Shown: one piece after another, positions 1 to 64,000 of the stretch
How positions within the stretch are numbered: position 1 is the stretch's first letter
Layout of the letters: the number at the start of each line of letters is the position of its first letter
Assembly: GCF_039645995.1 (NCBI RefSeq)
Contig: NZ_CP147920.1
Coordinates: 2,046,001 to 2,110,000 of the forward strand
From: Sulfurimonas sp. HSL3-1
GTDB lineage: Bacteria > Campylobacterota > Campylobacteria > Campylobacterales > Sulfurimonadaceae
Reading direction: 5' to 3'
Length of the DNA stretch: 64,000 bases
The notes under the pieces: model-generated
The model's database searches: none
The model's input: the letters and a program-made list of their open reading frames with translations, nothing else
Told to the model about the DNA's origin: nothing
Program-made: the position numbers and the translations under genes

Positions 1-1120
1 CCCGGGTAAAGAGGCAGGAGGAGTGGACGGAGGGAAGCACGTTGGTCAGGATGCTGATCGGGCGTACTTCGTCGAGGCGGCGGCCGTCGGCGCGGGTCTG
101 CGTCTGCAGGACCTGCGTGCGGACCGTCTCGCGCTTGACCGCTTCGATCGCTTTTTTGAGGGCGTGCTCGTCAAACTCCGGTTCCGCGTCGAGGATCTTT
201 TTACGCAGATTGCGCAGGGCCGTGGAGCGCTCGGTGCGCGCCATTTGAGCGATGGCCGCGGCGATATCGTCGCTGTGGTGTTCTCTGACGTACGCCATCA
301 GATGCTCGTCCGGCTCCGCGGCGATGCAGGTCAGCTTGAAGGTCTCTTTCTTGAACGGAGCGAACGCCTTTGCATAGGAGCTGTTTGCCGTCGCCAGCAG
401 CTGCTGGGCTTCGGAAAGCAGGACGATGAAATCATCCTCGCCCATCGCGTTGCTGCGGTAGCGGGCGATGGTCTCGGCGGCGAGCGCCGGATCGACGAGA
501 GGATCGACCATCATCGTGTCGAGCAGCTCCGTCTCCACCGAACCCTGGACCCGCATCTCGATCATCAGCAGGTCCGACTCCGTTCCCGCGAGGAAAAGGT
601 CCAGGGTGCTGTTTTTAAGCTGCGGCAGCGTCGGGTTGAATAAGACCTCGCCGTCGACCTTCGCCACGCGGACGGCGCTGACGGGGATGTCGATGTCGAT
701 GTCGGAGACATACAGGGCCGCCGAAGCGGCGTTGAGGCCGAGCACCTGCAGGTCGGCATCTTCATCCGCGCTGAGGACCATCACGGTAATCTGGACCGGG
801 TTGGCGAAGCCTTTGGGGAAGAGCGGACGCAGGGAGCGGTCGATGATGCGCGAGGTCAGCGTTTCGAAATCGCTCGGTTTGGCCTCGCGTTTGATGAACC
901 CGCCCGGGATCTTGCCAGCGGCGTACGCCTTCTCGATGTACTGCACCGTCAGCGGCAGAAACCCCTCTTCGACGAATTCGGTCTCGTCGATGACAACGGT
1001 GGCCAGGACAACCGTGTTGCCGGCCTTGAGCCACGCGCTTCCGTTTGCCTGTCGGGCCACGCTTGTAAGCGCATACTCTTCCGTTCTATTCTCGACGGCT
1101 ACCAGTACATCATAATCCAT
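1..1120 (-). CDS. pnp: polynucleotide phosphorylase, N-terminal part (runs off the window)
   Basis: Read leftward from the ATG at 1120, the protein opens MDYDVLVAVENRTEEYALTS and stays open to base 1, giving about 373 residues; the C-terminal half (second RNase PH core, KH and S1 domains) would lie outside. The segment GKIPGGFIKREAKPSDFETL followed by SRIIDRSLRPLFPKGF is the hallmark of the first RNase PH domain of PNPase. The enzyme degrades RNA 3'-5' by phosphorolysis in the cytoplasm and is usually part of the degradosome. The neighbouring phosphoribosyltransferase ends at 1121, so the two genes abut with no gap and are surely one transcript. Truncation is only an effect of the window edge. 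Confidence 0.95.
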   Translation of the reverse strand, partial: MDYDVLVAVENRTEEYALTSVARQANGSAWLKAGNTVVLATVVIDETEFVEEGFLPLTVQYIEKAYAAGKIPGGFIKREAKPSDFETLTSRIIDRSLRPLFPKGFANPVQITVMVLSADEDADLQVLGLNAASAALYVSDIDIDIPVSAVRVAKVDGEVLFNPTLPQLKNSTLDLFLAGTESDLLMIEMRVQGSVETELLDTMMVDPLVDPALAAETIARYRSNAMGEDDFIVLLSEAQQLLATANSSYAKAFAPFKKETFKLTCIAAEPDEHLMAYVREHHSDDIAAAIAQMARTERSTALRNLRKKILDAEPEFDEHALKKAIEAVKRETVRTQVLQTQTRADGRRLDEVRPISILTNVLPSVHSSCLFTR

Positions 1121-1759
1121 TTAGTCCCCTAGTATCTTAATAATCATTTCATCCGAAACATCTTCTAGTTCTGAATAATAACATGATGTTTCTATATAAT
1201 CCTCCAGCACGTGCGGGCAAAAGAGCGCATCGCAGAGCGGTTCGACGGCCGCATAGACCTCTTTGGGCATCACCGGTGCACAGGCATAGAGGGCATCGGG
1301 CGAGCGCGAAAGGACGGTTTTAATCGCGCACATCAGCTTCAATCCGCTCTCCGCCCCCTGATCGACAAGGAGGACTTTTTTGCCGCGCAGGGTTGTGAGC
1401 GGGCGCCCTTTGCGGTAGTGGTAGATCCGGGAGAGGATCTTCTCTTCGTGCTTGCGGTGCGCCTCGCCGTAGACGTAGTCGTACTGGATGCCGAAGGCCT
1501 TGACGAGGTCGTCGTTGATCACGATCTCCTCGGTCTCGCTCACCCTCCCCAGTTCGCACTGCGGGTTCTGGGGCGCCGTGATCGATTCGCCCAGCAGCCA
1601 ATCGACCTTGAGCTTCATCCGGACGTTGAGCTCCTGGCACAGTGCGATGCCTCCCTCCGAAAGCGCGATCAAAATCCACGATTCGCGCTGCATCTGCGGC
1701 AGCGGCAGCAGCTCATTCAGCGCCGAAACGGCCGCTTTTCTATCTTCAAACAGTTTCAT
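1121..1759 (-). CDS. phosphoribosyltransferase-fold protein
   Basis: A 212-residue cytosolic protein. The stretch KKVLLVDQGAESGLKL near residue 130 has the place and shape of the PRPP-binding loop of type I phosphoribosyltransferases (usually VLLVDD..TTG), but the second acidic residue is replaced by Gln and the usual Thr-Thr by Glu-Ser. PRPP binding is therefore likely but not certain. I start it at the ATG at 1759, which overlaps the lptD stop by one base (TGATG); a GTG one codon earlier is possible. It sits between lptD and pnp with no gap on either side. The substrate cannot be read from the sequence. Confidence 0.8.
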   Translation of the reverse strand: MKLFEDRKAAVSALNELLPLPQMQRESWILIALSEGGIALCQELNVRMKLKVDWLLGESITAPQNPQCELGRVSETEEIVINDDLVKAFGIQYDYVYGEAHRKHEEKILSRIYHYRKGRPLTTLRGKKVLLVDQGAESGLKLMCAIKTVLSRSPDALYACAPVMPKEVYAAVEPLCDALFCPHVLEDYIETSCYYSELEDVSDEMIIKILGD

Positions 1760-3918
1760 CACGAACCATCCAATGCATCACTGAGTTTGTAGTTGACCTC
1801 GGTCCCCCCGATCGGACGGAGTTCGATGGTGAAATAGACATACTTCTCCAGCAGCGAGTCGGCCTGGGCGTTGGTCAGGATCGGTCGGTTGTTCTCGACA
1901 TAACGCATCCCGAATTTCCAACAGCGCTTCGTGTAGTCGAAGCCGATCTCGGAGAACTTCTTCACATTCGCCTCCAGGTCATAGGCGTACCGGCCGAAAT
2001 AGCGATAGTGGTCATTATAGCGATATGCGGCGTCAAAGGTCAGGTAATTGACCCGCTGCGTCCCGTTGACGTCGGGCTGGTCTTCGTAGAGGTCCATCGC
2101 ACCGACGTTGAGCGCGCCGTCGCTGTAGCGGATCCCGTTGAGCATCTTCGAGACCCGGTGGTTGTCATAGTTGTAAAAAACATCCGAATAGAGAGAGACT
2201 TCCGGGGTCACCTGCCAGTCCAGCTCGTTTTCCAGCTCGCTGAGCTGATCTTGGTTCCGGTCGAAGGAGAGGCGCTGCGAAAGACGGTGGTAGAGCACCT
2301 GTTCGCCCACGTCATTGACGAAGAACTGGCTGAACTTCAGATCCAGCGCCTCTTCGATCTCGTTGACGGCATAAAAGTCGCATTCGGGATAGAGCGCCGC
2401 ATCGCTCCCGCTGCAGAGTGACTGCTGGGTTTTGTAGTAGCCCGTCGCGTCATCAACACCGGCCTTGGTATAGGCAAGGTCCAATCCGGCCGTGTGGCTG
2501 AAGCCCTCAAACGCTTTTGTCACCTGCGTCCCCGCATTGAAGACATGGTAGATCCGCCCGAAAAGCCCGGTCTCGTACTCGCCCCCCGCCGGAATGGCCG
2601 ACACGGTCGTCGGCTCGTTTCCGAAGGTGATGTATTTTCCGTTCAGCCTCGCACTGTAGGAGAGCAGCAGGTAATCCTCCAGCGCAGAGGTCTGCAGCGT
2701 CACGGGGAGGTCCACCTCTCCTTCGACCGCACGCATCCCCGTTTCGCGGAAGATATTGTTACCGCGAAGATCGAAAGTGTAGTAGACGTGCTCATCGAGG
2801 AAGGTGTTGATATAGCGGTGGTAACGGAGGATCGGCAGGTTCTGCGGGGTATCTGCATTGCTCTGTTTGTTCAGGTCGAGATAGTAGCGGAGGTTCATGC
2901 CGTAATAGGCATCCTCTTCATTGTAAAAGAGGTTCACCCGCGAGAGCACCTGGTTGGAGGTGGCGTAGTTCACGGTATCGTTGGACGAGAGGTTGATATA
3001 GTCGATATCGTTCATCCAGCTAATGTCGGCATAGAGCCCCGACTGCCCGGGGAGGTCCAGCCCCAGCCAGCGCTGCAGCACCGCCGTATTGGTATAAAAG
3101 AAGTCGAAACCGTAATGGTTCGAATTGGCCAGGTCGTAGGTATCGACATAGGAGGACTTCTCCTGGAAATAGCCCGCCTGGACCATCCCCTCCGAGACGT
3201 TCGAATCGACAAAGCGGAACTTCCCGTAAACCCCCTCGCCCCGCTCCGTGCGCAGCTGCGGACGCAGCTCCACGTCCCAGGAGGGATCGATCGCAATATA
3301 GACGGGCTGTTCGACAAAGAACCCTTCCGTACTGGAGACACCGAAGGAGGGCACCAGCAGACCGCTGCGGCGGCGGTTGTCGAGGGAGTAGCCGAAATAG
3401 GGGAAGTAAAAGACGGGAATGCCGTAGATCTTGAGGTAGGCGTTATAGACGTTCATCCAGCGCGATTCGCTGTCGAAATCGGCGCTGGAGAAGTAAAGCA
3501 CCCAGAAGGGATCGTTGGGATCGCAGCCCGAGACCATCCCGTCTTCGACCGTGAAGTCCTTGTCCTCCGCCCCCGAACGCGAGGAGCTCATCCAGACATT
3601 CGTATGGCGGTCGAGCATGAAAAAGGGGGAGAACTCCCGGCTCTTTTTGGCGATATCGAGCTTGGCATAATCCCCCATCGCGAAATACTCCGACCCCTGC
3701 ATGGCGACGATATTTCCGAAGAGCTCCAACGTACTGCTGTTGCGGTCGAAATAGGCCTCGTTGGCACTCAGATAGTAGCTTTTGTACAGAACGAGGACGT
3801 CCCCGCTCGCATGGACGACGCTGAGGTTCGAATCGAGCCGGGTCGCGAAGAATTCGATCTGCTCTTCCGCCCGCAGCGCGGACAATACAAAAAGAAGAAG
3901 GAGCAGGAACCTAGGCAT
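1759..3918 (-). CDS. lptD: LPS-assembly protein LptD (outer-membrane beta-barrel)
   Basis: A 719-residue protein starting MPRFLLLLLFVLSALRAEEQ, a clear Sec signal peptide. It is followed by an OstA/LptA-like jellyroll (about residues 20-150, with GDVLVLYKSYYLSANEAYFD and GNIVAMQG) and a long beta-barrel rich in alternating aromatic strands, such as YFPYFGYSLDNRRRSGLLVP, typical of LptD. It inserts lipopolysaccharide into the outer leaflet with LptE. Its ATG at 3918 overlaps the end of the RDD gene by 8 bp, and its stop overlaps the next gene by one base, so translation is coupled. An open frame extends upstream to 4134, but only inside the RDD gene in another frame, so the signal-peptide start is right. 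LptG is encoded at 58-59 kb. Confidence 0.92.
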   Translation of the reverse strand: MPRFLLLLLFVLSALRAEEQIEFFATRLDSNLSVVHASGDVLVLYKSYYLSANEAYFDRNSSTLELFGNIVAMQGSEYFAMGDYAKLDIAKKSREFSPFFMLDRHTNVWMSSSRSGAEDKDFTVEDGMVSGCDPNDPFWVLYFSSADFDSESRWMNVYNAYLKIYGIPVFYFPYFGYSLDNRRRSGLLVPSFGVSSTEGFFVEQPVYIAIDPSWDVELRPQLRTERGEGVYGKFRFVDSNVSEGMVQAGYFQEKSSYVDTYDLANSNHYGFDFFYTNTAVLQRWLGLDLPGQSGLYADISWMNDIDYINLSSNDTVNYATSNQVLSRVNLFYNEEDAYYGMNLRYYLDLNKQSNADTPQNLPILRYHRYINTFLDEHVYYTFDLRGNNIFRETGMRAVEGEVDLPVTLQTSALEDYLLLSYSARLNGKYITFGNEPTTVSAIPAGGEYETGLFGRIYHVFNAGTQVTKAFEGFSHTAGLDLAYTKAGVDDATGYYKTQQSLCSGSDAALYPECDFYAVNEIEEALDLKFSQFFVNDVGEQVLYHRLSQRLSFDRNQDQLSELENELDWQVTPEVSLYSDVFYNYDNHRVSKMLNGIRYSDGALNVGAMDLYEDQPDVNGTQRVNYLTFDAAYRYNDHYRYFGRYAYDLEANVKKFSEIGFDYTKRCWKFGMRYVENNRPILTNAQADSLLEKYVYFTIELRPIGGTEVNYKLSDALDGS

Positions 3919-4360
3919 TGACGACAACGGTGCGCGCAGTGCGGTCATGCCACGCCTGGTTATTGGGGTCGAACATCGCCCAGATGAAGCCGAGGTAGAA
4001 GATGATCTCGCTGAGGATGCGGAAGACGGCGCGGTTGAATGCCGGCAGCCAGCCCGGGATCCCCCCGTCCTCAATCGCCACGACGCGGATACGCATCGCC
4101 ATCTTTCCGAGCGACGCACCGTAGAGGGCGACAAAGAGCGTCTGGTAGAAGACCTTCATCCCCAGGTATTCCAGGGCGTAGGCGTTGGTCACAAAGAGGA
4201 AAGTCTCCATATCCTTGGCTTGGGAAATAGGCCCCCAGAGCATAATCGTAAAAAGCAGACTCAGCAGGAGTTCGTCGATCAGGAACGCCAGGGCGCGCTT
4301 CGGGATGGAGGCGAGTTGCAGTTCATGCCGATGCAGCAGCGTTTCGATCGTCTCGTTCAC
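3911..4360 (-). CDS. RDD family inner-membrane protein
   Basis: A 149-residue membrane protein with the RDD signature: an Arg followed by hydrophobic residues and Asp in the first helix (KRALAFLIDELLLSLLF, residues about 21-37), and further membrane helices around 58-80 and 112-130. Between them lies the GASLGKMAMRIRVV motif common to the family. RDD proteins are poorly understood; some affect ion or solute transport. The start is a GTG at 4360, three bases after the purD stop, so it belongs to the purD-lptD-pnp transcript. No closer function can be inferred. Confidence 0.88.
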   Translation of the reverse strand: MNETIETLLHRHELQLASIPKRALAFLIDELLLSLLFTIMLWGPISQAKDMETFLFVTNAYALEYLGMKVFYQTLFVALYGASLGKMAMRIRVVAIEDGGIPGWLPAFNRAVFRILSEIIFYLGFIWAMFDPNNQAWHDRTARTVVVNA

Positions 4361-4363
4361 GGG

Positions 4364-5629
4364 TTAGAGGGCCTGGTAAGCGATATCGGTCCGCAGTTTT
4401 TTCCCGGCGAAGTGCACCTGGCCGCAGAGAAGGTAGGCGCGGTCGCGGGCTTCGCGGATACTCTTGCCCGTCCCGACGCAGACAAGGACCCGCCCGCCCG
4501 TCGCGAAGAGCTTGCCGTCACTTTCGCTGACACCGGCGTAGGCGATATGCGAATGTTCGGCCAGTTCGGTGTGGACGATCTCATCGACGACGATCTCCGC
4601 CGGCTCGCTGCTGCTGTAGGGGTAGTCGCGGCTCGCCATGACGACGCCGACGGCGTATTCGTCTTTGAACTTCACGTCAAGCGTATCGAGCTGCTTCGTC
4701 GCGGCCTTGTAGAAGAGTTCGCTCGCCGGGGAGCTGAGCAGCGGCATCAGGATCTCGCACTCCGGGTCGCCGAAACGGACGTTGAACTCCAGGGTGATCG
4801 GTTCGCCGTTCACGATCATCAGGCCGATGAAGAGCACCCCCTCGAAGGGTGCGCCTTCCGCCTGCATCCCGTCGAGCGTCGGGCGGACGATGTGTTCCTT
4901 GACCTTCTCGTAGATTTCATCGTTGACGAGCGGCGTCGGCGCATAGGCCCCCATGCCGCCCGTGTTCGGTCCCTGGTCGCCGTCAAGGAGGCGCTTATGG
5001 TCCTGTGCCGCCTGCAGCAGGATAAAATCTTCGCCGTCGCAGATGGCGAACATGGAGAGTTCGTAGCCGTCAAGGAACTCCTCGATGACGACCTTTTTGC
5101 CCGCGTCGCCGAAGGAAGCGCCGCTAAGCATCTCCGAAGCGGCCTTTTTCGCCTCGTCGTGACTCATAGCGATGATAACACCCTTGCCCGCGCAGAGCCC
5201 GTCTGCCTTGACGACGACCGGCGTCGGCAGGGTCTCGATGAACTTGAAGGCCGTCTCGATGTGGTCCGTCTCGATATAGCGGGCCGTCGGGATGCCGTAC
5301 TTGGCGAGGAAGTTCTTCATATAGACCTTGGAGCCCTCGAGCTGTGCCGCCGCTTTGGAGGGACCGAAGATCGTCAGCCCCTTCGCTTTGAAGATGTCGA
5401 CAACGCCTTCGGTGAGGGGCGCCTCCGGTCCGACGATGGTGAGGTCGATACTGTTGGCAATCGCGAAATCCGCCAGCGCATCATACCCCTTGATCGCAAC
5501 GTTTTCGCCCAGCATCGGCGTCGCCCCGTTGCCCGGTGCGAAATAGAGCTTCTCTACCGCTTCATCCTCTGCCAGTACACGCCCGATCGCATATTCGCGC
5601 CCGCCGCTGCCGATAACCATTACATTCAT
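4364..5629 (-). CDS. purD: phosphoribosylamine-glycine ligase
   Basis: A 421-residue protein starting [20 protein letters not shown], the usual PurD N-terminus. It shows the glycine-ligase ATP-grasp features ([41 protein letters not shown]). It catalyses the second step of de novo purine synthesis, phosphoribosylamine + glycine + ATP to GAR. I take the ATG at 5629 because AAGAAGGA lies about 11 bases upstream; a longer frame to 5659 would enter a strong hairpin. A structured RNA, probably 6S, lies just upstream in the same direction. Purine synthesis genes beside 6S RNA are a known association in several bacterial groups. Confidence 0.96.
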
Positions 5630-5653
5630 TCTTTTGCCGATCCTTCTTGCTGT

Positions 5654-5688
5654 TTTCATTCAAAAAGACGGCATCTTCTTGAATGAAA
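5654..5688 (-). promoter_or_regulatory. perfect 15-bp stem-loop just upstream of the purD ribosome binding site
   Basis: The arms 5654-5668 (TTTCATTCAAAAAGA) and 5674-5688 (TCTTCTTGAATGAAA) pair along their full length around a 5-base loop; one pair is G-U in the minus-strand RNA. The hairpin ends a few bases before the AAGAAGGA of purD. On the minus strand there is no run of U after it, so it does not look like an ordinary terminator. It could separate the 6S-like RNA from the purD message (processing site), pause the polymerase, or control access to the binding site. Confidence 0.6.
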
Positions 5689-5730
5689 GCGGCATCTAAA
5701 CCCGGGCGGCCGTTCCGCAAGATAGCTTTG

Positions 5731-5894
5731 GTTCTCAAAGCCAAAATAATACGGACTGAGGGCTTCCTCAGGCGGCAGTCTCTCAGGCTTGCGCCTTCAA
5801 GCGAGATCACCGGCACACAGAAGCGGCTACACCGTCCATAAAGTAGATATGTAGAACCCCCTGAAATGCGAGAGCTCGCACCGCTCAGGCTTAG
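5731..5894 (-). ncRNA. ssrS: probable 6S RNA
   Basis: About 165 nt of non-coding sequence upstream of purD starts 7 bases after a perfect TATAAT (5901-5906) and folds like 6S RNA. Outer ends pair (AAGCC at 5892-5888 with GGCTT at 5742-5738). Each side of the presumed central bubble has a small hairpin (TGCGA/TCGCA on the 5' side; CTGAGG-AAGC-CCTCAG on the 3' side). Further inner helices follow (GCTTG/CAAGC). 6S RNA binds the housekeeping RNA polymerase holoenzyme. I recall that in Helicobacter and Campylobacter 6S RNA is found beside purD, but could not check this. There is no convincing reading frame. Both ends are estimates; GCTTTG...CAAAGC just at the 3' end may be part of termination. Confidence 0.6.
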
Positions 5895-5900
5895 AAGACA

Positions 5901-5906
5901 ATTATA
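5901..5906 (-). promoter_or_regulatory. -10 box for the 6S-like RNA
   Basis: TATAAT on the minus strand, a perfect match to the housekeeping -10 consensus. Transcription would start near 5894. No clear -35 box is seen, as usual in Campylobacterota. purD may be read from this promoter as well. Confidence 0.7.
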
Positions 5907-5951
5907 GCCGATACGCCATAAAGAGGGGCTAAAAAACGGGAGGTTTCCCCC

Positions 5952-6695
5952 CTACTCGTTGATGCGTTCTTTGATTGTTTTGGCGATGCGACTGCAGTGG
6001 TTGATCTTTTCGGACAGCGAGAGGTCTTCGCGCAGCAGCACGTTGATGAACGCCGAACCGACGATGACGCCGTCGACCCCCTCCGCTTTCGCTTTCGCCG
6101 TCTCTTCGTTGACGCCGAAACCGACGTAGACAGGCGTCTGCGTATGGCGGCGGATCGAGGCGACGACCTCGCCGAGGTCTTCGCTTTTACCCGCACCGGT
6201 GATACCGGCGTAGGCAACGAGGTAGATGAACTTCTGCGCAGCGCTGACCACGGTTTTCACCCGGGCATCCGTATCCGTCGGTGCGACGAAGGCGATGTTG
6301 CTGATACGGTGCTGGGCGAAAGCATCGGCGTAGAGAACCGCCTCTTCATGCGGCAGGTCCGGGACGATCAAACCGCTGACACCGAGATCGTTCGCCTCGC
6401 GAAGGACCTTCTCCATCCCGAACTGGTAGAAAGGGTTGAAGTAGCCCATCCAGAGGGTATCGACGCGGGGCGCCACGGCGCGGGAGACGTCCATGACGTC
6501 TTTGAAGCGGAACCCGTTCTCCAGGGCGACGTAGTTAGCCGCCTCGATCACCGGTCCGTCGGCGACGGGATCGGAGAAGGGGATACCCAGCTCCAGCGAA
6601 TCGACACCGCTCTCTCCCATCGAGAGCGCGAGGTCGATCGTAAAATCTTTGTCGGGATAGCCCGTCGTAATGTAGCCCACCAGTTGTTTTTCCAC
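5952..6695 (-). CDS. trpA: tryptophan synthase alpha chain
   Basis: About 247 residues beginning VEKQLVGYITTGYPDKDFT. It carries the catalytic acidic residues of the family: Glu in SLELGIPFSDPVADGPVIEAA and Asp in GLIVPDLPHEE. The phosphate-binding GFGVNEETAK and IVGSAFI are also present. TrpA cleaves indole-3-glycerol phosphate and passes indole to TrpB, which is not in this window. The ATG-less start is a GTG at 6695, six bases after AAAGGG; a TTG one codon earlier would be too close to that site. Its stop is some 57 bp from the -35 region of the 6S-like RNA. Being apart from the other trp genes is seen in some relatives. Confidence 0.95.
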   Translation of the reverse strand: MEKQLVGYITTGYPDKDFTIDLALSMGESGVDSLELGIPFSDPVADGPVIEAANYVALENGFRFKDVMDVSRAVAPRVDTLWMGYFNPFYQFGMEKVLREANDLGVSGLIVPDLPHEEAVLYADAFAQHRISNIAFVAPTDTDARVKTVVSAAQKFIYLVAYAGITGAGKSEDLGEVVASIRRHTQTPVYVGFGVNEETAKAKAEGVDGVIVGSAFINVLLREDLSLSEKINHCSRIAKTIKERINE

Positions 6696-6698
6696 CAA

Positions 6699-6767
6699 TT
6701 ACCCTTTGAGCGGATCTGCCCGTGTTCGGGCGCCGCCACCCTTAGCAACGGGACGGCGGCCTGCCAT
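6699..6767 (-). CDS. possible 22-codon leader ORF ahead of trpA
   Basis: Between the likely trpA promoter and trpA lies an ATG at 6767 followed by 22 sense codons and a TAA (6701-6699) that directly touches the TTG/GTG start of trpA, in the same frame. The peptide is short and basic (begins MAGRRPVAKGGG, ends RADPLKG). It has no Trp codon, so it is not a classic attenuator peptide. The same DNA forms two stem-loops (6718-6731 and 6732-6760). Translation is unproven, and the reading frame may be chance in GC-rich DNA. Confidence 0.3.
   Translation of the reverse strand: MAGRRPVAKGGGARTRADPLKG
6718..6760 (-). repeat. two tandem stem-loops in the trpA leader
   Basis: GCCCG-TGTT-CGGGC at 6718-6731 and GCCGCC...GGCGGC at 6732-6760, the latter with an inner CCC/GGG, lie side by side. 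Neither is followed by a run of U on either strand, so they are not standard terminators. They would be in the 5' leader of trpA, or within the small leader ORF. Confidence 0.5.
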
Positions 6768-6778
6768 ATTTATCCGCA

Positions 6779-6784
6779 ATTGTA
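6779..6784 (-). promoter_or_regulatory. probable -10 box for trpA
   Basis: TACAAT on the minus strand, about 85 bases before the trpA start; the start of transcription would be near 6772. It stands back-to-back with the panB -10 box. Confidence 0.45.
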
Positions 6785-6795
6785 GCATTTTTGGA

Positions 6796-6801
6796 TAAAA
6801 T
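6796..6801 (+). promoter_or_regulatory. probable -10 box for panB
   Basis: TAAAAT on the plus strand after a short T-run and GGA; transcription would begin near 6808, leaving a leader of about 65 bases before panB. Confidence 0.4.
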
Positions 6802-6872
6802 CGCTCTCAATTGACTAGGGCGCCGGGAAGGGGATATCCCCCCGAATTCCGGCATGCCCGCAGGAGCAACCA

Positions 6873-7664
6873 ATGGCTAATAAGCTGAGCGTCGGTGCCA
6901 TCCGAAAGGCCAAAGGCGGGACACCGCTGATGATGATCACCGCCTACGACGCCCTCTTCGCACGCCTTTTCGACCCCATTGCCGACATTCTCCTCGTGGG
7001 GGATTCGCTCAATATGAGTTTCGCCGGGAAACCCGACACCCTCAGCGCCACGCTCGAGCAGATGATCTACCACACCAAAGCCGTCTGCAGCGGCGCGCCG
7101 GACACCTTTGTCATCTGCGATATGCCCTTTGGCACCTATACGACGGCCGAGCGCGCCCTGGACAACGCGATTGCCGTTTACCAGCAGAGCGGGGCCGACG
7201 CCGTCAAGATCGAGGGAGGCCGGGACAAAGCCGACATTATCGCCCACCTCACGGCCAACGGCATCGCCGTCTGCGGCCACATCGGCCTGCTGCCCCAGGC
7301 GGTGCGCGGCGAGGGGGGCTACAAGGTCAAAGGCAAAGACGAGGCCAATGCCCTCTCCCTGATCGAGGATGCCAAAGCCGTCGAAGCCGCCGGCGCCTTC
7401 TGCATGGTCGTCGAAGGGGTCAAAGCCGACGTCGCGACGCGGATCGCGGAAGCGGTCTCCGTCCCGGTCATCGGCATCGGCGCCGGCAGCGGCGTCGACG
7501 GGCAGGTGCTCGTCTTCTCCGACATGCTCGGCCTCTACGAGCCCTTCGTGCCTAAGTTCGTCAAGCAGTACATGCAGGGTGCCGAGGCGGTCAAAACGGC
7601 GGTCACGCAGTACAAGGAGGAGGTCGCCGCACGCACCTTTCCGGCAGAGGAGCATACGTATTGA
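6873..7664 (+). CDS. panB: 3-methyl-2-oxobutanoate hydroxymethyltransferase
   Basis: A 263-residue enzyme with the PanB signatures MMITAYDALFARLFD, LLVGDSLNMSFAG (metal and substrate binding), VKIEGG and GHIGLLPQ; IGIGAGSGVDGQVLVFSDMLG is the C-terminal hallmark. It transfers a one-carbon unit to alpha-ketoisovalerate to make ketopantoate, the first step to pantothenate and coenzyme A. AGGAG stands seven bases before the ATG. Its stop overlaps the TTG start of the next gene (TATTGA), which suggests coupling with the small lipoprotein and ruvB. Confidence 0.96.
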   Translation: MANKLSVGAIRKAKGGTPLMMITAYDALFARLFDPIADILLVGDSLNMSFAGKPDTLSATLEQMIYHTKAVCSGAPDTFVICDMPFGTYTTAERALDNAIAVYQQSGADAVKIEGGRDKADIIAHLTANGIAVCGHIGLLPQAVRGEGGYKVKGKDEANALSLIEDAKAVEAAGAFCMVVEGVKADVATRIAEAVSVPVIGIGAGSGVDGQVLVFSDMLGLYEPFVPKFVKQYMQGAEAVKTAVTQYKEEVAARTFPAEEHTY

Positions 7665-7867
7665 TCGCTAAAACCGTGTCCGTACTCATCTTGGGGATAC
7701 TGTCCTCCGGCTGTTCCAGTGAAATGCGCTACGACATGGCGCATGACATCGCCAAACAGAACTGCCGTAATATCACCAACCCCGACGAGCGGCGCGCATG
7801 CGAGGCGCAGCACGACCAGCCCTATCAAGAGTACAAAGCTACGGAACAATATCCGGTGGGACAGTAA
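7661..7867 (+). CDS. small putative lipoprotein
   Basis: A 68-residue protein starting at a TTG inside the panB stop. [18 protein letters not shown] is a lipoprotein signal peptide with a lipobox LSSGC, so the mature chain is about 50 residues, hydrophilic, with two further Cys (NCRNI and RRACEA) that may form a disulfide. Position between panB and ruvB with a 4-bp overlap and a 2-bp gap favours a real gene. I do not recognise the family. The signal sequence points to the cell envelope. Confidence 0.6.
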
Positions 7868-7869
7868 CG

Positions 7870-8880
7870 ATGGAACGTATCGTCGAAATCGAAAAATTCA
7901 GCGCCGAGGAAACGGTGGAAACCTCCCTGCGGCCAGAGGGGTGGGGCGATTATATCGGCCAGGAGCAGATCAAGAAGAATCTCGGCGTCTTTATCGAGGC
8001 GAGCAAAAAGCGGGGCGAAGCGCTGGACCACACCCTCTTCTTCGGCCCTCCGGGTCTGGGGAAAACGACCCTGGCGCTGATCATCGCTAACGAGATGGGC
8101 AGCAGCATCAAGGTCACCGCCGCCCCGATGATCGAAAAGAGCGGCGACCTGGCCGCCATCCTGACCAACCTCGAAGAGGGGGACATCCTCTTTATCGACG
8201 AGATCCACCGCCTCTCCCCTGCCGTCGAGGAGATCCTCTACCCCAGCATGGAGGATTTCCGCCTCGACATCATCATCGGCAGCGGCCCCGCGGCCCAGAC
8301 GGTGAAGATCGACCTTCCCCGCTTCACCCTGATCGGCGCGACGACGCGGGCGGGGATGCTCTCGAACCCCCTGCGCGACCGCTTCGGCATGAACTTCCGC
8401 ATGAACTTCTACCACCCCGAGGAGCTCTCCCGCATCATCATGCAGGCCGCGGAGAAACTGGGCAAACCGATCAAGCACGACGCCGCGCTGGAGATCGCCC
8501 GCCGCTCCCGGGGAACGCCGCGGATCGCTCTGCGGCTGCTGCGCCGGGTCCGGGACTTTGCCGATGTCGCCGACGAAGCGACCATCACGCATGAACGCAC
8601 CGTCTACGCCCTCAACGAACTGGGCATCAACGCCCACGGCTTCGACGAGATGGACCTGCGGCTGCTGGAGCTGCTGGTCCAGGCCAAAGGACGGGCCATG
8701 GGGCTCAGCACCATCGCCGCGGCGCTGAGCGAGGATGAGGGGACCATCGAGGATGTCCTGGAACCCTACCTGCTCGCCAACGGCTACCTGGAGCGTACCG
8801 CCAGGGGACGCGTCGCCACCCCCAAGTGCTACGACGTGCTCCGGCTCACCCCGCCCGCGGAACAGAGCGGGCTCTTTTAG
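7870..8880 (+). CDS. ruvB: Holliday junction branch migration helicase subunit RuvB
   Basis: A 336-residue AAA+ ATPase. Walker A GPPGLGKT is at residues 59-66 and Walker B FIDEIH at about 108-113; sensor 1 (IGATTRAG) and the arginine-finger region (NPLRDRFG) follow. The C-terminal winged helix carries [19 protein letters not shown] and ends near RTARGRVAT. With RuvA it drives branch migration during recombination. The ATG at 7870 gives the normal length; an upstream in-frame extension lies inside the lipoprotein gene. ruvA and ruvC are not in this window. Confidence 0.97.
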
Positions 8881-8890
8881 GAGGTACAGC

Positions 8891-9943
8891 GTGAAACCGC
8901 AGACGATCTTCGCCATCCTTCTCGCGGCATCACTCTACTGGATGTACCTGCTCTACAGCCCCTACCTGATGAGTATCCTGATCGCTTCGCTGCTGGCAGT
9001 CTCGACCTTTTCGTTCAAACGGCGTCTGCGGGAGTGGACCGGCTCAGTCTTCGCGGCATCAGCCCTCTCCACCCTGATGATGGCCCTGCTCTTTTTCGCC
9101 CCTTTGGGCTATTTTCTCGCCAAGATCACTATCTATCTGCAGCACTTTGACCCCACAACCCTCGAATCGGTCATGGACTACCTACAGGAGCTCATAGAAC
9201 GCGCGCCGGGGTTCTCCGGCCACTCCAAGTCCTACGTCTCGAACTTTATCGCCTCGTATGATCCGGCCGAACTGACCAAGAAGGCCCTCGCCTACGCCGG
9301 GACCATCGGCAGCATCAGCGCGTCGTTCGTCAAGAACGCCTTTATGATTATCGTCTTCTACTTCTTCGCCCACCTCTACGGGCAGCGGCTGGCGGGCTAT
9401 TTCAAACACATCATCAACCTTCCGCCCGATGATGCCCGCCTGCTGGGCTCGGAGGTCTCTTCGGTCATGAGCATCGTCTTCTACTCCATTCTGCTCACGG
9501 CGGCGCTGGAGGGGGCCCTTTTCGGGATCGCCGTCAGTTTCATGGGCTACAACGGGCTGCTTTTCGGCATCCTCTTCGGATTTGCTTCCCTCATCCCCGT
9601 GGTCGGCGGCGCCCTGATGTGGGTCCCCTTCTCCCTTTACGAGCTCTCCCTCGGCGATGTGGGCAGCGCCGTGTTCATCGCGCTGTACACGATCCTGGTC
9701 ATCTCCGTCATCGCCGACACCTTTATCAAACCCGTCATTATCAAAAGCATCGACAGCCGCCTCTCCACGACCGAGAGCAAGCGTAACGAACTGATCATCT
9801 TCTTTGCCATTATCGCCGGTCTGACGAGCTTCGGTTTCTGGGGCATGATCCTCGGCCCCGCCATCACCGCCTTCTTCATGGCGCTGCTGACGCTGATGGA
9901 GCGGAAAAACGCCCTTGCCGACACGATAGCGAAAGCCGACTGA
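8891..9943 (+). CDS. AI-2E (PerM/YdiK-type) family transporter
   Basis: A 350-residue membrane protein beginning at GTG 8891 behind a strong AGGAGG. It has two N-terminal helices, a third around residues 55-75, a soluble middle segment (about 80-140), and a cluster of five helices to the end. FGIAVSFMGYNGLLFGILFG with SLIPVVGGALMWVP, and later ADTFIKPVIIKS, are the conserved core of the AI-2E exporter/PerM family. Members export autoinducer-2 or exchange Na+ or Li+ for protons; the substrate here is unknown. It follows ruvB by 10 bp, in the panB-ruvB transcript. Confidence 0.88.
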   Translation: MKPQTIFAILLAASLYWMYLLYSPYLMSILIASLLAVSTFSFKRRLREWTGSVFAASALSTLMMALLFFAPLGYFLAKITIYLQHFDPTTLESVMDYLQELIERAPGFSGHSKSYVSNFIASYDPAELTKKALAYAGTIGSISASFVKNAFMIIVFYFFAHLYGQRLAGYFKHIINLPPDDARLLGSEVSSVMSIVFYSILLTAALEGALFGIAVSFMGYNGLLFGILFGFASLIPVVGGALMWVPFSLYELSLGDVGSAVFIALYTILVISVIADTFIKPVIIKSIDSRLSTTESKRNELIIFFAIIAGLTSFGFWGMILGPAITAFFMALLTLMERKNALADTIAKAD

Positions 9944-9994
9944 CGATCGCGCGGGGATCACATCCGTCCCCGTCGCAAAACAGATCGGCGGCGT

Positions 9995-11089
9995 TTACTC
10001 GACGATGCACTCCGCCTCGACACGACGGTTACGTGCCCGTCCCTCCTCCGAGGCGTTGTCCGCCACCGGTTCGCGCATACCTCTGCCTTGTGCAACAATG
10101 CGCTTCTGATCGATCCCCGCCTTCACCAGCACTGTTTTGACGGCTTCCGCACGGCGCGCGGAAAGCCTCTGATTATAGGCGGGCGTACCCGCGTCATCCG
10201 TATACCCTTTCAATATGACCTTAGAGGCGGGGTTCTCATTCAAAAAGCGCACCAAAGCACGTATCTGTGTTTCTTGTGCTTCGGAGACCTTCGCAGAATC
10301 AAAGGGAAAATGCACGACCCGCGCCATCGTCAGCGGACACCCCTGCGCATCCACCCGGACGCCGCGCTTCGTGCCGCTACAGTGATCTTCCGTATCGAGC
10401 ACCCCGTCATCATCGCTGTCCCTCTCCGGCGGTTTGTCGGCGGCGGCCGGTTCCGGAACGGGGACCGGTTCGATCGCCTCCGGCTCCGGTGCAGTTTCGC
10501 TGGAGTGCACGGCGCTCTGCGCGTCACCGACGCCGAACAGATAACTCACGCCGATCATCCCCAGCCATCCCGTTTCATTTGCATCCAGATTGAACCGTTT
10601 TTTCGCTTCCACGACGAGCTGCCATGAATCATTCAGGGGAAATTTGCACCCGAGGCCCGGCAGCACCTGCCACTGGTCCCGTCCGGTGACACCGCTGATG
10701 GTGCGATACCCTACGGCCAGCGAGAGGTAGGGCTTCACGGCGCCGGACTCCGGGAAAAGATCATAATCGATGCCGGCCATATAATCCGTCACGTTGACAC
10801 GCCCGTGTCCGGGAAGATCATAGGCGGCATTGAAAGCCGCCGACAGCTCGGCGACCGCCGACCAGTTACCGTAAAAGCGATAGGCGGCGCGCACGCCCAT
10901 GCCGGGGAACAGATCCTCTAGCGGATCGTTCTTCGCCTCCTGGTAGAGCGCGGCCCCCATGAACCCGATCTCGACCTTTTTCAAAGCGTCCGGGGCGGTA
11001 TCTTGCACGCCTTCACATTCCGCGAGTAGCGCCGCCCCCGCGAAGAGCACGAAAAAGAGTCCCACAGTTGACATGATCTTTGCCATCAT
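9995..11089 (-). CDS. OmpA-like outer-membrane protein
   Basis: About 364 residues in three parts. After a signal peptide (cleaved near AALLAECE), residues 35-190 form an OmpA-type beta-barrel (GFMGAALYQEA ... SYLFGVG). A Pro/Glu-rich linker and a Ca-binding thrombospondin-3-like repeat (DSDDDGVLDTEDHC, then GVRVDAQGCP) follow. The C-terminus is an OmpA peptidoglycan-binding domain with ILKGYTDDAGTPAYNQRLSARRAEAV and NRRVEAEC. It anchors the outer membrane to the cell wall. GTG, ATG and ATG stand in tandem after AAGGGGG, so the exact start is uncertain by one codon or two. It converges on the AI-2E gene. Confidence 0.9.
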   Translation of the reverse strand: MMAKIMSTVGLFFVLFAGAALLAECEGVQDTAPDALKKVEIGFMGAALYQEAKNDPLEDLFPGMGVRAAYRFYGNWSAVAELSAAFNAAYDLPGHGRVNVTDYMAGIDYDLFPESGAVKPYLSLAVGYRTISGVTGRDQWQVLPGLGCKFPLNDSWQLVVEAKKRFNLDANETGWLGMIGVSYLFGVGDAQSAVHSSETAPEPEAIEPVPVPEPAAADKPPERDSDDDGVLDTEDHCSGTKRGVRVDAQGCPLTMARVVHFPFDSAKVSEAQETQIRALVRFLNENPASKVILKGYTDDAGTPAYNQRLSARRAEAVKTVLVKAGIDQKRIVAQGRGMREPVADNASEEGRARNRRVEAECIVE

Positions 11090-11157
11090 CACCCCCTTTT
11101 CTGAAGCACGTTTTTTGAGGCTTGTGTTGCGGTGAAGCCTCCCGCCGTCGTTCTAGG

Positions 11158-11838
11158 CTAGGCACCCGGATAGGATGCTTCGAGCCCCCCGTACAATTCA
11201 TCGGGCGTCATATCGCCCTTCTCTTCCCAGAGCCGCTTCATCACGACGTTGTCCTCTTCCCCGTTCCAGATCTTCACGTAGTGCCCCTCTTTGTAACCGT
11301 GGTCCTGGCGGAACCGGTTGAGGATGTTCTTGCCGACGTAGAGGCGGTAGAGTGAAGTAAGATCAAGATTGCTCATCCGCACGAGTTCGAAGAAATCCGC
11401 CAACAGCTTGGTCAGGTCGGGCTTGCCCTCAAGGGCGTCTTTCATCACCGATTCCACCTGGGCCATCACCAGACGTTCGACGGCGAACCCTTCCGCGTCA
11501 TCGTTAAGCATCTCGTAAAAGGGCATGATCGCGATCGCCCTCGCCGCGTCATCGAGACTGCCGAGATCGCGCTGCTTGTACTCCTGCAGCACCAGGCTCA
11601 TGACGAAGTGCCAGACATCGACGACCTCGATCTGCAGGTTCGCCCAGTCGGGGTCGGCGGCGATGTTTTTCCAGTGCTTCCATGCGAATGAATCGATCAT
11701 CTCCGCGCACTCCATGTAGATGCAGCGCTTCCAGTTGATCGCCTTGCCGTTCTTCGTCGTACCCGCTTCCCAGTCTGCTCCGTTCGTGGCATCGTTAAGC
11801 TGCTGTTGCAGCTGCAGCATCTGTAAAGCTCTGTTCAT
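11158..11838 (-). CDS. dut: dimeric (all-alpha) dUTP diphosphatase
   Basis: A 226-residue all-helical protein of the MazG-like NTP pyrophosphatase superfamily. INWKRCIYMECAEMIDSFAW and, 20-odd residues later, IEVVDVWHFVMSL give the paired Glu/Asp metal-binding motifs (ExxE and ExxD) of the Campylobacter-type dimeric dUTPase, which cuts dUTP to dUMP and keeps uracil out of DNA. The trimeric Dut motifs are absent. The region LYRLYVGKNILNRFRQDHGYKEG is also typical. A TAGAAT at 11864-11869 may be its -10 box. It diverges from the nitrilase gene. Confidence 0.9.
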   Translation of the reverse strand: MNRALQMLQLQQQLNDATNGADWEAGTTKNGKAINWKRCIYMECAEMIDSFAWKHWKNIAADPDWANLQIEVVDVWHFVMSLVLQEYKQRDLGSLDDAARAIAIMPFYEMLNDDAEGFAVERLVMAQVESVMKDALEGKPDLTKLLADFFELVRMSNLDLTSLYRLYVGKNILNRFRQDHGYKEGHYVKIWNGEEDNVVMKRLWEEKGDMTPDELYGGLEASYPGA

Positions 11839-11863
11839 GGGTACGCTCCGTGTTTTTGACGAT

Positions 11864-11869
11864 ATTCTA
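11864..11869 (-). promoter_or_regulatory. possible -10 box for the dUTPase gene
   Basis: TAGAAT on the minus strand, 26 bases before the ATG. The 11839-11992 gap also holds GATAAT at 11952-11957 on the plus strand, a possible -10 box for the nitrilase, and a small CCCTT/AAGGG inverted repeat near 11890-11905. Confidence 0.35.
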
Positions 11870-11992
11870 CCGGGAATTGCTTTGAGCCACCCTTCCCTTA
11901 GAAGGGCCCAACTAACCCTGCGATAAAAGTTTCTTATTTATGCACCGGTGGGATAATGGAAGCATGGTCCTGCGGACCGGAAGGAGTCTGTC

Positions 11993-12934
11993 ATGCCCCC
12001 CGCACCCTTTACCATCGCTGCCGTTCAGGCCGAACCCGTCTTTCTGGATCCGGAGAGGAGCATAGCCAAAGCGTGCCGTTTTGTCACCGAAGCGGCAGAG
12101 AAAGGGGCGAAGCTCGTCGTCTTTCCCGAGGCGTTCATTGCGGGCTATCCCGACTGGATCTGGCAGGTCCCTCCGGGCAATATGACCCTCAACCAGTCCC
12201 TGTACGCCCGTTTCCTCGATGCGGCCGTCACCCTCCCCTCCGCAGAGGTGCAGATCCTCTGTGACGCAGCGGCGGCGGCGCAGGTCCACATCGCGATCGG
12301 CATCAATGAGCGCAGCAGCAGCGGCGGTTCCGTCTACAACACCCTGCTCTTTATCGGACCGGAGGGGCGCGTACTCGGACACCATCAGAAACTCGTACCG
12401 ACCCTCGCGGAACGCACGGCATGGGCCTTCGGCGACCCCGCGACCCTGGAGGTATACGAGACGCCCATCGGCAGGCTCGGCGGGCTTATCTGCTGGGAGA
12501 ACTACATGCCCCTCGTGCGTCAAAGCCTTTACGAGCGGGGCATTTCCCTCTATGCCGCACCGACCTACGACGAGGGGAGCGCCTGGCAGGCGAGCATGCG
12601 CCATATCGGCAAAGAGGGGCGCGTCTACATTGCCGGATGCTGCATGGTGCTGCGCAAGCAGAGCGTACTTGACGCCCTCCCCGAGCTTGAGCCCTATTAC
12701 CGCGAAAGCGGCGAATGGATCAACAGCGGCAACAGCATGATCGCCGGTCCGAACGGCGAAGTGCTCGCCGAGCCACTCTACCAAAAAGAGGGGATCCTCT
12801 ACGCCGAAATCAACCCCATGCGCCAGAAAGGGGCGAAATGGAACCTCGACGTCGCAGGCCACTACGCGCGCCCCGACGCCTTCAGGCTGGAGAGGGATTT
12901 TCTGAAAGGGGTGATGCCTAAGAAGGGGGAGTAG
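11993..12934 (+). CDS. nitrilase-superfamily carbon-nitrogen hydrolase
   Basis: A 313-residue enzyme with the complete catalytic triad: Glu46 (VVFPEAFIAGYP), Lys133 (HHQKLVPT) and Cys167 (GGLICWENYMPL). The CWENYMPL form and the FGDPATLEVYETPIGRLGG block fit true nitrilases (nitrile to carboxylic acid plus ammonia), more than amidases. The substrate cannot be told from sequence. It stands alone, with no nitrile hydratase, amidase or regulator beside it, and overlaps the convergent YhbP-like gene by 17 bp. It may supply ammonia or detoxify nitriles or cyanide-derived compounds. Confidence 0.88.
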   Translation: MPPAPFTIAAVQAEPVFLDPERSIAKACRFVTEAAEKGAKLVVFPEAFIAGYPDWIWQVPPGNMTLNQSLYARFLDAAVTLPSAEVQILCDAAAAAQVHIAIGINERSSSGGSVYNTLLFIGPEGRVLGHHQKLVPTLAERTAWAFGDPATLEVYETPIGRLGGLICWENYMPLVRQSLYERGISLYAAPTYDEGSAWQASMRHIGKEGRVYIAGCCMVLRKQSVLDALPELEPYYRESGEWINSGNSMIAGPNGEVLAEPLYQKEGILYAEINPMRQKGAKWNLDVAGHYARPDAFRLERDFLKGVMPKKGE

Positions 12935-13343
12935 CTTCCCAGATGAGCTTCTTTCCGAAACCGAGCCGGTTGTCGGTCAGTTTCATCCAGGAGGGCTCCA
13001 ACCGCCACAGTGTGGGACGCATCACTTTGGCATAGGGGAAACGTGCAAAGTAGCAGCGCGCGTCCGCCGCGTCGCCGATAACGATCCGGCCGCGGCACTG
13101 CAGCCCCCGGATCTTTCCGACCGTATCCGTTTCCAATGCGATGCCTGCCGCCACCGAAGGATTCGCTTTCATCTGGGCAGTATGCTCCGTCTCCTCAGAC
13201 GAGGCGAATACGAAGCAGTTGCGCGCATCGTCATACGCGTAAAAAAGCGGTGTGGCGTAGGGAATGCCGTCGCGGCTCGTGGCGAGGGTCAGGACATGAT
13301 GTCCCCGCACAAAGTCGGCGATGGTGTCAAGAGCGGAGCGCAT
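12918..13343 (-). CDS. YhbP-like (UPF0306) flavin-binding split-barrel protein
   Basis: A 141-residue protein of the pyridoxamine-phosphate-oxidase-like split barrel. VLTLATSRDGIPYATPLFYAYDD and FASSEETEHTAQMKANPSVAAGI form the flavin-binding part. The ending KLTDNRLGFGKKLIW closely matches the end of Escherichia coli YhbP, which is a UPF0306 member. The function of that family is unknown; FMN or heme binding is possible. The gene is read from a TATAAT about 30 bases upstream. Its last 17 bases overlap the nitrilase 3' end from the other strand. Confidence 0.8.
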   Translation of the reverse strand: MRSALDTIADFVRGHHVLTLATSRDGIPYATPLFYAYDDARNCFVFASSEETEHTAQMKANPSVAAGIALETDTVGKIRGLQCRGRIVIGDAADARCYFARFPYAKVMRPTLWRLEPSWMKLTDNRLGFGKKLIWEATPPS

Positions 13344-13380
13344 CGCGACGCCCCGGGAAGAGAGGTAATAGCATAGAGGG

Positions 13381-13386
13381 ATTATA
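13381..13386 (-). promoter_or_regulatory. -10 box for the YhbP-like gene
   Basis: Perfect TATAAT on the minus strand, preceded by TTTTCGCGC; transcription would start near 13374, leaving a leader of about 30 bases. It lies just beyond the end of the 74-residue gene. Confidence 0.6.
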
Positions 13387-13408
13387 GCGCGAAAATGCGC
13401 CGCATCCC

Positions 13409-13633
13409 TCAGGCGCAGCGTATCAGATTAACGTACCAGTCGTCGCGCATATAGCCGCGGCCGGGGATCAGAGAGAGCTGCATCGTCCCGTCGCAGCAGT
13501 GAACCTCGCTGATCAGCTCTTCTGGAACCTCGAGCTCTTCGCAGAGGTACTCTACCGCGACTTCGTCGCTGTCGATATCGGGCCAGCCCCAACCGTTTTC
13601 CAGATGATGGATTTCAAAGGTCGTCTCTTTCAT
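13409..13633 (-). CDS. hypothetical small acidic protein
   Basis: A 74-residue, strongly acidic protein with no signal peptide or membrane helix. It contains HHLENGWGWPDIDSDEVAVE and paired Cys (VHCCDG), and ends LIRCA. GGAG stands about seven bases before the ATG, supporting translation. I do not recognise the family. A 13-codon, His-rich reading frame ends four bases before its start. It lies downstream of the sirtuin gene in the same direction, 93 bp away. Confidence 0.6.
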   Translation of the reverse strand: MKETTFEIHHLENGWGWPDIDSDEVAVEYLCEELEVPEELISEVHCCDGTMQLSLIPGRGYMRDDWYVNLIRCA

Positions 13634-13636
13634 TGC

Positions 13637-13678
13637 TCACTCCGGATGCAAGATGGCGCAATGATAATGACGTTTCAT
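13637..13678 (-). CDS. possible 13-residue His-rich upstream peptide
   Basis: ATG at 13678 behind AAGGAGGAG begins MKRHYHCAILHPE and stops with TGA four bases before the next gene. The binding site is very close to the ATG (two to three bases), which weakens it. Three His and one Cys in 13 residues are notable. It could be a leader peptide coupling into the 74-residue gene, or chance. Confidence 0.25.
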   Translation of the reverse strand: MKRHYHCAILHPE

Positions 13679-13726
13679 CTCCTCCTTGTTACGGCAACGT
13701 CTCATTTCCATTTCATAACGCTGCCT

Positions 13727-14452
13727 TCATTCATGCAAAAAGCGTTCCACAAGCCCCGTCAGCGGTTCGGCCGCCGCCACAGCGCCCATCTGGAGGAAGT
13801 CGGAGACGAAGGCGTCGATGTTCTGTTCGAAGGAGCCGAACATCGTCACGTACTCCTCGCGGCGGGGATTGACGAGCACGGAGTGTTCGAATTCCCGGGC
13901 AATGGGGACAATGTCTATCACCTGCCCGCTGGTGCCGATGGCGACGAAGAACTCCGCATCGTTCACCGCTTCATAGATCCGGCGGTACATCGGCGCGCTT
14001 TCGCCGAACATGACAACGTTGTGGCGGACGGCGGCGCTTTCGCAGCGCGGGCAGCAGTCGTCTTCCGTCTGCCCGGCATAGCCGATATCCCAAAGATGCC
14101 CGCAGCTTTCGCACCGTAGATCCCGCAGGGTGCCGTGCAGGTGGATCACCTCGTCGCACCCCGCCCGCTCCAGCAGATCATCGACGTTCTGCGTCAGGTT
14201 CCAGATCTGTCCGGGGTAGCGCCGCTGCAGTGCGGCGATGGCCCGGTGCATCGCATTGGGCGCTTTGTCCGCCAGATCGTGACGGCGGGCGTTGTAGAAA
14301 CGGGTCACCAGTTCCCGGTCCGCTTCCCACCCCTCGGTCGAGCAGACCTGCATGACGTCGTACTCCTCCCACATCCCGTCGTGGTCGCGGAAGGTCCGCA
14401 GACCGCTCTCGGCGCTGAGGCCGGCACCGCTGAGGATCATCACTTTTTTCAT
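13727..14452 (-). CDS. Sir2-family NAD-dependent protein deacylase
   Basis: A 241-residue sirtuin. MKKVMILSGAGLSAESGLRTFR is the NAD-binding start, NLTQNVDDLLERAG the second NAD motif, and HLHGTLRDLRCESC contains the catalytic His followed by a zinc knuckle (CESC ... CCPRC). FGESAPMYR and AIGTSGQV complete the Rossmann fold. It removes acyl groups from lysines using NAD. The ATG at 14452 follows AAGGAG by five bases; the longer frame to 14497 is not needed. The gene is probably monocistronic or read with the small acidic protein. Confidence 0.92.
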   Translation of the reverse strand: MKKVMILSGAGLSAESGLRTFRDHDGMWEEYDVMQVCSTEGWEADRELVTRFYNARRHDLADKAPNAMHRAIAALQRRYPGQIWNLTQNVDDLLERAGCDEVIHLHGTLRDLRCESCGHLWDIGYAGQTEDDCCPRCESAAVRHNVVMFGESAPMYRRIYEAVNDAEFFVAIGTSGQVIDIVPIAREFEHSVLVNPRREEYVTMFGSFEQNIDAFVSDFLQMGAVAAAEPLTGLVERFLHE

Positions 14453-14553
14453 AGCCGCTCCTTCGGTAACGCTATCGGGGAAAACGCCCCGGTGCATTTC
14501 GTCAGGATACCATGTCAGCCGTAAACGGAATCGTGCGCCGACACCCGCACGGC

Positions 14554-15264
14554 TCAGCGGCGCTCGGCGAGACGGGGCGCCATCATCTCCATCTGCATTT
14601 TGATCTTGTAGGTCAGCGGTTTCAGACTGCTGACCTCGGCATAACCGACCGCTTTATAGGCACGGTTCACTTCCTCAAAATAGGCTTTGTATGCCTCGAG
14701 GTACTCCAGCAGAGGCGCTTCCATCTCCTCGTCGAGGTAGAGTTCCGAGATGGTGACGCTGACTTGGGTCCACGCCGTATCGAACGCTTTGGCCAGTCGC
14801 GCATCCGGCTGCTTGACAAAACGCCCCTTGACGCGGCTGAGCTCCCGCCAGCCGTGCAGCAGTTCCCGCAGTCCGATACTGCCCAGGCGTCTGTTGAATT
14901 CACCCAGACCGCCGAGCAGCCGGCGGTAGTGCTGATGGAGCTCCGGCGCGCTCTTCTGCAGCTGCATGCCGATGCCCCGCACCGTCTCCTTGTAGGTATC
15001 CAGATCGCTGAGAAGCGTTTTGCGCTCCTGCTCCGGCAGGCCCAGCGTGAGCACTTCCGCCCGGATGCGGGCAAGGCCCTGCTCCTGCCCCTTTATCAAC
15101 GCGTATTCGCCGCGCTTGGTGATCGCGCTGGCGTCGCTGGCATTCTCCTTGAACTGCTTCAGCAGTCCCATCCGCTGCGACGCCTTCTCGTGCGCATCCG
15201 TCTCGAACAGCCCGGCCTTCAGACCCGCGAACATACAAACCGAAAGGAAAAGAACTTTCATCAT
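14554..15264 (-). CDS. hypothetical secreted helical protein
   Basis: A 236-residue protein that starts MMKVLFLSVCMFAGLKAGLF, a signal peptide probably cleaved after residue 17-18. The rest is almost wholly helical and rich in Leu, Glu, Lys and Arg, with likely coiled-coil stretches (RARIRAEVLTLGLPEQERK-like and ELYLDEEMEAPLLEYLEAYK). It has no Cys in the mature part and no catalytic motif that I recognise. It is probably periplasmic. It follows malY by about 100 bp; a TTTTGTC-TACACT element in that gap may be its own promoter. Confidence 0.65.
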   Translation of the reverse strand: MMKVLFLSVCMFAGLKAGLFETDAHEKASQRMGLLKQFKENASDASAITKRGEYALIKGQEQGLARIRAEVLTLGLPEQERKTLLSDLDTYKETVRGIGMQLQKSAPELHQHYRRLLGGLGEFNRRLGSIGLRELLHGWRELSRVKGRFVKQPDARLAKAFDTAWTQVSVTISELYLDEEMEAPLLEYLEAYKAYFEEVNRAYKAVGYAEVSSLKPLTYKIKMQMEMMAPRLAERR

Positions 15265-15362
15265 GCCTCACACACCCCCGTGGAGGCGCGACAGAGCGCC
15301 CCCGTTTTTTCCGCGAAGTGTAGACAAAAGAGATTACGGTCCCGTTACAGACCCGGTATCGG

Positions 15363-16535
15363 CTAGAAAGCGCGCAGTGCCCCTTCCAGCCTTGCAAGCG
15401 CCGCGTCCATCGTCGGTGTCGGTACGGCGAAGTTGAGGCGCATGAAACCGCTCCCTTCCCTGCCGAACGAAATGCCCGGGCTCAATCCGAGGCGTGCCTC
15501 GCCGATAAAGAACTCCCGCAGAGCTTTGTCGGAGCCAAATCCCATCTTCCGACAATCCAGCCAGGCGAGGTAGGTCCCCTCCGGCGGCCGGAAAGCGATC
15601 TGCTCGTAGCGTCCCAGCAGCTCTGAGAGCTTGTCGATGTTCCCCTGCAGGTGTACCAGCAGCCCCTCCAGCCACGCTTCGCCCTCCCGGTAGGCCGCTT
15701 CGAAGCCGGCATGGCCGAAGACGGTCCCCTGGGCGAAATGGATCGTGTCGTAGACCGCTTTGAACTCCGCCCGCATCGCGGCATCCGTCATCGCAACGGT
15801 CGAGATCGCCAGTCCCGCGACGTTAAAACTCTTCCCCGGGCCGATCGCGGTCAGTGTGATCGCGCGGACGGCCTCTCCCAGGGCGATAAAGGGGGTATGA
15901 CGATGGCCGGCAAACAGCAGGTCCGAATGGATCTCGTCGGCAAAGACCCTGATGCCGTGGCGCAGGCAAAGTGCCGCCAAAGCTTCGAGCTCCGCGCGCT
16001 CCCAGACGCGGCCGACGGGGTTGTGGGGGGAACAGAGCAGCAGGAGTTTCGTCTTCGGTGTGATCTGCTTCTCAAGCCCCTCCAGGTCAAAACGGTAAAT
16101 TCCCTCCGCATCCTGCCGCAGGGGGTTGGAGAGCACTTTGCGCCCGCTGTGCCGGATCGTGCTGACAAAGGGGGGATAGATCGGGGGCTGGACGACGACC
16201 TCATCGCCCGGCGCGGTAAAGGCGGCAATGGCGGCAGAGATGGAGGCGACGACGGAGTGCGAATACAGGAGGTCCTCCGGTTCAAGCGTCACCCCGTGAC
16301 GGTGCGCCATCCAGCTGCACTGCGCTTCAAAGGCGCTGCGGGGCATCTCCTCGTAGCCGTACACGGGGTGTTCCGCCCGTTTCATCACGGCATCGCGGAC
16401 ACACAGAGGAGTCTCGATATCCATGTCGGCCACCCACATCGGCAGGACGTCTTCCGTCCCGAAGAGCTTTTGGCGCAGGGCGTATTTTTCGGCGTTGCCG
16501 CCGCTGCGCTCCGCGACGCGGTCAAAGATTGACAT
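15363..16535 (-). CDS. MalY/PatB-type PLP-dependent aminotransferase / C-S lyase
   Basis: A 390-residue fold-type I PLP enzyme. VLPMWVADMDIETP at the N-terminus is the signature of the MalY/PatB group. CSPHNPVGRVW and FADEIHSDLLFAG line the cofactor, and the PLP Lys is in AIGPGKSFNVAGL. The Arg of SGFMRLNFAVP binds the substrate carboxylate. PatB/MalY enzymes act as cystathionine beta-lyases, making homocysteine, pyruvate and ammonia; class I aminotransferase activity is also possible. It overlaps the preceding lipoprotein gene by 14 bp, an odd partner for an amino-acid enzyme. Confidence 0.9.
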   Translation of the reverse strand: MSIFDRVAERSGGNAEKYALRQKLFGTEDVLPMWVADMDIETPLCVRDAVMKRAEHPVYGYEEMPRSAFEAQCSWMAHRHGVTLEPEDLLYSHSVVASISAAIAAFTAPGDEVVVQPPIYPPFVSTIRHSGRKVLSNPLRQDAEGIYRFDLEGLEKQITPKTKLLLLCSPHNPVGRVWERAELEALAALCLRHGIRVFADEIHSDLLFAGHRHTPFIALGEAVRAITLTAIGPGKSFNVAGLAISTVAMTDAAMRAEFKAVYDTIHFAQGTVFGHAGFEAAYREGEAWLEGLLVHLQGNIDKLSELLGRYEQIAFRPPEGTYLAWLDCRKMGFGSDKALREFFIGEARLGLSPGISFGREGSGFMRLNFAVPTPTMDAALARLEGALRAF

Positions 16536-17157
16536 CGCTGCGGTCGACCTTTGCCTGCGTGTCGCACTGCTGCACCAGCCATGCGATCAGTGCGGTTTTA
16601 AATTCGGAGATCCCCTCGCTCCACCCTTCCATCGCGCTTCGTACATCCGAAACAGCGCTCTTGTGCCGGTAGGCGAAGGTCTTCTGCGCCAGGATACGCC
16701 GGCTGTACTGGTCGACGAGAACGGCATAAAGCATCAGCTCCGTTTCGCCCGCCCCCGTTTCGCCGATCGTCTGCAGCATCTGTTCGATGCGCACTTCAAG
16801 CAGCCAGTCGTTCTTGGCCAGGGATTTGTACGGCACGACCCCGACGAAGAGGCCGCTCTCAATCACGCTCTTTTCGATCATCTGCTGGATCTGCTGCACT
16901 GGGGACTGTTCCCAGCGTGCCTGCGTATAGCGGTAGAAGCGGTGGTCCGACCCGGCGTAATGGATCGCGGTCCCCCCCAGCCACTGCGGGGCTTCGATGA
17001 GGGCGATGCGGATCACGCGCTCCCGGCACCCCTCCGCACTGCTCACGACGATTTGCGCCCCGTCGTTGAGCCGGTAGCTCTGTACCGGCGGCGCTTCGCG
17101 CGTCAGGCTGCATCCGCTGACCAGCAGCGCCATCAGGACTCCCGTTATCCATTTCAT
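16522..17157 (-). CDS. ABC-type transport auxiliary lipoprotein (PqiC/MlaD-associated type)
   Basis: A 211-residue lipoprotein: MKWITGVLMALLVSGCSL ends in a lipobox. The mature part has an ABC_trans_aux-like plan (YRYTQARWEQSPVQQIQQMIEKS, then EVRIEQMLQTIG and LYAVLVDQYSRRILAQKTF). Such lipoproteins occur at the end of Mce/Pqi/Mla-type operons and help lipid transfer at the outer membrane. Its start overlaps the mlaD stop by 4 bp, so it is the fourth gene of the transporter operon. Confidence 0.8.
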   Translation of the reverse strand: MKWITGVLMALLVSGCSLTREAPPVQSYRLNDGAQIVVSSAEGCRERVIRIALIEAPQWLGGTAIHYAGSDHRFYRYTQARWEQSPVQQIQQMIEKSVIESGLFVGVVPYKSLAKNDWLLEVRIEQMLQTIGETGAGETELMLYAVLVDQYSRRILAQKTFAYRHKSAVSDVRSAMEGWSEGISEFKTALIAWLVQQCDTQAKVDRSDVNL

Positions 17158-18119
17158 CTCGCTTCTCCCGGTCCCACCTGCGGCGGTTGATGTTCAAAGA
17201 GCATATCCGAAGGGTTTTCGCCGTAGCGCAGCAGCATCTGGTTAAGCAGGGTCAGGCTCTGCTCCATCTGGCGCATCGTCACTTCGAACTGCGCCATGCC
17301 CGGCCCCATCGTCTCTTTGATACTGTAATCACCGTTCTTGTTCCGGGCATTGATCACCTCCAGCGTCTCGGCCATGGAGTCAAAACTCTCCTGCAAAGAA
17401 GCCAGGGAGACCTTGACCTGTCCCATGGCGGCGTCGCTGCTCTGCAGCAGCTTCGGGAGTGAGGACGTCCGGGCATCGAGCGCCGTCGCCAGTTTCCCGA
17501 CATTCCGAACGGTCTCGTCCAGATGCGCGAACCGCGCCTTGGTCAACCCGGTGTCAATCTTTTCTACGATATTGGCACTGTGGTACAGCAGCCGGGTCAA
17601 CTCCTCCTGGTTCTGTTCGCCGATCAGCTCCTTCAGGCGCAACAGGAGCTCTGAAATGTTCTCGGATGCCGACCCAAAGGTGCGTTCCAGGGTGACAAAA
17701 AAGGAGGGTTCGAAGGGGATCGTCGGCACGGCGTCCTCCTCTTTGGATCTGAGCAGCGGGGCGGCCTCGCTCCCGCGGCTCAGGTCCACGTAGCTCAGCC
17801 CCGTAATGCCCTGCGACTTGAGCTTGGCGATCGTATCCGTTTTCACCGGGGTCGTCTTCCACACATCGATGATGACCTCGATCTTCTCGATATTTTTGGG
17901 ACTGATGCGGATGGCACTGACTTTCCCGACCGTTACGCCGCGAAACTTGACGGGGGAATCGACATTGAGCCCCGACACGGACTCGCCGAACTCGATACGG
18001 TAGCTCTGCAGCTCATCTTTTTTCGCCGGCTGAAGCATCCAGATCACAAAAAAAGCCATCAGCGCCAGCGACAGTAGCACAAAGATGCCGACGACCGTCT
18101 CGTTCGTTTTGGCGTTCAC
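17154..18119 (-). CDS. mlaD: MlaD-family (MCE domain) lipid-binding protein
   Basis: A 321-residue protein with one N-terminal membrane helix (residues about 8-30), then an MCE domain (FGESVSGLNVDSPVKFRGVTVGKV, residues about 45-120), then a long helical C-terminus that continues to LLRYGENPSDMLF. MCE proteins form a hexameric ring in the periplasm that carries phospholipids for the MlaFE transporter. The gene overlaps mlaF by 4 bp and the lipoprotein gene by 4 bp. It is longer than E. coli MlaD (about 180) because of its C-terminal helices, as in Campylobacterota and the PqiB-like needle proteins. Confidence 0.9.
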   Translation of the reverse strand: MNAKTNETVVGIFVLLSLALMAFFVIWMLQPAKKDELQSYRIEFGESVSGLNVDSPVKFRGVTVGKVSAIRISPKNIEKIEVIIDVWKTTPVKTDTIAKLKSQGITGLSYVDLSRGSEAAPLLRSKEEDAVPTIPFEPSFFVTLERTFGSASENISELLLRLKELIGEQNQEELTRLLYHSANIVEKIDTGLTKARFAHLDETVRNVGKLATALDARTSSLPKLLQSSDAAMGQVKVSLASLQESFDSMAETLEVINARNKNGDYSIKETMGPGMAQFEVTMRQMEQSLTLLNQMLLRYGENPSDMLFEHQPPQVGPGEAR

Positions 18120-18856
18120 GACACGTCACCTCCAAAAAATGTACGGATAAACGGACTCGGCACCTCTTTGACCTCCGACAGCGTCCCCTCGGCGGCGATG
18201 CGCCGCTCGTCGATAATCGCCATCCGGTCGAGGGTCGTCTCGATCGAGGCGAGGTCGTGGGTGACCATTACTACGGTTAATTGTAGCATGTCCCGCAGCC
18301 GCATGATCAGGGCGTCAAACTCCCGGGCCGAAACGGGGTCCAGCCCCGAGGTCGGTTCGTCCAGAAAAAGCAGCGGCGGGTCCAGCGCCAGTGCCCGGGC
18401 CAGGGCCACCTTCTTTTTCATCCCCCCGCTGAGCTGAGAGGGGTAGAGCTTCCCCTCGTTGGGCGTAAGCCCGACGATGTCCAGTTTGAAGGCGACGATC
18501 TCGTCGATCAGCGCGGCCGGGAGCGCTGTGTACTCCTTGAGCATCACGGCAATGTTTTCGGCCACGTTCAGCGAGGTGAAAAGGGCATTGGACTGGAACA
18601 GCACCCCCCATCGGCGCCGCAGCGTCTGTGCCGCGTCGAAAGAGAGCGTATCAAGCGGTTCGCCGAAAAGGCGGATAGTCCCGCTCTGGATCGGCTCAAG
18701 AAGGATGATCTCGCGCATCAGCGTCGATTTGCCGCAGCCGCTGGGGCCGAGAAAACCGTAGATCTCCCCGGCATTGACGTGCAGCGACACCCCGTCATGT
18801 ACCAGGCGCTCTCCGAAGCGCGTCACGACGTTATTGACCTCTATGACCGCCGCCAT
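18116..18856 (-). CDS. mlaF: ABC transporter ATP-binding protein, MlaF type
   Basis: A 246-residue ABC ATPase. Walker A GPSGCGKST is at residues 37-45, the Q-loop in GVLFQSNALF, the signature LSGGMKKKVALARALAL, and Walker B LLFLDEPTSGLDP; the switch His is in VTHDLASIE. LSGGM and LFQSNALF are typical of MlaF/Mkl ATPases. It powers lipid transport by the neighbouring permease. I use the ATG at 18856, one base beyond the permease stop; a longer frame overlaps the permease. Confidence 0.94.
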   Translation of the reverse strand: MAAVIEVNNVVTRFGERLVHDGVSLHVNAGEIYGFLGPSGCGKSTLMREIILLEPIQSGTIRLFGEPLDTLSFDAAQTLRRRWGVLFQSNALFTSLNVAENIAVMLKEYTALPAALIDEIVAFKLDIVGLTPNEGKLYPSQLSGGMKKKVALARALALDPPLLFLDEPTSGLDPVSAREFDALIMRLRDMLQLTVVMVTHDLASIETTLDRMAIIDERRIAAEGTLSEVKEVPSPFIRTFFGGDVS

Positions 18857-18857
18857 C

Positions 18858-19973
18858 TCAGAACCCCAGCTTCGTAAAGACGATCGAGAAGAGCGCATCG
18901 CAGATGATCACGGCAAAAATCGCCTCGACGACGCTTTTGGTCGTATTGATCCCGATACTCTCCGTATCGTTTTTCACCTTCAGACCGCGGTAGATCCCGA
19001 TGGAGGCGATAAGCACGGCAAAGAAAGGCCCCTTCACCAGCCCGACCCAGAAGTGTTTGAGCGCCACCGCCTCGGTAAAGCGGTCCATAAAAAGCGTCAC
19101 CGAGAGCCCCAGCTCCGTATGCGCGATCAGCATGCCGCCGAGCATGCCGAACCCGTCAGCGAAGAAGATAAGGATCGGCATCATGATGATCAGGGCGAAG
19201 AGGCGCGGCAGGACCAAAAAGGCATAGGGATCGAATCCCATGGTCCGCATCGCGTCGATCTCCTCGGTCATCTTCATCACCCCGATCTGCGCGGCGTAGG
19301 AGGAGCCGCTGCGTCCGGCGACGACAATGGCGGTCAGCATGGGGGCGAGTTCGCGCAGTATCGAGATGCCCAGCGCATCGACAATGAAGATGTTGGCGCC
19401 GTAGGTTTTAAGCTGTACCGCCGACTGGTACGCGACGACGACGCCGACAAGGAACATCGTCAGTGCGATGATGCCCAGGGCCTTGATGGCACTTTCCATG
19501 ATCTGGTAGCCCGTCTCTTTGTAGCGGAACCCTACTTTGCGCGAAAGCAGGTGCAATAGCGCCAGGAACGTCCGGCCGATGAAGGCAACGATGCCCGCAC
19601 CGTTGGCCGCCACCTCCGCCGCGTTCCTTCCCGTCTGCGCCAGGAGCCCGGGGACGGGGACGGCAAAATCGGTATCGGGGTGGCCGTAGCGCTGTGTCAT
19701 TGCCAGCACCCGTTCGGTCTGGGCGTCCGCTCCCTGCACCACCACGACGTTGCCGCCCTCTTCCAGGCCGCGCCGGAGCCGCTGCAGCAGCAGGGCCCCC
19801 GCCGTGTCGATCTGTTCGATCGCCGAAAGTTCAAGGAGCACCTCGTACTCCTTCAGACGGGCCAGCTCCCCGCTGATCGCCCCGGCGGCCGCATCAAGCG
19901 TCATGGCGTGCCACGGGCCGCTGCAGTGTACCGTCATCCCGCGTTCGGTCTTTTCGATCTGCAGCTGCGCCAT
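18858..19973 (-). CDS. mlaE: STAS-MlaE fusion lipid transport permease
   Basis: A 371-residue protein. The first ~95 residues look like a STAS domain (MTLDAAAGAISGELARLKEY, LELSAIEQIDTAGALLLQRL), equal to MlaB of E. coli. From residue ~125 it is an MlaE permease with five to six helices and the family core ELAPMLTAIVVAGRSGSSYAAQIGVMKMTEEIDAM (in pieces) and DPYAFLVLPR. So MlaB and MlaE are fused. It works with the next two genes. The start is either the ATG at 19973 (binding site GAGGGG or AGGAG close by) or a GTG at 19994 overlapping the previous gene. Confidence 0.92.
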   Translation of the reverse strand: MAQLQIEKTERGMTVHCSGPWHAMTLDAAAGAISGELARLKEYEVLLELSAIEQIDTAGALLLQRLRRGLEEGGNVVVVQGADAQTERVLAMTQRYGHPDTDFAVPVPGLLAQTGRNAAEVAANGAGIVAFIGRTFLALLHLLSRKVGFRYKETGYQIMESAIKALGIIALTMFLVGVVVAYQSAVQLKTYGANIFIVDALGISILRELAPMLTAIVVAGRSGSSYAAQIGVMKMTEEIDAMRTMGFDPYAFLVLPRLFALIIMMPILIFFADGFGMLGGMLIAHTELGLSVTLFMDRFTEAVALKHFWVGLVKGPFFAVLIASIGIYRGLKVKNDTESIGINTTKSVVEAIFAVIICDALFSIVFTKLGF

Positions 19974-19978
19974 GGCTC

Positions 19979-20722
19979 CTACCCCTCGTTCCACTCCTGC
20001 GCGTGCAGGGTAAAACCGTTTTGCTCGTTCCTAACGATAGCATAGCGAAGATTACAGGCAAATGCGGCGGGATTGAAGTAGTGCACGCCCTCCACGTCGA
20101 AACTCTTCCCCTGGTGGTAGTGCCCCTCAATGAAAACATCGACGTCTCGCAGCGCCAGCGGGGCGAGATGGGCCCGCACGAACGCCTCGTACTCCGTCAT
20201 CGTATGGCAGTGGTTCTTCCGGTCCAGGTAGGCCTCGAGCTTCGCGATGATCCCGTTGCCGGTCAGACGGTTGATGACGCCCAGCAGACGCAGCACCGCA
20301 CCGTTTCGGATCAGCGCCGTATAGATCCGGTAGGAGAGCGGCTGGTTGAAATCGCCGTGGGCCAACAGCACGGCACGATCTTCGCAACGGCAGGCAAAGG
20401 GCTGGCGCGACAACGGCACGACGGTAGCTTCGGGGAAGAGCGCGGCAAGGTTGTAGTCGTGATTGCCTTCGAGGTAGAGGACGGGAATGCGCCGGCTGAT
20501 GCGCTGCAGCACGGCAACGGCTTCGGCGTTCATCGCATGGGTCACCTTGATCTGCCCGAACAGCAGATCGAAGATATCCCCCATCAGTAGCAGCTGCGGA
20601 ACCTTCACGGTGCCTGCATCCACCGCCAGCAGAAGCGAGAGCAGTTGCGGACGTGTTTCGGAGTAGTGGGCGTCGCTGATCAGCAGGGCGCCGGGCAGGA
20701 TCTCATAGGGGTCACGGGACAT
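19979..20722 (-). CDS. LpxH-like UDP-2,3-diacylglucosamine diphosphatase / metallophosphoesterase
   Basis: A 247-residue calcineurin-like phosphoesterase with all metal motifs in order: ISDAHY, LLMGDIFD, EGNHDYN, LLAHGDF and EGHYHQGK. The spacing and a helical insertion suit LpxH, which cuts UDP-2,3-diacylglucosamine to lipid X in lipid A synthesis. The next gene cluster (Mla-type lipid transport) fits an envelope role. Another diphosphatase or phosphoesterase substrate is possible. It overlaps argC by 11 bp and the permease start region. Confidence 0.78.
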   Translation of the reverse strand: MSRDPYEILPGALLISDAHYSETRPQLLSLLLAVDAGTVKVPQLLLMGDIFDLLFGQIKVTHAMNAEAVAVLQRISRRIPVLYLEGNHDYNLAALFPEATVVPLSRQPFACRCEDRAVLLAHGDFNQPLSYRIYTALIRNGAVLRLLGVINRLTGNGIIAKLEAYLDRKNHCHTMTEYEAFVRAHLAPLALRDVDVFIEGHYHQGKSFDVEGVHYFNPAAFACNLRYAIVRNEQNGFTLHAQEWNEG

Positions 20723-21719
20723 AGGCGATGATCGGGATGCCCGTGTTCTCTTCCAGTCCCATCATCAGGTTCGCGTTGGCGACGGCCTGGGAAGAGGAGC
20801 CGCGGACGATGTTGTCCACACTGCTGTTGACATAGAGCTTCTTCCCGCGCACTTTGGCGTAGATGTCGCAGAAATTCGTCCCCGAACAGGCTTTGATATC
20901 GACCGGGTTTTCAAAGATGCGCACAAAGGGTTCATCGGCATAATACGCCTTCAGGACAGCAATCGGATCGATCTCCTCTTTGAGCAGGGCATAGGCGTCG
21001 ATCAGCTCGCCGCGGGTCGCCGGGATCAGGTGCGGAACAAAGTTGATGTCGAAATCTTTTCCGCTGTCGAGGAGAAGCTTTTCACGGATCTCCGGTTCGT
21101 GGCGGTGTTCGAAGGGTTTGTACGCAAAGATATTCTCGTTGATCGAGACAAAATGGGTACTGGTCGTGCACTTCTTGCCCGCACCGCTCACACCGCTCTT
21201 TGCATCGATGAACACCGGAAAATCTTCATCAATGTATTTCGTAAAGGGGAGCAGGCCGAGAATCGATGCCGTCGGGTAGCACCCCGGGTTCGCGACCAGC
21301 CGCGCGGATCTGATCGCCTCGCGGTTGAGCTCGGGCAGGCCGTAGACGGCATGCTCAAGGTTCTCAGGGTCGATATGGGGCACATAGTGCGCCTCGTAGG
21401 TCTCGCGCTTCAGGCGGTAATCCGCGGAGAGATCAACGACCTTGACCCCCAGGGCCATCAGCTCTTTGACGAACCCCATCGCAGTCATATGCGGCAGAGC
21501 GAGGAACGCCAGCTCGCAGGAAGCGGCAACGGCCGCGGCATCCGCTTTGTGCACATCGCACTCAAAGATCCCCTGCATCGCCGGGTGCAGCTCGGTCAGA
21601 CGCATCCCCCCTTCGCTGGTGGCCACGTATGCCAGTTCAAAGCGGGGATGCCCGGCCAGAATTTTGACCAGTTCCAGGCCGGTGTAGCCGCTGGCCCCGA
21701 TAACGGCGACGTTAATCAT
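20712..21719 (-). CDS. argC: N-acetyl-gamma-glutamyl-phosphate reductase
   Basis: A 335-residue enzyme starting MINVAVIGASGYTGLELVKI (NADP Rossmann motif). The catalytic Cys147 is in LVANPGCYPTASILGL. KSGVSGAGK and PHLIPATRGE are further family motifs. It reduces N-acetylglutamyl phosphate in arginine synthesis. The ATG at 21719 overlaps the greA stop by 8 bp; a longer frame lies inside greA. The neighbours serve other pathways, so the operon is mixed. Confidence 0.96.
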   Translation of the reverse strand: MINVAVIGASGYTGLELVKILAGHPRFELAYVATSEGGMRLTELHPAMQGIFECDVHKADAAAVAASCELAFLALPHMTAMGFVKELMALGVKVVDLSADYRLKRETYEAHYVPHIDPENLEHAVYGLPELNREAIRSARLVANPGCYPTASILGLLPFTKYIDEDFPVFIDAKSGVSGAGKKCTTSTHFVSINENIFAYKPFEHRHEPEIREKLLLDSGKDFDINFVPHLIPATRGELIDAYALLKEEIDPIAVLKAYYADEPFVRIFENPVDIKACSGTNFCDIYAKVRGKKLYVNSSVDNIVRGSSSQAVANANLMMGLEENTGIPIIAYVP

Positions 21720-22218
21720 GGCACTCAAAGATGATCTCCTGGTATTTGACTTCGATGACCTCGAACTCTTTCGTCCCGCCGGGCAGCTTGGCTTTGAGCT
21801 CGTCGCCCTCCTCTTTGCCCAGCAGCTGCTTGGCCAGAGGGGAAGCAAAAGAGATCAGCCCCAGCTCGGGGTTGCTTTCGCAGCCGCCGACGATGGTATA
21901 GGTCATCTCCTCGTCCGTCTCCATATCGCACAGCACGACCGTCGAGCCGAAACTGACGCGGCTGTGTTCCAGGGTAGAGGGGTCGACGAGCTGCGCATTG
22001 CCCAGCATCTCGGCCAGCTCGCCCAGACGGTCGTCGATCTGCCCCTGGCGCTCCTTGGCGGCATGGTACTCCGCGTTCTCCTTCAAGTCCCCCAGCGCCA
22101 CGGCCTCTTCGATCGCCTTGACGATCTCCGGGCGTTCGACCGTTTTAAGATGGTTCAGCTCCGCTTGCAGTTTTTCGTATCCGAAGCGGGTCATCGGTTG
22201 TGGCTGGCTCAAAATCAT
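21712..22218 (-). CDS. greA: transcript cleavage factor GreA
   Basis: A 168-residue protein with the GreA N-terminal coiled coil (MTRFGYEKLQAELNHLKTVERP) and its acidic tip (LGDLKENAEYHAAKERQG), followed by the FKBP-like C-terminal domain (ISFASPLAKQLLGKEEGDE). It enters the secondary channel of RNA polymerase and makes backtracked complexes cleave RNA. The ATG at 22218 is preceded by GAGGA. The -10 box at 22236-22241 implies a leader of only about 11 bases. Confidence 0.95.
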   Translation of the reverse strand: MILSQPQPMTRFGYEKLQAELNHLKTVERPEIVKAIEEAVALGDLKENAEYHAAKERQGQIDDRLGELAEMLGNAQLVDPSTLEHSRVSFGSTVVLCDMETDEEMTYTIVGGCESNPELGLISFASPLAKQLLGKEEGDELKAKLPGGTKEFEVIEVKYQEIIFECHD

Positions 22219-22235
22219 TCCTCGTTTTTAGAGGA

Positions 22236-22241
22236 ATTATA
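22236..22241 (-). promoter_or_regulatory. -10 box for greA-argC-lpxH-mla operon
   Basis: Perfect TATAAT on the minus strand after GTGCGC. Predicted start near 22229, just enough room for the GAGGA ribosome binding site of greA. It may drive the whole leftward run down to the transporter lipoprotein and malY. Confidence 0.65.
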
Positions 22242-22308
22242 GCGCACATCGGTCCCCCTTGCCAGAACAAGCGCGCGGCACGAAACGGCAGGTTAATCGT
22301 TTTTTGTC

Positions 22309-22314
22309 TACTAT
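22309..22314 (+). promoter_or_regulatory. probable -10 box for the fccB-like gene
   Basis: TACTAT on the plus strand, preceded by TTTTTTGTC. The same T-run plus GTC spacer precedes the TACACT ahead of the secreted helical protein. It would give a leader of about 66 bases. Confidence 0.45.
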
Positions 22315-22386
22315 TTTGTTTTCAAGCGTATCCAAAACGTCCAACAAACGGTCCCTACCCGACCCCAATATACCGGAGCTATTATC

Positions 22387-23736
22387 ATGAAACTTTCCCG
22401 TAGAGACGCCCTGAAACTCGGAGGAACCTTTGCAGCCGCTATGGCGGTCGGCGGTACCGCTGAAGCCGCCGAAGCGACCCCGAAAGCCACCGCTGCCGAC
22501 AGCCAGGCCCCGCTGCCAACCCCCAAAGGCCCCCGTGTCGTCGTTGTCGGCGGCGGCTGGTCGGGACTCAGCATGGCAAAGTACACCAAACTTTTCGCCC
22601 CCACGGCCGAGGTCGTGCTCGTGGAGCAGCGCGACGTTTTCATCTCCTGCCCCGTCAGTAATATGTGGCTGGTGGACAAGGTCGACCTGGAGTTTATCAC
22701 CCACGACTACTACCAGGCGGCCCAGCACCACGGCTACTCCTACTTTCATGCGGCAGCGACGGGCGTGGACAAAGCAAACAACACGCTGCATACGACGCGG
22801 GGCGATATCGCCTACGACTACCTGGTCCTTGCCCCAGGCATCGACTACGACTACTCCTTCTGGACCGATGACCCTGCCGTGGAGAACCGCCTTCGCCAGG
22901 AGTACCCGGCGGCGTTCCGTCCCGGCTCGGAGCATATGACGCTCAAGCGCAAGATCCACAATTTCAAGGGGGGAACCTTCCTCCTCACCGTCCCCGGCGG
23001 GAACTACCGCTGCCTGCCCGCCCCCTACGAGCGCGCCTGCCTGATCGCGGACTATTTCAAGCACAATGGGATCAAGGGCAAGGTGCTCCTGCTGGACGAG
23101 AACAACGACATCACGATCAAAGCCCACGGTTTTCATACGGCGTTCGAGGAGCTCTACAAGGAGTACATCGTCTACGAACCCAACGCCGTCATCGAGGCGA
23201 TCGACCTTGACAAGAAGCAGGTCAAAACGGAATTCGATACCTTCGCCTTCGACGACGCCTCTTTCTACCCCCATGTCCGGGGCGGTCGGCTTCTCGAGGT
23301 GTGCGGGGTCGCCAAAGACACCGTCTATAACCGGCTCGAGGGGGATATCGACCCGATGACTTACGAGGTCCGCGGCCATCCCAACATCTACGTCACCGGT
23401 GACGCCCGCCCCACGGGCTTCTCCAAATCGGGGAACACTTCGCTCAGCGAAGGGCAGAACGTCGCGAAAATGCTCGCCGCGAAGATCAACAAACAGGCCC
23501 CCCTCAAATGGATGTCGCCGGTGACGCTCTGCATCTCCGCCGTGTCCGCCTTTCCCGAACACGGTATCTTTATCCACTCAGAGTACGCCTATAACCCGAA
23601 ACACAAGCAGTTCGAGTTCGCCACCCCGGTCACCGATGAGCACTGGAAAGGGAAAGAGGGGCTGGAGAACGCCCAGAACATCTACGGCTGGGCTAAAGCC
23701 TGCTACATCGATATGTTCGGGGCCGCCAAGAGCTGA
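22387..23736 (+). CDS. FccB-like sulfide dehydrogenase flavoprotein (Tat-exported)
   Basis: A 449-residue FAD protein. Residues 4-7 SRRD begin a Tat signal (SRRDALKLGGTFAAAMAVGG), so it folds before export to the periplasm. The FAD motif VVVVGGGWSGLS spans about 51-62, and a second FAD motif YVTGDARPTGF is near 335-345. Cys residues at 88, 209, 218 and 306 are candidates for the redox-active pair. The C-terminus matches the FccB/SoxF group, which oxidises sulfide with a c-type cytochrome. No cytochrome subunit (FccA) is next to it, so its electron acceptor must be encoded elsewhere. GGAG lies before the ATG. Confidence 0.85.
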   Translation: MKLSRRDALKLGGTFAAAMAVGGTAEAAEATPKATAADSQAPLPTPKGPRVVVVGGGWSGLSMAKYTKLFAPTAEVVLVEQRDVFISCPVSNMWLVDKVDLEFITHDYYQAAQHHGYSYFHAAATGVDKANNTLHTTRGDIAYDYLVLAPGIDYDYSFWTDDPAVENRLRQEYPAAFRPGSEHMTLKRKIHNFKGGTFLLTVPGGNYRCLPAPYERACLIADYFKHNGIKGKVLLLDENNDITIKAHGFHTAFEELYKEYIVYEPNAVIEAIDLDKKQVKTEFDTFAFDDASFYPHVRGGRLLEVCGVAKDTVYNRLEGDIDPMTYEVRGHPNIYVTGDARPTGFSKSGNTSLSEGQNVAKMLAAKINKQAPLKWMSPVTLCISAVSAFPEHGIFIHSEYAYNPKHKQFEFATPVTDEHWKGKEGLENAQNIYGWAKACYIDMFGAAKS

Positions 23737-23790
23737 CGCTCAGGCAAACGGTCCCCAACGGCCGCCACATCGGTGAGGGTATCTTTCCCC

Positions 23791-24738
23791 CTACCCCAGC
23801 AGACGCATCATGACCGTCACCGTCACCATGCTGCCGAGCAGGGTGGCAAACACCAGCTTTGAGGCGAGCGCAACGTCGCAGCCGTAGCGCTTGGCGAAGG
23901 CGACGCTCAGCATGGCTGAAGGCATGGCGGACTCAATGACCAGCACCTGGAGCTGCCACGCTTCAAGCGCGACATAGTGGGCCGGCAGCGCGATAAGGAG
24001 GGGAGAGGCGACCAGCTTCAGGACAAGCACGGCGGCAGCGATACCGGCGATCTCCCTGAGGCGGTCGAAGCCGAGTGAGACCCCAACAAGCAGGGTGACT
24101 AGCAGCGTATTGGCCTTGGCGACAATCTGCACCGCATCAAAGAGCGGCAAGACCGCCATGCCGGTCACGGGCAATCCGGCAACGCTCCACGCGCTGCCCG
24201 CTGCAATGGCGATAAAGATCGGCGAGCGGAAAAAGGCCAGCGCCCCGGCCCCGCCGGATCCCGACGCTTTTTTGCCGCCGTAGTGCATGGCGATCATCGC
24301 TCCCAGCGTGAACAGCGGCAATCCCACCCCCAGTTCCGAGACCAGCGACGCTTCGGCCATCGCCTCCGCGTTTTTCCCAAAAAGCTCCGCCACCAATGCA
24401 TACCCCAGGAGTGTAGAACTGCCGAAAACGGCCGCAAGGATAAAACTGCCCGTTTTCGGCGCGGAAAGGCCCATCACGCTGCTGACACCCCACGCCAGCA
24501 TGAAAAGAAGCATTTCCCCCGCCATCATCAGTCCCGTGACGAGCAGATATTTCCATTCCAACGCGGCATGCGAAAGTGCATAAAAGATCAGAGCCGGCAG
24601 GGTCAGTTGCGTGATGAGGGAGGCGAACAGCGTGCCGTGATCGGGGCTAAACATGCCCGAACGGCGCAAGTAAGCGACGAGCAGAATGATACAGGTGAGC
24701 ACCAGCATCGAGCTCAACGTGTGCACATAAATATCCAT
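23791..24738 (-). CDS. AEC (auxin efflux carrier) family transporter
   Basis: A 315-residue inner-membrane protein with about ten hydrophobic helices in two halves. The N-terminal half has the family features YLRRSGMFSPDHGTLFA, LTLPALIFYALS and GSFILAAVFGSSTLLGYALV; the second half ends with IESAMPSAMLSVAFAKRYG. The latter matches the AEC motif (AMPSA near the crossover). AEC proteins move organic acids or amino-acid derivatives; the substrate here is unknown. It converges on the FccB-like gene and follows the thioredoxin-NHL gene by 18 bp. Confidence 0.85.
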   Translation of the reverse strand: MDIYVHTLSSMLVLTCIILLVAYLRRSGMFSPDHGTLFASLITQLTLPALIFYALSHAALEWKYLLVTGLMMAGEMLLFMLAWGVSSVMGLSAPKTGSFILAAVFGSSTLLGYALVAELFGKNAEAMAEASLVSELGVGLPLFTLGAMIAMHYGGKKASGSGGAGALAFFRSPIFIAIAAGSAWSVAGLPVTGMAVLPLFDAVQIVAKANTLLVTLLVGVSLGFDRLREIAGIAAAVLVLKLVASPLLIALPAHYVALEAWQLQVLVIESAMPSAMLSVAFAKRYGCDVALASKLVFATLLGSMVTVTVMMRLLG

Positions 24739-24756
24739 GATGCCCCTCCGCGTGCC

Positions 24757-26046
24757 TCAGGCGATATAGGTCTCGAAAGACATGGCCGACAGATCGTACC
24801 TGATGACGCGATGCGCCCCGCTCTCGGCGATATAGAGGCTGCACCCCTGCTTGCACAATCCTGCGGGTTCGTTCAGATCGGCCATCAGTGTCATCATCCG
24901 GCCGCTTTGAGGGTCATAGACCTTGAGCTTGCCGTTATAGGTATCGGCGATGAAGAGGCGCCCGCCGCCGCAGCCGTCCCCGATCCGTCCGCAGGCGATG
25001 CCCTGGGGGTGCTGCAGCAAGATCGGATCGCTGTCCGAATCCCCCCAAATGAACAGTCCCTCACCCACAGCAGTCTGCACGTGACCGTTCTCGATAGAAC
25101 GCAGGGCGGAGCTCTCCGCGTCGACGAACCAGAGCGTACCGTCGTCGCAGCGCGTCAGGCCCATCGGCTGGGCCAGCTGCGCCGCCTCCCCCGCCCCGTC
25201 ACGCAGCGCCTCGAAACGGTTGCCGAAGGTCTGAAGCGGCTGCAGCGTCTCTTTGTCGTAGACCGTGACGGTGTGCGCCCCCGCCTCGGCGATCGTGATC
25301 GTCTTCTCTTCCACAAGCAGGGCCGAGGGGGAGCGCAGCTGCTCGAACAGGACCGTTCGTTCCTCGGTGCGCAGATCGATGCGGCAGACGCTGCCGCCGG
25401 CGCGGTCGGCGATATAGAGCATCCCCTCCGAGAGGGCCAGTGCCGCGGGGGTCCGAAAGGGGGTAAACCGGCGGACAAGCTGCCCGGCCGCGTTGTATTC
25501 GCGCACATCCCCGCCCCCGCTGTTGGCTATGAACGTTTGTTCACACCGTACCAACACGGCTTCGGGAAAGCGCAGCGGGCCCGGCAGCGCCGGACTTTCG
25601 GCCGCGCACTCCCGCGGGAGCAGGCCCAGCTTCCGAAGCGCCAGGTCGATGGCGACGCCCTGCGCCTCCCCCCGGAACGTCGCCGCAATATACCCCTCCG
25701 CATTGACCAGTACCATCGTCGGCCACGCCTTGACCGCGTATTGATCGACCAGAGCACCCTCCGGGTCGTTCAGGACGGGGTAGCTGATCCCCAGCCGCGC
25801 GACGGCGGCACGGATGGCTTCGGCATCTTTCTCATGGGCGAATTTTCCGCTGTGCACCCCGATGACCTGCAAAGTGTCGCCGTAACGGGCCTGCAGCCGT
25901 ATGAGCATCGGGAGGTTGTTCATGCAGTTGATGCAGCCGAAGGTGAAAAAGTCGAGCAGGACGGCCCGGGGACGCAGCTCGCGCAGCAGGTGCGGCCCGC
26001 CGGCGATCCACTCGCCGCGGTCGAGCTCGGGGGCGCGGACACTCAT
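24757..26046 (-). CDS. thioredoxin-fold + NHL beta-propeller protein (NHLRC2-like)
   Basis: A 429-residue protein with two parts. Residues about 20-150 are a thioredoxin-like fold with a CxxC active site in FTFGCINCMNNLPML and the partner motif AWPTMVLVN. Residues about 160-429 are repeated beta-propeller blades of NHL type (for example ALALSEGMLYIADRAGGSVC and GGRLFIADTYNGKLKVYD). This is the layout of human NHLRC2 and its bacterial relatives, whose role is unclear. No signal peptide is seen, so it seems cytosolic. The ATG overlaps the TcdA-like stop (ATGA). Longer open frames upstream lie in that gene. Confidence 0.82.
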   Translation of the reverse strand: MSVRAPELDRGEWIAGGPHLLRELRPRAVLLDFFTFGCINCMNNLPMLIRLQARYGDTLQVIGVHSGKFAHEKDAEAIRAAVARLGISYPVLNDPEGALVDQYAVKAWPTMVLVNAEGYIAATFRGEAQGVAIDLALRKLGLLPRECAAESPALPGPLRFPEAVLVRCEQTFIANSGGGDVREYNAAGQLVRRFTPFRTPAALALSEGMLYIADRAGGSVCRIDLRTEERTVLFEQLRSPSALLVEEKTITIAEAGAHTVTVYDKETLQPLQTFGNRFEALRDGAGEAAQLAQPMGLTRCDDGTLWFVDAESSALRSIENGHVQTAVGEGLFIWGDSDSDPILLQHPQGIACGRIGDGCGGGRLFIADTYNGKLKVYDPQSGRMMTLMADLNEPAGLCKQGCSLYIAESGAHRVIRYDLSAMSFETYIA

Positions 26047-26684
26047 TTTGAACCGATGAGCCGCCGTACCGCCAGCGAGCACATGGTCAGACCGAAGGCG
26101 GCGGTCACCCCCATGAAACTCCCCTTGACCTTCACCCGCGGCGGTTCGCTGCTGAAGATGACGGGGTATTTCTTGCTGAAACGGCGCTTTTTGAGCTCGT
26201 AGCGCAGCTTGGAGGCAAAGCGGTCGCCGTGGGCCGTCCAGATGGTCCCCACCTCGATTTTCGTGGGGTCCAGCCGTTTCGCGGAGCCCGTCGCGCTGAT
26301 CAGCTTCTTGTAGCACTTCTGCGCCAGGGCCAGTTTGGCCTTCGTATCGTCGATGGCGTCGAGCACAAGGTCGTAAGGCTCGAAGTCGAAGGCTTCCACC
26401 CACGCCTCGTCGATGCGCGTTTCGATCACGGCGATCTGAGGATAGTGGGCCTGCAGCGCCTGGACTTTCGACTCGCCGAGGTGGTGTTCGCTCCAGAGCT
26501 GGCGGTTCTGGTTGCTCTCGTCATAGGTGTCGAAATCGACGATGGTGATGTCATTCACCCCCGAACGGATCAGGCAGTCCAGGCAGAAGCTGCCGACACC
26601 GCCGACGCCCAGCAGCAGCAGTTTTGCTCCCTGCAGCTTCTCAAAATCCTCTCCCAGGAGCATGCGGGAACGTTCATAGCGCAC
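26043..26684 (-). CDS. tcdA: ThiF/TcdA-family tRNA threonylcarbamoyladenosine dehydratase
   Basis: About 213 residues of an E1-like fold: LLLLGVGGVGSFCLDCLIRS binds ATP, IVDFDTYDESNQNRQLW is the next conserved strand, and YDLVLDAIDDTKAK closes the site. The GSAKRLDPTKIEVGTIW block suits TcdA (CsdL), which cyclises t6A at tRNA position 37 to ct6A. I choose the GTG at 26684, seven bases after GGGAG and just past the surE stop; a TTG at 26702 is the alternative. It couples to the thioredoxin-NHL gene. Confidence 0.85.
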   Translation of the reverse strand: MRYERSRMLLGEDFEKLQGAKLLLLGVGGVGSFCLDCLIRSGVNDITIVDFDTYDESNQNRQLWSEHHLGESKVQALQAHYPQIAVIETRIDEAWVEAFDFEPYDLVLDAIDDTKAKLALAQKCYKKLISATGSAKRLDPTKIEVGTIWTAHGDRFASKLRYELKKRRFSKKYPVIFSSEPPRVKVKGSFMGVTAAFGLTMCSLAVRRLIGSK

Positions 26685-26686
26685 GG

Positions 26687-27460
26687 TCAGACTCCCAGCC
26701 AATCATCGAGCGTCCGCATGGAGGCGTAGGCGCTCAGGTCCAGCATGATCGGCGAGACGGAGATGTGCCCCCGCATCACCGCTTCGAAGTCGCAGAGCTC
26801 TTCGCGCCCCTCTCTCGCTCTATACTCCAGGGGGTGCAGCCCCAGCCAGTAGTACTCCTTACCCCGGGGGTTGCGGTGCAGGTGGGCGTCGTTCGCGTAG
26901 AAGCGGTGGCCCGCGTAGGTCACTTTCGTCGCGGCCTCCGTCACCTCCGGCGGGATATTAACGTTAAGGAACTGGCGCGGCGGCAGGGGGAATTCGGACG
27001 CGAAGATCTTTTCCACAAGGTCAGAAATAGTCTCCTTCGCCAACGCAAAGTCCGGCAGAGGTTTCTCAAAATCCATCACTTGCGAGACGGCGATGGCCGG
27101 GACCCCGTGAAGCACCGCCTCCATCGCCCCGGCCGCCGTGCCGGAGTAGGTAATGTCCTCGCCCATGTTCGAGCCTTTGTTGATGCCGCTGACGACAAGG
27201 TCCGGTTTGCGCCCCTCGAACATCGAGTGCAGGGCCAGGTAGATGCAGTCGCTCGGCGTCCCGTCGTCGAGCTTAAAAAAATCGTCGCCGACGCTGATAA
27301 AACTGAGCGGGTGCGACAGGGTCAGGGAGTGGCCGCAGGCCGATTTCTCGCTCGAAGGCGCGACAACTGTCACCTGGCCGTGGGGCCGGAGTGCTTCCAC
27401 CAGCGCCAGCAGCCCTTCCGATTCATAGCCGTCGTCATTGGTGACCAGAATTTGCTTCAC
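26687..27460 (-). CDS. surE: 5'/3'-nucleotidase SurE
   Basis: A 257-residue survival protein: KQILVTNDDGYESEGLLAL holds the paired Asp metal ligands, VVAPSSEKSACGHSLTL the Ser ligand and phosphate site, and VSGINKGSNMGEDITYSGTA the Asn motif. It hydrolyses nucleoside monophosphates and other phosphate esters. The start is a GTG at 27460 eight bases after AAGGA. The gene begins the surE-tcdA-NHL-AEC run and diverges from the small membrane protein at 27535. Confidence 0.95.
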   Translation of the reverse strand: MKQILVTNDDGYESEGLLALVEALRPHGQVTVVAPSSEKSACGHSLTLSHPLSFISVGDDFFKLDDGTPSDCIYLALHSMFEGRKPDLVVSGINKGSNMGEDITYSGTAAGAMEAVLHGVPAIAVSQVMDFEKPLPDFALAKETISDLVEKIFASEFPLPPRQFLNVNIPPEVTEAATKVTYAGHRFYANDAHLHRNPRGKEYYWLGLHPLEYRAREGREELCDFEAVMRGHISVSPIMLDLSAYASMRTLDDWLGV

Positions 27461-27534
27461 GTTGTTTTTCCTTATGGGTTGTGATATTATTATTTTGTAT
27501 AACTTGATTTTATTCTGAGATCGGAGTCCGTCCC

Positions 27535-27915
27535 ATGCCTATGACACAACAGCATAACGGGGATATACACGTCCCGAAATCTTTTGCAAAACAAGAAGTC
27601 GACCTCACCAAGGTCTTTCCCATGCCGGAGGGGTATGAATACCTCTTTCTCGGACTCTATTTTATCACGATCCCCTACGTCGCCGGGCTGCTCTTTCTGT
27701 TTATCTTTATCGCCAAGGGGAGTTTCAACAACTTCTTCTCCCTCGATATCGCCATGTTCGCCGCCGTCTGGGCGATCGGGTACGAGGTCTGCGCCGCCGT
27801 CGCCCTGACGGTCATCTTCTATAAGATGTTCCGCTACCACCGAACCCACAAAAGCCTCGTCCGGACGAAGGAGCGCAAGACGAAACCCCTGCGCGAGGTG
27901 CATAACCTCTCATAG
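27535..27915 (+). CDS. hypothetical two-helix membrane protein
   Basis: A 126-residue protein. Two membrane helices are visible (about residues 37-62, YLFLGLYFITIPYVAGLLFL, and 73-98, AMFAAVWAIGYEVCAAVALT), followed by a basic cytoplasmic tail (YRTHKSLVRTKERKTKPLRE-like). I do not recognise a family. A second in-frame ATG lies two codons in. TATAAC near 27500 after TTTTG is a possible -10 box. Its last six bases overlap the end of the histidine kinase on the other strand. Confidence 0.75.
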   Translation: MPMTQQHNGDIHVPKSFAKQEVDLTKVFPMPEGYEYLFLGLYFITIPYVAGLLFLFIFIAKGSFNNFFSLDIAMFAAVWAIGYEVCAAVALTVIFYKMFRYHRTHKSLVRTKERKTKPLREVHNLS

Positions 27916-29190
27916 CGCGGTGATATAGAAGCGGTTGACCCCCTCGTCGTAGGCGTAGGCCAGCTGCAGATCGTGGGCGTGCAGGATCGCATCCACCAGG
28001 TAGAGCCCCAGCCCGAAGCTGTTGCGCGCCGGGTGCTCCTTCGTAAAAGGCTCCACGTAATAGCGCAGCGGGTGGCGCAGCTTCTCCCCTCTGTTTTCGA
28101 AGACGAGTTCTTTGCCCTCCATGCTTATCGCCACCCGTTTGTCCGGCGAATACTTCACGCCGTTGTCGATCATATTTTTGATGACCGTCGCCATCATCGT
28201 GAAATCGCAGGCCATCCGCTCGCTGCTGTCGACGTCGACGCTGATCATCTCCGGCTCCAGCATGGACTGGTCGATCGCCTCGTCGATCAGGTCCACCAGC
28301 CGGTAGGTCCCGATGTGCTTGTTGCCGAAGCCCGAAGAAGCCTCCTCGATCATCGCGAACTCGTTGATGAGCTGCTCGAGGCGCAGGAAGATATTGTTGA
28401 ATCGCGCTTTCTGCTTGGGTTCGGCGAGCAGCTCCGCGGAGATCCGACCCTTGGCGATAGGCGTTTTGAGTTCATGCATCACGTTGCGCAGAAAGAGGGT
28501 CCGGGATTCGATCAGGGTATTGATGTTCTTGCGCGCCTGCTCGAGCTCGTTGGCGAGGATCGCGATCTCGTTACCCCCTCTCATTTCGAACACGACGTCC
28601 CTGTCGCCGCCGGCGTAACGGATCACCCGCTTTGTCAGGATGCGCAGAGGACGGATCCGGCGCCAGATAATGAAGACCGCCCAGGCGATGACGAAGACGA
28701 TCGTCAGATAGGCGCTGAGCAGATGGGTCGGGAAATAGGGGCGGAGCTGTTCATCCAGCAGCAGGAACCTCCCCTGGGGGGTCTCCAGGAAAAAGTAGAT
28801 CTTCCCCTCCGACTCCAGCATTGTCGCCCGCAGGTCGCTGACCCGGTCGAGGGCGTGCATCGCCTCGTTGGAGAAGTGCATGGTGCGCACCACCTCCTGG
28901 AACCCGACGCGTTTGAGAATATCGGCTTTGTCGAAAACGGCCCGGACCGCCGCGTCCCCCTGAATGTTCGACAACCCGTAGACGGCGAGGTTCGCCTCCA
29001 GGATCGCTTCGGAGGTATGCTTCATCATATGCTCGCGGTAGATCTGCGTGATGACGGTGTACTTGTTGAAAATGTTGTCGATGTACTGGGCGCGGTTGTT
29101 CTTGTAGAATTCCCAAAAGACGAAGGTGACACTGATCAGCGTCACCGCAAAGGCAAAGAGGATCGTCAGTAAGACGGCATTGCGCCTCAT
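27910..29190 (-). CDS. ArsS-type sensor histidine kinase
   Basis: A 426-residue kinase with membrane helices at about 7-27 and 157-176 around a periplasmic sensor (~130 residues). HAMP and dimerisation regions follow; the phospho-acceptor is His239 in NVMHELKTPIAKG. The ATP-binding domain has the N box NMIDNGVKYSP and the G box SFGLGLYLVDAI. The short catalytic domain resembles ArsS (HP0165) of Helicobacter, which senses acid. It is coupled to the response regulator by a 4-bp overlap. The signal sensed here is unknown. Confidence 0.9.
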   Translation of the reverse strand: MRRNAVLLTILFAFAVTLISVTFVFWEFYKNNRAQYIDNIFNKYTVITQIYREHMMKHTSEAILEANLAVYGLSNIQGDAAVRAVFDKADILKRVGFQEVVRTMHFSNEAMHALDRVSDLRATMLESEGKIYFFLETPQGRFLLLDEQLRPYFPTHLLSAYLTIVFVIAWAVFIIWRRIRPLRILTKRVIRYAGGDRDVVFEMRGGNEIAILANELEQARKNINTLIESRTLFLRNVMHELKTPIAKGRISAELLAEPKQKARFNNIFLRLEQLINEFAMIEEASSGFGNKHIGTYRLVDLIDEAIDQSMLEPEMISVDVDSSERMACDFTMMATVIKNMIDNGVKYSPDKRVAISMEGKELVFENRGEKLRHPLRYYVEPFTKEHPARNSFGLGLYLVDAILHAHDLQLAYAYDEGVNRFYITAL

Positions 29191-29855
29191 TTGATAAGCT
29201 TGTAGCCGATGCCCCGCACCGATTCGATCAGGGATTTGTCGCCGAGCTTGTTGCGGATCCGTCCGACCATGACATCGATGCTCTTGTTCGAGGAGTCTTC
29301 GTTGATCGCGTTGACGTTGAGGATGATATCTTCGCGGGAGACGACCATCCCCTCTTTTTTGATCATGAAGGCGAGGATGCCGTACTCCGCGTTGGTCAGA
29401 TCCAGCGCACGCCCCTTGTAGCTGATCTGCATCGCCCCTTCATCGAGTTTGAAGTCGCTGTGGTGCTCCTGGGCCTGTTTGGCTTCCGTTTTCGCGGCGT
29501 ACCGGCGCAGCACCGAACTGATGCGGGCTTCGAGTTCGCGTGGGTCGTAGGGTTTGGGGAGGTAGTCATCGGCACCCAGCTCCAGGGCGTTAACCTTGTC
29601 GGTGACATCCGAGCGGGCCGAGGAGATGATGATGGGAATGTCCTGGCGTTCGCGGATCGCTTCGCAGACCTCAAGCCCGTCCATCCCCGGCAGGGTCAGG
29701 TCGAGGATGACCAGATCGTAGGGTTTGAGTTTGAGAATGCTCAGCGCTTTGAAGGGATCGTCCTCCGTTTCGATCTCGTACCCGAACTGCTCAAGGTACT
29801 CGGTCAGGATCTCCGCAAGCTCGAGATCGTCTTCAATCATCAGTATCTTTTTCAT
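29187..29855 (-). CDS. OmpR/PhoB-family response regulator (ArsR-like)
   Basis: A 222-residue regulator: receiver domain residues 1-120 with acidic pocket EDD (8-10), phospho-acceptor Asp52 (VILDLTLPGMDG), Ser/Thr in ISSAR and Lys in LPKPYDPRE. Residues about 130-222 are a winged-helix DNA-binding domain (LTNAEYGILAFMIKKEG ... SIDVMVGRIRNKLG). The partner kinase follows in the operon. It resembles ArsR (HP0166) of Helicobacter. A TAAAAT -10 box ends just six bases before the ATG, so the transcript may be leaderless. Confidence 0.92.
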   Translation of the reverse strand: MKKILMIEDDLELAEILTEYLEQFGYEIETEDDPFKALSILKLKPYDLVILDLTLPGMDGLEVCEAIRERQDIPIIISSARSDVTDKVNALELGADDYLPKPYDPRELEARISSVLRRYAAKTEAKQAQEHHSDFKLDEGAMQISYKGRALDLTNAEYGILAFMIKKEGMVVSREDIILNVNAINEDSSNKSIDVMVGRIRNKLGDKSLIESVRGIGYKLIK

Positions 29856-29861
29856 GCGAGC

Positions 29862-29867
29862 ATTTTA
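29862..29867 (-). promoter_or_regulatory. -10 box placed for a leaderless response-regulator mRNA
   Basis: TAAAAT on the minus strand is separated from the ATG (29855) by GCTCGC only, so the predicted +1 is the A of the start codon. No ribosome binding site is seen upstream. Confidence 0.45.
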
Positions 29868-29900
29868 TCCCAGCAGCATTAACTTTTAGCTAACGGTCCC

Positions 29901-32063
29901 CTAGTGCGGCAGCAGGGCCTCGGCCCCCGTCAGCATGAGGGTGAGATGGTAGGCGACAAAGGCAAGCGTATAGGCCGTCGCCGTCGTAAAGAGGAAAAGA
30001 TAGATGAAATATTTGATCCCGCCCGCTTCCCGGGTAAAGACGACCGAAGCCGCAAGGCAGGGGAGGTAGAGCATGATCACGACGATGAAGGCGACGGCCG
30101 ACGCGAAGGGGATATGCGCGCGGATGGCGCTGATGAGGGTCTTGTCCGTTTCCGTCACCCCTTCGCCGACGGCGTAAAGAACGCCGAGGGTCGAAACGAC
30201 GACCTCTTTGGCCGCCAGTCCCGTCTGCAGGGCGATGGCCATTTTCCAGTCCAGTCCGATCGGGGTAAAGAACGGCTCGATCGCCTTGCCGATGCGTCCC
30301 AGGTAGCTCTGTTCGAGCTGGGCCGCATCCGCTTCGACGGTGAGGTGGGACGCTTCGGTCGTGTTGACGGCCTGTTCGATCTTCGCGCTGTAAGCCGCCT
30401 CGATCTCATGCGAGTGGGGGTAGCTGCTTAAAAACCAGACCAGCATCGATGCCCCGGCGATGAAAGTCCCCGCTTTGCGCAGGTACATCAGCGTCTTGGT
30501 CAGCACCGTGTGCCAGATAAGCTTGACCGACGGCAGGCGGTATTTCGGCATCTCCATGACAAAGGGTTCATCCTGGCCGCGGAAGGCTGTCAGCTTGAGG
30601 ACCTTCGCCGCGACCAATCCGATCATCGCCCCGGCGATGTAGATGGCGAAAAGGACGTTGCCTGCGATGCTTGGCGCGAAGAAGGCCCCCGTAAAGAGCA
30701 CGTAGACCGGCAGACGTGCGCCGCAGCTCATGAAGCCGATGATAAAGAGCGTCAGCAGACGGTCGCTGTCGTTTTTCAGGATCCGCGCCGACATATAGGC
30801 CGGGATGGAGCAGCCGAACCCCGTCACCAGCGGAATGAAGGACTGCCCATGAAGGCCGAATTTGTGGAAGACGCCGTCAAGCAGGAACGCGACCCGCGAC
30901 ATATACCCCGTCGATTCGAGCAGGGCGATCCCGATAAAAAGGATGATGATATTCGGGGTAAAGAGGACCACGGCCCCGACCCCGGCGATGACGCCGTCGA
31001 CGACAAGGGAGCGGATATCCGCGTTGGGGATCGTCGCGCCCACCGTTTCACCGAACCAGCCGAAGAAGGCGTCGATCCACTCCATCGGGATATTGCCGAT
31101 CTCGAAAGTAAGCTGGAAGAGCCCCCACATCAGGAAGAGAAAGATCGGGATACCCAGCACAGGGTGGATAAGGAGGTCGTCCACCCGCTCGGTGAGGCTC
31201 TTCTTCTCGATGGGCTGTTCGGTCTGGCGGACCGTTTCCGTGATAACCCCCCGGATGAACGCGGCATACTCCTCGGCGAAAACCTCTTTAACGTCATCCG
31301 TATCATGGTGGGTCTCGATGTGCTTGTCCGCTTCAATGAGCAGCGGCTGCAGCTCCGTCCAGAGCGGCAGGTCATGCAGGGTACGGTAGGTCTTCTTCTC
31401 ATTCTGGAGCAGGTTGATCGCGATGTTGCGGTTGGAGATCGCCGCCTTAAAGCGGTGCTCGTCGAGGTAGGAGGCGATGATATCGATCTCCTCTTCCACG
31501 GCCTGGGAGAAGATCAGCTTCGGCTCCTGGTAGGAGGTCTCATGGGTCGCAATCACCGCTTCGATCAGTGTCTCGATCCCCATCTTGGCCGCTGCGGAGA
31601 CCCGTACCGCGGTGAGGCCGAGCAGTGTCGAGAGGTAGTCGTAGTCGATCCGGATCCCCTCCCGGTCCGCCTCGTCGCTCATATTGAGCGCCAGCACCAT
31701 CTTCTTGTTCATCGTCATCAGCTCGGCGGTGAGCTGCAGGTTTTTCTCCAGGTTCGTCGAGTCGACGACGTTGATCATCAGGTCATACTCTTCGTTGCAC
31801 AAAAAGTCGTGGGTCACGCGCTCTTCGATGGAGTAGTCGGTAAAAGCGTAGGTGCCCGGCAGGTCCACGATGGTGAAGTGGTAATCCTTGTAGTCGAAAA
31901 AGACCTCGGATTTTTCAACCGTGACCCCGCTGAAATTGCCCACGTGCAGGCGGGCGTCGCTGATGGCGTTGATCAGCATACTCTTGCCGACGTTGGGCTG
32001 GCCGACGAGGGCGATGCGGATATGTTTTTCGGTAACGGGACAGACGGGGACGGTGTTAGGCAT
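29901..32063 (-). CDS. feoB: ferrous iron transporter FeoB
   Basis: A 720-residue membrane GTPase. The N-terminal G domain has G1 GQPNVGKS (21-28), G3 VDLPGTYAF and G4 NMSD; a helical spacer follows to about residue 290. The two Gate domains have the conserved Cys helices (GFGCSIPAYMSARIL and GFMSCGARLPVYVLF). The C-terminal motif GLAAKEVVVSTLGVLY is also typical. It imports Fe2+ across the inner membrane. The start overlaps feoA by 8 bp. Both genes lie behind Fur-like and palindromic sites, so iron repression is likely. Confidence 0.97.
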   Translation of the reverse strand: MPNTVPVCPVTEKHIRIALVGQPNVGKSMLINAISDARLHVGNFSGVTVEKSEVFFDYKDYHFTIVDLPGTYAFTDYSIEERVTHDFLCNEEYDLMINVVDSTNLEKNLQLTAELMTMNKKMVLALNMSDEADREGIRIDYDYLSTLLGLTAVRVSAAAKMGIETLIEAVIATHETSYQEPKLIFSQAVEEEIDIIASYLDEHRFKAAISNRNIAINLLQNEKKTYRTLHDLPLWTELQPLLIEADKHIETHHDTDDVKEVFAEEYAAFIRGVITETVRQTEQPIEKKSLTERVDDLLIHPVLGIPIFLFLMWGLFQLTFEIGNIPMEWIDAFFGWFGETVGATIPNADIRSLVVDGVIAGVGAVVLFTPNIIILFIGIALLESTGYMSRVAFLLDGVFHKFGLHGQSFIPLVTGFGCSIPAYMSARILKNDSDRLLTLFIIGFMSCGARLPVYVLFTGAFFAPSIAGNVLFAIYIAGAMIGLVAAKVLKLTAFRGQDEPFVMEMPKYRLPSVKLIWHTVLTKTLMYLRKAGTFIAGASMLVWFLSSYPHSHEIEAAYSAKIEQAVNTTEASHLTVEADAAQLEQSYLGRIGKAIEPFFTPIGLDWKMAIALQTGLAAKEVVVSTLGVLYAVGEGVTETDKTLISAIRAHIPFASAVAFIVVIMLYLPCLAASVVFTREAGGIKYFIYLFLFTTATAYTLAFVAYHLTLMLTGAEALLPH

Positions 32064-32283
32064 CGGCAGTGACCTCGATCAGTTCGGCTTCCTCTTTACG
32101 CAGGGCAAGGCGCATGCGCCCTATCTTGATCTCAACGGTGCTTTTGGCAGGCGCGAAACCCATCAGCTCCACCCGGGCCCCTTTCATGACCCCGAAGGAG
32201 ACGAGACGCTGCTTCAGAGGCCCCTGCGCATGCAGCTTTACAATGGTGGCACTGCACCCTTTCATACACTCTGTCAATTTCAC
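32056..32283 (-). CDS. feoA: ferrous iron transport protein FeoA
   Basis: A 75-residue SH3-like protein. MKLTECMKGCSATIVKLHAQ starts the fold, LKQRLVSFGVMKGARVEL is the central FeoA motif, and the end STVEIKIGRMRLALRKEEAE is typical. FeoA works with FeoB at the membrane. The start is a GTG at 32283 with only a poor GGG before it; a later ATG (32265) would cut the first strand. It is the first gene of the feo operon. Confidence 0.93.
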   Translation of the reverse strand: MKLTECMKGCSATIVKLHAQGPLKQRLVSFGVMKGARVELMGFAPAKSTVEIKIGRMRLALRKEEAELIEVTADA

Positions 32284-32314
32284 TGTTACCCGAGTCCCAT
32301 CCTGATTGGTTTCT

Positions 32315-32336
32315 AAATGATAATAAAAATCAAATT
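32315..32336. promoter_or_regulatory. Fur-like operator over the feoA -10 region
   Basis: AAATGATAATAAAAATCAAA is A/T-rich with outer TGAT...ATCA arms, like Campylobacterota Fur boxes. It covers a TATTAT (32320-32325, minus strand) that would serve as the feoA -10 box, about 37 bases before the GTG. Bound Fur-Fe2+ would therefore block the promoter. Confidence 0.5.
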
Positions 32337-32352
32337 AATTTAGACTAAATTA
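32336..32352. promoter_or_regulatory. perfect 17-bp palindrome upstream of feoA
   Basis: TAATTTAG-A-CTAAATTA is an exact inverted repeat with 8-base arms and a single central base, directly beside the Fur-like site. A second smaller one (TTAGC-GCT-GCTAA, 32350-32362) abuts it. Such symmetry is typical of a dimeric repressor or activator site. It also lies between feoA and pssA, so either gene could be controlled. Confidence 0.55.
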
Positions 32353-32414
32353 GCGCTGCTAATCCATTGGCCGTATTATACCTGCCCCGCCACCGATTTT
32401 TCCGCTTCGTCTGT

Positions 32415-32420
32415 TATAAT
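32415..32420 (+). promoter_or_regulatory. extended -10 promoter of pssA, placed for a leaderless mRNA
   Basis: TGTTATAAT contains an extended TGn and a perfect TATAAT. Six bases (GCCGCC) separate it from the ATG, so the predicted +1 is the A of the start codon. Confidence 0.65.
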
Positions 32421-32426
32421 GCCGCC

Positions 32427-32981
32427 ATGAAATTTCTTTACCGTGCTGACAACCATTTCAATCTGGCCAACCTCTTTACGATGGTCAATATCGCCAGCGG
32501 ACTCCTGGCCGTCTATTTCATCAGCCAGAACAACTTTTTTACCGCGATCATCTTTGCCTGGATCGGCGGGGCCTTTGATATTTTCGACGGTAAAATCGCG
32601 CGTAAATATGCCCTCTCGAACGAGTTCGGTATCCAGCTCGACTCCTTCGCCGACTTCCTCTCCTTTGTGCTGGTACCCGTCTTTCTGATCTTTCAGGCGG
32701 TGTACACGGGACTGGACGGCGCACTGTTGCTGCTCTCAGGTGCCGTCAGCATCTACTACGTCGTCAGCGGCCTGCGCCGCCTGATCCAGTTCAACATCAA
32801 CGCCGAAGAGGGAAGCGTCGAAAAATACTTTACCGGCGTCCCGACCCCGCTCGGCGCCATTTTGCTCTGGCTGGCCTATCTCACCGCCGCCTATGGCTTT
32901 ACCAACGCCTACATCGTCATGGGGGCGATGGTCCTGATCGGATGGCTGCTCAACTCGACGGTGAAGGTCCCCCACCCGTAG
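32427..32981 (+). CDS. pssA: CDP-diacylglycerol-serine O-phosphatidyltransferase
   Basis: A 184-residue membrane enzyme. NLFTMVNIASGLLAVYF starts the CDP-alcohol phosphatidyltransferase core; the motif DGxxAR...G...D...D appears as FDIFDGKIARKYALSNEFG followed by QLDSFADFLSF. The later helices include VPTPLGAILLWL. It makes phosphatidylserine from CDP-diacylglycerol and serine, the route to phosphatidylethanolamine. The ATG at 32427 fits the N-terminus; the frame upstream lacks support. No psd gene is in the window. Its 3' end overlaps the small gene on the other strand by 32 bp. Confidence 0.94.
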   Translation: MKFLYRADNHFNLANLFTMVNIASGLLAVYFISQNNFFTAIIFAWIGGAFDIFDGKIARKYALSNEFGIQLDSFADFLSFVLVPVFLIFQAVYTGLDGALLLLSGAVSIYYVVSGLRRLIQFNINAEEGSVEKYFTGVPTPLGAILLWLAYLTAAYGFTNAYIVMGAMVLIGWLLNSTVKVPHP

Positions 32982-33174
32982 CCTCCTGCCGGAAGCGGCA
33001 CTCGCCTACCGTCACCGTCTTCCCCTCTTTCGTCGCCTCCAGCACATACGCGAGGATCCCTTCCGGGTCCGCGCCGCCCATCTCCTCGCTGATGATCCGC
33101 AGCGCATCCTCACGCCGGGTCGGCACCCAGCGCGTCTCTTTGACAAAACAGGTCAGCAGGCGCAGGCTGCTCAT
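32950..33174 (-). CDS. hypothetical small protein coupled to a kinase-like gene
   Basis: A 74-residue protein with no membrane helix. Its ATG overlaps the TGA of the upstream kinase-like gene (ATGA), strong support for coupled translation. The N-terminal part SSLRLLTCFVKETRWVPT could be a short domain; the last third is low complexity (GGGPSPSS) and overlaps pssA on the other strand. I do not recognise it. It might be a partner of the kinase-like protein. Confidence 0.55.
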   Translation of the reverse strand: MSSLRLLTCFVKETRWVPTRREDALRIISEEMGGADPEGILAYVLEATKEGKTVTVGECRFRQEATGGGPSPSS

Positions 33175-34157
33175 TCCTCTTCCTCCGTCTGGTGTTTGCC
33201 GATTTTCAGGTAAAAGCAGGCGCCTTGTTCGATATTGTCAAAGCTCAGCTCGCCGTTGCAATGCTCCTCGACGATGTTGCGGGCCATGTAGAGCCCGAGG
33301 CCGGCGGCACGGTTGTCGCCCTTGGTCGAAAAGTAGGGTTCGAAGATCCGGTCGGCGATGTCCGCCGCCACCCCGCCGGCATTGTCACAGAGGCGGATGA
33401 CGACGAACTGCCCCGTTTCATAGCACTCGATCTCGATGCGCGGCAGTGCGATCCGCCGTTCGACCAGGGCCTCCTTCGCATTATGAAGCAGGCTGATCAA
33501 TACCCGGATAATCTCGTTCCGGTAGAGAGAGAGGGTCATCGAGCACTCCAGGCGCGTCTCGACCCGGATATCCGTTTCAGCCAATTCGAGCGCCAGCAGG
33601 GAGAGCGCGCTCTGCACGGCTTCGGAGAGATCCACGGCTTCGCGGACGGTATCGGGGCGGAAGAACTCCTGCCACTCCCCCAGGCTTTCGAGCATTGATG
33701 TCGCGATCAGTGCCGCGGCTTCCGCCTGCTCCGACCGGTCGCCACCTTTTTCCGGGAGCGTGGCGAGCCGTTGCAGCGGCTCTCGCCAACGGCTTGCGAC
33801 CAGTCCGACCGTCTCGTCCATGGCATTCGTCAGCGAACGCTGCATCCCCAGGCGGTCGCTGCGGCGCTGCCCCTCCACCGCATCCTCTACCCTGGCATCT
33901 ACCGTCGCATTGAACTCCTGCAGCGCGTTGTCGCGAAGGCGCACCTGCTCACGGTAGCGCAACAGCAGCGTGTACCCCCAATAGCCGGAAAAAAGAATGG
34001 AGAGTAGGACCGTCAGGGTGACAAAGGCAGTGCCGACGATCAAGGTATCCTGCTGCGGGTCGCCATCATACAGCGTATAGAGAATGCTCTCAGCAATGAA
34101 GGCGAAGAGCACAGGGATCGTCGCAATCAGCCAGGGGAGCACTCCGTCGCGTTTCAT
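33171..34157 (-). CDS. histidine-kinase-like membrane protein lacking the phospho-acceptor His
   Basis: A 328-residue protein with two membrane helices (about 8-29 and 40-65), a coiled region, a dimerisation segment and a complete-looking ATPase domain. The N box is LLHNAKEAL, G1 CDNAGGV, F box RIFEPYFSTKG, and G2 GLGLYMARN. In related Campylobacterota kinases the H box reads AHQWRQPL; here residues 121-128 read ASRWREPL, so the His is Ser122. ATP binding may remain, but autophosphorylation on His cannot. It could be a phosphatase, an allosteric partner of another kinase, or a decayed gene. It is coupled to rmuC (4 bp) and to the small downstream gene. No response regulator is beside it. Confidence 0.85.
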   Translation of the reverse strand: MKRDGVLPWLIATIPVLFAFIAESILYTLYDGDPQQDTLIVGTAFVTLTVLLSILFSGYWGYTLLLRYREQVRLRDNALQEFNATVDARVEDAVEGQRRSDRLGMQRSLTNAMDETVGLVASRWREPLQRLATLPEKGGDRSEQAEAAALIATSMLESLGEWQEFFRPDTVREAVDLSEAVQSALSLLALELAETDIRVETRLECSMTLSLYRNEIIRVLISLLHNAKEALVERRIALPRIEIECYETGQFVVIRLCDNAGGVAADIADRIFEPYFSTKGDNRAAGLGLYMARNIVEEHCNGELSFDNIEQGACFYLKIGKHQTEEEE

Positions 34158-35539
34158 TCCGTCCCCTCATCCTTGCCCGGCAGTGCTTTTTTCGGACTGA
34201 GCCCGAGCTTCTTCATCTGTTCTGCGCGGCGGATCAGGTTCCCCTTCCCGCTGGAGAGCTTGTTCATCGCCGCCTCCCACTGTCCCTGGGTTTTGCCGAG
34301 CTGGTCGCCGATGCGCTCCATGTCCTCGACGAATCCGACGAACTTGTCATACAGCGCTTCCGCCTGCCGCGCAATCTCCGCGGCGTTTTGCTGCTGCTGC
34401 TCGGTCCGCCAGATATTCTCGATGGTGCGCAGCGTCGCCAGCAGGGTCGATGGGCTGACGATGATGATACGGGCATCGTACGCTTTTTTAAAGAGCCCGC
34501 TGTCGTTCTGCAGGGCCAGGTGGAACGCCCCCTCGATCGGCATGAAAAGCAGGACGAAATCCAGCGTCCGCATCCCCGGCAGGTTTTCGTAACGCTTTTC
34601 GGAGAGCCCTTTGATATGGGCATTGATCGAGACCAGATGCTGGCGGAGCGCTTTGGCTTTCTGCTCGGAGTCGTCGCTGCTCATAAACTGTTCGTAGGCG
34701 ACAAGGGAGACCTTGGAGTCGATGATGACGCAGCGCTCCTGGGGGAGGAACACGACGACGTCGGGACGCAGCATATTCCCCTTTTCGTCCTTGTAGGTGC
34801 CCTGGGTCTCGTACTCGTGGCCCGGACGAAGCCCCGAGCTCTCCAGCACCCGCTCCAGCACGATCTCCCCCCAGTTCCCCTGGGTCTTCGTCTCCCCCTT
34901 GAGGGCGTTTGTCAGATTGAGCGCATCCTCGGCGATCCGTTCGTTAAGCACCTTGAGTCGTTCGATCTCGCTTTTGAGCAGGTGGCGTTCCTTGCTCTCT
35001 TCGACATATTGGCTTTGTGTCTGCTTGGAGAAAGCGTCGATCTGTTCGCGGAAGGGTTTGAGCAAAAGCTGCAGCTGCTGCTGATTCGCGGCGTCAAAGG
35101 TCTTCGCCTTCTGTTCGAAGATCTTATGCGCCAGCCCTTCGAACTGTGCGCCGAGCGCCTGCTTCGCCTCATCGAGCAGGCGGAGCTGCTCCGTATGCTG
35201 CTTCTGCGCCTCCTCGTAGCGGGTCTGCAGCACCGCAAAATCGCGTTCCAGGCGCTGGTGGGCCTGCCGGGCGTTTTCGAACTGCAGCGTCCCCGCTTCC
35301 ACGCTGCCCTGAAGCCGCGCCTCCTCTTTCGCGCGCCACGCCAGCGTATCGTTCAGCCGGATAAGCTCCTGGTCGCGCTGCTGAAGCACCGCCTGCTGCG
35401 CTTCGGCGGCCTCCCGCGCCGCCTCCAGGGCCGCCCCCCGCCGGCGCAGAAGCAGCAGCATGTACAGCGCCGCAGCCGCCAGCAGCAGGGCTATCACGAG
35501 AGGAACAATCTGGTAAGGGGTCATAGTATCCACGGGCAT
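34154..35539 (-). CDS. rmuC: DNA recombination protein RmuC
   Basis: About 461 residues: an N-terminal membrane helix (residues 8-30), a long coiled coil (about 35-190, Glu/Gln/Ala-rich), then the RmuC nuclease-like domain with KGETKTQGNWGEIVLERVLE, RPDVVVFLPQERCVIIDSKVS and FMPIEGAFHLAL. RmuC limits recombination at inverted repeats. The start may be the ATG at 35539 or a second ATG at 35524, which has GGA upstream. A TATAAT at 35572-35577 gives a leader of about 26 bases. The kinase-like gene overlaps its end by 4 bp. Confidence 0.92.
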   Translation of the reverse strand: MPVDTMTPYQIVPLVIALLLAAAALYMLLLLRRRGAALEAAREAAEAQQAVLQQRDQELIRLNDTLAWRAKEEARLQGSVEAGTLQFENARQAHQRLERDFAVLQTRYEEAQKQHTEQLRLLDEAKQALGAQFEGLAHKIFEQKAKTFDAANQQQLQLLLKPFREQIDAFSKQTQSQYVEESKERHLLKSEIERLKVLNERIAEDALNLTNALKGETKTQGNWGEIVLERVLESSGLRPGHEYETQGTYKDEKGNMLRPDVVVFLPQERCVIIDSKVSLVAYEQFMSSDDSEQKAKALRQHLVSINAHIKGLSEKRYENLPGMRTLDFVLLFMPIEGAFHLALQNDSGLFKKAYDARIIIVSPSTLLATLRTIENIWRTEQQQQNAAEIARQAEALYDKFVGFVEDMERIGDQLGKTQGQWEAAMNKLSSGKGNLIRRAEQMKKLGLSPKKALPGKDEGTE

Positions 35540-35571
35540 GCGCTTTTTTTAGATTCTGAATTTTGATATTG

Positions 35572-35577
35572 ATTATA
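35572..35577 (-). promoter_or_regulatory. -10 box for rmuC and the kinase-like genes
   Basis: Perfect TATAAT on the minus strand, preceded by TTTTCTCAC; transcription from near 35565. The 85-bp gap before lon ends also holds a short AGCCC/GGGCT hairpin at about 35611-35625, without a U-run. Confidence 0.6.
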
Positions 35578-35624
35578 GTGAGAAAATGGTTATGAAAGCG
35601 TAAATGAGGCAGCCCGGGGAGGGC

Positions 35625-38048
35625 TTATTCCGGCAGCAGCGTCAGTTTGAGCACCTCTTCGATCCGTTCGACCGGGACGATCGTCACCACTTCCTTGACC
35701 TCGTCCGGGATCTCGTCGAGGTCGCGCTCATAGTTCTTTTTCGGGATGATCGCCGTGTGCATTCCCGCCTTGTGCGCGGCGATCAGTTTCTCCTTGAGCC
35801 CGCCGATGGGCAGCACGTTGCCGCTGAGCGACACCTCGCCCGTCATGGCGATCCCGGCGCGCACCGGCTTGTTGCTCAGGATGGAGGCGATCGCCGTGCT
35901 CATCGCGATCCCCGCACTCGGCCCGTCCTTGGGCGTTGCGCCGTCGGGGACGTGGATATGGAGGTCGTAGCGCTTGTAGACTTCGCTGGCATCCAGCGTC
36001 GTCTGCTCCTCCTGCTCTTTGAAGGTGCGAGGGATAATGGCGTGGTCCACCTTGACCTTGCCGTTGTCGATCTGCGTCTTGACGACGCTCATCGCGATAC
36101 GCGCGGACTCCTTCATTACCTCGCCGAGGCTGCCGGTGAGCTGCATCTGCCCCTTGCCCTTGATACGGATCGTCTCGATCTTGAGCACATCCCCGCCGAC
36201 GGCGGTCCAGGCCAGCCCGTTGACGACACCGACGCGGTTGACGTTGTCGGTCTTCTCGATCTCGAAGACCGTCTTGTCCATGAACTCTTTGAGGTTCTTG
36301 ACCGTCACCGAGACTTTGCCCAGCGTAGGATCTTCCAGGATCATCTTCGCCGATTTGCGGGCGATGTCGGCGATGCGGCGGCGCAGGTTGCGCACCCCGG
36401 CTTCCCGGGTGTAGCTGTGGATCAGCTCCTTCATCGCCGGTGCGGAGACCGTCACCTCCTGTTTTTTCAGCCCGTGTTTTTTGAGCTCCTGGGGCAGCAG
36501 GTATCGCTTGGCGATCTCAAACTTCTCCTGGGGCGTATAACTGCTCACACCGATAAACTCCATCCGGTCGCGCAGCGGGGCCGGGATCCGACCGACGTCG
36601 TTGGCCGTCGCGATGAAGATCACCTGGCTCAGATCGAGGTCGAAGTTGACGAAATAGTCGCGGAAATGGCTGTTCTGTTCGGGGTCAAGAATCTCGAGCA
36701 GCGCCGCCGTCGGGTCACCGCGGTGGGACATCCCCACCTTGTCGATCTCGTCCAGGACGACGACGGGGTTCATCTTCTTCGCGTCGATGATCCCCTGCAC
36801 AACCCGGCCCGGCATCGCGCCGATGTAGGTGCGACGGTGCCCGCGCAGCTCATTGACGTCTTCAAGCCCGCCCAGGGCGATCCGGACCAAGGGGCGTTTG
36901 AGGGCGGTGGCAATGGAGTTCGCCAGAGAGGTTTTCCCCACGCCCGGAGGGCCCGCGAAACAGAGAATGGCACTGCCGCCCTTCTGCGCGCTTTTGCCCC
37001 GAAGCTCCATCAGCTCTTTGACGGCGAAGAACTCGGAAATCCGCTTCTTCGGTTTTTCAAGGGAGAAGTGGTCCGCATCGAGCTGGGACTCGACGTTCTC
37101 GATCTTGAGGGCTTTTTTGGCAAGTTTGCCGAAGGGGATCTCCAGCACCCACTCGAGGTAGCCCTGGATCATCCCCGCGTCGGCGGAGTCGGGGTGCAGG
37201 CGCGCATAACGGTCGAGCTGCTTGGAGATCTCTTTGTAAGCGTCTTCACCCATGTGTTCTTTCATCGCTTCGAGCTGCTTGCGATACTCGGCGATCTCCT
37301 CTTCGCGCTGGTTGTCGACGCCCAGCTCCTGCTGGATCTCTTTGAGCTGTTCTTTGAGGAAGTACTCTTTGTTGATCTGCTCCATCTTCGTGTTGACTTT
37401 GGTGCGGATCTCGCGCTGCAGCTTGCTCGCTTCGATCTCCTCGATCAGGTAGTCGATCAGCAGCAGCAGGCGCTGTTCGGTATCCGCCTCGACGAACATC
37501 TCATACGCGCGCTGTTTCGGGAGCTTGACCGTGCTGCAGATCAGGTCGGCAATGCGGTTGTACTCCTGGGTCTCCTCGATGGTGCGCAGCAGGTCCGGCG
37601 GGAAGAAGTTGCTCACCTGCGACAGGGCCCGCACCTTTTCGCGCACGACCTCGAGGATCGCGTCCATTTTGATCTCGTTGACAGGCTTGGGGTCGATGGT
37701 ATCGACCAGCACCCGCAGCGGGTCTTCGCCCCGCGCCTCCATCGCCTTGCCCCGTGCCAGCCCCTGGAAGAGGACCTTCACCCGGCCGTCGGGCAGCGAG
37801 ACCTTGCGCATAATGGAACCGATCACCCCGGCGTCATGGATGCTCTCGAGGGTGCGTTCGCCCTCCTGCCCCTCCTTCGTGGGACAGACGATGACAAGCG
37901 AGTCGTGTTCGATCGCATAGGTCACCGCCGCGATATTCTCATCGTCTTTGAGAAACAGCGGCGAGATCATGAACGGGTAGAGGAACAGCCCGTCTTCAAA
38001 AATGACCGGCAGTTCGGTCGGGAAACTAGCATAATGGTCCAGTTGCAT
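35625..38048 (-). CDS. lon: ATP-dependent protease Lon
   Basis: An 807-residue protease: N-terminal substrate-recognition domain ([20 protein letters not shown]), coiled middle, AAA+ module with Walker [16 protein letters not shown] and Walker [11 protein letters not shown], and C-terminal Ser-Lys protease with the catalytic Ser in [13 protein letters not shown] and the Lys in [16 protein letters not shown]. It degrades misfolded and regulatory proteins. The ATG overlaps the bamD stop by one base (TAATG), so Lon is coupled to an outer-membrane assembly gene. A long open frame on the other strand is only its shadow. Confidence 0.97.
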
Positions 38049-38800
38049 TACTCTTCCTTCATATCGGTTCGGTTTTCATCGGCTACGTCATTGTAACTGT
38101 GGCGGGAGACAACGCTCTGGGTGTCGGGGATGATGAAGGCGTACCAGCTCGCATGGCCGTCGCCTTCGAAGATCCGCCGGTACCACGCCGTCTGCGCCGG
38201 GTCCACTTTTTCCCAGTCGATCCACGGCTGGGGTTTTTTCCCGCGGTAGAACGCGGCGGCTTTCGGTTTGTCAAGCCGGTCGTAGAGCTCCGCGATCGAT
38301 TCGTTCAGGGCCGCTTCGGCGAGGTAGAGCCGCGTGACCATCGTATCGACGACCGGGGCGTACGTCGAACGGGGGTAGAGGCGCAGGAAACGCTCGCCCT
38401 CCGCGATCGCCTCGTTGATCAGCCCCTGGTCGCGGCGCGGGTTCGGCAGAGCCATGTATTTGGCCTTGACCTTCATATACTCGGCGTACTCGCGTTCGGC
38501 GGGGGTCGCGTAGCGCTTGATGTATTCGGTCAGGAAATGCTCGGCGAGCAGGTACTCCTCCGACTGCAGGTGTGCGATCGCCATGATCATCGTCGCCTCG
38601 GGCAGCAGCGGCGAGCCGATATGCTCGCTCTGCAGGGAGCTGTAGTAGTTGTCCGCCTTGTCGAGGTTGCCGTCGGAAACGGCCGCGACCATCTTCTCGT
38701 ACCAGTACGCGGCCGGTTTGTTGTATTCGTCAAGTTCTTTGGTACAGCCGCCGAAAAGGACCAGCAGCGTTATCAGGGTTGCAATTGTTTGTTTTATCAT
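38048..38800 (-). CDS. bamD: outer-membrane protein assembly factor BamD
   Basis: A 250-residue lipoprotein. MIKQTIATLITLLVLFGGC gives a lipobox, and KPAAYWYEKMVAAVSDGNLDKA starts a run of tetratricopeptide-like helix pairs to about residue 200 (EYLLAEHFLTEYIKRYATPA; PNPRRDQGLINEAI; RLYPRSTYAPVVDTM). That is the BamD/ComL plan. It belongs to the BAM complex that inserts beta-barrels, including LptD above. I start it at the ATG at 38800 after GGGAG. Its C-terminal tail of about 40 residues is longer than the TPR core. Confidence 0.9.
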   Translation of the reverse strand: MIKQTIATLITLLVLFGGCTKELDEYNKPAAYWYEKMVAAVSDGNLDKADNYYSSLQSEHIGSPLLPEATMIMAIAHLQSEEYLLAEHFLTEYIKRYATPAEREYAEYMKVKAKYMALPNPRRDQGLINEAIAEGERFLRLYPRSTYAPVVDTMVTRLYLAEAALNESIAELYDRLDKPKAAAFYRGKKPQPWIDWEKVDPAQTAWYRRIFEGDGHASWYAFIIPDTQSVVSRHSYNDVADENRTDMKEE

Positions 38801-38832
38801 TCTCTCCCACACGGGTTCCAAAAAGTGAAGCC

Positions 38833-38838
38833 ATTTTA
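38833..38838 (-). promoter_or_regulatory. -10 box for bamD-lon
   Basis: TAAAAT on the minus strand after TTTTTTCGC; +1 near 38826, leader about 26 bases. Confidence 0.5.
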
Positions 38839-38911
38839 GCGAAAAAAGTTAAAGGGACGCGCCGCGGCGCTCCCACAAACCAGTACACACCGCAAAAGGC
38901 AAAAATTTCGC

Positions 38912-38917
38912 TATAAT
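38912..38917 (+). promoter_or_regulatory. -10 box for the DEAD-box helicase gene
   Basis: TATAAT on the plus strand after TTTCGC, divergent from the bamD promoter. The predicted leader of about 125 bases before 39048 is unusually long for this window and fits the regulated leaders known for cold-shock DEAD-box helicases. Confidence 0.6.
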
Positions 38918-39047
38918 TGCATTTAAATTTACCGGGCCCGATCAAACTATCCTTCCTGCTTATTAAGCCGCTTCAGAAAATGCAACTCAATTTTTGATTC
39001 ACTTCAGTCGCAACGATGGTTTAGCCGTGTCCGTTTCAAGAGAGAAA

Positions 39048-40565
39048 ATGCAGACACCCCCCATCGAAACACAAGACGATACCGTCGCCGCACCAACGGC
39101 CTCCTTTGACGATTTCGGGCTCCGCCCGGAGATCCTCCAGAGCATCCGCTACGCCGGTTTCAAAGTCCCCAGTCCCATTCAGCAGCAGGCGATCCCGCTC
39201 GTCCTTGAAGGGCGCGACGTCGTCGGCCAGGCCCATACCGGGACCGGGAAAACCGCCGCCTTCGGCCTGCCGACGCTGAACCAGATGGCCCTTGACCGCG
39301 GCGTCGAGGCACTTATTATCGTCCCGACCCGCGAACTGGCCAACCAGGTCAGCGACGAGCTCTTCAAATACGGCAAGAAGCTCGGCATTCACACCGTCAC
39401 CGTCTACGGCGGCAGCTCCTACAACCGCCAAATCGGCCTGATCGAGCGCGGCGCACAGGTCGTCATCGCCACGCCGGGCCGCCTCAAGGATATCCTCGAG
39501 CGCAACATGCTCGCCGATTTCGCCCCCTCCACCGTCATCCTTGACGAAGCGGACGAGATGCTTGACATGGGCTTCCTCGACGACATCAACACGATCTTCG
39601 ACTTCCTGCCGACGGACCGCCAGACCCTGCTCTTTTCAGCCACGATGCCCAAGCCGATCAAGGCCCTTGCCGAACGTATCCTCGTCGATCCCGCCTTTGT
39701 CTCCATCACCCAGGAGGAGACAACGAACAAGGATATCGCGCAGCAGTATTACGTCATCGAAGAGAATGAACGCGACGACGCCATCATCCGCCTGCTCGAC
39801 GCCGAAGAGCTGGAAAAGACCATCGTCTTCTGCCGCACCAAGCGCGAAGTCGACCGCCTCTCCAATGTCCTCTCCTCCGTCGGCTACAACGCCAAGGGAC
39901 TCCACGGCGATATGGAGCAGCGCCAGCGCGAATCCGTCATCAGGGGCCTCAAAGAGAATGCAATTGACATTCTTGTCGCCACCGACGTTGCCGCACGCGG
40001 GATCCATATCAACGACGTCAGCCACGTCATCAACTACCATATCCCCTTCGATCCCGAGAGCTATGTCCACCGCATCGGCCGGACAGGACGCGCGGGCCAG
40101 AAGGGGGTCGCGATCACCCTGGTCACCCCGCTTGAGTTCAAAGAGCTGCAGCGCATCCGCAAGATCGTCGGTACCCAGATGGCCCACTCCTTTATCCCGA
40201 CAAAACAGCAGGTACAGTCCAAACAGATGTCCCGCCTGGTCAACGAGATCGAAACACAGAAGATCTACGATGAAGCGACCGAACTCTTTAACGCGCTGTG
40301 CGATGACATGGACCAGACACAGATCGCCTACAAGCTCATCTCGCTGCTGATGAAGAACCTGAACGTCAAAGGACCGCAGACGATCGGTGTCCCCAAACAG
40401 CGCCTGGATAAGATCATGGAAGCGATGGAACGCAACGATAGAGGCGGACGTCGCGGCGGCGGCAAACCGCGTCGCGGCGGCTATAACAACAACCGCCGCC
40501 GCCAAGGCGGCGAACGCGGCCACGGCGAGTCGAATCAGGGCCGCTCCCGCGGCGGACGCCGCTAG
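39048..40565 (+). CDS. DEAD-box RNA helicase
   Basis: About 505 residues. The Q motif (FDDFGLRPEILQSIRYAGF), motif I AHTGTGKTAAFG, Ia PTRELANQ, II DEADEMLDMGF, III FSATMP, IV IVFCRTK, V DVAARGIHI and VI HRIGRTGRAG are all present. After the helicase core comes a dimerisation-like segment and a basic Gly/Arg tail (GGRRGGGKPRRGGYNNN) that binds RNA. It resembles DeaD/CsdA and RhlE, which unwind structured RNA in ribosome assembly and mRNA decay. I use the ATG at 39048 after AAGAGAG; a TTG at 38994 would add 18 residues. Confidence 0.93.
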   Translation: MQTPPIETQDDTVAAPTASFDDFGLRPEILQSIRYAGFKVPSPIQQQAIPLVLEGRDVVGQAHTGTGKTAAFGLPTLNQMALDRGVEALIIVPTRELANQVSDELFKYGKKLGIHTVTVYGGSSYNRQIGLIERGAQVVIATPGRLKDILERNMLADFAPSTVILDEADEMLDMGFLDDINTIFDFLPTDRQTLLFSATMPKPIKALAERILVDPAFVSITQEETTNKDIAQQYYVIEENERDDAIIRLLDAEELEKTIVFCRTKREVDRLSNVLSSVGYNAKGLHGDMEQRQRESVIRGLKENAIDILVATDVAARGIHINDVSHVINYHIPFDPESYVHRIGRTGRAGQKGVAITLVTPLEFKELQRIRKIVGTQMAHSFIPTKQQVQSKQMSRLVNEIETQKIYDEATELFNALCDDMDQTQIAYKLISLLMKNLNVKGPQTIGVPKQRLDKIMEAMERNDRGGRRGGGKPRRGGYNNNRRRQGGERGHGESNQGRSRGGRR

Positions 40566-40568
40566 GCC

Positions 40569-41783
40569 CTAACTGATATTCATCGAGAAGATCGGCAGCA
40601 GCATCGCGGTGACGATGAAGCCGATCACCCCCCCTACCAGCAGCATCAGCATCGGTTCCAGCAGCGAGAGGAAAAGCCCGATCTTATCCTTGTTCTCCTC
40701 GAAATAGAGTTCGGAGAGGTTCTGCAAAATCGCCGTCACCTCGCTCGTCTCCTCCCCCAGCGCGATCGCCTGGGCAAAAGAGGGATCGATCTCAAACCCC
40801 TCCCGCAGCAGGGCATTGGAAAGCTTTGAACCTTCAACGACCCGGTCCGAAGCACCGGCGAACTTGCGCTGGAGCACCTGGTTGTGCAGGACGTTCGCCG
40901 AGAGGTTGATCGTCTGCGCGAAGGGCACCCCCGAACGGATCAGCACCGACGCAATATAAGAGAAGCGCCCCAGCTCCGAGGTCTGAACGACCTGCCCGAA
41001 AAAGGGGAGTTTCAGCTGCAGCAGATGCACGCCGAACCGGAAAGGGCGGTTGTACTTCATCGCCGAGGCGAAGAGCCCGATCAGCGCCACTATCCCCACC
41101 ACGAGCCCGATCCAGTGGGCAGTAAAGAAATCCCCCGTTGCAATGACGAACTGCGTGACCGGCGGCAGCTCCTGGTCGAGCTGGTCGAAGATCCCGGTGA
41201 TCTTCGGAACGACGAAGGTGATCATGAACGCTACCATGAAGATCGAGACGACGATGATAAACGAGGGATAGGCGAAAGCGCTCTTGATCTGCTTGCTGAT
41301 GCGGTCCTGCTCTTTGAGGAAGATCGCCATCTCCAGCAGAACCTCCTGCAAGATCCCGCTCTCTTCGGAGACGCGGATGGACTGCTTGTAGAACTCCGGC
41401 AGGGCCAGGATATTCTGCCGCTCCAGCGCCTGGTAGAAACTTTTCCCCTCGTCGAGCATCGTGATGATACTGCTGAGGAAATTCGTCATCTTCTTGTTTT
41501 TCGCATACTGGTTCCGGGCCAGCTTCAGGGCGTTGACAATGGAGATGCCCGATTTGATGTAGATGGAGAGGTCGCGGCTGAGGATGGAGAGCTCATTCGC
41601 CCCGGCGACTTTTTTCCGCGAAAAGTTCAGACGGCCGACGGCGGCGCGCTTCTCCGCTTCGAGCTTGGTATAGAAGATCCCCTGGGAACGGAGGCGCTTT
41701 TTCGCCTCCTCCAGGTCGGCGGCTTCGAGGACCCCCTTGGTCTTCTTGCCGTCTTGCAACAGGCCCCGATAGGCATATACCAT
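40569..41783 (-). CDS. gspF: type II secretion inner-membrane platform protein GspF
   Basis: A 404-residue protein with two repeated GspF domains (about 65-185 and 270-395) and three membrane helices, near 165-195, 220-240 and 375-398. YAYRGLLQDGKKTKGVLEA is the N-terminal signature, LSIYIKSGISIVNALKLA and FSYIASVLIRSGVPFAQTI the two domain starts, and SLLEPMLMLLVGGVIGFIV the last helix. GspF forms the platform between the ATPase GspE and the pseudopilus. It is the last gene of the leftward T2SS operon and ends 3 bp from the helicase stop. Confidence 0.93.
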   Translation of the reverse strand: MVYAYRGLLQDGKKTKGVLEAADLEEAKKRLRSQGIFYTKLEAEKRAAVGRLNFSRKKVAGANELSILSRDLSIYIKSGISIVNALKLARNQYAKNKKMTNFLSSIITMLDEGKSFYQALERQNILALPEFYKQSIRVSEESGILQEVLLEMAIFLKEQDRISKQIKSAFAYPSFIIVVSIFMVAFMITFVVPKITGIFDQLDQELPPVTQFVIATGDFFTAHWIGLVVGIVALIGLFASAMKYNRPFRFGVHLLQLKLPFFGQVVQTSELGRFSYIASVLIRSGVPFAQTINLSANVLHNQVLQRKFAGASDRVVEGSKLSNALLREGFEIDPSFAQAIALGEETSEVTAILQNLSELYFEENKDKIGLFLSLLEPMLMLLVGGVIGFIVTAMLLPIFSMNIS

Positions 41784-41792
41784 TCTTTCCCC

Positions 41793-42359
41793 TTAAAAGT
41801 CGTAGACCCGTTTGTCGTCGGGTATCAGTTCCGTGCGGTTGTAGGCCGCCGCCGCGTCGTCGAGCGCCTCGAAGCTCCGCGTCGGTTCCCCGTAGGCGTC
41901 AAACAGATAGAAGCGCTCTCCCGATTCGACGATATAGCTCGAGCTGCTGTCGTTCGCCCGGAGCCTGAAGGCGAAGCAGACGTTCACGACATCCGTCTCC
42001 CCCCGGCGCACAGGGACGAAGGTGAAGGGTACAAACTGGCCGTACCGGTCTTTGCGGTAGACGGTGGGTTCCTGCTTGAAAAGGGTAATATCCGCCCCCT
42101 CCACCGGCTGGCCGTCGACAACGACGCTGCACTGCGCACAGGGCTCCGGACAGACGAGTGACACCTCCCCCTGCTCCGTCCGGAAAAGGGAAAGATAGTC
42201 GCGCAGCGTCTCCAGCGACACCGTCTCTCTCCCCTCCGTCGGGGCGCGGCCCGTTGTCAGCTTGTTGATGAAAACGCCGTAGAGAATGGCGATCAGTATG
42301 ACAACCAGCAGCAGTTCAAAGAGGGTAAACCCCCTCCTACTGCTTGATGCACTCGGCAT
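41793..42359 (-). CDS. GspH-like type II secretion pseudopilin
   Basis: A 188-residue protein with a class III prepilin leader: SSSRRGFTLFELLLVVILIA, cleaved between Gly and Phe, with the conserved Glu at position 5 of the mature chain. The globular part has a Cys pair in SLVCPEPCAQCSVVVDG and another Cys in VNVCFAF. It lies between gspG and gspF, overlapping gspG by 23 bp, which fits a minor pseudopilin (GspH). The globular part is not one I can place with certainty. Confidence 0.75.
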   Translation of the reverse strand: MPSASSSRRGFTLFELLLVVILIAILYGVFINKLTTGRAPTEGRETVSLETLRDYLSLFRTEQGEVSLVCPEPCAQCSVVVDGQPVEGADITLFKQEPTVYRKDRYGQFVPFTFVPVRRGETDVVNVCFAFRLRANDSSSSYIVESGERFYLFDAYGEPTRSFEALDDAAAAYNRTELIPDDKRVYDF

Positions 42360-42789
42360 AGGTGATATCTTTGCTCTCCGCGCTGCCGCCCTCTTTACGG
42401 TCAGCCCCCAACGAGATCAGGTTGATCCCCTCTTCGCCCGGGACGTAGATGTAACGGTTCTTCCAGGGATCTTTGGGCAGGACGCCGTCTTGGAAATAGC
42501 CGCCCGCGCTGTAGTTGGGGTACTTCTCCGCATCCGGGTTCTTCGCCAGAGCCTCCAGTCCCTCCTCCGCGTCGGGGTAACTTCCGTTATCGAGCCGGAA
42601 CATATCCAGGGCGTTCTTGATCCCCTTCATCTGGACGCAGACGAGTTTCTGTTTCGCCTCTTCGCTCTTGCCGATCAGGTTCGGCATGACCAGCGCCGCC
42701 AGCAGCCCCAGAATGATGATGACGATCATCAGCTCCATCAACGTAAACGCCCGGCGGGCCGCACCGCGGTAGACTTTTTTGCTCTGCAT
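42337..42789 (-). CDS. gspG: type II secretion major pseudopilin GspG
   Basis: About 150 residues. The prepilin leader ends ARRAFTLMELMIVIIILGLLA, though the residue before Phe is Ala, not the usual Gly. The body has the GspG features IGKSEEAKQKLVCVQMKGIK, FRLDNGSYPDAEEGLEAL and the C-terminal loop PWKNRYIYVPG. It builds the pseudopilus that pushes substrates through the secretin. The start is one of several close Met codons (42816, 42795, 42789); AAGG six bases before 42789 favours the last. The promoter is shared with the divergent T2SS operon. Confidence 0.9.
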   Translation of the reverse strand: MQSKKVYRGAARRAFTLMELMIVIIILGLLAALVMPNLIGKSEEAKQKLVCVQMKGIKNALDMFRLDNGSYPDAEEGLEALAKNPDAEKYPNYSAGGYFQDGVLPKDPWKNRYIYVPGEEGINLISLGADRKEGGSAESKDITYAECIKQ

Positions 42790-42856
42790 GCACATCCTTG
42801 GAACCCTTCGCAACATACGGTATCACCCCGCTTCACGAAAGATAATTTTTTCGGCG

Positions 42857-42869
42857 ATTATAGTATACT
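42857..42869. promoter_or_regulatory. overlapping divergent -10 boxes of the two T2SS operons
   Basis: TATAAT on the minus strand (42857-42862) faces gspG, and TATACT on the plus strand (42864-42869) faces gspK; only one base separates them. Two polymerases could not occupy both at once, so the two halves of the system would be made in alternation or under one control. Minus leader about 60 bases, plus leader about 45. Confidence 0.5.
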
Positions 42870-42920
42870 TAAAATAAACAGAGATAAAATGCTGGTCCAA
42901 AGCACGGAAAGAGGTATGAT

Positions 42921-43850
42921 TTGCACCGAAAAGGGATAGCGCTGCTGATGACGCTCGCCTTCGTTACCGCCATCGCAGCCCTGATCGCCGTCGGGGGAAG
43001 CATCCTAGAACGGGGCTATAGCCAGACGGAGACGAAAGCCTTCCTCGTGCAGAGCAACACCCTGCTGCCGAGCATCTATGCGATCCTGAAACAGAATACG
43101 GGAGACATCAACGACTCCGACACCCTCGATATCCTCTTGAGCGTGCCCCTCTTCTTCGAGAACAAGCGCAACGGGATGATGATGGACATCACCTTCGCTT
43201 CGGATGCCGGGAAAGTCAACATCAACCACCTCGTCAAAAGTAACAGCGAGGTTACGGCGGACCCCTATGCCCCCCTCCCCCTCGACCCCGCGGTAGAGGG
43301 TTACCTTGAACGTATACTGACCGTTTACAATGTTTCCGATACCATTCTGCTCATTTCCATGGTAGCGGACAGTATTGATATGGACACCAACGAACGTTTT
43401 CCGGGCTCTGAACTCAGCCTGAAAAGCCCGGATTTCACCCAGGGGCACCTTTACGACATGCAGCATTTCAAGCAGGTGCTCGACGCCTACAAGCTGCTGA
43501 CGCAGGATTTCAACATCGACGACATCCCCTGGGAACACCTCATCGGCTTCCGCAATGAGGCCATCGACTTCAACCATATCGAACCCGACACCCTCCACTT
43601 CATCGACCCCGCCATCGACCCGGCGACTCTGGCGGAGATCACGACCAAGCGGGTCGCGACCTATGCCTCCCTCGACACCCTGCCCTTCGAACCGGAAACG
43701 AAACAGCTGCTGGAGGACCTCGGTGTCGCCTTTTACTCCCCGGACGTGATCGGCACCATGAACCTCCTGAGCAAAACCCGTAAGACGGCGTACACCTTTA
43801 CCTATAATCTAGCCAACCAGAAAGTGAGCGAAATTGCAGTTTCCAATTAA
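42921..43850 (+). CDS. gspK: GspK-like type II secretion minor pseudopilin
   Basis: A 309-residue protein with the N-terminal membrane helix KGIALLMTLAFVTAIAALIAVG and no Glu at position 5, which is normal for GspK. It contains FASDAGKVNINHLV (GspK start of the globular domain), SMVADSIDMDTN and a helical middle as in the SAM-like domain of GspK (YKLLTQDFNIDDIPWEHL). GspK caps the pseudopilus tip. The start is TTG at 42921, five bases after AGAGGT; an ATG five bases before it is out of frame. It is the first gene of the rightward operon. Confidence 0.85.
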   Translation: MHRKGIALLMTLAFVTAIAALIAVGGSILERGYSQTETKAFLVQSNTLLPSIYAILKQNTGDINDSDTLDILLSVPLFFENKRNGMMMDITFASDAGKVNINHLVKSNSEVTADPYAPLPLDPAVEGYLERILTVYNVSDTILLISMVADSIDMDTNERFPGSELSLKSPDFTQGHLYDMQHFKQVLDAYKLLTQDFNIDDIPWEHLIGFRNEAIDFNHIEPDTLHFIDPAIDPATLAEITTKRVATYASLDTLPFEPETKQLLEDLGVAFYSPDVIGTMNLLSKTRKTAYTFTYNLANQKVSEIAVSN

Positions 43851-44790
43851 GTTCCCCCGCTCGGAAACGCCCGTGACCACCCTGCTCCTTGACAAAGAGG
43901 CGCAGCCTGTCGACGTTCAGGGGAGGGTCGATCTGGTCCTCTCCCCGTCCCTGTACTGGTTCCGTTCCGAGGCGCTTCCCGTCAAAACGGTCTTCCAGGC
44001 CAGAAAACTCGCCCCCTCCGTCTTTGACGCCATTGTCCCGGAGGGCGTCTACAGCTACCATGTGCTCAAGCGCGACGACACTTTCTGGCTTTTTGCCTAC
44101 AACGAAGAGCAGATCATCGATACCATCGCCCGGTCGGGTATCCGCCCCACCGACGTCCGGCACCTCTATTTCGCTCAGACCGAGTGCGCCGCCCTGGAAA
44201 CCCCGCTGCGCCTCGGGGGGACACGGATCCTCTCCAGCGTCGACGGCGTCGTCACGGAACTGCCCGCCCGGTATGCCGCCGATGCCGAGGATGCGCGCCA
44301 TTTCTTCGAGACCCATGCACGCAAAGGGCCCGCCGTCGGCATCACTCTCTACCACAGTGCCCTGCTGGACAAGAAGCAGTTCAAACGCCTCAGCATCGTC
44401 GCCGCCGTTTTCGCCCTGCTCTACGGCATCGAATATTTTACGGCCCGCGCCCATCTGGCCAGCGTGCTCGAGGAGCAGGCGAAGATCGCGGACACCTACC
44501 GCCTTCCCCAGACCTCCTTTGAGCGCAACGGGCTCATCAGCGCCCTGGAAAAGAAGCAGAAGCGTCAGACCCGGCTGCGGGAGACGGCCAAAGCCCTCTT
44601 TGACCTGCCCGCCGATACGGAGAACCACCTGGAACGTCTGACCCTGACCCCGCGCAACCTGACGGTCAGCGCCGTTTTCAAAGAACCGGCGAAGGCCGAG
44701 GCGTTCAAAAAAGCGCTCATGCGCATCGGAACCATCTCCTCGGACAAACGCAAGGGCGACACCCTCTACCTGGAGGTGGCGTATGAATAA
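43834..44790 (+). CDS. GspL-like type II secretion protein
   Basis: A 318-residue protein with a cytoplasmic part of about 180 residues, one membrane helix (about 186-205, IVAAVFALLYGIEYFTA-like), and a small periplasmic ferredoxin-like domain after a coiled segment. This is the GspL/PilM-PilN plan, and the gene is between gspK and a GspM-like gene. The actin-like fold is not obvious and the motif for GspE binding cannot be seen. It begins at a TTG overlapping gspK by 17 bp. Confidence 0.7.
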   Translation: MQFPIKFPRSETPVTTLLLDKEAQPVDVQGRVDLVLSPSLYWFRSEALPVKTVFQARKLAPSVFDAIVPEGVYSYHVLKRDDTFWLFAYNEEQIIDTIARSGIRPTDVRHLYFAQTECAALETPLRLGGTRILSSVDGVVTELPARYAADAEDARHFFETHARKGPAVGITLYHSALLDKKQFKRLSIVAAVFALLYGIEYFTARAHLASVLEEQAKIADTYRLPQTSFERNGLISALEKKQKRQTRLRETAKALFDLPADTENHLERLTLTPRNLTVSAVFKEPAKAEAFKKALMRIGTISSDKRKGDTLYLEVAYE

Positions 44791-45190
44791 GATCAATATC
44801 GTCTACGTCTTCGGCGCAGCCCTTTTTCTTGCCCTGCTGATGTTCGTACAGAGCAGCCGTACGGAGCACGCCGTCCAGAACGCCCTCAAAGAGAATGCGG
44901 AAACGGCACGGTTGGGCAAGCAGATCCGCACCGCGCAGCAGCAGTGGGATGACAGCAAGCAGATACAGCGTCGCATCGACGCCATCTTGATGCAGGGCGA
45001 GTTCAAATCTTTTGTGGACCGGAAAAACAAGAACGGACGTACCTACCAGGTACAGTTCACCCCGCTGCCGGCGCAGACCTTTGACCGCCTGACGACGAAA
45101 CTCTTCAACACCCCGGTCACGATCTCGAAAATGACCGTCAGCCGGGGGAGCGACCAAAACGTCAGCCTGAGCGTGGAGTTTGCCCTATGA
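44783..45190 (+). CDS. GspM-like type II secretion protein
   Basis: A 135-residue protein: one N-terminal membrane helix (IVYVFGAALFLALLMFV), a coiled-coil segment (residues about 27-65), and a ferredoxin-like C-terminal domain (GRTYQVQFTPLPAQTFDRL ... VSLSVEFAL). It fits GspM by plan and place, following a GspL-like gene with an 8-bp overlap. It contacts GspL in the inner-membrane platform. It is shorter than typical GspM of about 160 residues. Confidence 0.7.
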   Translation: MNKINIVYVFGAALFLALLMFVQSSRTEHAVQNALKENAETARLGKQIRTAQQQWDDSKQIQRRIDAILMQGEFKSFVDRKNKNGRTYQVQFTPLPAQTFDRLTTKLFNTPVTISKMTVSRGSDQNVSLSVEFAL

Positions 45191-45717
45191 GCCGCCTGAA
45201 GATGCCCCTGTTCTACAGCGTTGCCTTCGTGCTCTTCCTCCTCGTTTTCCTGCCGAAGACGGCCCTCTACCACGCGGCGGAGGAGCAGATCAAGCCCTTC
45301 GGCCTCGCCGTCGCCGACGAAACCCCGGTAGACCGCGGGTTCGACTTCGTCCTCAGGGGCGGCAGCCTCTACTTCGAGGATCTGCACGTCGCAGACCTCG
45401 AACGGATCACCGTGACCCCCTGGCTGCTTTACAACACTGTCCGTATCGCCCCTTTTGCGTTCAGTCCGGATATGGAGGGGTTCACCCCGACCGGCGTCGA
45501 CGGCTTCAGCGTCACCTACTCCGTGCTTGATCCGCTGCATATCCGCCTCGAGGGTTCGGGGGCATTCGGCAGCGTTACCGGCCAGGTCGCCCTGATGGAG
45601 CGCAAGGTGACGATGGACCTGATCCCCTCCGCCGCCCTGCGCGCCAAGCATCCCTTCTGGCTGAAACAGCTGCGAAGCATCGAAGGAGGGGCATACCGCT
45701 ATGAAACAACGTATTAA
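45187..45717 (+). CDS. GspN-like type II secretion protein
   Basis: A 176-residue protein with one N-terminal membrane helix (PLFYSVAFVLFLLVFLP) and a beta-rich periplasmic part of repeated strand pairs (VLRGGSLYFEDLHVADL; MEGFTPTGVDGFSVTY; HIRLEGSGAFGSVTGQVAL). GspN proteins share this layout and occur in some T2SS loci with unknown role. It overlaps the GspM-like gene by 4 bp and gspC by 17 bp. Confidence 0.6.
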   Translation: MSRLKMPLFYSVAFVLFLLVFLPKTALYHAAEEQIKPFGLAVADETPVDRGFDFVLRGGSLYFEDLHVADLERITVTPWLLYNTVRIAPFAFSPDMEGFTPTGVDGFSVTYSVLDPLHIRLEGSGAFGSVTGQVALMERKVTMDLIPSAALRAKHPFWLKQLRSIEGGAYRYETTY

Positions 45718-46510
45718 TCCGCTCTGGGTACGGCGCTTCATCGTTCTGGCCATCCTCGCCGCCGTCGCCAAAGCCCTGATGCTCGTACTGGCAACGCAGC
45801 TGCCCTACGGGGGCGTAGAGCCGACCGTCGCCGCGGGGGAGAGCCTCAGCTACTCCCGCTACACCCCCTCGCGTCTCTTCGGGATCGAAGCGCACAAAGC
45901 CGCGCCGAAAAGCGGCGGCAAGCAGACCGAGGTCTACCGCCTCGACGCTCTGACGCTCCGGGGGATCTACCTCGAGGCGCACAACGCCTTCATCCTCGTC
46001 GAAGAGGGTGTGAAGACCGAGCTGTTCTCTATCGGCGACCGCTACAAGCGCTACACCCTCGTCGACATCCTCCCCGACAAAGCGATTTTCGAAAAAGACG
46101 GGCAGCGCTATGCCCTTGCCTTCAAAGAGGAGAACATGGGGCCTATCGCAACCGCCCCCGTGCCGTCATCATCCGTTGTCACCCAAAACGGCTTCACCTC
46201 CATCAAACGCAAGGAAGTGCGCTACTACTCCGAACATTTCGACGCGATCTGGCAAAACATCAAAATCCAGGAGGTCTACCGGAACAAGAAGCTCACCGGC
46301 TTCGAGGTCAAATGGATCAAAAAGGATTCGATCTTTGCTAAAATGGGACTACAGGAGCACGACATCATTACCGGCATCAACGGCAAACCCCTCACCTCCG
46401 TGGCAGAGGTGCTAAAGCTCTACAAGAACATGGACCAGATCGACAACCTGACTCTGGATATCCAGCGAAACAACACAGAAAGGCAGCTTGACTATGCAAT
46501 TTACGACTAA
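45701..46510 (+). CDS. gspC: type II secretion protein GspC (HR + PDZ)
   Basis: A 269-residue inner-membrane protein. A membrane helix (about 12-33) is followed by a proline/serine linker and an HR domain (LTLRGIYLEAHNAFILVEEG and DKAIFEKDGQRYALAF). Residues about 185-260 are a PDZ-like domain (DSIFAKMGLQEHDIITGING). GspC connects the inner platform to the secretin GspD. The gene overlaps gspD by 17 bp. Confidence 0.88.
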   Translation: MKQRINPLWVRRFIVLAILAAVAKALMLVLATQLPYGGVEPTVAAGESLSYSRYTPSRLFGIEAHKAAPKSGGKQTEVYRLDALTLRGIYLEAHNAFILVEEGVKTELFSIGDRYKRYTLVDILPDKAIFEKDGQRYALAFKEENMGPIATAPVPSSSVVTQNGFTSIKRKEVRYYSEHFDAIWQNIKIQEVYRNKKLTGFEVKWIKKDSIFAKMGLQEHDIITGINGKPLTSVAEVLKLYKNMDQIDNLTLDIQRNNTERQLDYAIYD

Positions 46511-48401
46511 ACTCCTCACCCTGCTCATCGCGGGGACCCTGGCATTCGGCACTGCCGCGGCCGCACGCGAACAGGTCAATCTGAAGCTCCAGGACATCAA
46601 GATCGAGGAGCTGATCAAGATGGTCGGCAAAGCCAACGGCAAGAATATCCTGCTGGACAAGCCGATCCCCGGCACCGTCAACTTCGTCTCCTCCACCCCC
46701 ATCTACAAAGACGAACTCTTTACGATTCTGCTCTCCGTCCTGAACAGCAAGGGCTTCACCATGGTGCAGGAGGGCAGCTACCTGAAAATCGTCCGCCAGA
46801 ACGTTGCCGTCAAGGAGAACCTGCCGATTAATGCCCGCAGCGGTTCGGCGCTGATGCAGACGCGCTTTATCTCCGCCAAAAACGAGAACATCGACGTGAT
46901 CGCGGCAAAGGTCCGCCAGTTCCTCTCCCCGGCCGGCAAACTGCTGACGATCAAAGAGAACAACATGATGATCGTCAGCGACACCCCGGGCAATATCGGC
47001 GTCATCGAAACGATCGTCAAAAAGATCGACCGGGATCAGGCCAAAGACGTCCGCGCCGAATTTATCCCGCTCTCCAGTGCCAAAGCGAGCCGCCTGGCCG
47101 CCTCCATCACCAAGATCGCCAAAGCGATCATCAACCAGAAAGTCGAGAACAACAAGGTGGAGATCCTCAGCGACGACGCCACCAACGCCATTATTATTCT
47201 CGCGACCCAGGAAAACATCGACAAGTTGACCCCGCTCATCAGCCGCCTCGATGAAAAAGACGACTCGACCAATCAGCGTCTGACGATCATCCCCCTCGAG
47301 AACAGCGAAGCCAAGAACGTCGTTGCTTCCCTGCAGGCGGTACTGGACAAGAAAAAGTATGCCAAAGAGGCCGACAAGCCTACGGTGAGCGTCTATGACG
47401 AACTTAATGCCCTCGTCGTCTCCGGGCTGGAATCCGACATCAACGATATCCGTGCCATGATCAAAGTCCTCGACGTCGAAAAGCCGCAGGTCTTCGTCAA
47501 AGCCCGGATCATCGAGATCAACCAAAACATGGCCGACAGTATCGGTGTCAAATACGGTCTCGCGGGCGGGGCCGTCACCGATGCCGGCCTCTTCACCTTC
47601 GCCGCCGACCTCGGCGGCGCGGCCATCGCCTTCGACGGCGGCGGGCTGATCAATCTCAGCAGCGCCACCTTCGACTCGGGAATCGCCTTCGGCGCCACGA
47701 TCGACTTCCTTGCCAGCAACGGCGCGGCGAACACCCTGTCGCAGCCGACCCTGCTCTGTGTGAACAACCAGGAGTCCTCCATCTACGTCGGGCGCACGGA
47801 GCCCATCGTCACCTCCACCGCCCAGGCCGCCGATACCACCTCCGTCGCGCGCAACACCTACACCCGCGAAGATATCGGTCTGACCCTCAAGATCAAGCCG
47901 CGCCTCTCCCAGGGGAACAAGGTGACCCTGATCACGACGGCCAAGCTTGAGGACATTCTCAACAGCTCCGTCGCGGGGCTTCCGAGCACGACCAAGCGCG
48001 AAGTCGTCACCACCGCCATTGTCGGCAACGGCGAAAGCGTCATCATCGGGGGGCTTATCTACGACAAGAACCGCGACGAAGCGCAGGGGATCCCCTACCT
48101 GCGCGACATCCCGCTCATCGGCGGCCTCTTCGACTGGCGATACAGTACGCACGAGAAGATCAACCTCGTCATCGTCCTGACGCCGTTTATCGTCCGCAAC
48201 AGTGACGAGATGACGAAGATACGCAAACTGCTCCAGGAACTTGACGGTATCCAGGACGAATATGAGAAACTGATTGAGCAGAAACTCGAAGAGCGCAAAG
48301 AAGAGCTCGATAAGGATGCCTCCGACAGCAACACGAACGATGCTTCCCAGACATCCGCGTCCGACAGTGCCCTCTCCGTCATCACGCCGGCCAAGCGATA
48401 A
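46494..48401 (+). CDS. gspD: type II secretion secretin GspD
   Basis: A 635-residue secretin. After the signal peptide (LLTLLIAGTLAFGTAAAA) come N0/N1-type domains (VNLKLQDIKIEELIKMVGKA; AKEVRQFLSPAGKLL-like; ILSDDATNAIIILAT) and then the secretin core with IDFLASNGAANTLSQPTLL, GLTLKIKPRLSQGNKVTLI and the C-terminal VIIGGLIYDKNRDEAQGIPY, PLIGGLFDW. It forms the outer-membrane gate. The acidic, coiled C-terminal tail (about residues 590-635) may be the pilotin-binding S domain. The start may be the ATG at 46494 or a TTG two codons before it. Confidence 0.95.
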   Translation: MQFTTKLLTLLIAGTLAFGTAAAAREQVNLKLQDIKIEELIKMVGKANGKNILLDKPIPGTVNFVSSTPIYKDELFTILLSVLNSKGFTMVQEGSYLKIVRQNVAVKENLPINARSGSALMQTRFISAKNENIDVIAAKVRQFLSPAGKLLTIKENNMMIVSDTPGNIGVIETIVKKIDRDQAKDVRAEFIPLSSAKASRLAASITKIAKAIINQKVENNKVEILSDDATNAIIILATQENIDKLTPLISRLDEKDDSTNQRLTIIPLENSEAKNVVASLQAVLDKKKYAKEADKPTVSVYDELNALVVSGLESDINDIRAMIKVLDVEKPQVFVKARIIEINQNMADSIGVKYGLAGGAVTDAGLFTFAADLGGAAIAFDGGGLINLSSATFDSGIAFGATIDFLASNGAANTLSQPTLLCVNNQESSIYVGRTEPIVTSTAQAADTTSVARNTYTREDIGLTLKIKPRLSQGNKVTLITTAKLEDILNSSVAGLPSTTKREVVTTAIVGNGESVIIGGLIYDKNRDEAQGIPYLRDIPLIGGLFDWRYSTHEKINLVIVLTPFIVRNSDEMTKIRKLLQELDGIQDEYEKLIEQKLEERKEELDKDASDSNTNDASQTSASDSALSVITPAKR

Positions 48402-48403
48402 CC

Positions 48404-49918
48404 ATGCTGAACATACCCGAACTCGAAGGGGTCGACCTCAAACCCCACCCGCTTGAGTCCGTCGACCTGAACCTCAGCCTGCGCAGCTACGTGCTCTTCA
48501 GTGAGATCGACGGCGAGGTCCATATCGTTCTCGGGCGGGCACACCTCTCCCAATCCTTCGATTTCCTGGCCAAGTTCGACCTAGACCTCCCCCTCGTCAT
48601 CGTCGATGCCGACTCCTTCGACCGCCTCTACAACAAGTTCCTCGAGATCCGGACCGACTCCGAGCTCAGCGGGATCGAACAGGAGCAGGAGGAGATCGAA
48701 GAGGAGGAGATGTCGCTTTCGGACTTCCTGCACACCTCCTCGGACCTGCTGACCAGCGAAGAGTCCGCGCCCGTCATCAAATTCGTCAACGCCCTCTTCT
48801 ATCAGGCCGTCAAACAGCGCGCCTCGGATATCCACGTCGAGGTACACGAATACAAAGGAGAGGTGCGCTTCCGCGTGGATGGGGCCCTCGTCAAGCACGC
48901 CGACATCGAGAAACGGGTCGCCAACCTGATCATCAGCCGTATCAAAGTCATCTCCAACCTCGACATCGCCGAGAAACGTGTCCCCCAGGACGGCCGTACC
49001 CACGTCAAGATCGCAGGGAAGACCCTCGATGTCCGGGTCTCCGTCCTGCCGACCTACTACGGCGAGCGGGTCGTTATGCGGATGCTGATGCAATCCGAGG
49101 ATATCCCCCATCTCGAGGGGCTCGGCTTCGACCACGCACTGACACGGCAGCTTGACGAGATGCTCAAGCACTCCCACGGCATCATCCTTGTCACGGGACC
49201 GACGGGGAGCGGGAAGTCGACGACGCTGCACGCCTTTTTGCAACAGGTCGCGACCCCCGATATCAACATCATCACCGTCGAAGACCCCGTCGAGTACAAG
49301 GCCGACAACATCAACCAGGTCCAGACCAACGCCAAAGCGGGCCTTACCTTCGCCTCGGGACTGCGCTCCATCCTGCGCCAGGACCCCGATGTCGTCATGG
49401 TCGGGGAGATCCGCGACAGCGAAACGGCCGAGATCGCCATCCAGGCCGCACTGACCGGCCACCTGGTCTTCTCGACGCTGCACACCAACAACGCCACCGC
49501 CTCCATTACCCGTCTCGTCGATATGGGCATAGAGCAGTTCCTCATCAGCTCTTCGCTGCTGGGGGTCCTCGCCCAGCGCCTCGTGCGCAAACTCTGCCCC
49601 GAGTGCAAACAGCAGTGCGTCCTCGCCGACGAGTATGCCGAAGAGCTCGACCTGCCCCAAGGAGCCGTTGTCTTCGAGGAGCAGGGCTGCAAAGCGTGCA
49701 ACTACACGGGGTACGCCGGCCGCCAGGCGATCGGGGAGTTCTTCGAAATGACCGATGAACTCGTCGCGATGCTCAAGGACCGGGTCAACGACCACGACCT
49801 CCGGGCCAAGGCGATCGCCCTGGGGATGACCCCGCTCTCCAGCCAGCTCAAAACCCTGCTGCTGAACGGAACGACATCCCTGCACGAGATCATCCGCGTC
49901 GGGGTCAAGGACGCCTGA
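48404..49918 (+). CDS. gspE: type II secretion ATPase GspE
   Basis: A 504-residue hexameric ATPase. N-terminal domain to about residue 110 ends in an acidic run; the core has the SDIHVEVHEYKGEVRFRVDG strand, Walker A GPTGSGKST (265-273), Asp box VEDPVEY, Walker B PDVVMVGEIRDSETAE and His box HTNNATASI. A tetra-Cys zinc knuckle (CPECKQQC ... CKAC) is in the C-terminal part, typical of GspE. It drives pseudopilus assembly. It ends by overlapping the next gene by one base (TGATG). Confidence 0.95.
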   Translation: MLNIPELEGVDLKPHPLESVDLNLSLRSYVLFSEIDGEVHIVLGRAHLSQSFDFLAKFDLDLPLVIVDADSFDRLYNKFLEIRTDSELSGIEQEQEEIEEEEMSLSDFLHTSSDLLTSEESAPVIKFVNALFYQAVKQRASDIHVEVHEYKGEVRFRVDGALVKHADIEKRVANLIISRIKVISNLDIAEKRVPQDGRTHVKIAGKTLDVRVSVLPTYYGERVVMRMLMQSEDIPHLEGLGFDHALTRQLDEMLKHSHGIILVTGPTGSGKSTTLHAFLQQVATPDINIITVEDPVEYKADNINQVQTNAKAGLTFASGLRSILRQDPDVVMVGEIRDSETAEIAIQAALTGHLVFSTLHTNNATASITRLVDMGIEQFLISSSLLGVLAQRLVRKLCPECKQQCVLADEYAEELDLPQGAVVFEEQGCKACNYTGYAGRQAIGEFFEMTDELVAMLKDRVNDHDLRAKAIALGMTPLSSQLKTLLLNGTTSLHEIIRVGVKDA

Positions 49919-50391
49919 TGCGTCCCGCCTTCACCCTCGTCGAAGTGCTGGCCGCCGTCGCGATTGCAGCGATCGCGGGGGCGGCCCTGCTGAAAATGAA
50001 CAGTTCAAACCTCTTCTTCCTCGGCCAGCTCGAACAGACCTCACGCATGACCGAAGATCTCGCCGTCGCAGCCCTGCATGCCGACAAACGCTTCCACCGC
50101 AGTGATAAGGCGTTGTATGACCTGCTACGCGACAGCTACACCATCGCGAACGACGATCTGCGTGCCTACCTGAAATCCCAGCAGTTCCGCTACACGGAAA
50201 CCCTGGTCGATACCATCTCATTCGATACCGGGACACTGACCGAAGGTACAGGATCGGGCGAGGAGTTCGATGCCAGGGACATCGAGGCCGCCGGTGCCGT
50301 GCCGCCGATCCAGTTCGAACTTATCCAGGTGACACTCAGTGCCGAACGCCGGCACGGTTCCATGCTCACCATCAGGCCCATCTCCCAATGA
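49918..50391 (+). CDS. GspI-like type II secretion minor pseudopilin
   Basis: A 157-residue protein with an extremely short leader: MRPAFTLVEVLAAVAIAAIA, with the Glu at mature position 5. The peptidase site is Ala-Phe, not Gly-Phe, like GspG here. The rest is a mixed helix-strand globular part. GspI is the usual minor pseudopilin in this place between GspE/H and GspJ, so the assignment rests mostly on context. It overlaps the next gene by 4 bp. Confidence 0.7.
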   Translation: MRPAFTLVEVLAAVAIAAIAGAALLKMNSSNLFFLGQLEQTSRMTEDLAVAALHADKRFHRSDKALYDLLRDSYTIANDDLRAYLKSQQFRYTETLVDTISFDTGTLTEGTGSGEEFDARDIEAAGAVPPIQFELIQVTLSAERRHGSMLTIRPISQ

Positions 50392-51002
50392 AACGCACCG
50401 CCTTTACCCTGATGGAACTGCTGATCTCCGTCGTCCTGATCGCCATGCTGGCCCTTTTCCTCTACGGGGCCCTTGGGGGAAGCCGCGCCAGCAATCAGAC
50501 CATGCAGCGCCATGCCGATGCGGAGGCCAAACGGCTCAAACAGTTTACCCTGCTCTACCGCGACTGCGTCGAGTCCTACGCCTTCGGCGTACTCTCCACC
50601 AACGACAAGCACTACCAGGTGCTGCAGTTGCAGACAAAGAACTCCCTCTACGGCATTGCCGCGCCGTATGTGACCTACTTCGTCCATGCGGAGACCCTGC
50701 AGCTTGTGCGCCTGGAAGCCGCCTTTCCCATTACCCTGCCCGTACCCTACGATGACAAGGAACGCATCCACATCAACGTCATCGACAGCGATGTGACCGA
50801 CTTTAATATCTATACAGGGAAAGTGAAAGAGACGCAGGATCAGAATAGCACCACCGCAGCGGGCGATTCTGCGGCTGCCGCCGCGGGGACAGAGGGGTCT
50901 ACAGCAGCACTGGAGGGGGGAGCCCGCACGATAAAATCCCACCTGCTCTATCTGAAAACCAAGGGGACGCAGCAACCGCTGCTGATGGAGCTTGCTTTCT
51001 AA
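50388..51002 (+). CDS. GspJ-like type II secretion minor pseudopilin
   Basis: A 204-residue protein with the leader MKRTAFTLMELLISVVLIAM and Glu5. The C-terminal third holds a low-complexity Ala/Thr/Gly/Ser run (about residues 155-180) that looks like a variable loop. GspJ pairs with GspI and GspK at the tip of the pseudopilus. It is the last T2SS gene in the window and ends 6 bp from the convergent dxs stop. No prepilin peptidase (GspO) gene is present. Confidence 0.72.
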   Translation: MKRTAFTLMELLISVVLIAMLALFLYGALGGSRASNQTMQRHADAEAKRLKQFTLLYRDCVESYAFGVLSTNDKHYQVLQLQTKNSLYGIAAPYVTYFVHAETLQLVRLEAAFPITLPVPYDDKERIHINVIDSDVTDFNIYTGKVKETQDQNSTTAAGDSAAAAAGTEGSTAALEGGARTIKSHLLYLKTKGTQQPLLMELAF

Positions 51003-51008
51003 GAGGCC

Positions 51009-52844
51009 TTACGCTTCCTGAAGGGTTTTGCGAATCCGCTCCGCAAGCTGTTCGGGGCGCAGCCCCAAGGACGCTTCCACTTTGAGCGTCGCGCCGTGGG
51101 TGATGAAGGCGTCTGCGTATTCGAAGCTTTGCAGACGAACATCTCCGATCTCTTCCGCAGCAAGCCACTCCAGCAGGGCACTTCCCACGCCGCCCGCGGC
51201 GGCAGAATCGCTGAAGACGTACCAGCGCTTGTGTCGGGCCGAGAGCATCCGGAGCAATTCCGCATCGAGGGGCTTGGCGAAGCGCAGGTCCAGCAGGGCC
51301 GCAGGCATCCCGAGCTGTGAGAGGGTCTGCGCCGCGCGGCCGACCCCGTTACCGTACCCGATCAGCAACAGATCGCTCTGCGCTTCAATCAGCAGCTCCG
51401 CCTTGCCGTATTCAAAGGGCGCCGATTCCGGCAGCTCCGCCTCCAAAAATGCGCCCCGGGGGTAGCGCAGACCCAGCGGGCGGTCAAAGGCCGCCGCGAA
51501 GGCCACGGCCTGATGCATCGACTTTTCGTCCCGCGGCGCGCAGAGCGTCATGTTCGGGATCGCACGCAGGAAACTGATATCAAAGGCGCCCTGGTGCGTC
51601 TCGCCGTCTTCGCCGACGATCCCCGCACGGTCCATCGCGAACACGACCGGGAGGTCCATCAGGCAGACGTCGTGGATCACCTGGTCGTACCCGCGCTGTA
51701 AAAAGGTGGAGTAGATCGTACAGAAGGGCTTGAACCCCTCTTTGGCCAATGCGCCCATCGACGTCACGGCGTGCTGCTCGGCAATCGCCACGTCCCAGAA
51801 ACGGTCGGGATACTTCTCGAGTAGGGGCGTCAGGCCGGTGCCGCTCGGCATCGCCGCCGTGACGCCGACGACCTTCTCATCACGGTCGGCCTGATGCATC
51901 AGTGCCTCGGTGTAGATCTGTGTCGCACTCTTGCTTCCCCCGCTTTTCTTCCGCGAGATGCCGCTGTCGATATCAAAAGGACCGACACCGTGCCACTGTT
52001 CGTGCTGACCCTCGGCGATCTTGTACCCTTTGCCTTTGACGGTCTGGGCATGGATGATCACCGGTTTGCCCATTGCACGGGCCGTCTCGAAGGTCTCGAC
52101 AAGACGCTTGATATCGTGACCGTCGACGGGGCCGATATACTCTATGCCCATCTCCTCGAAAATGATGCCCGGCGTGATCAGCTTGAACGACTCTTCAAAG
52201 CGCTTGGCCAGGTAGTGCGCCCCTTCGCCGAAATGGTCCACGAAGGTCTCCGTGCCGCGTTTGATCTTCTGGTAGAGCGGGCTCGCCATGGCGGAGCTGA
52301 GCATGCGGCTCACGGCCCCGATCGGCTTGGCGATGCTCATCTCGTTATCGTTGAGAATGATCACCATCGGGTATTCGCGCTCGCCCAGTTCGTTGAGCGC
52401 CTCATAGGCCATCCCCGCGCTCAGCGCCCCGTCGCCGATCATCACGACGGGAATCCGCTCGTGCTGCTCCTGCTTGAGCGCGATCGCCTTCGCCGCGCCG
52501 ACGCCGAGGGAGATGGAGGTGGAGGAGTGTCCCGCGACATAATAGTCATGCTCGCTCTCCTTGGGCTTCGTGTAGCCGCTGAGGCCGTCGAACTGGCGCA
52601 GGGTGGCAAACTCCTCCCAACGCCCCGTCAGCAGCTTATGGGCGTAGGCCTGATGGGAGACATCGAAAATAAAGGGGTCTTTGGATGAATCAAACACCGC
52701 ATGCATCGCCACGATCAGCTCGGTCGCCCCCAGGGTGGAGCTCAGGTGTCCGCCGTTGGTACTGACCACGTCCAGGATCCGTTCCCGGATCGCGCGGCAC
52801 TGTGCCTCAAGCGCTTCATAATCGTGCAATGGTTTTTGATTCAT
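51009..52844 (-). CDS. dxs: 1-deoxy-D-xylulose-5-phosphate synthase
   Basis: A 611-residue thiamine-diphosphate enzyme. STNGGHLSSTLGATELIVAM is the N-terminal signature; the ThDP motif is VVMIGDGALSAGMAYEALNE ... ILNDNEMSI. VPLHGTK-type second-domain residues include AIAEQHAVTSMGALAKEG, and the transketolase C-domain ends near EWLAAEEIG. It joins pyruvate and glyceraldehyde 3-phosphate, the first step of the MEP isoprenoid route. The ATG at 52844 follows AGGATAGG. In C. jejuni, dxs follows fliF, fliG and fliH; here it follows the chimera at 52919. Confidence 0.96.
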   Translation of the reverse strand: MNQKPLHDYEALEAQCRAIRERILDVVSTNGGHLSSTLGATELIVAMHAVFDSSKDPFIFDVSHQAYAHKLLTGRWEEFATLRQFDGLSGYTKPKESEHDYYVAGHSSTSISLGVGAAKAIALKQEQHERIPVVMIGDGALSAGMAYEALNELGEREYPMVIILNDNEMSIAKPIGAVSRMLSSAMASPLYQKIKRGTETFVDHFGEGAHYLAKRFEESFKLITPGIIFEEMGIEYIGPVDGHDIKRLVETFETARAMGKPVIIHAQTVKGKGYKIAEGQHEQWHGVGPFDIDSGISRKKSGGSKSATQIYTEALMHQADRDEKVVGVTAAMPSGTGLTPLLEKYPDRFWDVAIAEQHAVTSMGALAKEGFKPFCTIYSTFLQRGYDQVIHDVCLMDLPVVFAMDRAGIVGEDGETHQGAFDISFLRAIPNMTLCAPRDEKSMHQAVAFAAAFDRPLGLRYPRGAFLEAELPESAPFEYGKAELLIEAQSDLLLIGYGNGVGRAAQTLSQLGMPAALLDLRFAKPLDAELLRMLSARHKRWYVFSDSAAAGGVGSALLEWLAAEEIGDVRLQSFEYADAFITHGATLKVEASLGLRPEQLAERIRKTLQEA

Positions 52845-52895
52845 CCTATCCTCGTACAATGGCCTCTCCCTGAAAAAGGGGGAAAAAGGTGAAGC

Positions 52896-52901
52896 ATATT
52901 A
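52896..52901 (-). promoter_or_regulatory. -10 box for dxs
   Basis: TAATAT on the minus strand after TTTTCGC, in the 74-bp gap after the FliF/FliG-like gene. It would give dxs its own promoter with a leader of about 45 bases. Confidence 0.4.
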
Positions 52902-52918
52902 GCGAAAAGGGGCTATTA

Positions 52919-53785
52919 TCAACCTTCTCCGCCCCGGTGCGTATTCGCGGCTTCAGCTTCAAGTAATGTGATCAGCCCCTCGTGGGGGTGCCCGCGGCGC
53001 AATGCGTTCAGCAGTGCCGTGCGCGTCCCCGGAGAGAGGCTCCGGTAGATCGCGAGCATCTTCACCGTTGTCTCCGCGGGCCGCACCCTTTTTTGCAGCG
53101 CCTTCGCCTTCGCGGCAAAGAGCTCCGCCACCCGCATGCGAAGCCCCTCGTCACAGCTTCCGCTGAACGCCATCCGTTCCCAGACCCGGTCGCGTTCATG
53201 GGCACCCATCGCCTCCATGGCTGCGGCGGCTTCCGCCGTCGCCAGCCCGAGAAGGTAGACCGCGACGGTCTGGGGATGCTCCCCCTCGAACAGCCGCGCC
53301 GCTCCGAAGGCAGCACGGGCAGTCGGCACGGGGGCGGAAGGTTCCGGCGCCGGCCGCGTTTCAGTGTCCGCTGCAGCTGCCATGGGTGTCGCGATCGAGT
53401 CCCTTAGCAGCACAGCGAGCCGACGCGACACCAGTGCCAGCGCCCCCGCCGTCAGAAACAGCAGAAGCAACATGCCTCCCTGCGCCGCCCGGTCGGGCTG
53501 CGGCCGGGCCTCCCCCAATGAGAGCCCCTGGCGCTGGAGACGTGCCGCATCGCTTTCATCCACGAGGATGCTGCCGTCCTTCTGAACGCGGTAATCGGCG
53601 TCAAGCAGCTCCAGCCGTTCGATCAGCCGTGCCGTTCCGACCGGGTCCGCGATGGAACCGATAGCGATCTCCGTATGGATAAAGGTGCGGTAAAGCATCC
53701 CTCCTATCAGGAGAGATCCGCACAGCAGAAGCGCGAACAAAACGGCGGTTTTCGGGAGCGATGAAAAACCTTCCGCGCCCTTCAT
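52919..53785 (-). CDS. FliF/FliG chimera: membrane ring-building module joined to a FliG-like domain
   Basis: A 288-residue protein. Residues 12-31 are a membrane helix; 32-92 resemble the first ring-building motif of FliF (YRTFIHTEIAIGSIADPVGTA ... YRVQKDGSILVDESDAARLQ, like FliF segments just after its first helix). Residues 104-121 form a second helix, 130-158 are a Pro/Ala linker. From about 165 comes LFEGEHPQTVAVYLLGLATA, which carries the EHPQ motif of the FliG middle domain, and a helical domain to the end. Normal FliF (about 560 residues) and FliG (about 340) are missing here: the other FliF ring motifs, FliG N- and C-terminal parts and FliH have gone. GGAGG precedes the ATG; hisC ends 12 bp upstream. 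In C. jejuni this site holds fliF-fliG-fliH. The FliF part is more tentative than the FliG part. Confidence 0.7.
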   Translation of the reverse strand: MKGAEGFSSLPKTAVLFALLLCGSLLIGGMLYRTFIHTEIAIGSIADPVGTARLIERLELLDADYRVQKDGSILVDESDAARLQRQGLSLGEARPQPDRAAQGGMLLLLFLTAGALALVSRRLAVLLRDSIATPMAAAADTETRPAPEPSAPVPTARAAFGAARLFEGEHPQTVAVYLLGLATAEAAAAMEAMGAHERDRVWERMAFSGSCDEGLRMRVAELFAAKAKALQKRVRPAETTVKMLAIYRSLSPGTRTALLNALRRGHPHEGLITLLEAEAANTHRGGEG

Positions 53786-53797
53786 CCCGCCCTCCGG

Positions 53798-54892
53798 TCA
53801 GACCAACTCCGCGGCCAGGGCGAAAAAGCGGTCGTTCTCTTCGGGCTTGCCGACGGTCACACGGATCGCGTTGAGGCCGTACCCGGCCAGGTTGCGTACG
53901 ATCATCCCCTGACGCAGCAGGGCGTCGGCGACCTCCGTGGAGCTCGTCCCCTCCTTCAGACAGAGGGTGACGAAGTTCGTATAGCTCTCGATCGCCCGGA
54001 TGCCGTGCGCTTCGGCGAAGGCCTCGTAACGGTCCATCTCCTCGAAGTTCTTCGCGATGCACCTCTGCACGAACGCTTCATCCTCCAAGGCCGCGGAGGC
54101 GGCTTCGAGGGAGAGGGTCGTGATGTTAAAAGGCGGGCGGAGCTTGTAGAGCGCGGTAATGATATCGCGCTGCGCAATGCCGTACCCGACCCGCATTCCC
54201 CCGAGTCCGTACGCTTTCGAGAAGGTGCCCAGGTAGAGCACATTGTCATATGCTTCGATGAGCTCTTTGGGCTCCAGGGCCTTGGCGGAATCCTTGTAGC
54301 GGGCGTACTCCATGTAGGCGCCGTCGACGATGACGAGCGTCTCCCTGTCGATCTTGGAGAGAAACGCTTTCACGTCCGCCGCGTCGGCGCTGTCACCGGT
54401 CGGATTGTTCGGCGTGCAGAGGAAGATAATGGAGGGTTTATGTTCCAGGTAGAGGGCATAGAACTCGTCGAGATCATGCGCGCGTGATGCCGTGCGGATC
54501 ACCTCCGCGCCCACGTGATGGGCGTAGATCTCGTACATCGCAAAGGTGATGCTGTTGATGAGGATCTTCTTGCCCGGCCCCGTCTTGGCGTGCACCGCGA
54601 ACTCGATCACCTGGTCCGAACCGGCACCGATGACCACTTCATGCGGGTCGATGCCGAAACGTTTGGCCAGACCGTCCTTGAGCTTGTACATGGAGTCGTC
54701 CGGGTAGAGGGCCATCTTGGAAACGATCGCGCTGACCGCTTCTTGTACCTTCGGTGAGCACCCGAAAGGGTTCTCGTTGCTGGCGAGCTTGATAATGTCC
54801 TTGGGCTCGATCCCGAACTCGCGCACGACAAGCTCGATCGGCTTGCCCGCCTCATACACCCTGATGGCATCCAGTGTCTGATTGAAAGTCAT
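53798..54892 (-). CDS. hisC: histidinol-phosphate aminotransferase
   Basis: A 364-residue PLP enzyme: [18 protein letters not shown] is the family N-terminal motif, [27 protein letters not shown] and [19 protein letters not shown] (PLP Lys) the cofactor site, and [11 protein letters not shown] the C-terminal Arg. It makes histidinol phosphate; HisC of this group can also act on aromatic amino acids, which would suit the neighbouring pheA. The ATG at 54892 overlaps the pheA stop (ATGA). Confidence 0.95.
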
Positions 54893-55995
54893 TGTTCCCC
54901 TTCGACGTAGCTTCCCAGCCACGTCACTTCATCGGTATGTTTTTTCAGTATCTTCTGTACGTTTTTATCATCGATATGGCCGTAGAAATCGATGAAGAAC
55001 CAGTACCCGAACCCCTCCTGGCTCTTCGCAGGGCGGCTCTCGATCTTACTGAGGTTGATCTTCGCCTTGTCGAAATCATGCAGGAAATGCACGAGGACCC
55101 CGGCGCGGGTCGTCTTTTTCAGCTTGGCGAGAATGGAGGTCTTGTCCTGCCCGCTCGGCGCGTTCTTGAAATCGCTGAGGATGATGAACCGCGTCGTGTT
55201 GTCATGGACATCCTCGATGTTCTCGAACATCATCGGCACGCCGTAGAGTTTGGCGGCGATATGGCTGCAGATCGCCGCGGCTTCCGGATCTTCCGAAGCC
55301 AGAATTGCCGCTTTTGCCGTCGACTCCACGGGGATCTGCTGTACGTTGAGCAGCCCGTGCTCGTTGAGGAAGTTCCGGCACTGCCCGAATCCCTTATCCT
55401 TGGAGTAGATCCGTTTGATGCCGTCCAGATGCGCCGCTTTGGTCGAAAAGGTCATGTGGATCGGCATGTAAAGCTCTGCGACGATCTTCATCGGGCTCGT
55501 CGCCAGCAGGTCGAGGGTCTCCCCGACGGCACCGTCCTGACGGCTCTCGATCGGGACGACGCCGAACTTCGCGCGGCCGCTCTCAAGCGCCTTGAAAACC
55601 CCCGCGATCGTACTCATCGGGAGGTATTCGCTCATGGCGCCGAAACGGCTCTCCGCGGCCTGGTGGGTGAAGGTCCCCTCGGGACCGAGGTAGACGATGC
55701 GTTCGGGCAGTTCCAGGTTGCGTGCCACCGCGAAGATCTCCAGGAAGATCGCCTCGATGGCACCGGCGTTGAGCAGTCCGTGCTGCTCGGCGTTGAGCGT
55801 CTCAAGACGCTGCAGGATCGCCTTTTCCCGTTCGGGGCGGTAGATCGGGGCCCCGCTCTTGTTTTTGATCTCCCCGACGCGTTCCACCACGGCCATGCGC
55901 TCATTGATCAGGGCCAGCAGCTCCGTATCGATGGCATCAATGGCGTCGCGGCACGCTTCGAGGCTGTCCAACGCTTTTATCGCTTCGCTTTTCAC
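54889..55995 (-). CDS. pheA: chorismate mutase / prephenate dehydratase (P-protein)
   Basis: A 368-residue bifunctional enzyme. Residues 10-95 form an AroQ chorismate mutase ([20 protein letters not shown]). Residues 98-280 are prephenate dehydratase ([36 protein letters not shown]). Residues 285-360 are an ACT domain ([20 protein letters not shown] ... [13 protein letters not shown]) that binds phenylalanine for feedback control. The family Asn and Thr near the dehydratase site are partly changed (ESRQDG for ENSxEG). It overlaps the HAD gene by 4 bp. Confidence 0.95.
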
Positions 55996-56777
55996 ATCAC
56001 ACTCTTTCCGGGCGGAATCTCAGTAATGTCATTATACACCACCGTCCCCGATTCTTCCCTGCGCAACCGCGCTGTGAGCGCGTCTTCAGGGCGCACTTTG
56101 CCGCTGAGGACCAGGGCCGTGCGCATGCCCAGCGCCGCGGCACCGGTCAGGTCCCCCGCGTAGTCGTCGCTGACCATCGTCACACTCTCAAAGGCCGCTT
56201 CCGGGCGCTGCAGGCGCAACAGACGCAGTGCTTCGCCGTAAAAAGCGTCCGAGGGTTTTCCAACGACGGTAAAAGGGACGGAAGCCGCGTAGGAAAGCAT
56301 CCGCAGCAGCGCCCCCACCCCTGGGAAGCGCCGCTGCTGCGTCGCGTAGAGCGTCGTATCGTGCATGCCAACCAGCCGTGCGCCCTGCATCAGGAAGGTG
56401 ATCATCTGCGCAAACTCCTCCGCGCCGTAATCAGCACGGACGGAGAGCAGCAGGGTTTGCGGCTTTTCATGCTCCCGCACATACCCAAGGGCATCGAGCT
56501 GCGCCAGGAAGGTCTCGCTGCCGTAGGCGGCCACCCCCTGTTTTGGGACTTCCCGCTCCAGCAGCATCAGGGCGTCGAGATAGTGGGTCCGGGGAATGGC
56601 GAAACCGAGGGATTGGAGGTAGGCCAGGAAGTCGCTGCTGGCGCGTTTGGTGTTGTTGGTAACGACAAGGTAGGGAACGGCATCGCGGTTGAGGGCGTCG
56701 ATAAAGGCGACGGCCCCAGGAATGGGCTGCTGGCCCCGATCATCGATCAGGGTCCCCTGAACGTCGATGAAATACAT
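55992..56777 (-). CDS. HAD-superfamily (NagD-like) protein with altered motif I
   Basis: A 261-residue HAD protein of class IIA. Motif I reads MYFIDVQGTLIDD, where DxDGT is normal, so the second Asp (general acid-base) is Gln. Motif II is LVVTNNTKR, motif III VVGKPSDAFYGEAL, motif IV MVSDDYAGDLTGAAALGM. The nucleophile Asp5 remains. The changed residue may slow or remove phosphatase action. It lies between lysA and pheA with a 4-bp overlap. The C. jejuni homologue (Cj0315, as I recall) sits in the same place. Confidence 0.88.
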   Translation of the reverse strand: MYFIDVQGTLIDDRGQQPIPGAVAFIDALNRDAVPYLVVTNNTKRASSDFLAYLQSLGFAIPRTHYLDALMLLEREVPKQGVAAYGSETFLAQLDALGYVREHEKPQTLLLSVRADYGAEEFAQMITFLMQGARLVGMHDTTLYATQQRRFPGVGALLRMLSYAASVPFTVVGKPSDAFYGEALRLLRLQRPEAAFESVTMVSDDYAGDLTGAAALGMRTALVLSGKVRPEDALTARLRREESGTVVYNDITEIPPGKSVM

Positions 56778-56781
56778 GGTT

Positions 56782-57996
56782 TCAGCCGAGGTATTTCAGC
56801 TCCGGCGCGACCAGGTCCTCGAAGGACTCCCGGTCCCGGATCAGACGGTCTGCGCCCGCTTCGACTGCGACTTCCGCCGCACGGCCGCGGGTATTGTAGT
56901 TGCTGCCCATACCGAAGCCGTAGGCCCCGGCGCTGTGGACGACAAGCAGGTCGTTGTGCGCCATCGGCGGCAGCGGATACTCCTTGGCGAGGAAATCCCC
57001 GCTCTCGCAGACGGGACCGACGATGTCCGCCGGCGTCTCGTCGCCTTCATGCGCCGTGGCGGGGGCGATGCGGTGGTAGGCGCTGTAGAGGCTCGGGCGG
57101 ATCAGGTCGTTCATCGCCCCGTCGACGACGACAAAGCGTTTCGCGCCGTTTTGCTTCTCGTAGAGCACCCGTGTCAGGAAGTAGCCGGCGTTGGCCGTCA
57201 TGAAACGGCCCGGTTCACAGACGACGGTGATGTCCATCCCCGTCAGGGTGGAGAGGACCGCCTGGGCGTAGTCGTACGGTGTGATCGTTGTTTCGTCCTT
57301 GTAGCGGATGCCGAGCCCGCCGCCGATATCGAAGAACTTCAGCTCGATGCCGATGGCCGCTTTGAGCGAACGCACGAGGTCGGCGACGATCTCGCTCGCT
57401 TCGCGGATCGGGTCGAGCTCGGTGAGCTGGCTGCCGATGTGGAAATGGATCCCCACGGGCTCCAGCCACTCCGAAGCGTTGGCCCGGATATACATCCGCT
57501 TGGCCGCGTCGATCTCGACGCCGAACTTGTTGTCGTGCAGGCCCGTGGAGATGTAGGGGTGGGTCTTGGGGTCGATGTTCGGGTTGACGCGGATGCTGAT
57601 ACGGGCGACCTGCCCCAGCTCCTGTGCGATCATCTCGACACGTCCCAGCTCCGCCTCGCTCTCGAGGTTGATGTAGAGGATATCCCGCTCGATCGCCTCG
57701 CGGATCTCGTCGTCGCGTTTGCCGACCCCGCTGAAGATCACCTTGTATTTCGGAACGCCCGCCATCATCGCGCGGCGCACTTCGCCGATGGAGACGCAGT
57801 CTGCGCCGGCGCCGAGGTCGGCGAACTGCTTGACGACGCTGAGGTTCGAATTGGCCTTGACGGCGTAGGAGATAAGGGATTTGCGCCCGCGGAACGCCTC
57901 TTTCAGCGTCTCGTACTGCGCACGCATCGCATCGAAATCGTACACATAAAGCGGCGTACCGTATGTCTCTGCCAGGGCGTTGAAGTCCATTGACAT
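56782..57996 (-). CDS. lysA: diaminopimelate decarboxylase
   Basis: A 404-residue PLP alanine-racemase-fold enzyme. PLP Lys47 is in ISYAVKANSNLSVV; LESEAELGRVEMI, HFHIGSQLTELDPI and GGGLGIRYKDE build the barrel site. GPVCESGDFLAKEYPLP and AGAYGFGMGSNYNTRGRAAEV complete the active site across the dimer. It makes lysine from meso-diaminopimelate. The ATG at 57996 follows AAGGA. It starts the lysA-HAD-pheA-hisC run; its promoter is the TATTAT at 58063-58068. Confidence 0.96.
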   Translation of the reverse strand: MSMDFNALAETYGTPLYVYDFDAMRAQYETLKEAFRGRKSLISYAVKANSNLSVVKQFADLGAGADCVSIGEVRRAMMAGVPKYKVIFSGVGKRDDEIREAIERDILYINLESEAELGRVEMIAQELGQVARISIRVNPNIDPKTHPYISTGLHDNKFGVEIDAAKRMYIRANASEWLEPVGIHFHIGSQLTELDPIREASEIVADLVRSLKAAIGIELKFFDIGGGLGIRYKDETTITPYDYAQAVLSTLTGMDITVVCEPGRFMTANAGYFLTRVLYEKQNGAKRFVVVDGAMNDLIRPSLYSAYHRIAPATAHEGDETPADIVGPVCESGDFLAKEYPLPPMAHNDLLVVHSAGAYGFGMGSNYNTRGRAAEVAVEAGADRLIRDRESFEDLVAPELKYLG

Positions 57997-58062
57997 GCTT
58001 CCTTCTTTCGGGGCATCGGAAACGTTCTAGCGTCGTGGGATGCCCGGGAAAATTCTTGCGCG

Positions 58063-58068
58063 ATAATA
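58063..58068 (-). promoter_or_regulatory. -10 box for the lysA operon
   Basis: TATTAT on the minus strand after TTTTTCGC, +1 near 58056. Gene spacings of at most 12 bp afterwards suggest one transcript down to the FliF/FliG chimera. Confidence 0.55.
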
Positions 58069-58091
58069 GCGAAAAAGGGCTAAAGGGGGCG

Positions 58092-59171
58092 TTAGGAGTG
58101 CGCGTCGACACCATGCCCGCGGTTGCGGTACCAGAGGATCAGCGCCGCCGTGAAAAGCGCCAGGACCGGCAGGACGATGCCCACCTCGCTGGGGATCGTC
58201 TTGTTGTTGGAGAGCTCGGTGAGCATAAAGAGAAACGACCAGGTCATCATCGTCGCCAAGATCGCGACGAAACTGAACAGCGTGATGTTGAGAAACCGGG
58301 GGCTGATCGGGACGAAAAAGAAGATCAAAATGATCAGGCTCGGCACGAAGAGCGGCGTGATGAAAATGCGGTAGAGCGCGCTTTTGATCTTATCGATATT
58401 GAGATTCTCGCTCCCCAGCAGCATCAGGGCGTCGATCGCATCAAGAATGGTGTAGTTCACCTTCCCCTCGTATACCTGGTCGAGGATCTTCGGACGGAAC
58501 CCCTCGAGCAGGGTCAGGTCCTGCAGCTGCGTGACGGTGATCCCATCCCCCTCCAGGCTCAGCGTTTTGGGCTTCTGGAGCGACACGGCGTGGTTGAGGT
58601 GCCAGTGCTCGTCGGCGTAATAGGCCCCCTCGGCGGAGAGCACCTGCTGCAAAGCACCGTTTTCATGGGTAAAGATGCGGATGTCCTCGGCCCGTTCCTG
58701 GAGCGGGTAGAGCTTCCCGAAATAGACGTAGCGGTCTTTGAACGTGAAAAAGAGGTTGCTGGTCGGCTGCAGGTACTGCGCGGAACGGCGGATATTGTTC
58801 GCGTACTCGTCCGCCCGGGCAAACGAGGTCGCATGCAGGGCGATATAGAGGGTCATGATCGCCACGGCAACGCCGACGAAGGGCTTGATGACGTCGGTTT
58901 TGTTGTACCCCAGCGCATAGATCGCCACCAGGGCGTTGGAACGGATCAGGAAAATCTTCGTCGCGATCATTGCGAAGACCAAGGAGAGCGGCAGCAGCAT
59001 ATCGACGGCGAAAAACGTTTTGTACGTGAGGTAGATGACGATAAGGTTGGCCGACTGCAGCTTGTCCGCACTCTCCATGTAGTCAAACCCGACCATGAAA
59101 AAGACAAGGGCAAAGAGGATGACGGCGATGTACTTGAGGTAGTGATAGGCGATATACCGGAACATCAACAT
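58092..59171 (-). CDS. LptF/LptG-family lipopolysaccharide export permease
   Basis: A 359-residue protein with six membrane helices in two groups (three before residue 115 and three after 270) around a periplasmic beta-jellyroll (about 120-265; SNLFFTFKDRYVYFGKLYPL). That is the LptF/G (YjgP/YjgQ) layout. It extracts LPS from the inner membrane with LptB and passes it to LptC. With LptD at 1.8-3.9 kb it makes two parts of the Lpt bridge in this window. Whether it is LptF or LptG cannot be settled; I favour LptG. lysA ends 95 bp away. Confidence 0.88.
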   Translation of the reverse strand: MLMFRYIAYHYLKYIAVILFALVFFMVGFDYMESADKLQSANLIVIYLTYKTFFAVDMLLPLSLVFAMIATKIFLIRSNALVAIYALGYNKTDVIKPFVGVAVAIMTLYIALHATSFARADEYANNIRRSAQYLQPTSNLFFTFKDRYVYFGKLYPLQERAEDIRIFTHENGALQQVLSAEGAYYADEHWHLNHAVSLQKPKTLSLEGDGITVTQLQDLTLLEGFRPKILDQVYEGKVNYTILDAIDALMLLGSENLNIDKIKSALYRIFITPLFVPSLIILIFFFVPISPRFLNITLFSFVAILATMMTWSFLFMLTELSNNKTIPSEVGIVLPVLALFTAALILWYRNRGHGVDAHS

Positions 59172-59194
59172 CGCAGGCCCCTGAAAAATATCGG

Positions 59195-59752
59195 TTATTG
59201 TAACGGAGTTTTTTTGACGGTGTACTTAGAGGCGACCTCGTCCATGCCCATACGCGTCAATGCCTCCACCGCGTCCGCGGCCCGCTCGATCCACTCGGGG
59301 AGGCATTCGGCCTCCTGCGGCGTAAAGGCGCTCAGGACATAATCTGCGACACGGTTGCGCTCCCCGGGGTGGCCTATGCCCATCCTCACCCGGACATAAT
59401 CGGGTGAAATCGCCGTGTCGGTCGATTTGAGGCCGTTATGCCCCCCGTGCCCGCCCCCGCGCTTGAAACGCAGCGTCCCGAAGGGCAGGTCCAGGTCGTC
59501 ATGGATGACGATGACCTCATCAATCTTGTAAAAACGTTTGACGTTGCCGATGGAACGGCCCGAAAGGTTCATAAAAGTGAGCGGTTTGAGTAAAAAATGG
59601 GAGGAAAATTTATAGAGGTCGCCTTCAAAGACGGCTTTTTTGACGGCATCGCATTGATGGCGCTGCAGGAGCGCATCAATGACCATGAACCCGACGTTGT
59701 GCCGGGTCTTCTCATACGCCGAACCCGGATTACCCAGTCCGACGATCAGCAA
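59195..59752 (-). CDS. pth: peptidyl-tRNA hydrolase
   Basis: A 185-residue enzyme beginning LIVGLGNPGSAYEKTRHNVG, with the catalytic His18 and Asn9; the family also needs the Asp of IVIHDDLDLPFGTLRFKRGGGHGGHNGLKS, which is present. It frees peptide from stalled tRNAs. The start is a TTG at 59752, only two bases after the rplY stop, and matches the usual length of the family. In C. jejuni rplY and pth are also adjacent. Confidence 0.95.
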   Translation of the reverse strand: MLIVGLGNPGSAYEKTRHNVGFMVIDALLQRHQCDAVKKAVFEGDLYKFSSHFLLKPLTFMNLSGRSIGNVKRFYKIDEVIVIHDDLDLPFGTLRFKRGGGHGGHNGLKSTDTAISPDYVRVRMGIGHPGERNRVADYVLSAFTPQEAECLPEWIERAADAVEALTRMGMDEVASKYTVKKTPLQ

Positions 59753-59754
59753 AA

Positions 59755-60291
59755 TTACTTCGCTTTGATGATGGAGAGAACGGAAACGCGGTCAGCGTCT
59801 GTGAATGTAAACGCTTCGGATTTCTCCAGGTCGCGGATCAGGATGGAGTCACCGAGGTCGAGCGGAGCGACGTTAACAGTGATCGTATCCGGGATCTGAT
59901 CGATCGCACCTTTGACGCGCAGACGCTTCTTCGCGATGTAGAGCATCCCTTTGTTCTTCAGACCAACCGGAGAACCTTCCGTTTTAACCGGAACGTTGTA
60001 GTGGGTAACGACACCCGGCTGCGCGACCATCAGGTCAACGTGCAGCAGGTTACCGGACACCGGATGAGACTCATACGCCTGAACGACAACGTTCATCTCC
60101 TGATCACCGACTTTTACCGGAAACGCCAGGGTGTTTTTGTTGCGAACTGTACGGATGAACTCATTCATCTTGAAAGCGGCGTGAACGTTTTCAAGCCCCT
60201 TTCCGTAGATGTTGGCAATCAGATAACCATCGCGGCGGAACGCTTTTGTTGCGCTTTTACCGGTACTCTCTCTAACAATACCTTCCAACAT
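59755..60291 (-). CDS. rplY: 50S ribosomal protein L25 (CTC type)
   Basis: A 178-residue protein in two beta domains. MLEGIVRESTGKSATKAFRR starts the 5S rRNA-binding domain, with GYLIANIYGKGLENVHA and HPVSGNLLHVDLM; the C-terminal TL5 domain follows (PVKTEGSPVGLKNKGML ... DQIPDTITVNVAPLDLGDS). It binds 5S rRNA. AAGGA stands eight bases before the ATG, and a TATTAT at 60322-60327 is the likely -10 box. The pilT terminator lies directly upstream. Confidence 0.95.
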   Translation of the reverse strand: MLEGIVRESTGKSATKAFRRDGYLIANIYGKGLENVHAAFKMNEFIRTVRNKNTLAFPVKVGDQEMNVVVQAYESHPVSGNLLHVDLMVAQPGVVTHYNVPVKTEGSPVGLKNKGMLYIAKKRLRVKGAIDQIPDTITVNVAPLDLGDSILIRDLEKSEAFTFTDADRVSVLSIIKAK

Positions 60292-60341
60292 AGGTGTGTC
60301 CTTGTAATAAAATAGGACGGAATAATACTTAAATATTCTTT

Positions 60342-60360
60342 AAAAACAGCTAAAGAGCTG
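60342..60360 (-). terminator. intrinsic terminator after pilT
   Basis: Read on the minus strand, CAGCT-CTTT-AGCTG is followed by TTTTT, immediately after the pilT stop. The stem is only 5 bp, so it is a modest terminator. It separates tal-pilT from rplY-pth. Confidence 0.6.
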
Positions 60361-61581
60361 CTACTCGCTCTTGAGCTGGAAAATCTCGTCTTCGCTGAAG
60401 CGCGGCTTATCGTCATCCTCTCCTCTGGACTGCTGCGTACTGCCGTCTTTCGCGGTGACGCGGCTGGTGAGCCCCTCCATCCGGAGCTTGAGGTCAGCCG
60501 GCGACGTCGCATATTTGAACGCCTGCTCCGTCGAGATCCGCTTGGCGTTCCAGAGGTCCAGGATACCCTGGTCGAAACTCTGAGAGCCGTAGATATCCTT
60601 CCCCTCCTCGATGGCGTCACGGATCTCGCTATCACGGTCTTCCATAATGAGCTGCGCGATATAGGGCGTATTGACGAGGATCTCGAGTGCCGCCGTCCGT
60701 TTGCCGTCGACGGTGGGAATAAGGCGCTGGGAGATGACCCCTTCCAATACCGCCGCGAGTGTCATACGGACACGGTTCTGCTCGCCGGTCGGGAAGATGG
60801 AGATAACACGGTTGATGGTCTCCTTCGCATCCAGGGTGTGCAGGGTGGAGAAGACAAGGTGCCCCGAATCCGCCGCGTGCAGCGCCGTCTCGACCGTCTC
60901 GATATCCCGCATCTCCCCGACGAGGATAATGTCCGGGTCTTCACGCAGTACGGCGCGCAGGGCGTTGGCGAAGCTCTTCGTATCCTGCCCGACGCTGCGC
61001 TGGTTGACGATGCATTTTCGGTCCTTGTGGACGAATTCGATCGGATCCTCGATCGTGACGATGTGCTTGCGCAGCGACCAGTTGATCTCGTTGATAATCG
61101 CTGCAAGCGTCGTCGACTTGCCCGAACCGGTGACCCCGGTGACCAGGACCAGGCCACGCTCGGTATGGGCGAATTTGTGTACGACCTTCGGCAGCCCGAG
61201 ATCATCGATGGAGACGATCTTGACGGGAATGACACGGAAGACCGCGGAGACCCCGTCCATCTGGAAAAAGATGTTGACACGGAAACGGGTATTCTCATCG
61301 AAAGAGTAGACAAGGTCGAGCTCTTTTTGCCGGACGAACTCGGCGAAGCGGGTCCGCAGCAGCTCCTTGGCAAAGGTGAGCGCCTCCTCTTTCTTGAAGA
61401 TCTCGCCGCTGAGCGGCGTAATGTCGCCGTTGATACGGGCACGCACGACGGAGTTGGCCTTGAGGTGAAGGTCGGACCCCCCGGCATCCATCATCCGCTT
61501 CAGGTAGCCGCGCACCCGCCGCAGCGTTTCAAAGGTCAGGTTCTCAATATTGATATCGGTATCGACTTGATTTATACTCAT
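60361..61581 (-). CDS. pilT: type IV pilus retraction ATPase PilT
   Basis: A 406-residue ATPase. N-terminal PAS-like half with GGSDLHLKANSVVRARINGD, Walker A GVTGSGKST (149-157), Asp box IEDPIEFVH, Walker B DPDIILVGEMRDIETVE, His box HTLDAKETI, and AIREGKDIYG-like EGKDIYGSQSFDQGILDL in the retraction-specific region. It pulls pili back for twitching. No other pilus gene is here. It has no close tie to the T2SS locus 10 kb away, and begins 3 bp after tal. Confidence 0.93.
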   Translation of the reverse strand: MSINQVDTDINIENLTFETLRRVRGYLKRMMDAGGSDLHLKANSVVRARINGDITPLSGEIFKKEEALTFAKELLRTRFAEFVRQKELDLVYSFDENTRFRVNIFFQMDGVSAVFRVIPVKIVSIDDLGLPKVVHKFAHTERGLVLVTGVTGSGKSTTLAAIINEINWSLRKHIVTIEDPIEFVHKDRKCIVNQRSVGQDTKSFANALRAVLREDPDIILVGEMRDIETVETALHAADSGHLVFSTLHTLDAKETINRVISIFPTGEQNRVRMTLAAVLEGVISQRLIPTVDGKRTAALEILVNTPYIAQLIMEDRDSEIRDAIEEGKDIYGSQSFDQGILDLWNAKRISTEQAFKYATSPADLKLRMEGLTSRVTAKDGSTQQSRGEDDDKPRFSEDEIFQLKSE

Positions 61582-61584
61582 AAA

Positions 61585-62568
61585 TTACTCCAATTCCGCC
61601 AGGATTTCGGCAAACGCCGTTTTGAATGCTTCGAGGCCCTCGGCCATCAGTTGGGCGCAGACCGCTTCGAGATCGATCCCGGCCGCCGCCACGGCGTCGA
61701 AGTGCGCTTCGATCCGATCCGCTTCGAGGGGCAGTTTCGCCTCTTTGTCTCCATGGGCCACGAACGCCTCGATCGTCTCGATCGGCGCGGTGTTGACACT
61801 GTGCGCCGCCAAAAGCGCATCGACGTAGTAGGAGGGGCGCAAGCCGCCTCCCTTGACGCCGGTCGACGCAAACAGTGCCCGGCAGCGCGGCACCTCCAGC
61901 GCCTCGATCGCTTCATAGATCGCTGCGGCGTTATAGACTCCCGCCAAAGAAGGCTGTACCCCCTTGGACTCCAGGGCCGCATCGATAGCGCGGTCCAGGC
62001 GGCTGACGAAAATACTGATCACCGTATCGACCTGCGTGGCACCCTTCTCCAGTCCCCAGGCGAAGGAGTTGGCACAGGCCAAAGCCTGCGCCTTGGAGAA
62101 GATCAATGTCGCGTTGACGGGGGTACCTTCGCTGACGAGAGTCTCCATGGCGACATACCCTGCGTCCGTTGCGGGCACTTTAATCATCACATTGGGACGG
62201 CTGATCTCTCTGAAGAGGCGGCGCCCCTCCTCGATCGTGCCGACGGCATCGTCGCAGAGATAGGGGTCGACCTCGATACTGACATAGCCGTCATTGCCCT
62301 GATCGAACAGCGGCCGCAGCGCATCCGCCGCTTTCTGGATATCCGTAATCGCCAGGGCCTCGTACTTCGACTTGGGGCTATGATTCTGCAGCGTCTCGAG
62401 CTGCATCTGGTACGCCGGCGACGTCAAAATAGCGTTTTTAAAAATGGCGGGGTTGGACGTCGCTCCGTTGACAATTCCCTGTTCAACAAGCCGTTTCAGA
62501 CCCGTATCGATAAAATCGCGTTCAATGAAATCGGCCCAGAGGGAAAACTCTATTTGCGGGATGTACAT
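61585..62568 (-). CDS. tal: transaldolase
   Basis: A 327-residue class I aldolase of the larger transaldolase group. SLWADFIERDFIDTGLKRLV is the N-terminal signature, NGATSNPAIFKNAI the substrate loop and Lys130 in NVMIKVPATDAGYVAME the Schiff-base Lys; INATLIFS-type VNATLIFSKAQALAC is also present. It works in the non-oxidative pentose phosphate pathway. I use the ATG at 62568 after AAGAGAG, since the longer frame to 62619 has no such site. Confidence 0.94.
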   Translation of the reverse strand: MYIPQIEFSLWADFIERDFIDTGLKRLVEQGIVNGATSNPAIFKNAILTSPAYQMQLETLQNHSPKSKYEALAITDIQKAADALRPLFDQGNDGYVSIEVDPYLCDDAVGTIEEGRRLFREISRPNVMIKVPATDAGYVAMETLVSEGTPVNATLIFSKAQALACANSFAWGLEKGATQVDTVISIFVSRLDRAIDAALESKGVQPSLAGVYNAAAIYEAIEALEVPRCRALFASTGVKGGGLRPSYYVDALLAAHSVNTAPIETIEAFVAHGDKEAKLPLEADRIEAHFDAVAAAGIDLEAVCAQLMAEGLEAFKTAFAEILAELE

Positions 62569-62599
62569 CGTCTCTCTTCTTTTCTGATATAGTCTACTG

Positions 62600-62605
62600 A
62601 TTATA
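62600..62605 (-). promoter_or_regulatory. -10 box for tal-pilT
   Basis: Perfect TATAAT on the minus strand after TTTCGGT; +1 near 62593 and a leader of about 25 bases. Confidence 0.65.
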
Positions 62606-62638
62606 ACCGAAAGCGGCACCGGTGTCTATAAAAGCATG

Positions 62639-64000
62639 TTAATAATAGTGCACGAATGCGGCGCTGAAACTGCGTTGCGCTCCCGCCGTTTTATCCGTGT
62701 AGTCGAAGGAAAGTTTCAGGGCGTTGTTTTGTGAGAGGCGGCTGGTGTGTTCCACCAGTCCCGTCCACTGGCGCATCCCGTCCGCATAGAAACGGTACCC
62801 CCCTTCCGCGGCCAGCTTGGAACCTCCCCCCACTTTGAAAAGGAGCCCGAGCGTCGTTTTGAGCGCGCCGTACCCTTTGTCCGTCACGAACAGTTCCGGC
62901 TCCGCCAGTACATACCCGTACCCCCAGGAACCTCCCGCCGCGACGCCCGCTCCCACGGCCGTACTGAAGACCGTGTCCCGGGTAACGAAGTTCTGGTCCC
63001 ACCCCGCGTGCATCCGCCAGGAGAAGGGTTTGAAAAAGGCGCTCTGCGGGGCGAGGGACGTAATGGAGACGATGGTCGCCCGCTCAACCGCGGCACCGTC
63101 TTGGTCATAGCGCGCCAGAAGGTCCAAAAACTCAATCTGCGTTCCCGGCATGAATCCGATGTCACTGTCGCCGAGGTCGTGATAGGCCGGGCGGATGCCG
63201 AGCTGCTGATAGGGGTGGCCGTCCCGCCATCCCGTCCCCAGCCGCGCCCGGGTCGCCCGGTGCCCCTCGTCGGGATTGCGGGGCGTTGCCACCGGCAGCT
63301 GCTCCCCCTTCCCCAGCGACGCCCGGGCAGAGAGGATGGCGTGGAAACGCTCCGAATAGGTCGCCTTGTCCACTTCCCCTTTCATCAAGCGGTACTCGGC
63401 AAGCTCCGATGCGGCTTCAAGGGTGTAGCGTTTCATCTGCGTGGCATGCGCCGGGTCGTTCAAGACTGCTCTGGGGGCAAGCGTCCCGTCGGCCAGGGCC
63501 ATGGCTTCGGCTTCGCCCCGGCGGTCCAGAACCTTTTCATAGGCCAGCAGCAGCGTCCGTTTCGACGGCCGGTAGTGCTTGGCCCGGACCAGCCTCTCCT
63601 CCTCGGTGGCATGCACGGTCTCCATCGGGATGATGTGATAGGCGAAATGGCCGCGCACATCGACGTCCGGCCGGGCAATCTCCATTAGCCAGAGCATGTT
63701 GTACGAACAGTTCTCGTCGAAGAAAAAATACCAGTTGTACACCCCCTTGAGCTCCCAGATATGGCGGATCATCGCCATCACCTCATCATGATGGAGGTCC
63801 AGATCATACTCCCAGACGTCGCGCTGTTCCGTATCCCGGTACTCTTTGAGCTTCTCATAATAGGGCAGCAGGGAGTAAAAACCGGGGTAGCCCCCGAAGA
63901 GCCCTTTGACCGCGAAGACGACACCGTTCTCTTTGTCGGGGTCTGCACCGGCAGCGTAATTGATGGCGTAGGAGAGCATCTTCGACTCATAGGAGGAGTC
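62639..64000 (-). CDS. DUF4105-family (Lnb N-terminal-like) protein, 3' part
   Basis: The frame is open from the right edge, so the N-terminus is missing. The first visible residues (SSYESKMLSYAINYAAGADP) and KGLFGGYPGFYSLLPYYEKL belong to the DUF4105 domain, as does FFFDENCSYNMLWLMEIARP. That domain is the periplasmic N-terminal half of Lnb-type lipoprotein-modifying enzymes and is Cys-protease-like; the Cys in DENCSYNML is a candidate nucleophile. The last ~200 residues look like an outer-membrane beta-barrel ending in an aromatic residue (AAFVHYY). So a periplasmic domain is linked to a barrel. The function here is unknown. Confidence 0.8.
   Translation of the reverse strand, partial: DSSYESKMLSYAINYAAGADPDKENGVVFAVKGLFGGYPGFYSLLPYYEKLKEYRDTEQRDVWEYDLDLHHDEVMAMIRHIWELKGVYNWYFFFDENCSYNMLWLMEIARPDVDVRGHFAYHIIPMETVHATEEERLVRAKHYRPSKRTLLLAYEKVLDRRGEAEAMALADGTLAPRAVLNDPAHATQMKRYTLEAASELAEYRLMKGEVDKATYSERFHAILSARASLGKGEQLPVATPRNPDEGHRATRARLGTGWRDGHPYQQLGIRPAYHDLGDSDIGFMPGTQIEFLDLLARYDQDGAAVERATIVSITSLAPQSAFFKPFSWRMHAGWDQNFVTRDTVFSTAVGAGVAAGGSWGYGYVLAEPELFVTDKGYGALKTTLGLLFKVGGGSKLAAEGGYRFYADGMRQWTGLVEHTSRLSQNNALKLSFDYTDKTAGAQRSFSAAFVHYY

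Follow-up and report, generated by a model that had tools for sequence, protein, structure and literature searches.

The window analysed here, a 64,000-nucleotide stretch of the Sulfurimonas sp. HSL3-1 genome, carries on its minus strand the gene order rplY-pth-lptG-lysA-HAD-pheA-hisC-X-dxs, where X is a single open reading frame (52919-53785, minus strand) that encodes 288 amino acids with no internal stop. It is flanked upstream by hisC (53798-54922, minus strand) and downstream by dxs (51009-52859, minus strand). In flagellated members of the same family this place is occupied by hisC-fliF-fliG-fliH-dxs, and hisC, fliF, fliG and dxs also share a single locus in three more distant genomes. 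These data confirmed the original prediction that the rplY-to-dxs chain is kept in order and direction with one 288-residue gene in place of fliF-fliG-fliH. The start codon of X lies 12 nt past the hisC stop, and the good ribosome binding site that had been predicted is present as a Shine-Dalgarno sequence, GGAGGG (53790-53795, minus strand), 4 nt upstream of the ATG and preserved in the near orthologues L003-L006. Adjoining dxs on the plus strand (43834-51002) is an ordinary T2SS-like cluster encoding a secretin, a GspE-type ATPase and pilin-like proteins.

The product of X (all of its features are on the minus strand) begins with a membrane helix resembling TM1 of FliF (residues ~12-36, 53678-53752), recognized by hydrophobicity, AF2 and hhalign, followed by an RBM1-like periplasmic segment (residues 37-97, 53495-53677) and a second membrane helix (residues 98-131, 53393-53494) recognized by hydrophobicity and AF2. 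The hydrophobic stretches of these two helices span residues ~13-31 and 101-119, matching the pair of membrane helices expected from the sequence. The Pro/Ala linker, also expected, covers residues 132-160 (53306-53392), with pLDDT below 50 over residues 131-161. Beyond it lies a FliG middle (ARM) domain (residues 161-232, 53090-53305), identified by Pfam, hhalign and Foldseek, which includes the EHPQ motif (EHPQT here; residues 169-172, 53270-53281). This motif, which in FliG belongs to the FliM-binding surface, is invariant in seven of seven orthologues. The remaining C-terminal residues (233-288, 52922-53089) were modelled by AF2 as helices at 236-249, 252-265 and 270-284 and gave no Pfam match to FliG_C.

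The suggestion that this protein is a FliF/FliG chimera was supported by profile comparisons. For the FliG part, Pfam FliG_M matched residues 163-230 of the window protein above its cut-off (E = 1.1e-7), and in hhalign a profile of the seven orthologues aligned over residues 161-258 with FliG residues 129-226 (E = 3.6e-9, probability 96%), which bears out the predicted EHPQT motif and helical domain. For the FliF part, the match of the window protein alone was not significant (8.0 bits), so that the claim of a FliF-like segment rests on the orthologues: the orthologue from G061 passed the YscJ_FliF cut-off in Pfam (25.4 bits), and the seven-orthologue profile aligned over residues 13-93 with FliF residues 22-105, collinear from TM1 through RBM1 (E = 8.5e-5), and with RBM1 itself at E = 9.8e-6. 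FliM, as a control for the same profile, gave 0.83. The AF2 model of the chimera was of low confidence (pLDDT 64, pTM 0.29) and showed the layout TM, beta-alpha-beta-beta-alpha, TM, disordered linker and helices; the best Foldseek matches of this model were FliG structures (top match 3usy), none below E = 0.07 but with probabilities as high as 0.98. A PDB sequence search with the chimera alone returned nothing significant, tblastn against plasmids returned nothing, and the sole return from a scan of the contig collection came from an actinobacterium and aligned to the FliG_M region.

Taken with the genomic slot, these results strongly support the conclusion that the chimera is a condensed descendant of fliF and fliG, in which FliF has been cut to TM1-RBM1-TM2 and FliG to its middle domain. 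Like FliF (PF01514, YscJ_FliF), the chimera has TM1, an RBM1-like segment, a second TM helix and the fliF place in the genome; unlike FliF, it has no RBM2, RBM3 or demonstrable C-terminal FliG-binding region, and its FliF part amounts to ~130 residues as compared to ~570. With FliG (PF14841, PF14842 and PF01706) it shares the middle ARM domain and the EHPQT sequence found in Campylobacterota FliG, but it is membrane-anchored, and neither FliG_C nor a full FliG_N was found in it with Pfam. Its score against TIGR00207, the NCBIfam FliG equivalog, was 15.9 bits, far below the cut-off of 226.7 bits. Engineered FliF-FliG fusions (for example, PMC11481574) likewise join the two proteins in one chain; those were built to study a working motor, whereas the chimera is natural, truncated and found in aflagellate cells.

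Orthologues of the chimera occupy the same slot in other genomes of genus g1: G027 (93% identity), G036, G010 and G056 (68-69%), G050 (36%) and G061 (30%). In two other genera the slot holds proteins of related composition. The slot protein of G028 (genus g12) is a single chain of 548 amino acids that matches RBM1 (E = 4.8e-12) and FliG residues 7-334 (E = 1.7e-76), and by Pfam it has YscJ_FliF and all three FliG domains (FliG_N, FliG_M and FliG_C). The FliF C-terminal FliG-binding helices appeared plausible by alignment in this fusion, but their score (11.9 bits) was no better than that of the best shuffle, and this assignment was rejected. In genus g8, which has no FliF, the slot proteins are 303 to 320 amino acids long and contain a pair of neighbouring TM helices and, after these, FliG_M, FliG_C or both. 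FliG_C, the torque domain, is present in the slot proteins of G028 and G007. The 548-residue fusion and the TM-TM-FliG_M-FliG_C arrangement of g8 strengthen the chimera reading, and the various slot forms (separate genes, 548-residue fusion, 288-residue chimera) look like intermediates. The tree gave no support for the joint monophyly of g1, g8 and g12 and did not reject it either (AU p = 0.28), so that it does not separate one condensation from several. In some genomes the slot gene has been reduced further or lost: G025, of genus g8, retains only a 91-residue FliG_C scrap, and G044 has nothing there. Although G044 is labelled as the same genus, a four-gene tree placed it elsewhere, and its lack of both the chimera and FlhG is therefore weak evidence of linkage between the two. 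In G012 (L075), hisC is ~68 residues short and nearly abuts dxs, through either deletion of the slot gene or misassembly. In an order-wide search most family f6 genomes had no FliG_M; the chimera is therefore not a general feature of aflagellate Campylobacterota.

The source genome (G000; 2,499,021 bases in one contig, 100% complete) was searched for other flagellar components. In this complete genome, Pfam searches gave no match to YscJ_FliF and hence no full-length FliF, FlhA was absent, no FliMN_C-bearing protein reached threshold, and the single FliG_M match was the chimera itself. The organism is therefore aflagellate by gene content. A true FlhF was likewise absent, with only FtsY/Ffh-level matches found. 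Thiomicrolovo and Sulfonitrofixus were described in 2025; on flagellar genes the description reports their absence and nothing further, and it gives Thiomicrolovo as non-motile and coccoid to oval (PMC12403661). A 2022 survey of Campylobacterota reported that the aflagellate lineages it treated, namely Sulfurovum/Nitratifractor and a Campylobacter subclade, had lost every flagellar gene (PMC9321776).

One could speculate that the chimera belongs to a reduced basal body that still rotates or takes part in export, as a minimal motor or a type III secretion remnant. Its FliF-like and FliG-like domains and the FliG_C torque domain kept in g8 are compatible with this; however, a profile of FliF residues 118-445, covering RBM2 and RBM3, matched no slot protein, its sole match being the true FliF of G050, and this together with the lack of FlhA, of FliG_C and full FliG_N in the window chimera and of any FliMN_C protein at threshold in G000 makes such a basal body highly improbable. 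RBM2 and RBM3 are the main ring-building parts of FliF, and the earlier proposal that the protein still forms a membrane ring was accordingly left unsupported.

Between orthologues the dN/dS ratio of the whole chimera gene was 0.17 to 0.32, with bootstrap upper limits of 0.32 to 0.40. The ratio differed by domain: it was ~0.08 in the RBM1-like segment and 0.2 to 0.35 in FliG_M, and reached 0.7 to 0.9 in the linker. The chimera is thus under purifying selection, and the pattern fits a working two-domain protein, not a drifting remnant. A decaying, pseudogene-like relic of fliF-fliG with no present function might be expected where the flagellum has been lost, and it would be consistent with the higher ratio of the chimera compared to hisC (0.01-0.09) and with the fate of the slot gene in G025 and G044, which shows that it can be lost. 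We nevertheless regard a relic as improbable: the upper limits lie well below 1, constraint follows the domains, the reading frame is intact in seven orthologues as divergent as 30% identity, the ribosome binding site is preserved in the near ones, and the two genes described next, mini-FliM and flhG, are also constrained.

FlhG is retained in the source genome outside the window (flhG, G000:C1 979402-980226). In flagellates the N-terminal enhancer helix of FlhG (QAxKL) stimulates FlhF (PMC12826062). All six FlhGs that were inspected from flagellated genomes (G001, G026, G467, G209, G214 and G312) had the helix, and it was missing from 13 of 13 FlhGs of the aflagellate lineages in g1, g8 and g12. 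The C-terminal amphipathic membrane helix, on the other hand, was kept in all 12 aflagellate-lineage copies in which the C-terminus is covered, a count that leaves aside the helix-less FlhG of G050, which runs off its contig. Loss of the one helix and retention of the other suggest that FlhG has been freed from FlhF yet is still held at the membrane.

Directly downstream of flhG is a gene of 182 codons (G000:C1 980229-980777) in the fliM position of the canonical order flhF-flhG-Cj0062-fliA-fliM-fliY. Its product carries a near-invariant EIDAL-like motif at the N-terminus, VLNQAEVDALMELF, as compared to ILSQEEIDALL in FliM, and its first residues, GVLNQAEVDALMELFGTAPK, match this FliM N-terminus. 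Over residues 4-23, three pairs of genes differed by 16 synonymous codon changes and 1 non-synonymous change. With regard to the CheC-like middle domain of FliM, the protein gave a weak match to a FliM profile (E = 1.3e-3, probability 18%, hhalign), and the top 12 Foldseek matches were all FliM or FliY, but the model used for them was poor (pLDDT 46). No Pfam family matched above cut-off; DinB_2 (E = 0.002-0.02, below cut-off) was judged a chance match. There was no match to the C-terminal SpoA domain (PF01052) in G000. In genus g8, where the slot encodes a membrane FliG, flhG is likewise followed by a condensed FliM-like gene, whose match to SpoA is weak. With moderate confidence, we conclude that the 182-residue protein is a mini-FliM. 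In G049, contig C88 (L158, 3-747) bears a fragment of flhF, then a gene for a 164-residue SpoA-domain protein and mnmA; the GC content of this contig is below that of the rest of the assembly, and the fragment may stem from contamination or represent a second remnant.

Both loci are readable in 13 genomes. Of these, 11 have the slot protein together with the FliM-like gene, and 2 (G025 and G012) have lost the pair, a count that is uncorrected for kinship and in which the G012 locus may be misassembled. FlhG does not strictly need these partners, since G025 and G012 retain it where they are gone or reduced to scrap. The converse was seen in G061 and G028, which have a slot protein and no FlhG that could be found in assemblies that are 76% and 80% complete. 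One interpretation is that FlhG alone is functional and that the chimera and mini-FliM serve a separate role, such as signalling or envelope sensing. The persistence of FlhG in G025 and G012 would fit, but we think that there is little chance of this: the N-terminal motif of mini-FliM, which corresponds to FlhG's binding site in other flagellates, is almost completely constrained, the mini-FliM gene adjoins flhG, and neither the slot protein nor the FliM-like gene occurs without the other in any of the 13 readable genomes.

A role for these proteins beyond motility has been documented in the same phylum. In Campylobacter jejuni, which has no Min system, FlhG acts with FliF, FliM and FliN to suppress polar division (PMC3228812), and in fliF, fliG and fliM mutants the polar localization of FlhG falls by half or more (PMC6946799). 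In monotrichous flagellates the N-terminus of FliM is bound by FlhG (PMC12826062). C. jejuni and the source genome have FlhG, FliF, FliG and FliM, or their derivatives, in common, and MinC was not found in G000, which therefore shows the combination of FlhG and no MinC that characterizes the FlhG-dependent division system. FlhG of C. jejuni is polar and requires proteins of the MS ring and C ring. The two differ in that the C. jejuni scaffold is an entire, functioning flagellum, with FlhF, FliN and FliY among its proteins; in G000 the flagellum, FlhF and the FlhF-stimulating helix of FlhG are gone, and FliF-FliG and FliM are condensed.

What has been retained (a membrane anchor, FliG_M, FliM and FlhG) is what a chain recruiting FlhG to division sites or poles would need. 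The chimera would serve as the inner-membrane anchor of a three-part module, its FliG_M domain with the EHPQ motif would bind mini-FliM, and the EIDAL-like N-terminus of mini-FliM would bind the MinD-like ATPase FlhG. FlhG, bound to the membrane through its own C-terminal helix and positioned by the module, might then exclude FtsZ from the poles or mark the pole or division site in some other way. We infer the contacts among the three proteins, the polar location and the division role from these gene data and the C. jejuni precedent, and we give an even chance to our preferred reading, in which the chimera is a membrane scaffold of flagellar origin and positions FlhG to control the division site or pole. 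What speaks most against it is the retention of FlhG in G025 and G012 where the other two are gone. The original prediction had offered, as one option, a two-part scaffold for another machine. Of the machines that it named, polarity control fits best, given flhG and mini-FliM at the other locus; no evidence was found that the chimera serves the nearby T2SS or pili.

FlhG/ParA-type ATPases place many polar structures. It is conceivable, then, that the chimera, mini-FliM and FlhG form a scaffold that places another polar machine (a type IV pilus, the T2SS or the chromosome origin) and has no part in division. The T2SS/pilin cluster at 43.8-51.0 kb is nearby; however, the hisC-dxs slot is the ancestral place of fliF-fliG-fliH, so that closeness to T2SS genes is uninformative, and no link between the cluster and the chimera was found. 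Since the published non-motility function of these proteins in the phylum is division control, we consider placement of another machine unlikely, at perhaps one chance in a few.

If the chimera does position FlhG for division or pole control, the module might stand in for MinCDE. FlhG resembles MinD and has a C-terminal amphipathic helix; as compared to MinCDE, MinC is missing from G000 and the proposed adaptor is derived from FliM and FliG. MinC is also missing from most flagellated relatives, and the flagellated and g1, g8 and g12 genomes of family f1 mostly do not have it; its absence is thus not special to the chimera-bearing group. In family f6, FlhG was absent from all 13 FliG-less genomes searched, and several aflagellate genomes without FliG_M or FlhG have minC-minD-minE (L134, L136, L137, L138, L140 and L141), with others having neither. 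It is possible that FlhG and Min systems have been exchanged in Campylobacterota. We propose, as a tentative reading with somewhat less than an even chance, that after loss of the flagellum only those components of the motor base which recruit a MinD-like ATPase were kept, that they were condensed to FliF-FliG and mini-FliM with FlhG cut off from FlhF, and that they replace MinCDE, perhaps separately in two or three aflagellate genera. Evolution would then appear to have stripped away the motor but spared a candidate FlhG scaffold, a minimal three-protein system with an intermediate-like series. This bears on how the flagellar rings of C. jejuni guide FlhG and on whether the division role is separable from motility.

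The G050 genome is relevant to this last point. On contigs C18 and C8 (L155, L068 and L156) it has a complete-looking second flagellar gene set, comprising FlhA, FliF, FliG, FliM, a FliN-like protein, FlhF, a helix-bearing FlhG and stator-like and hook genes. This set is only distantly related to that of the family (34% identity between its FliF and the family's own) and was probably acquired by transfer after the native loss, with assembly contamination as the residual alternative. Alongside the foreign set G050 still has both the chimera and a helix-less FlhG, which points to a function outside motility.

A further FlhG-like protein was observed outside this group. G313, a complete genome from another family that has no FliG_M, encodes a diverged FlhG-like ATPase of 257 amino acids (L139, 1396-2169, minus strand) without the enhancer helix. 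Its gene sits between folK and a LOG gene, and this may be a separate instance in which FlhG has outlasted the flagellum.
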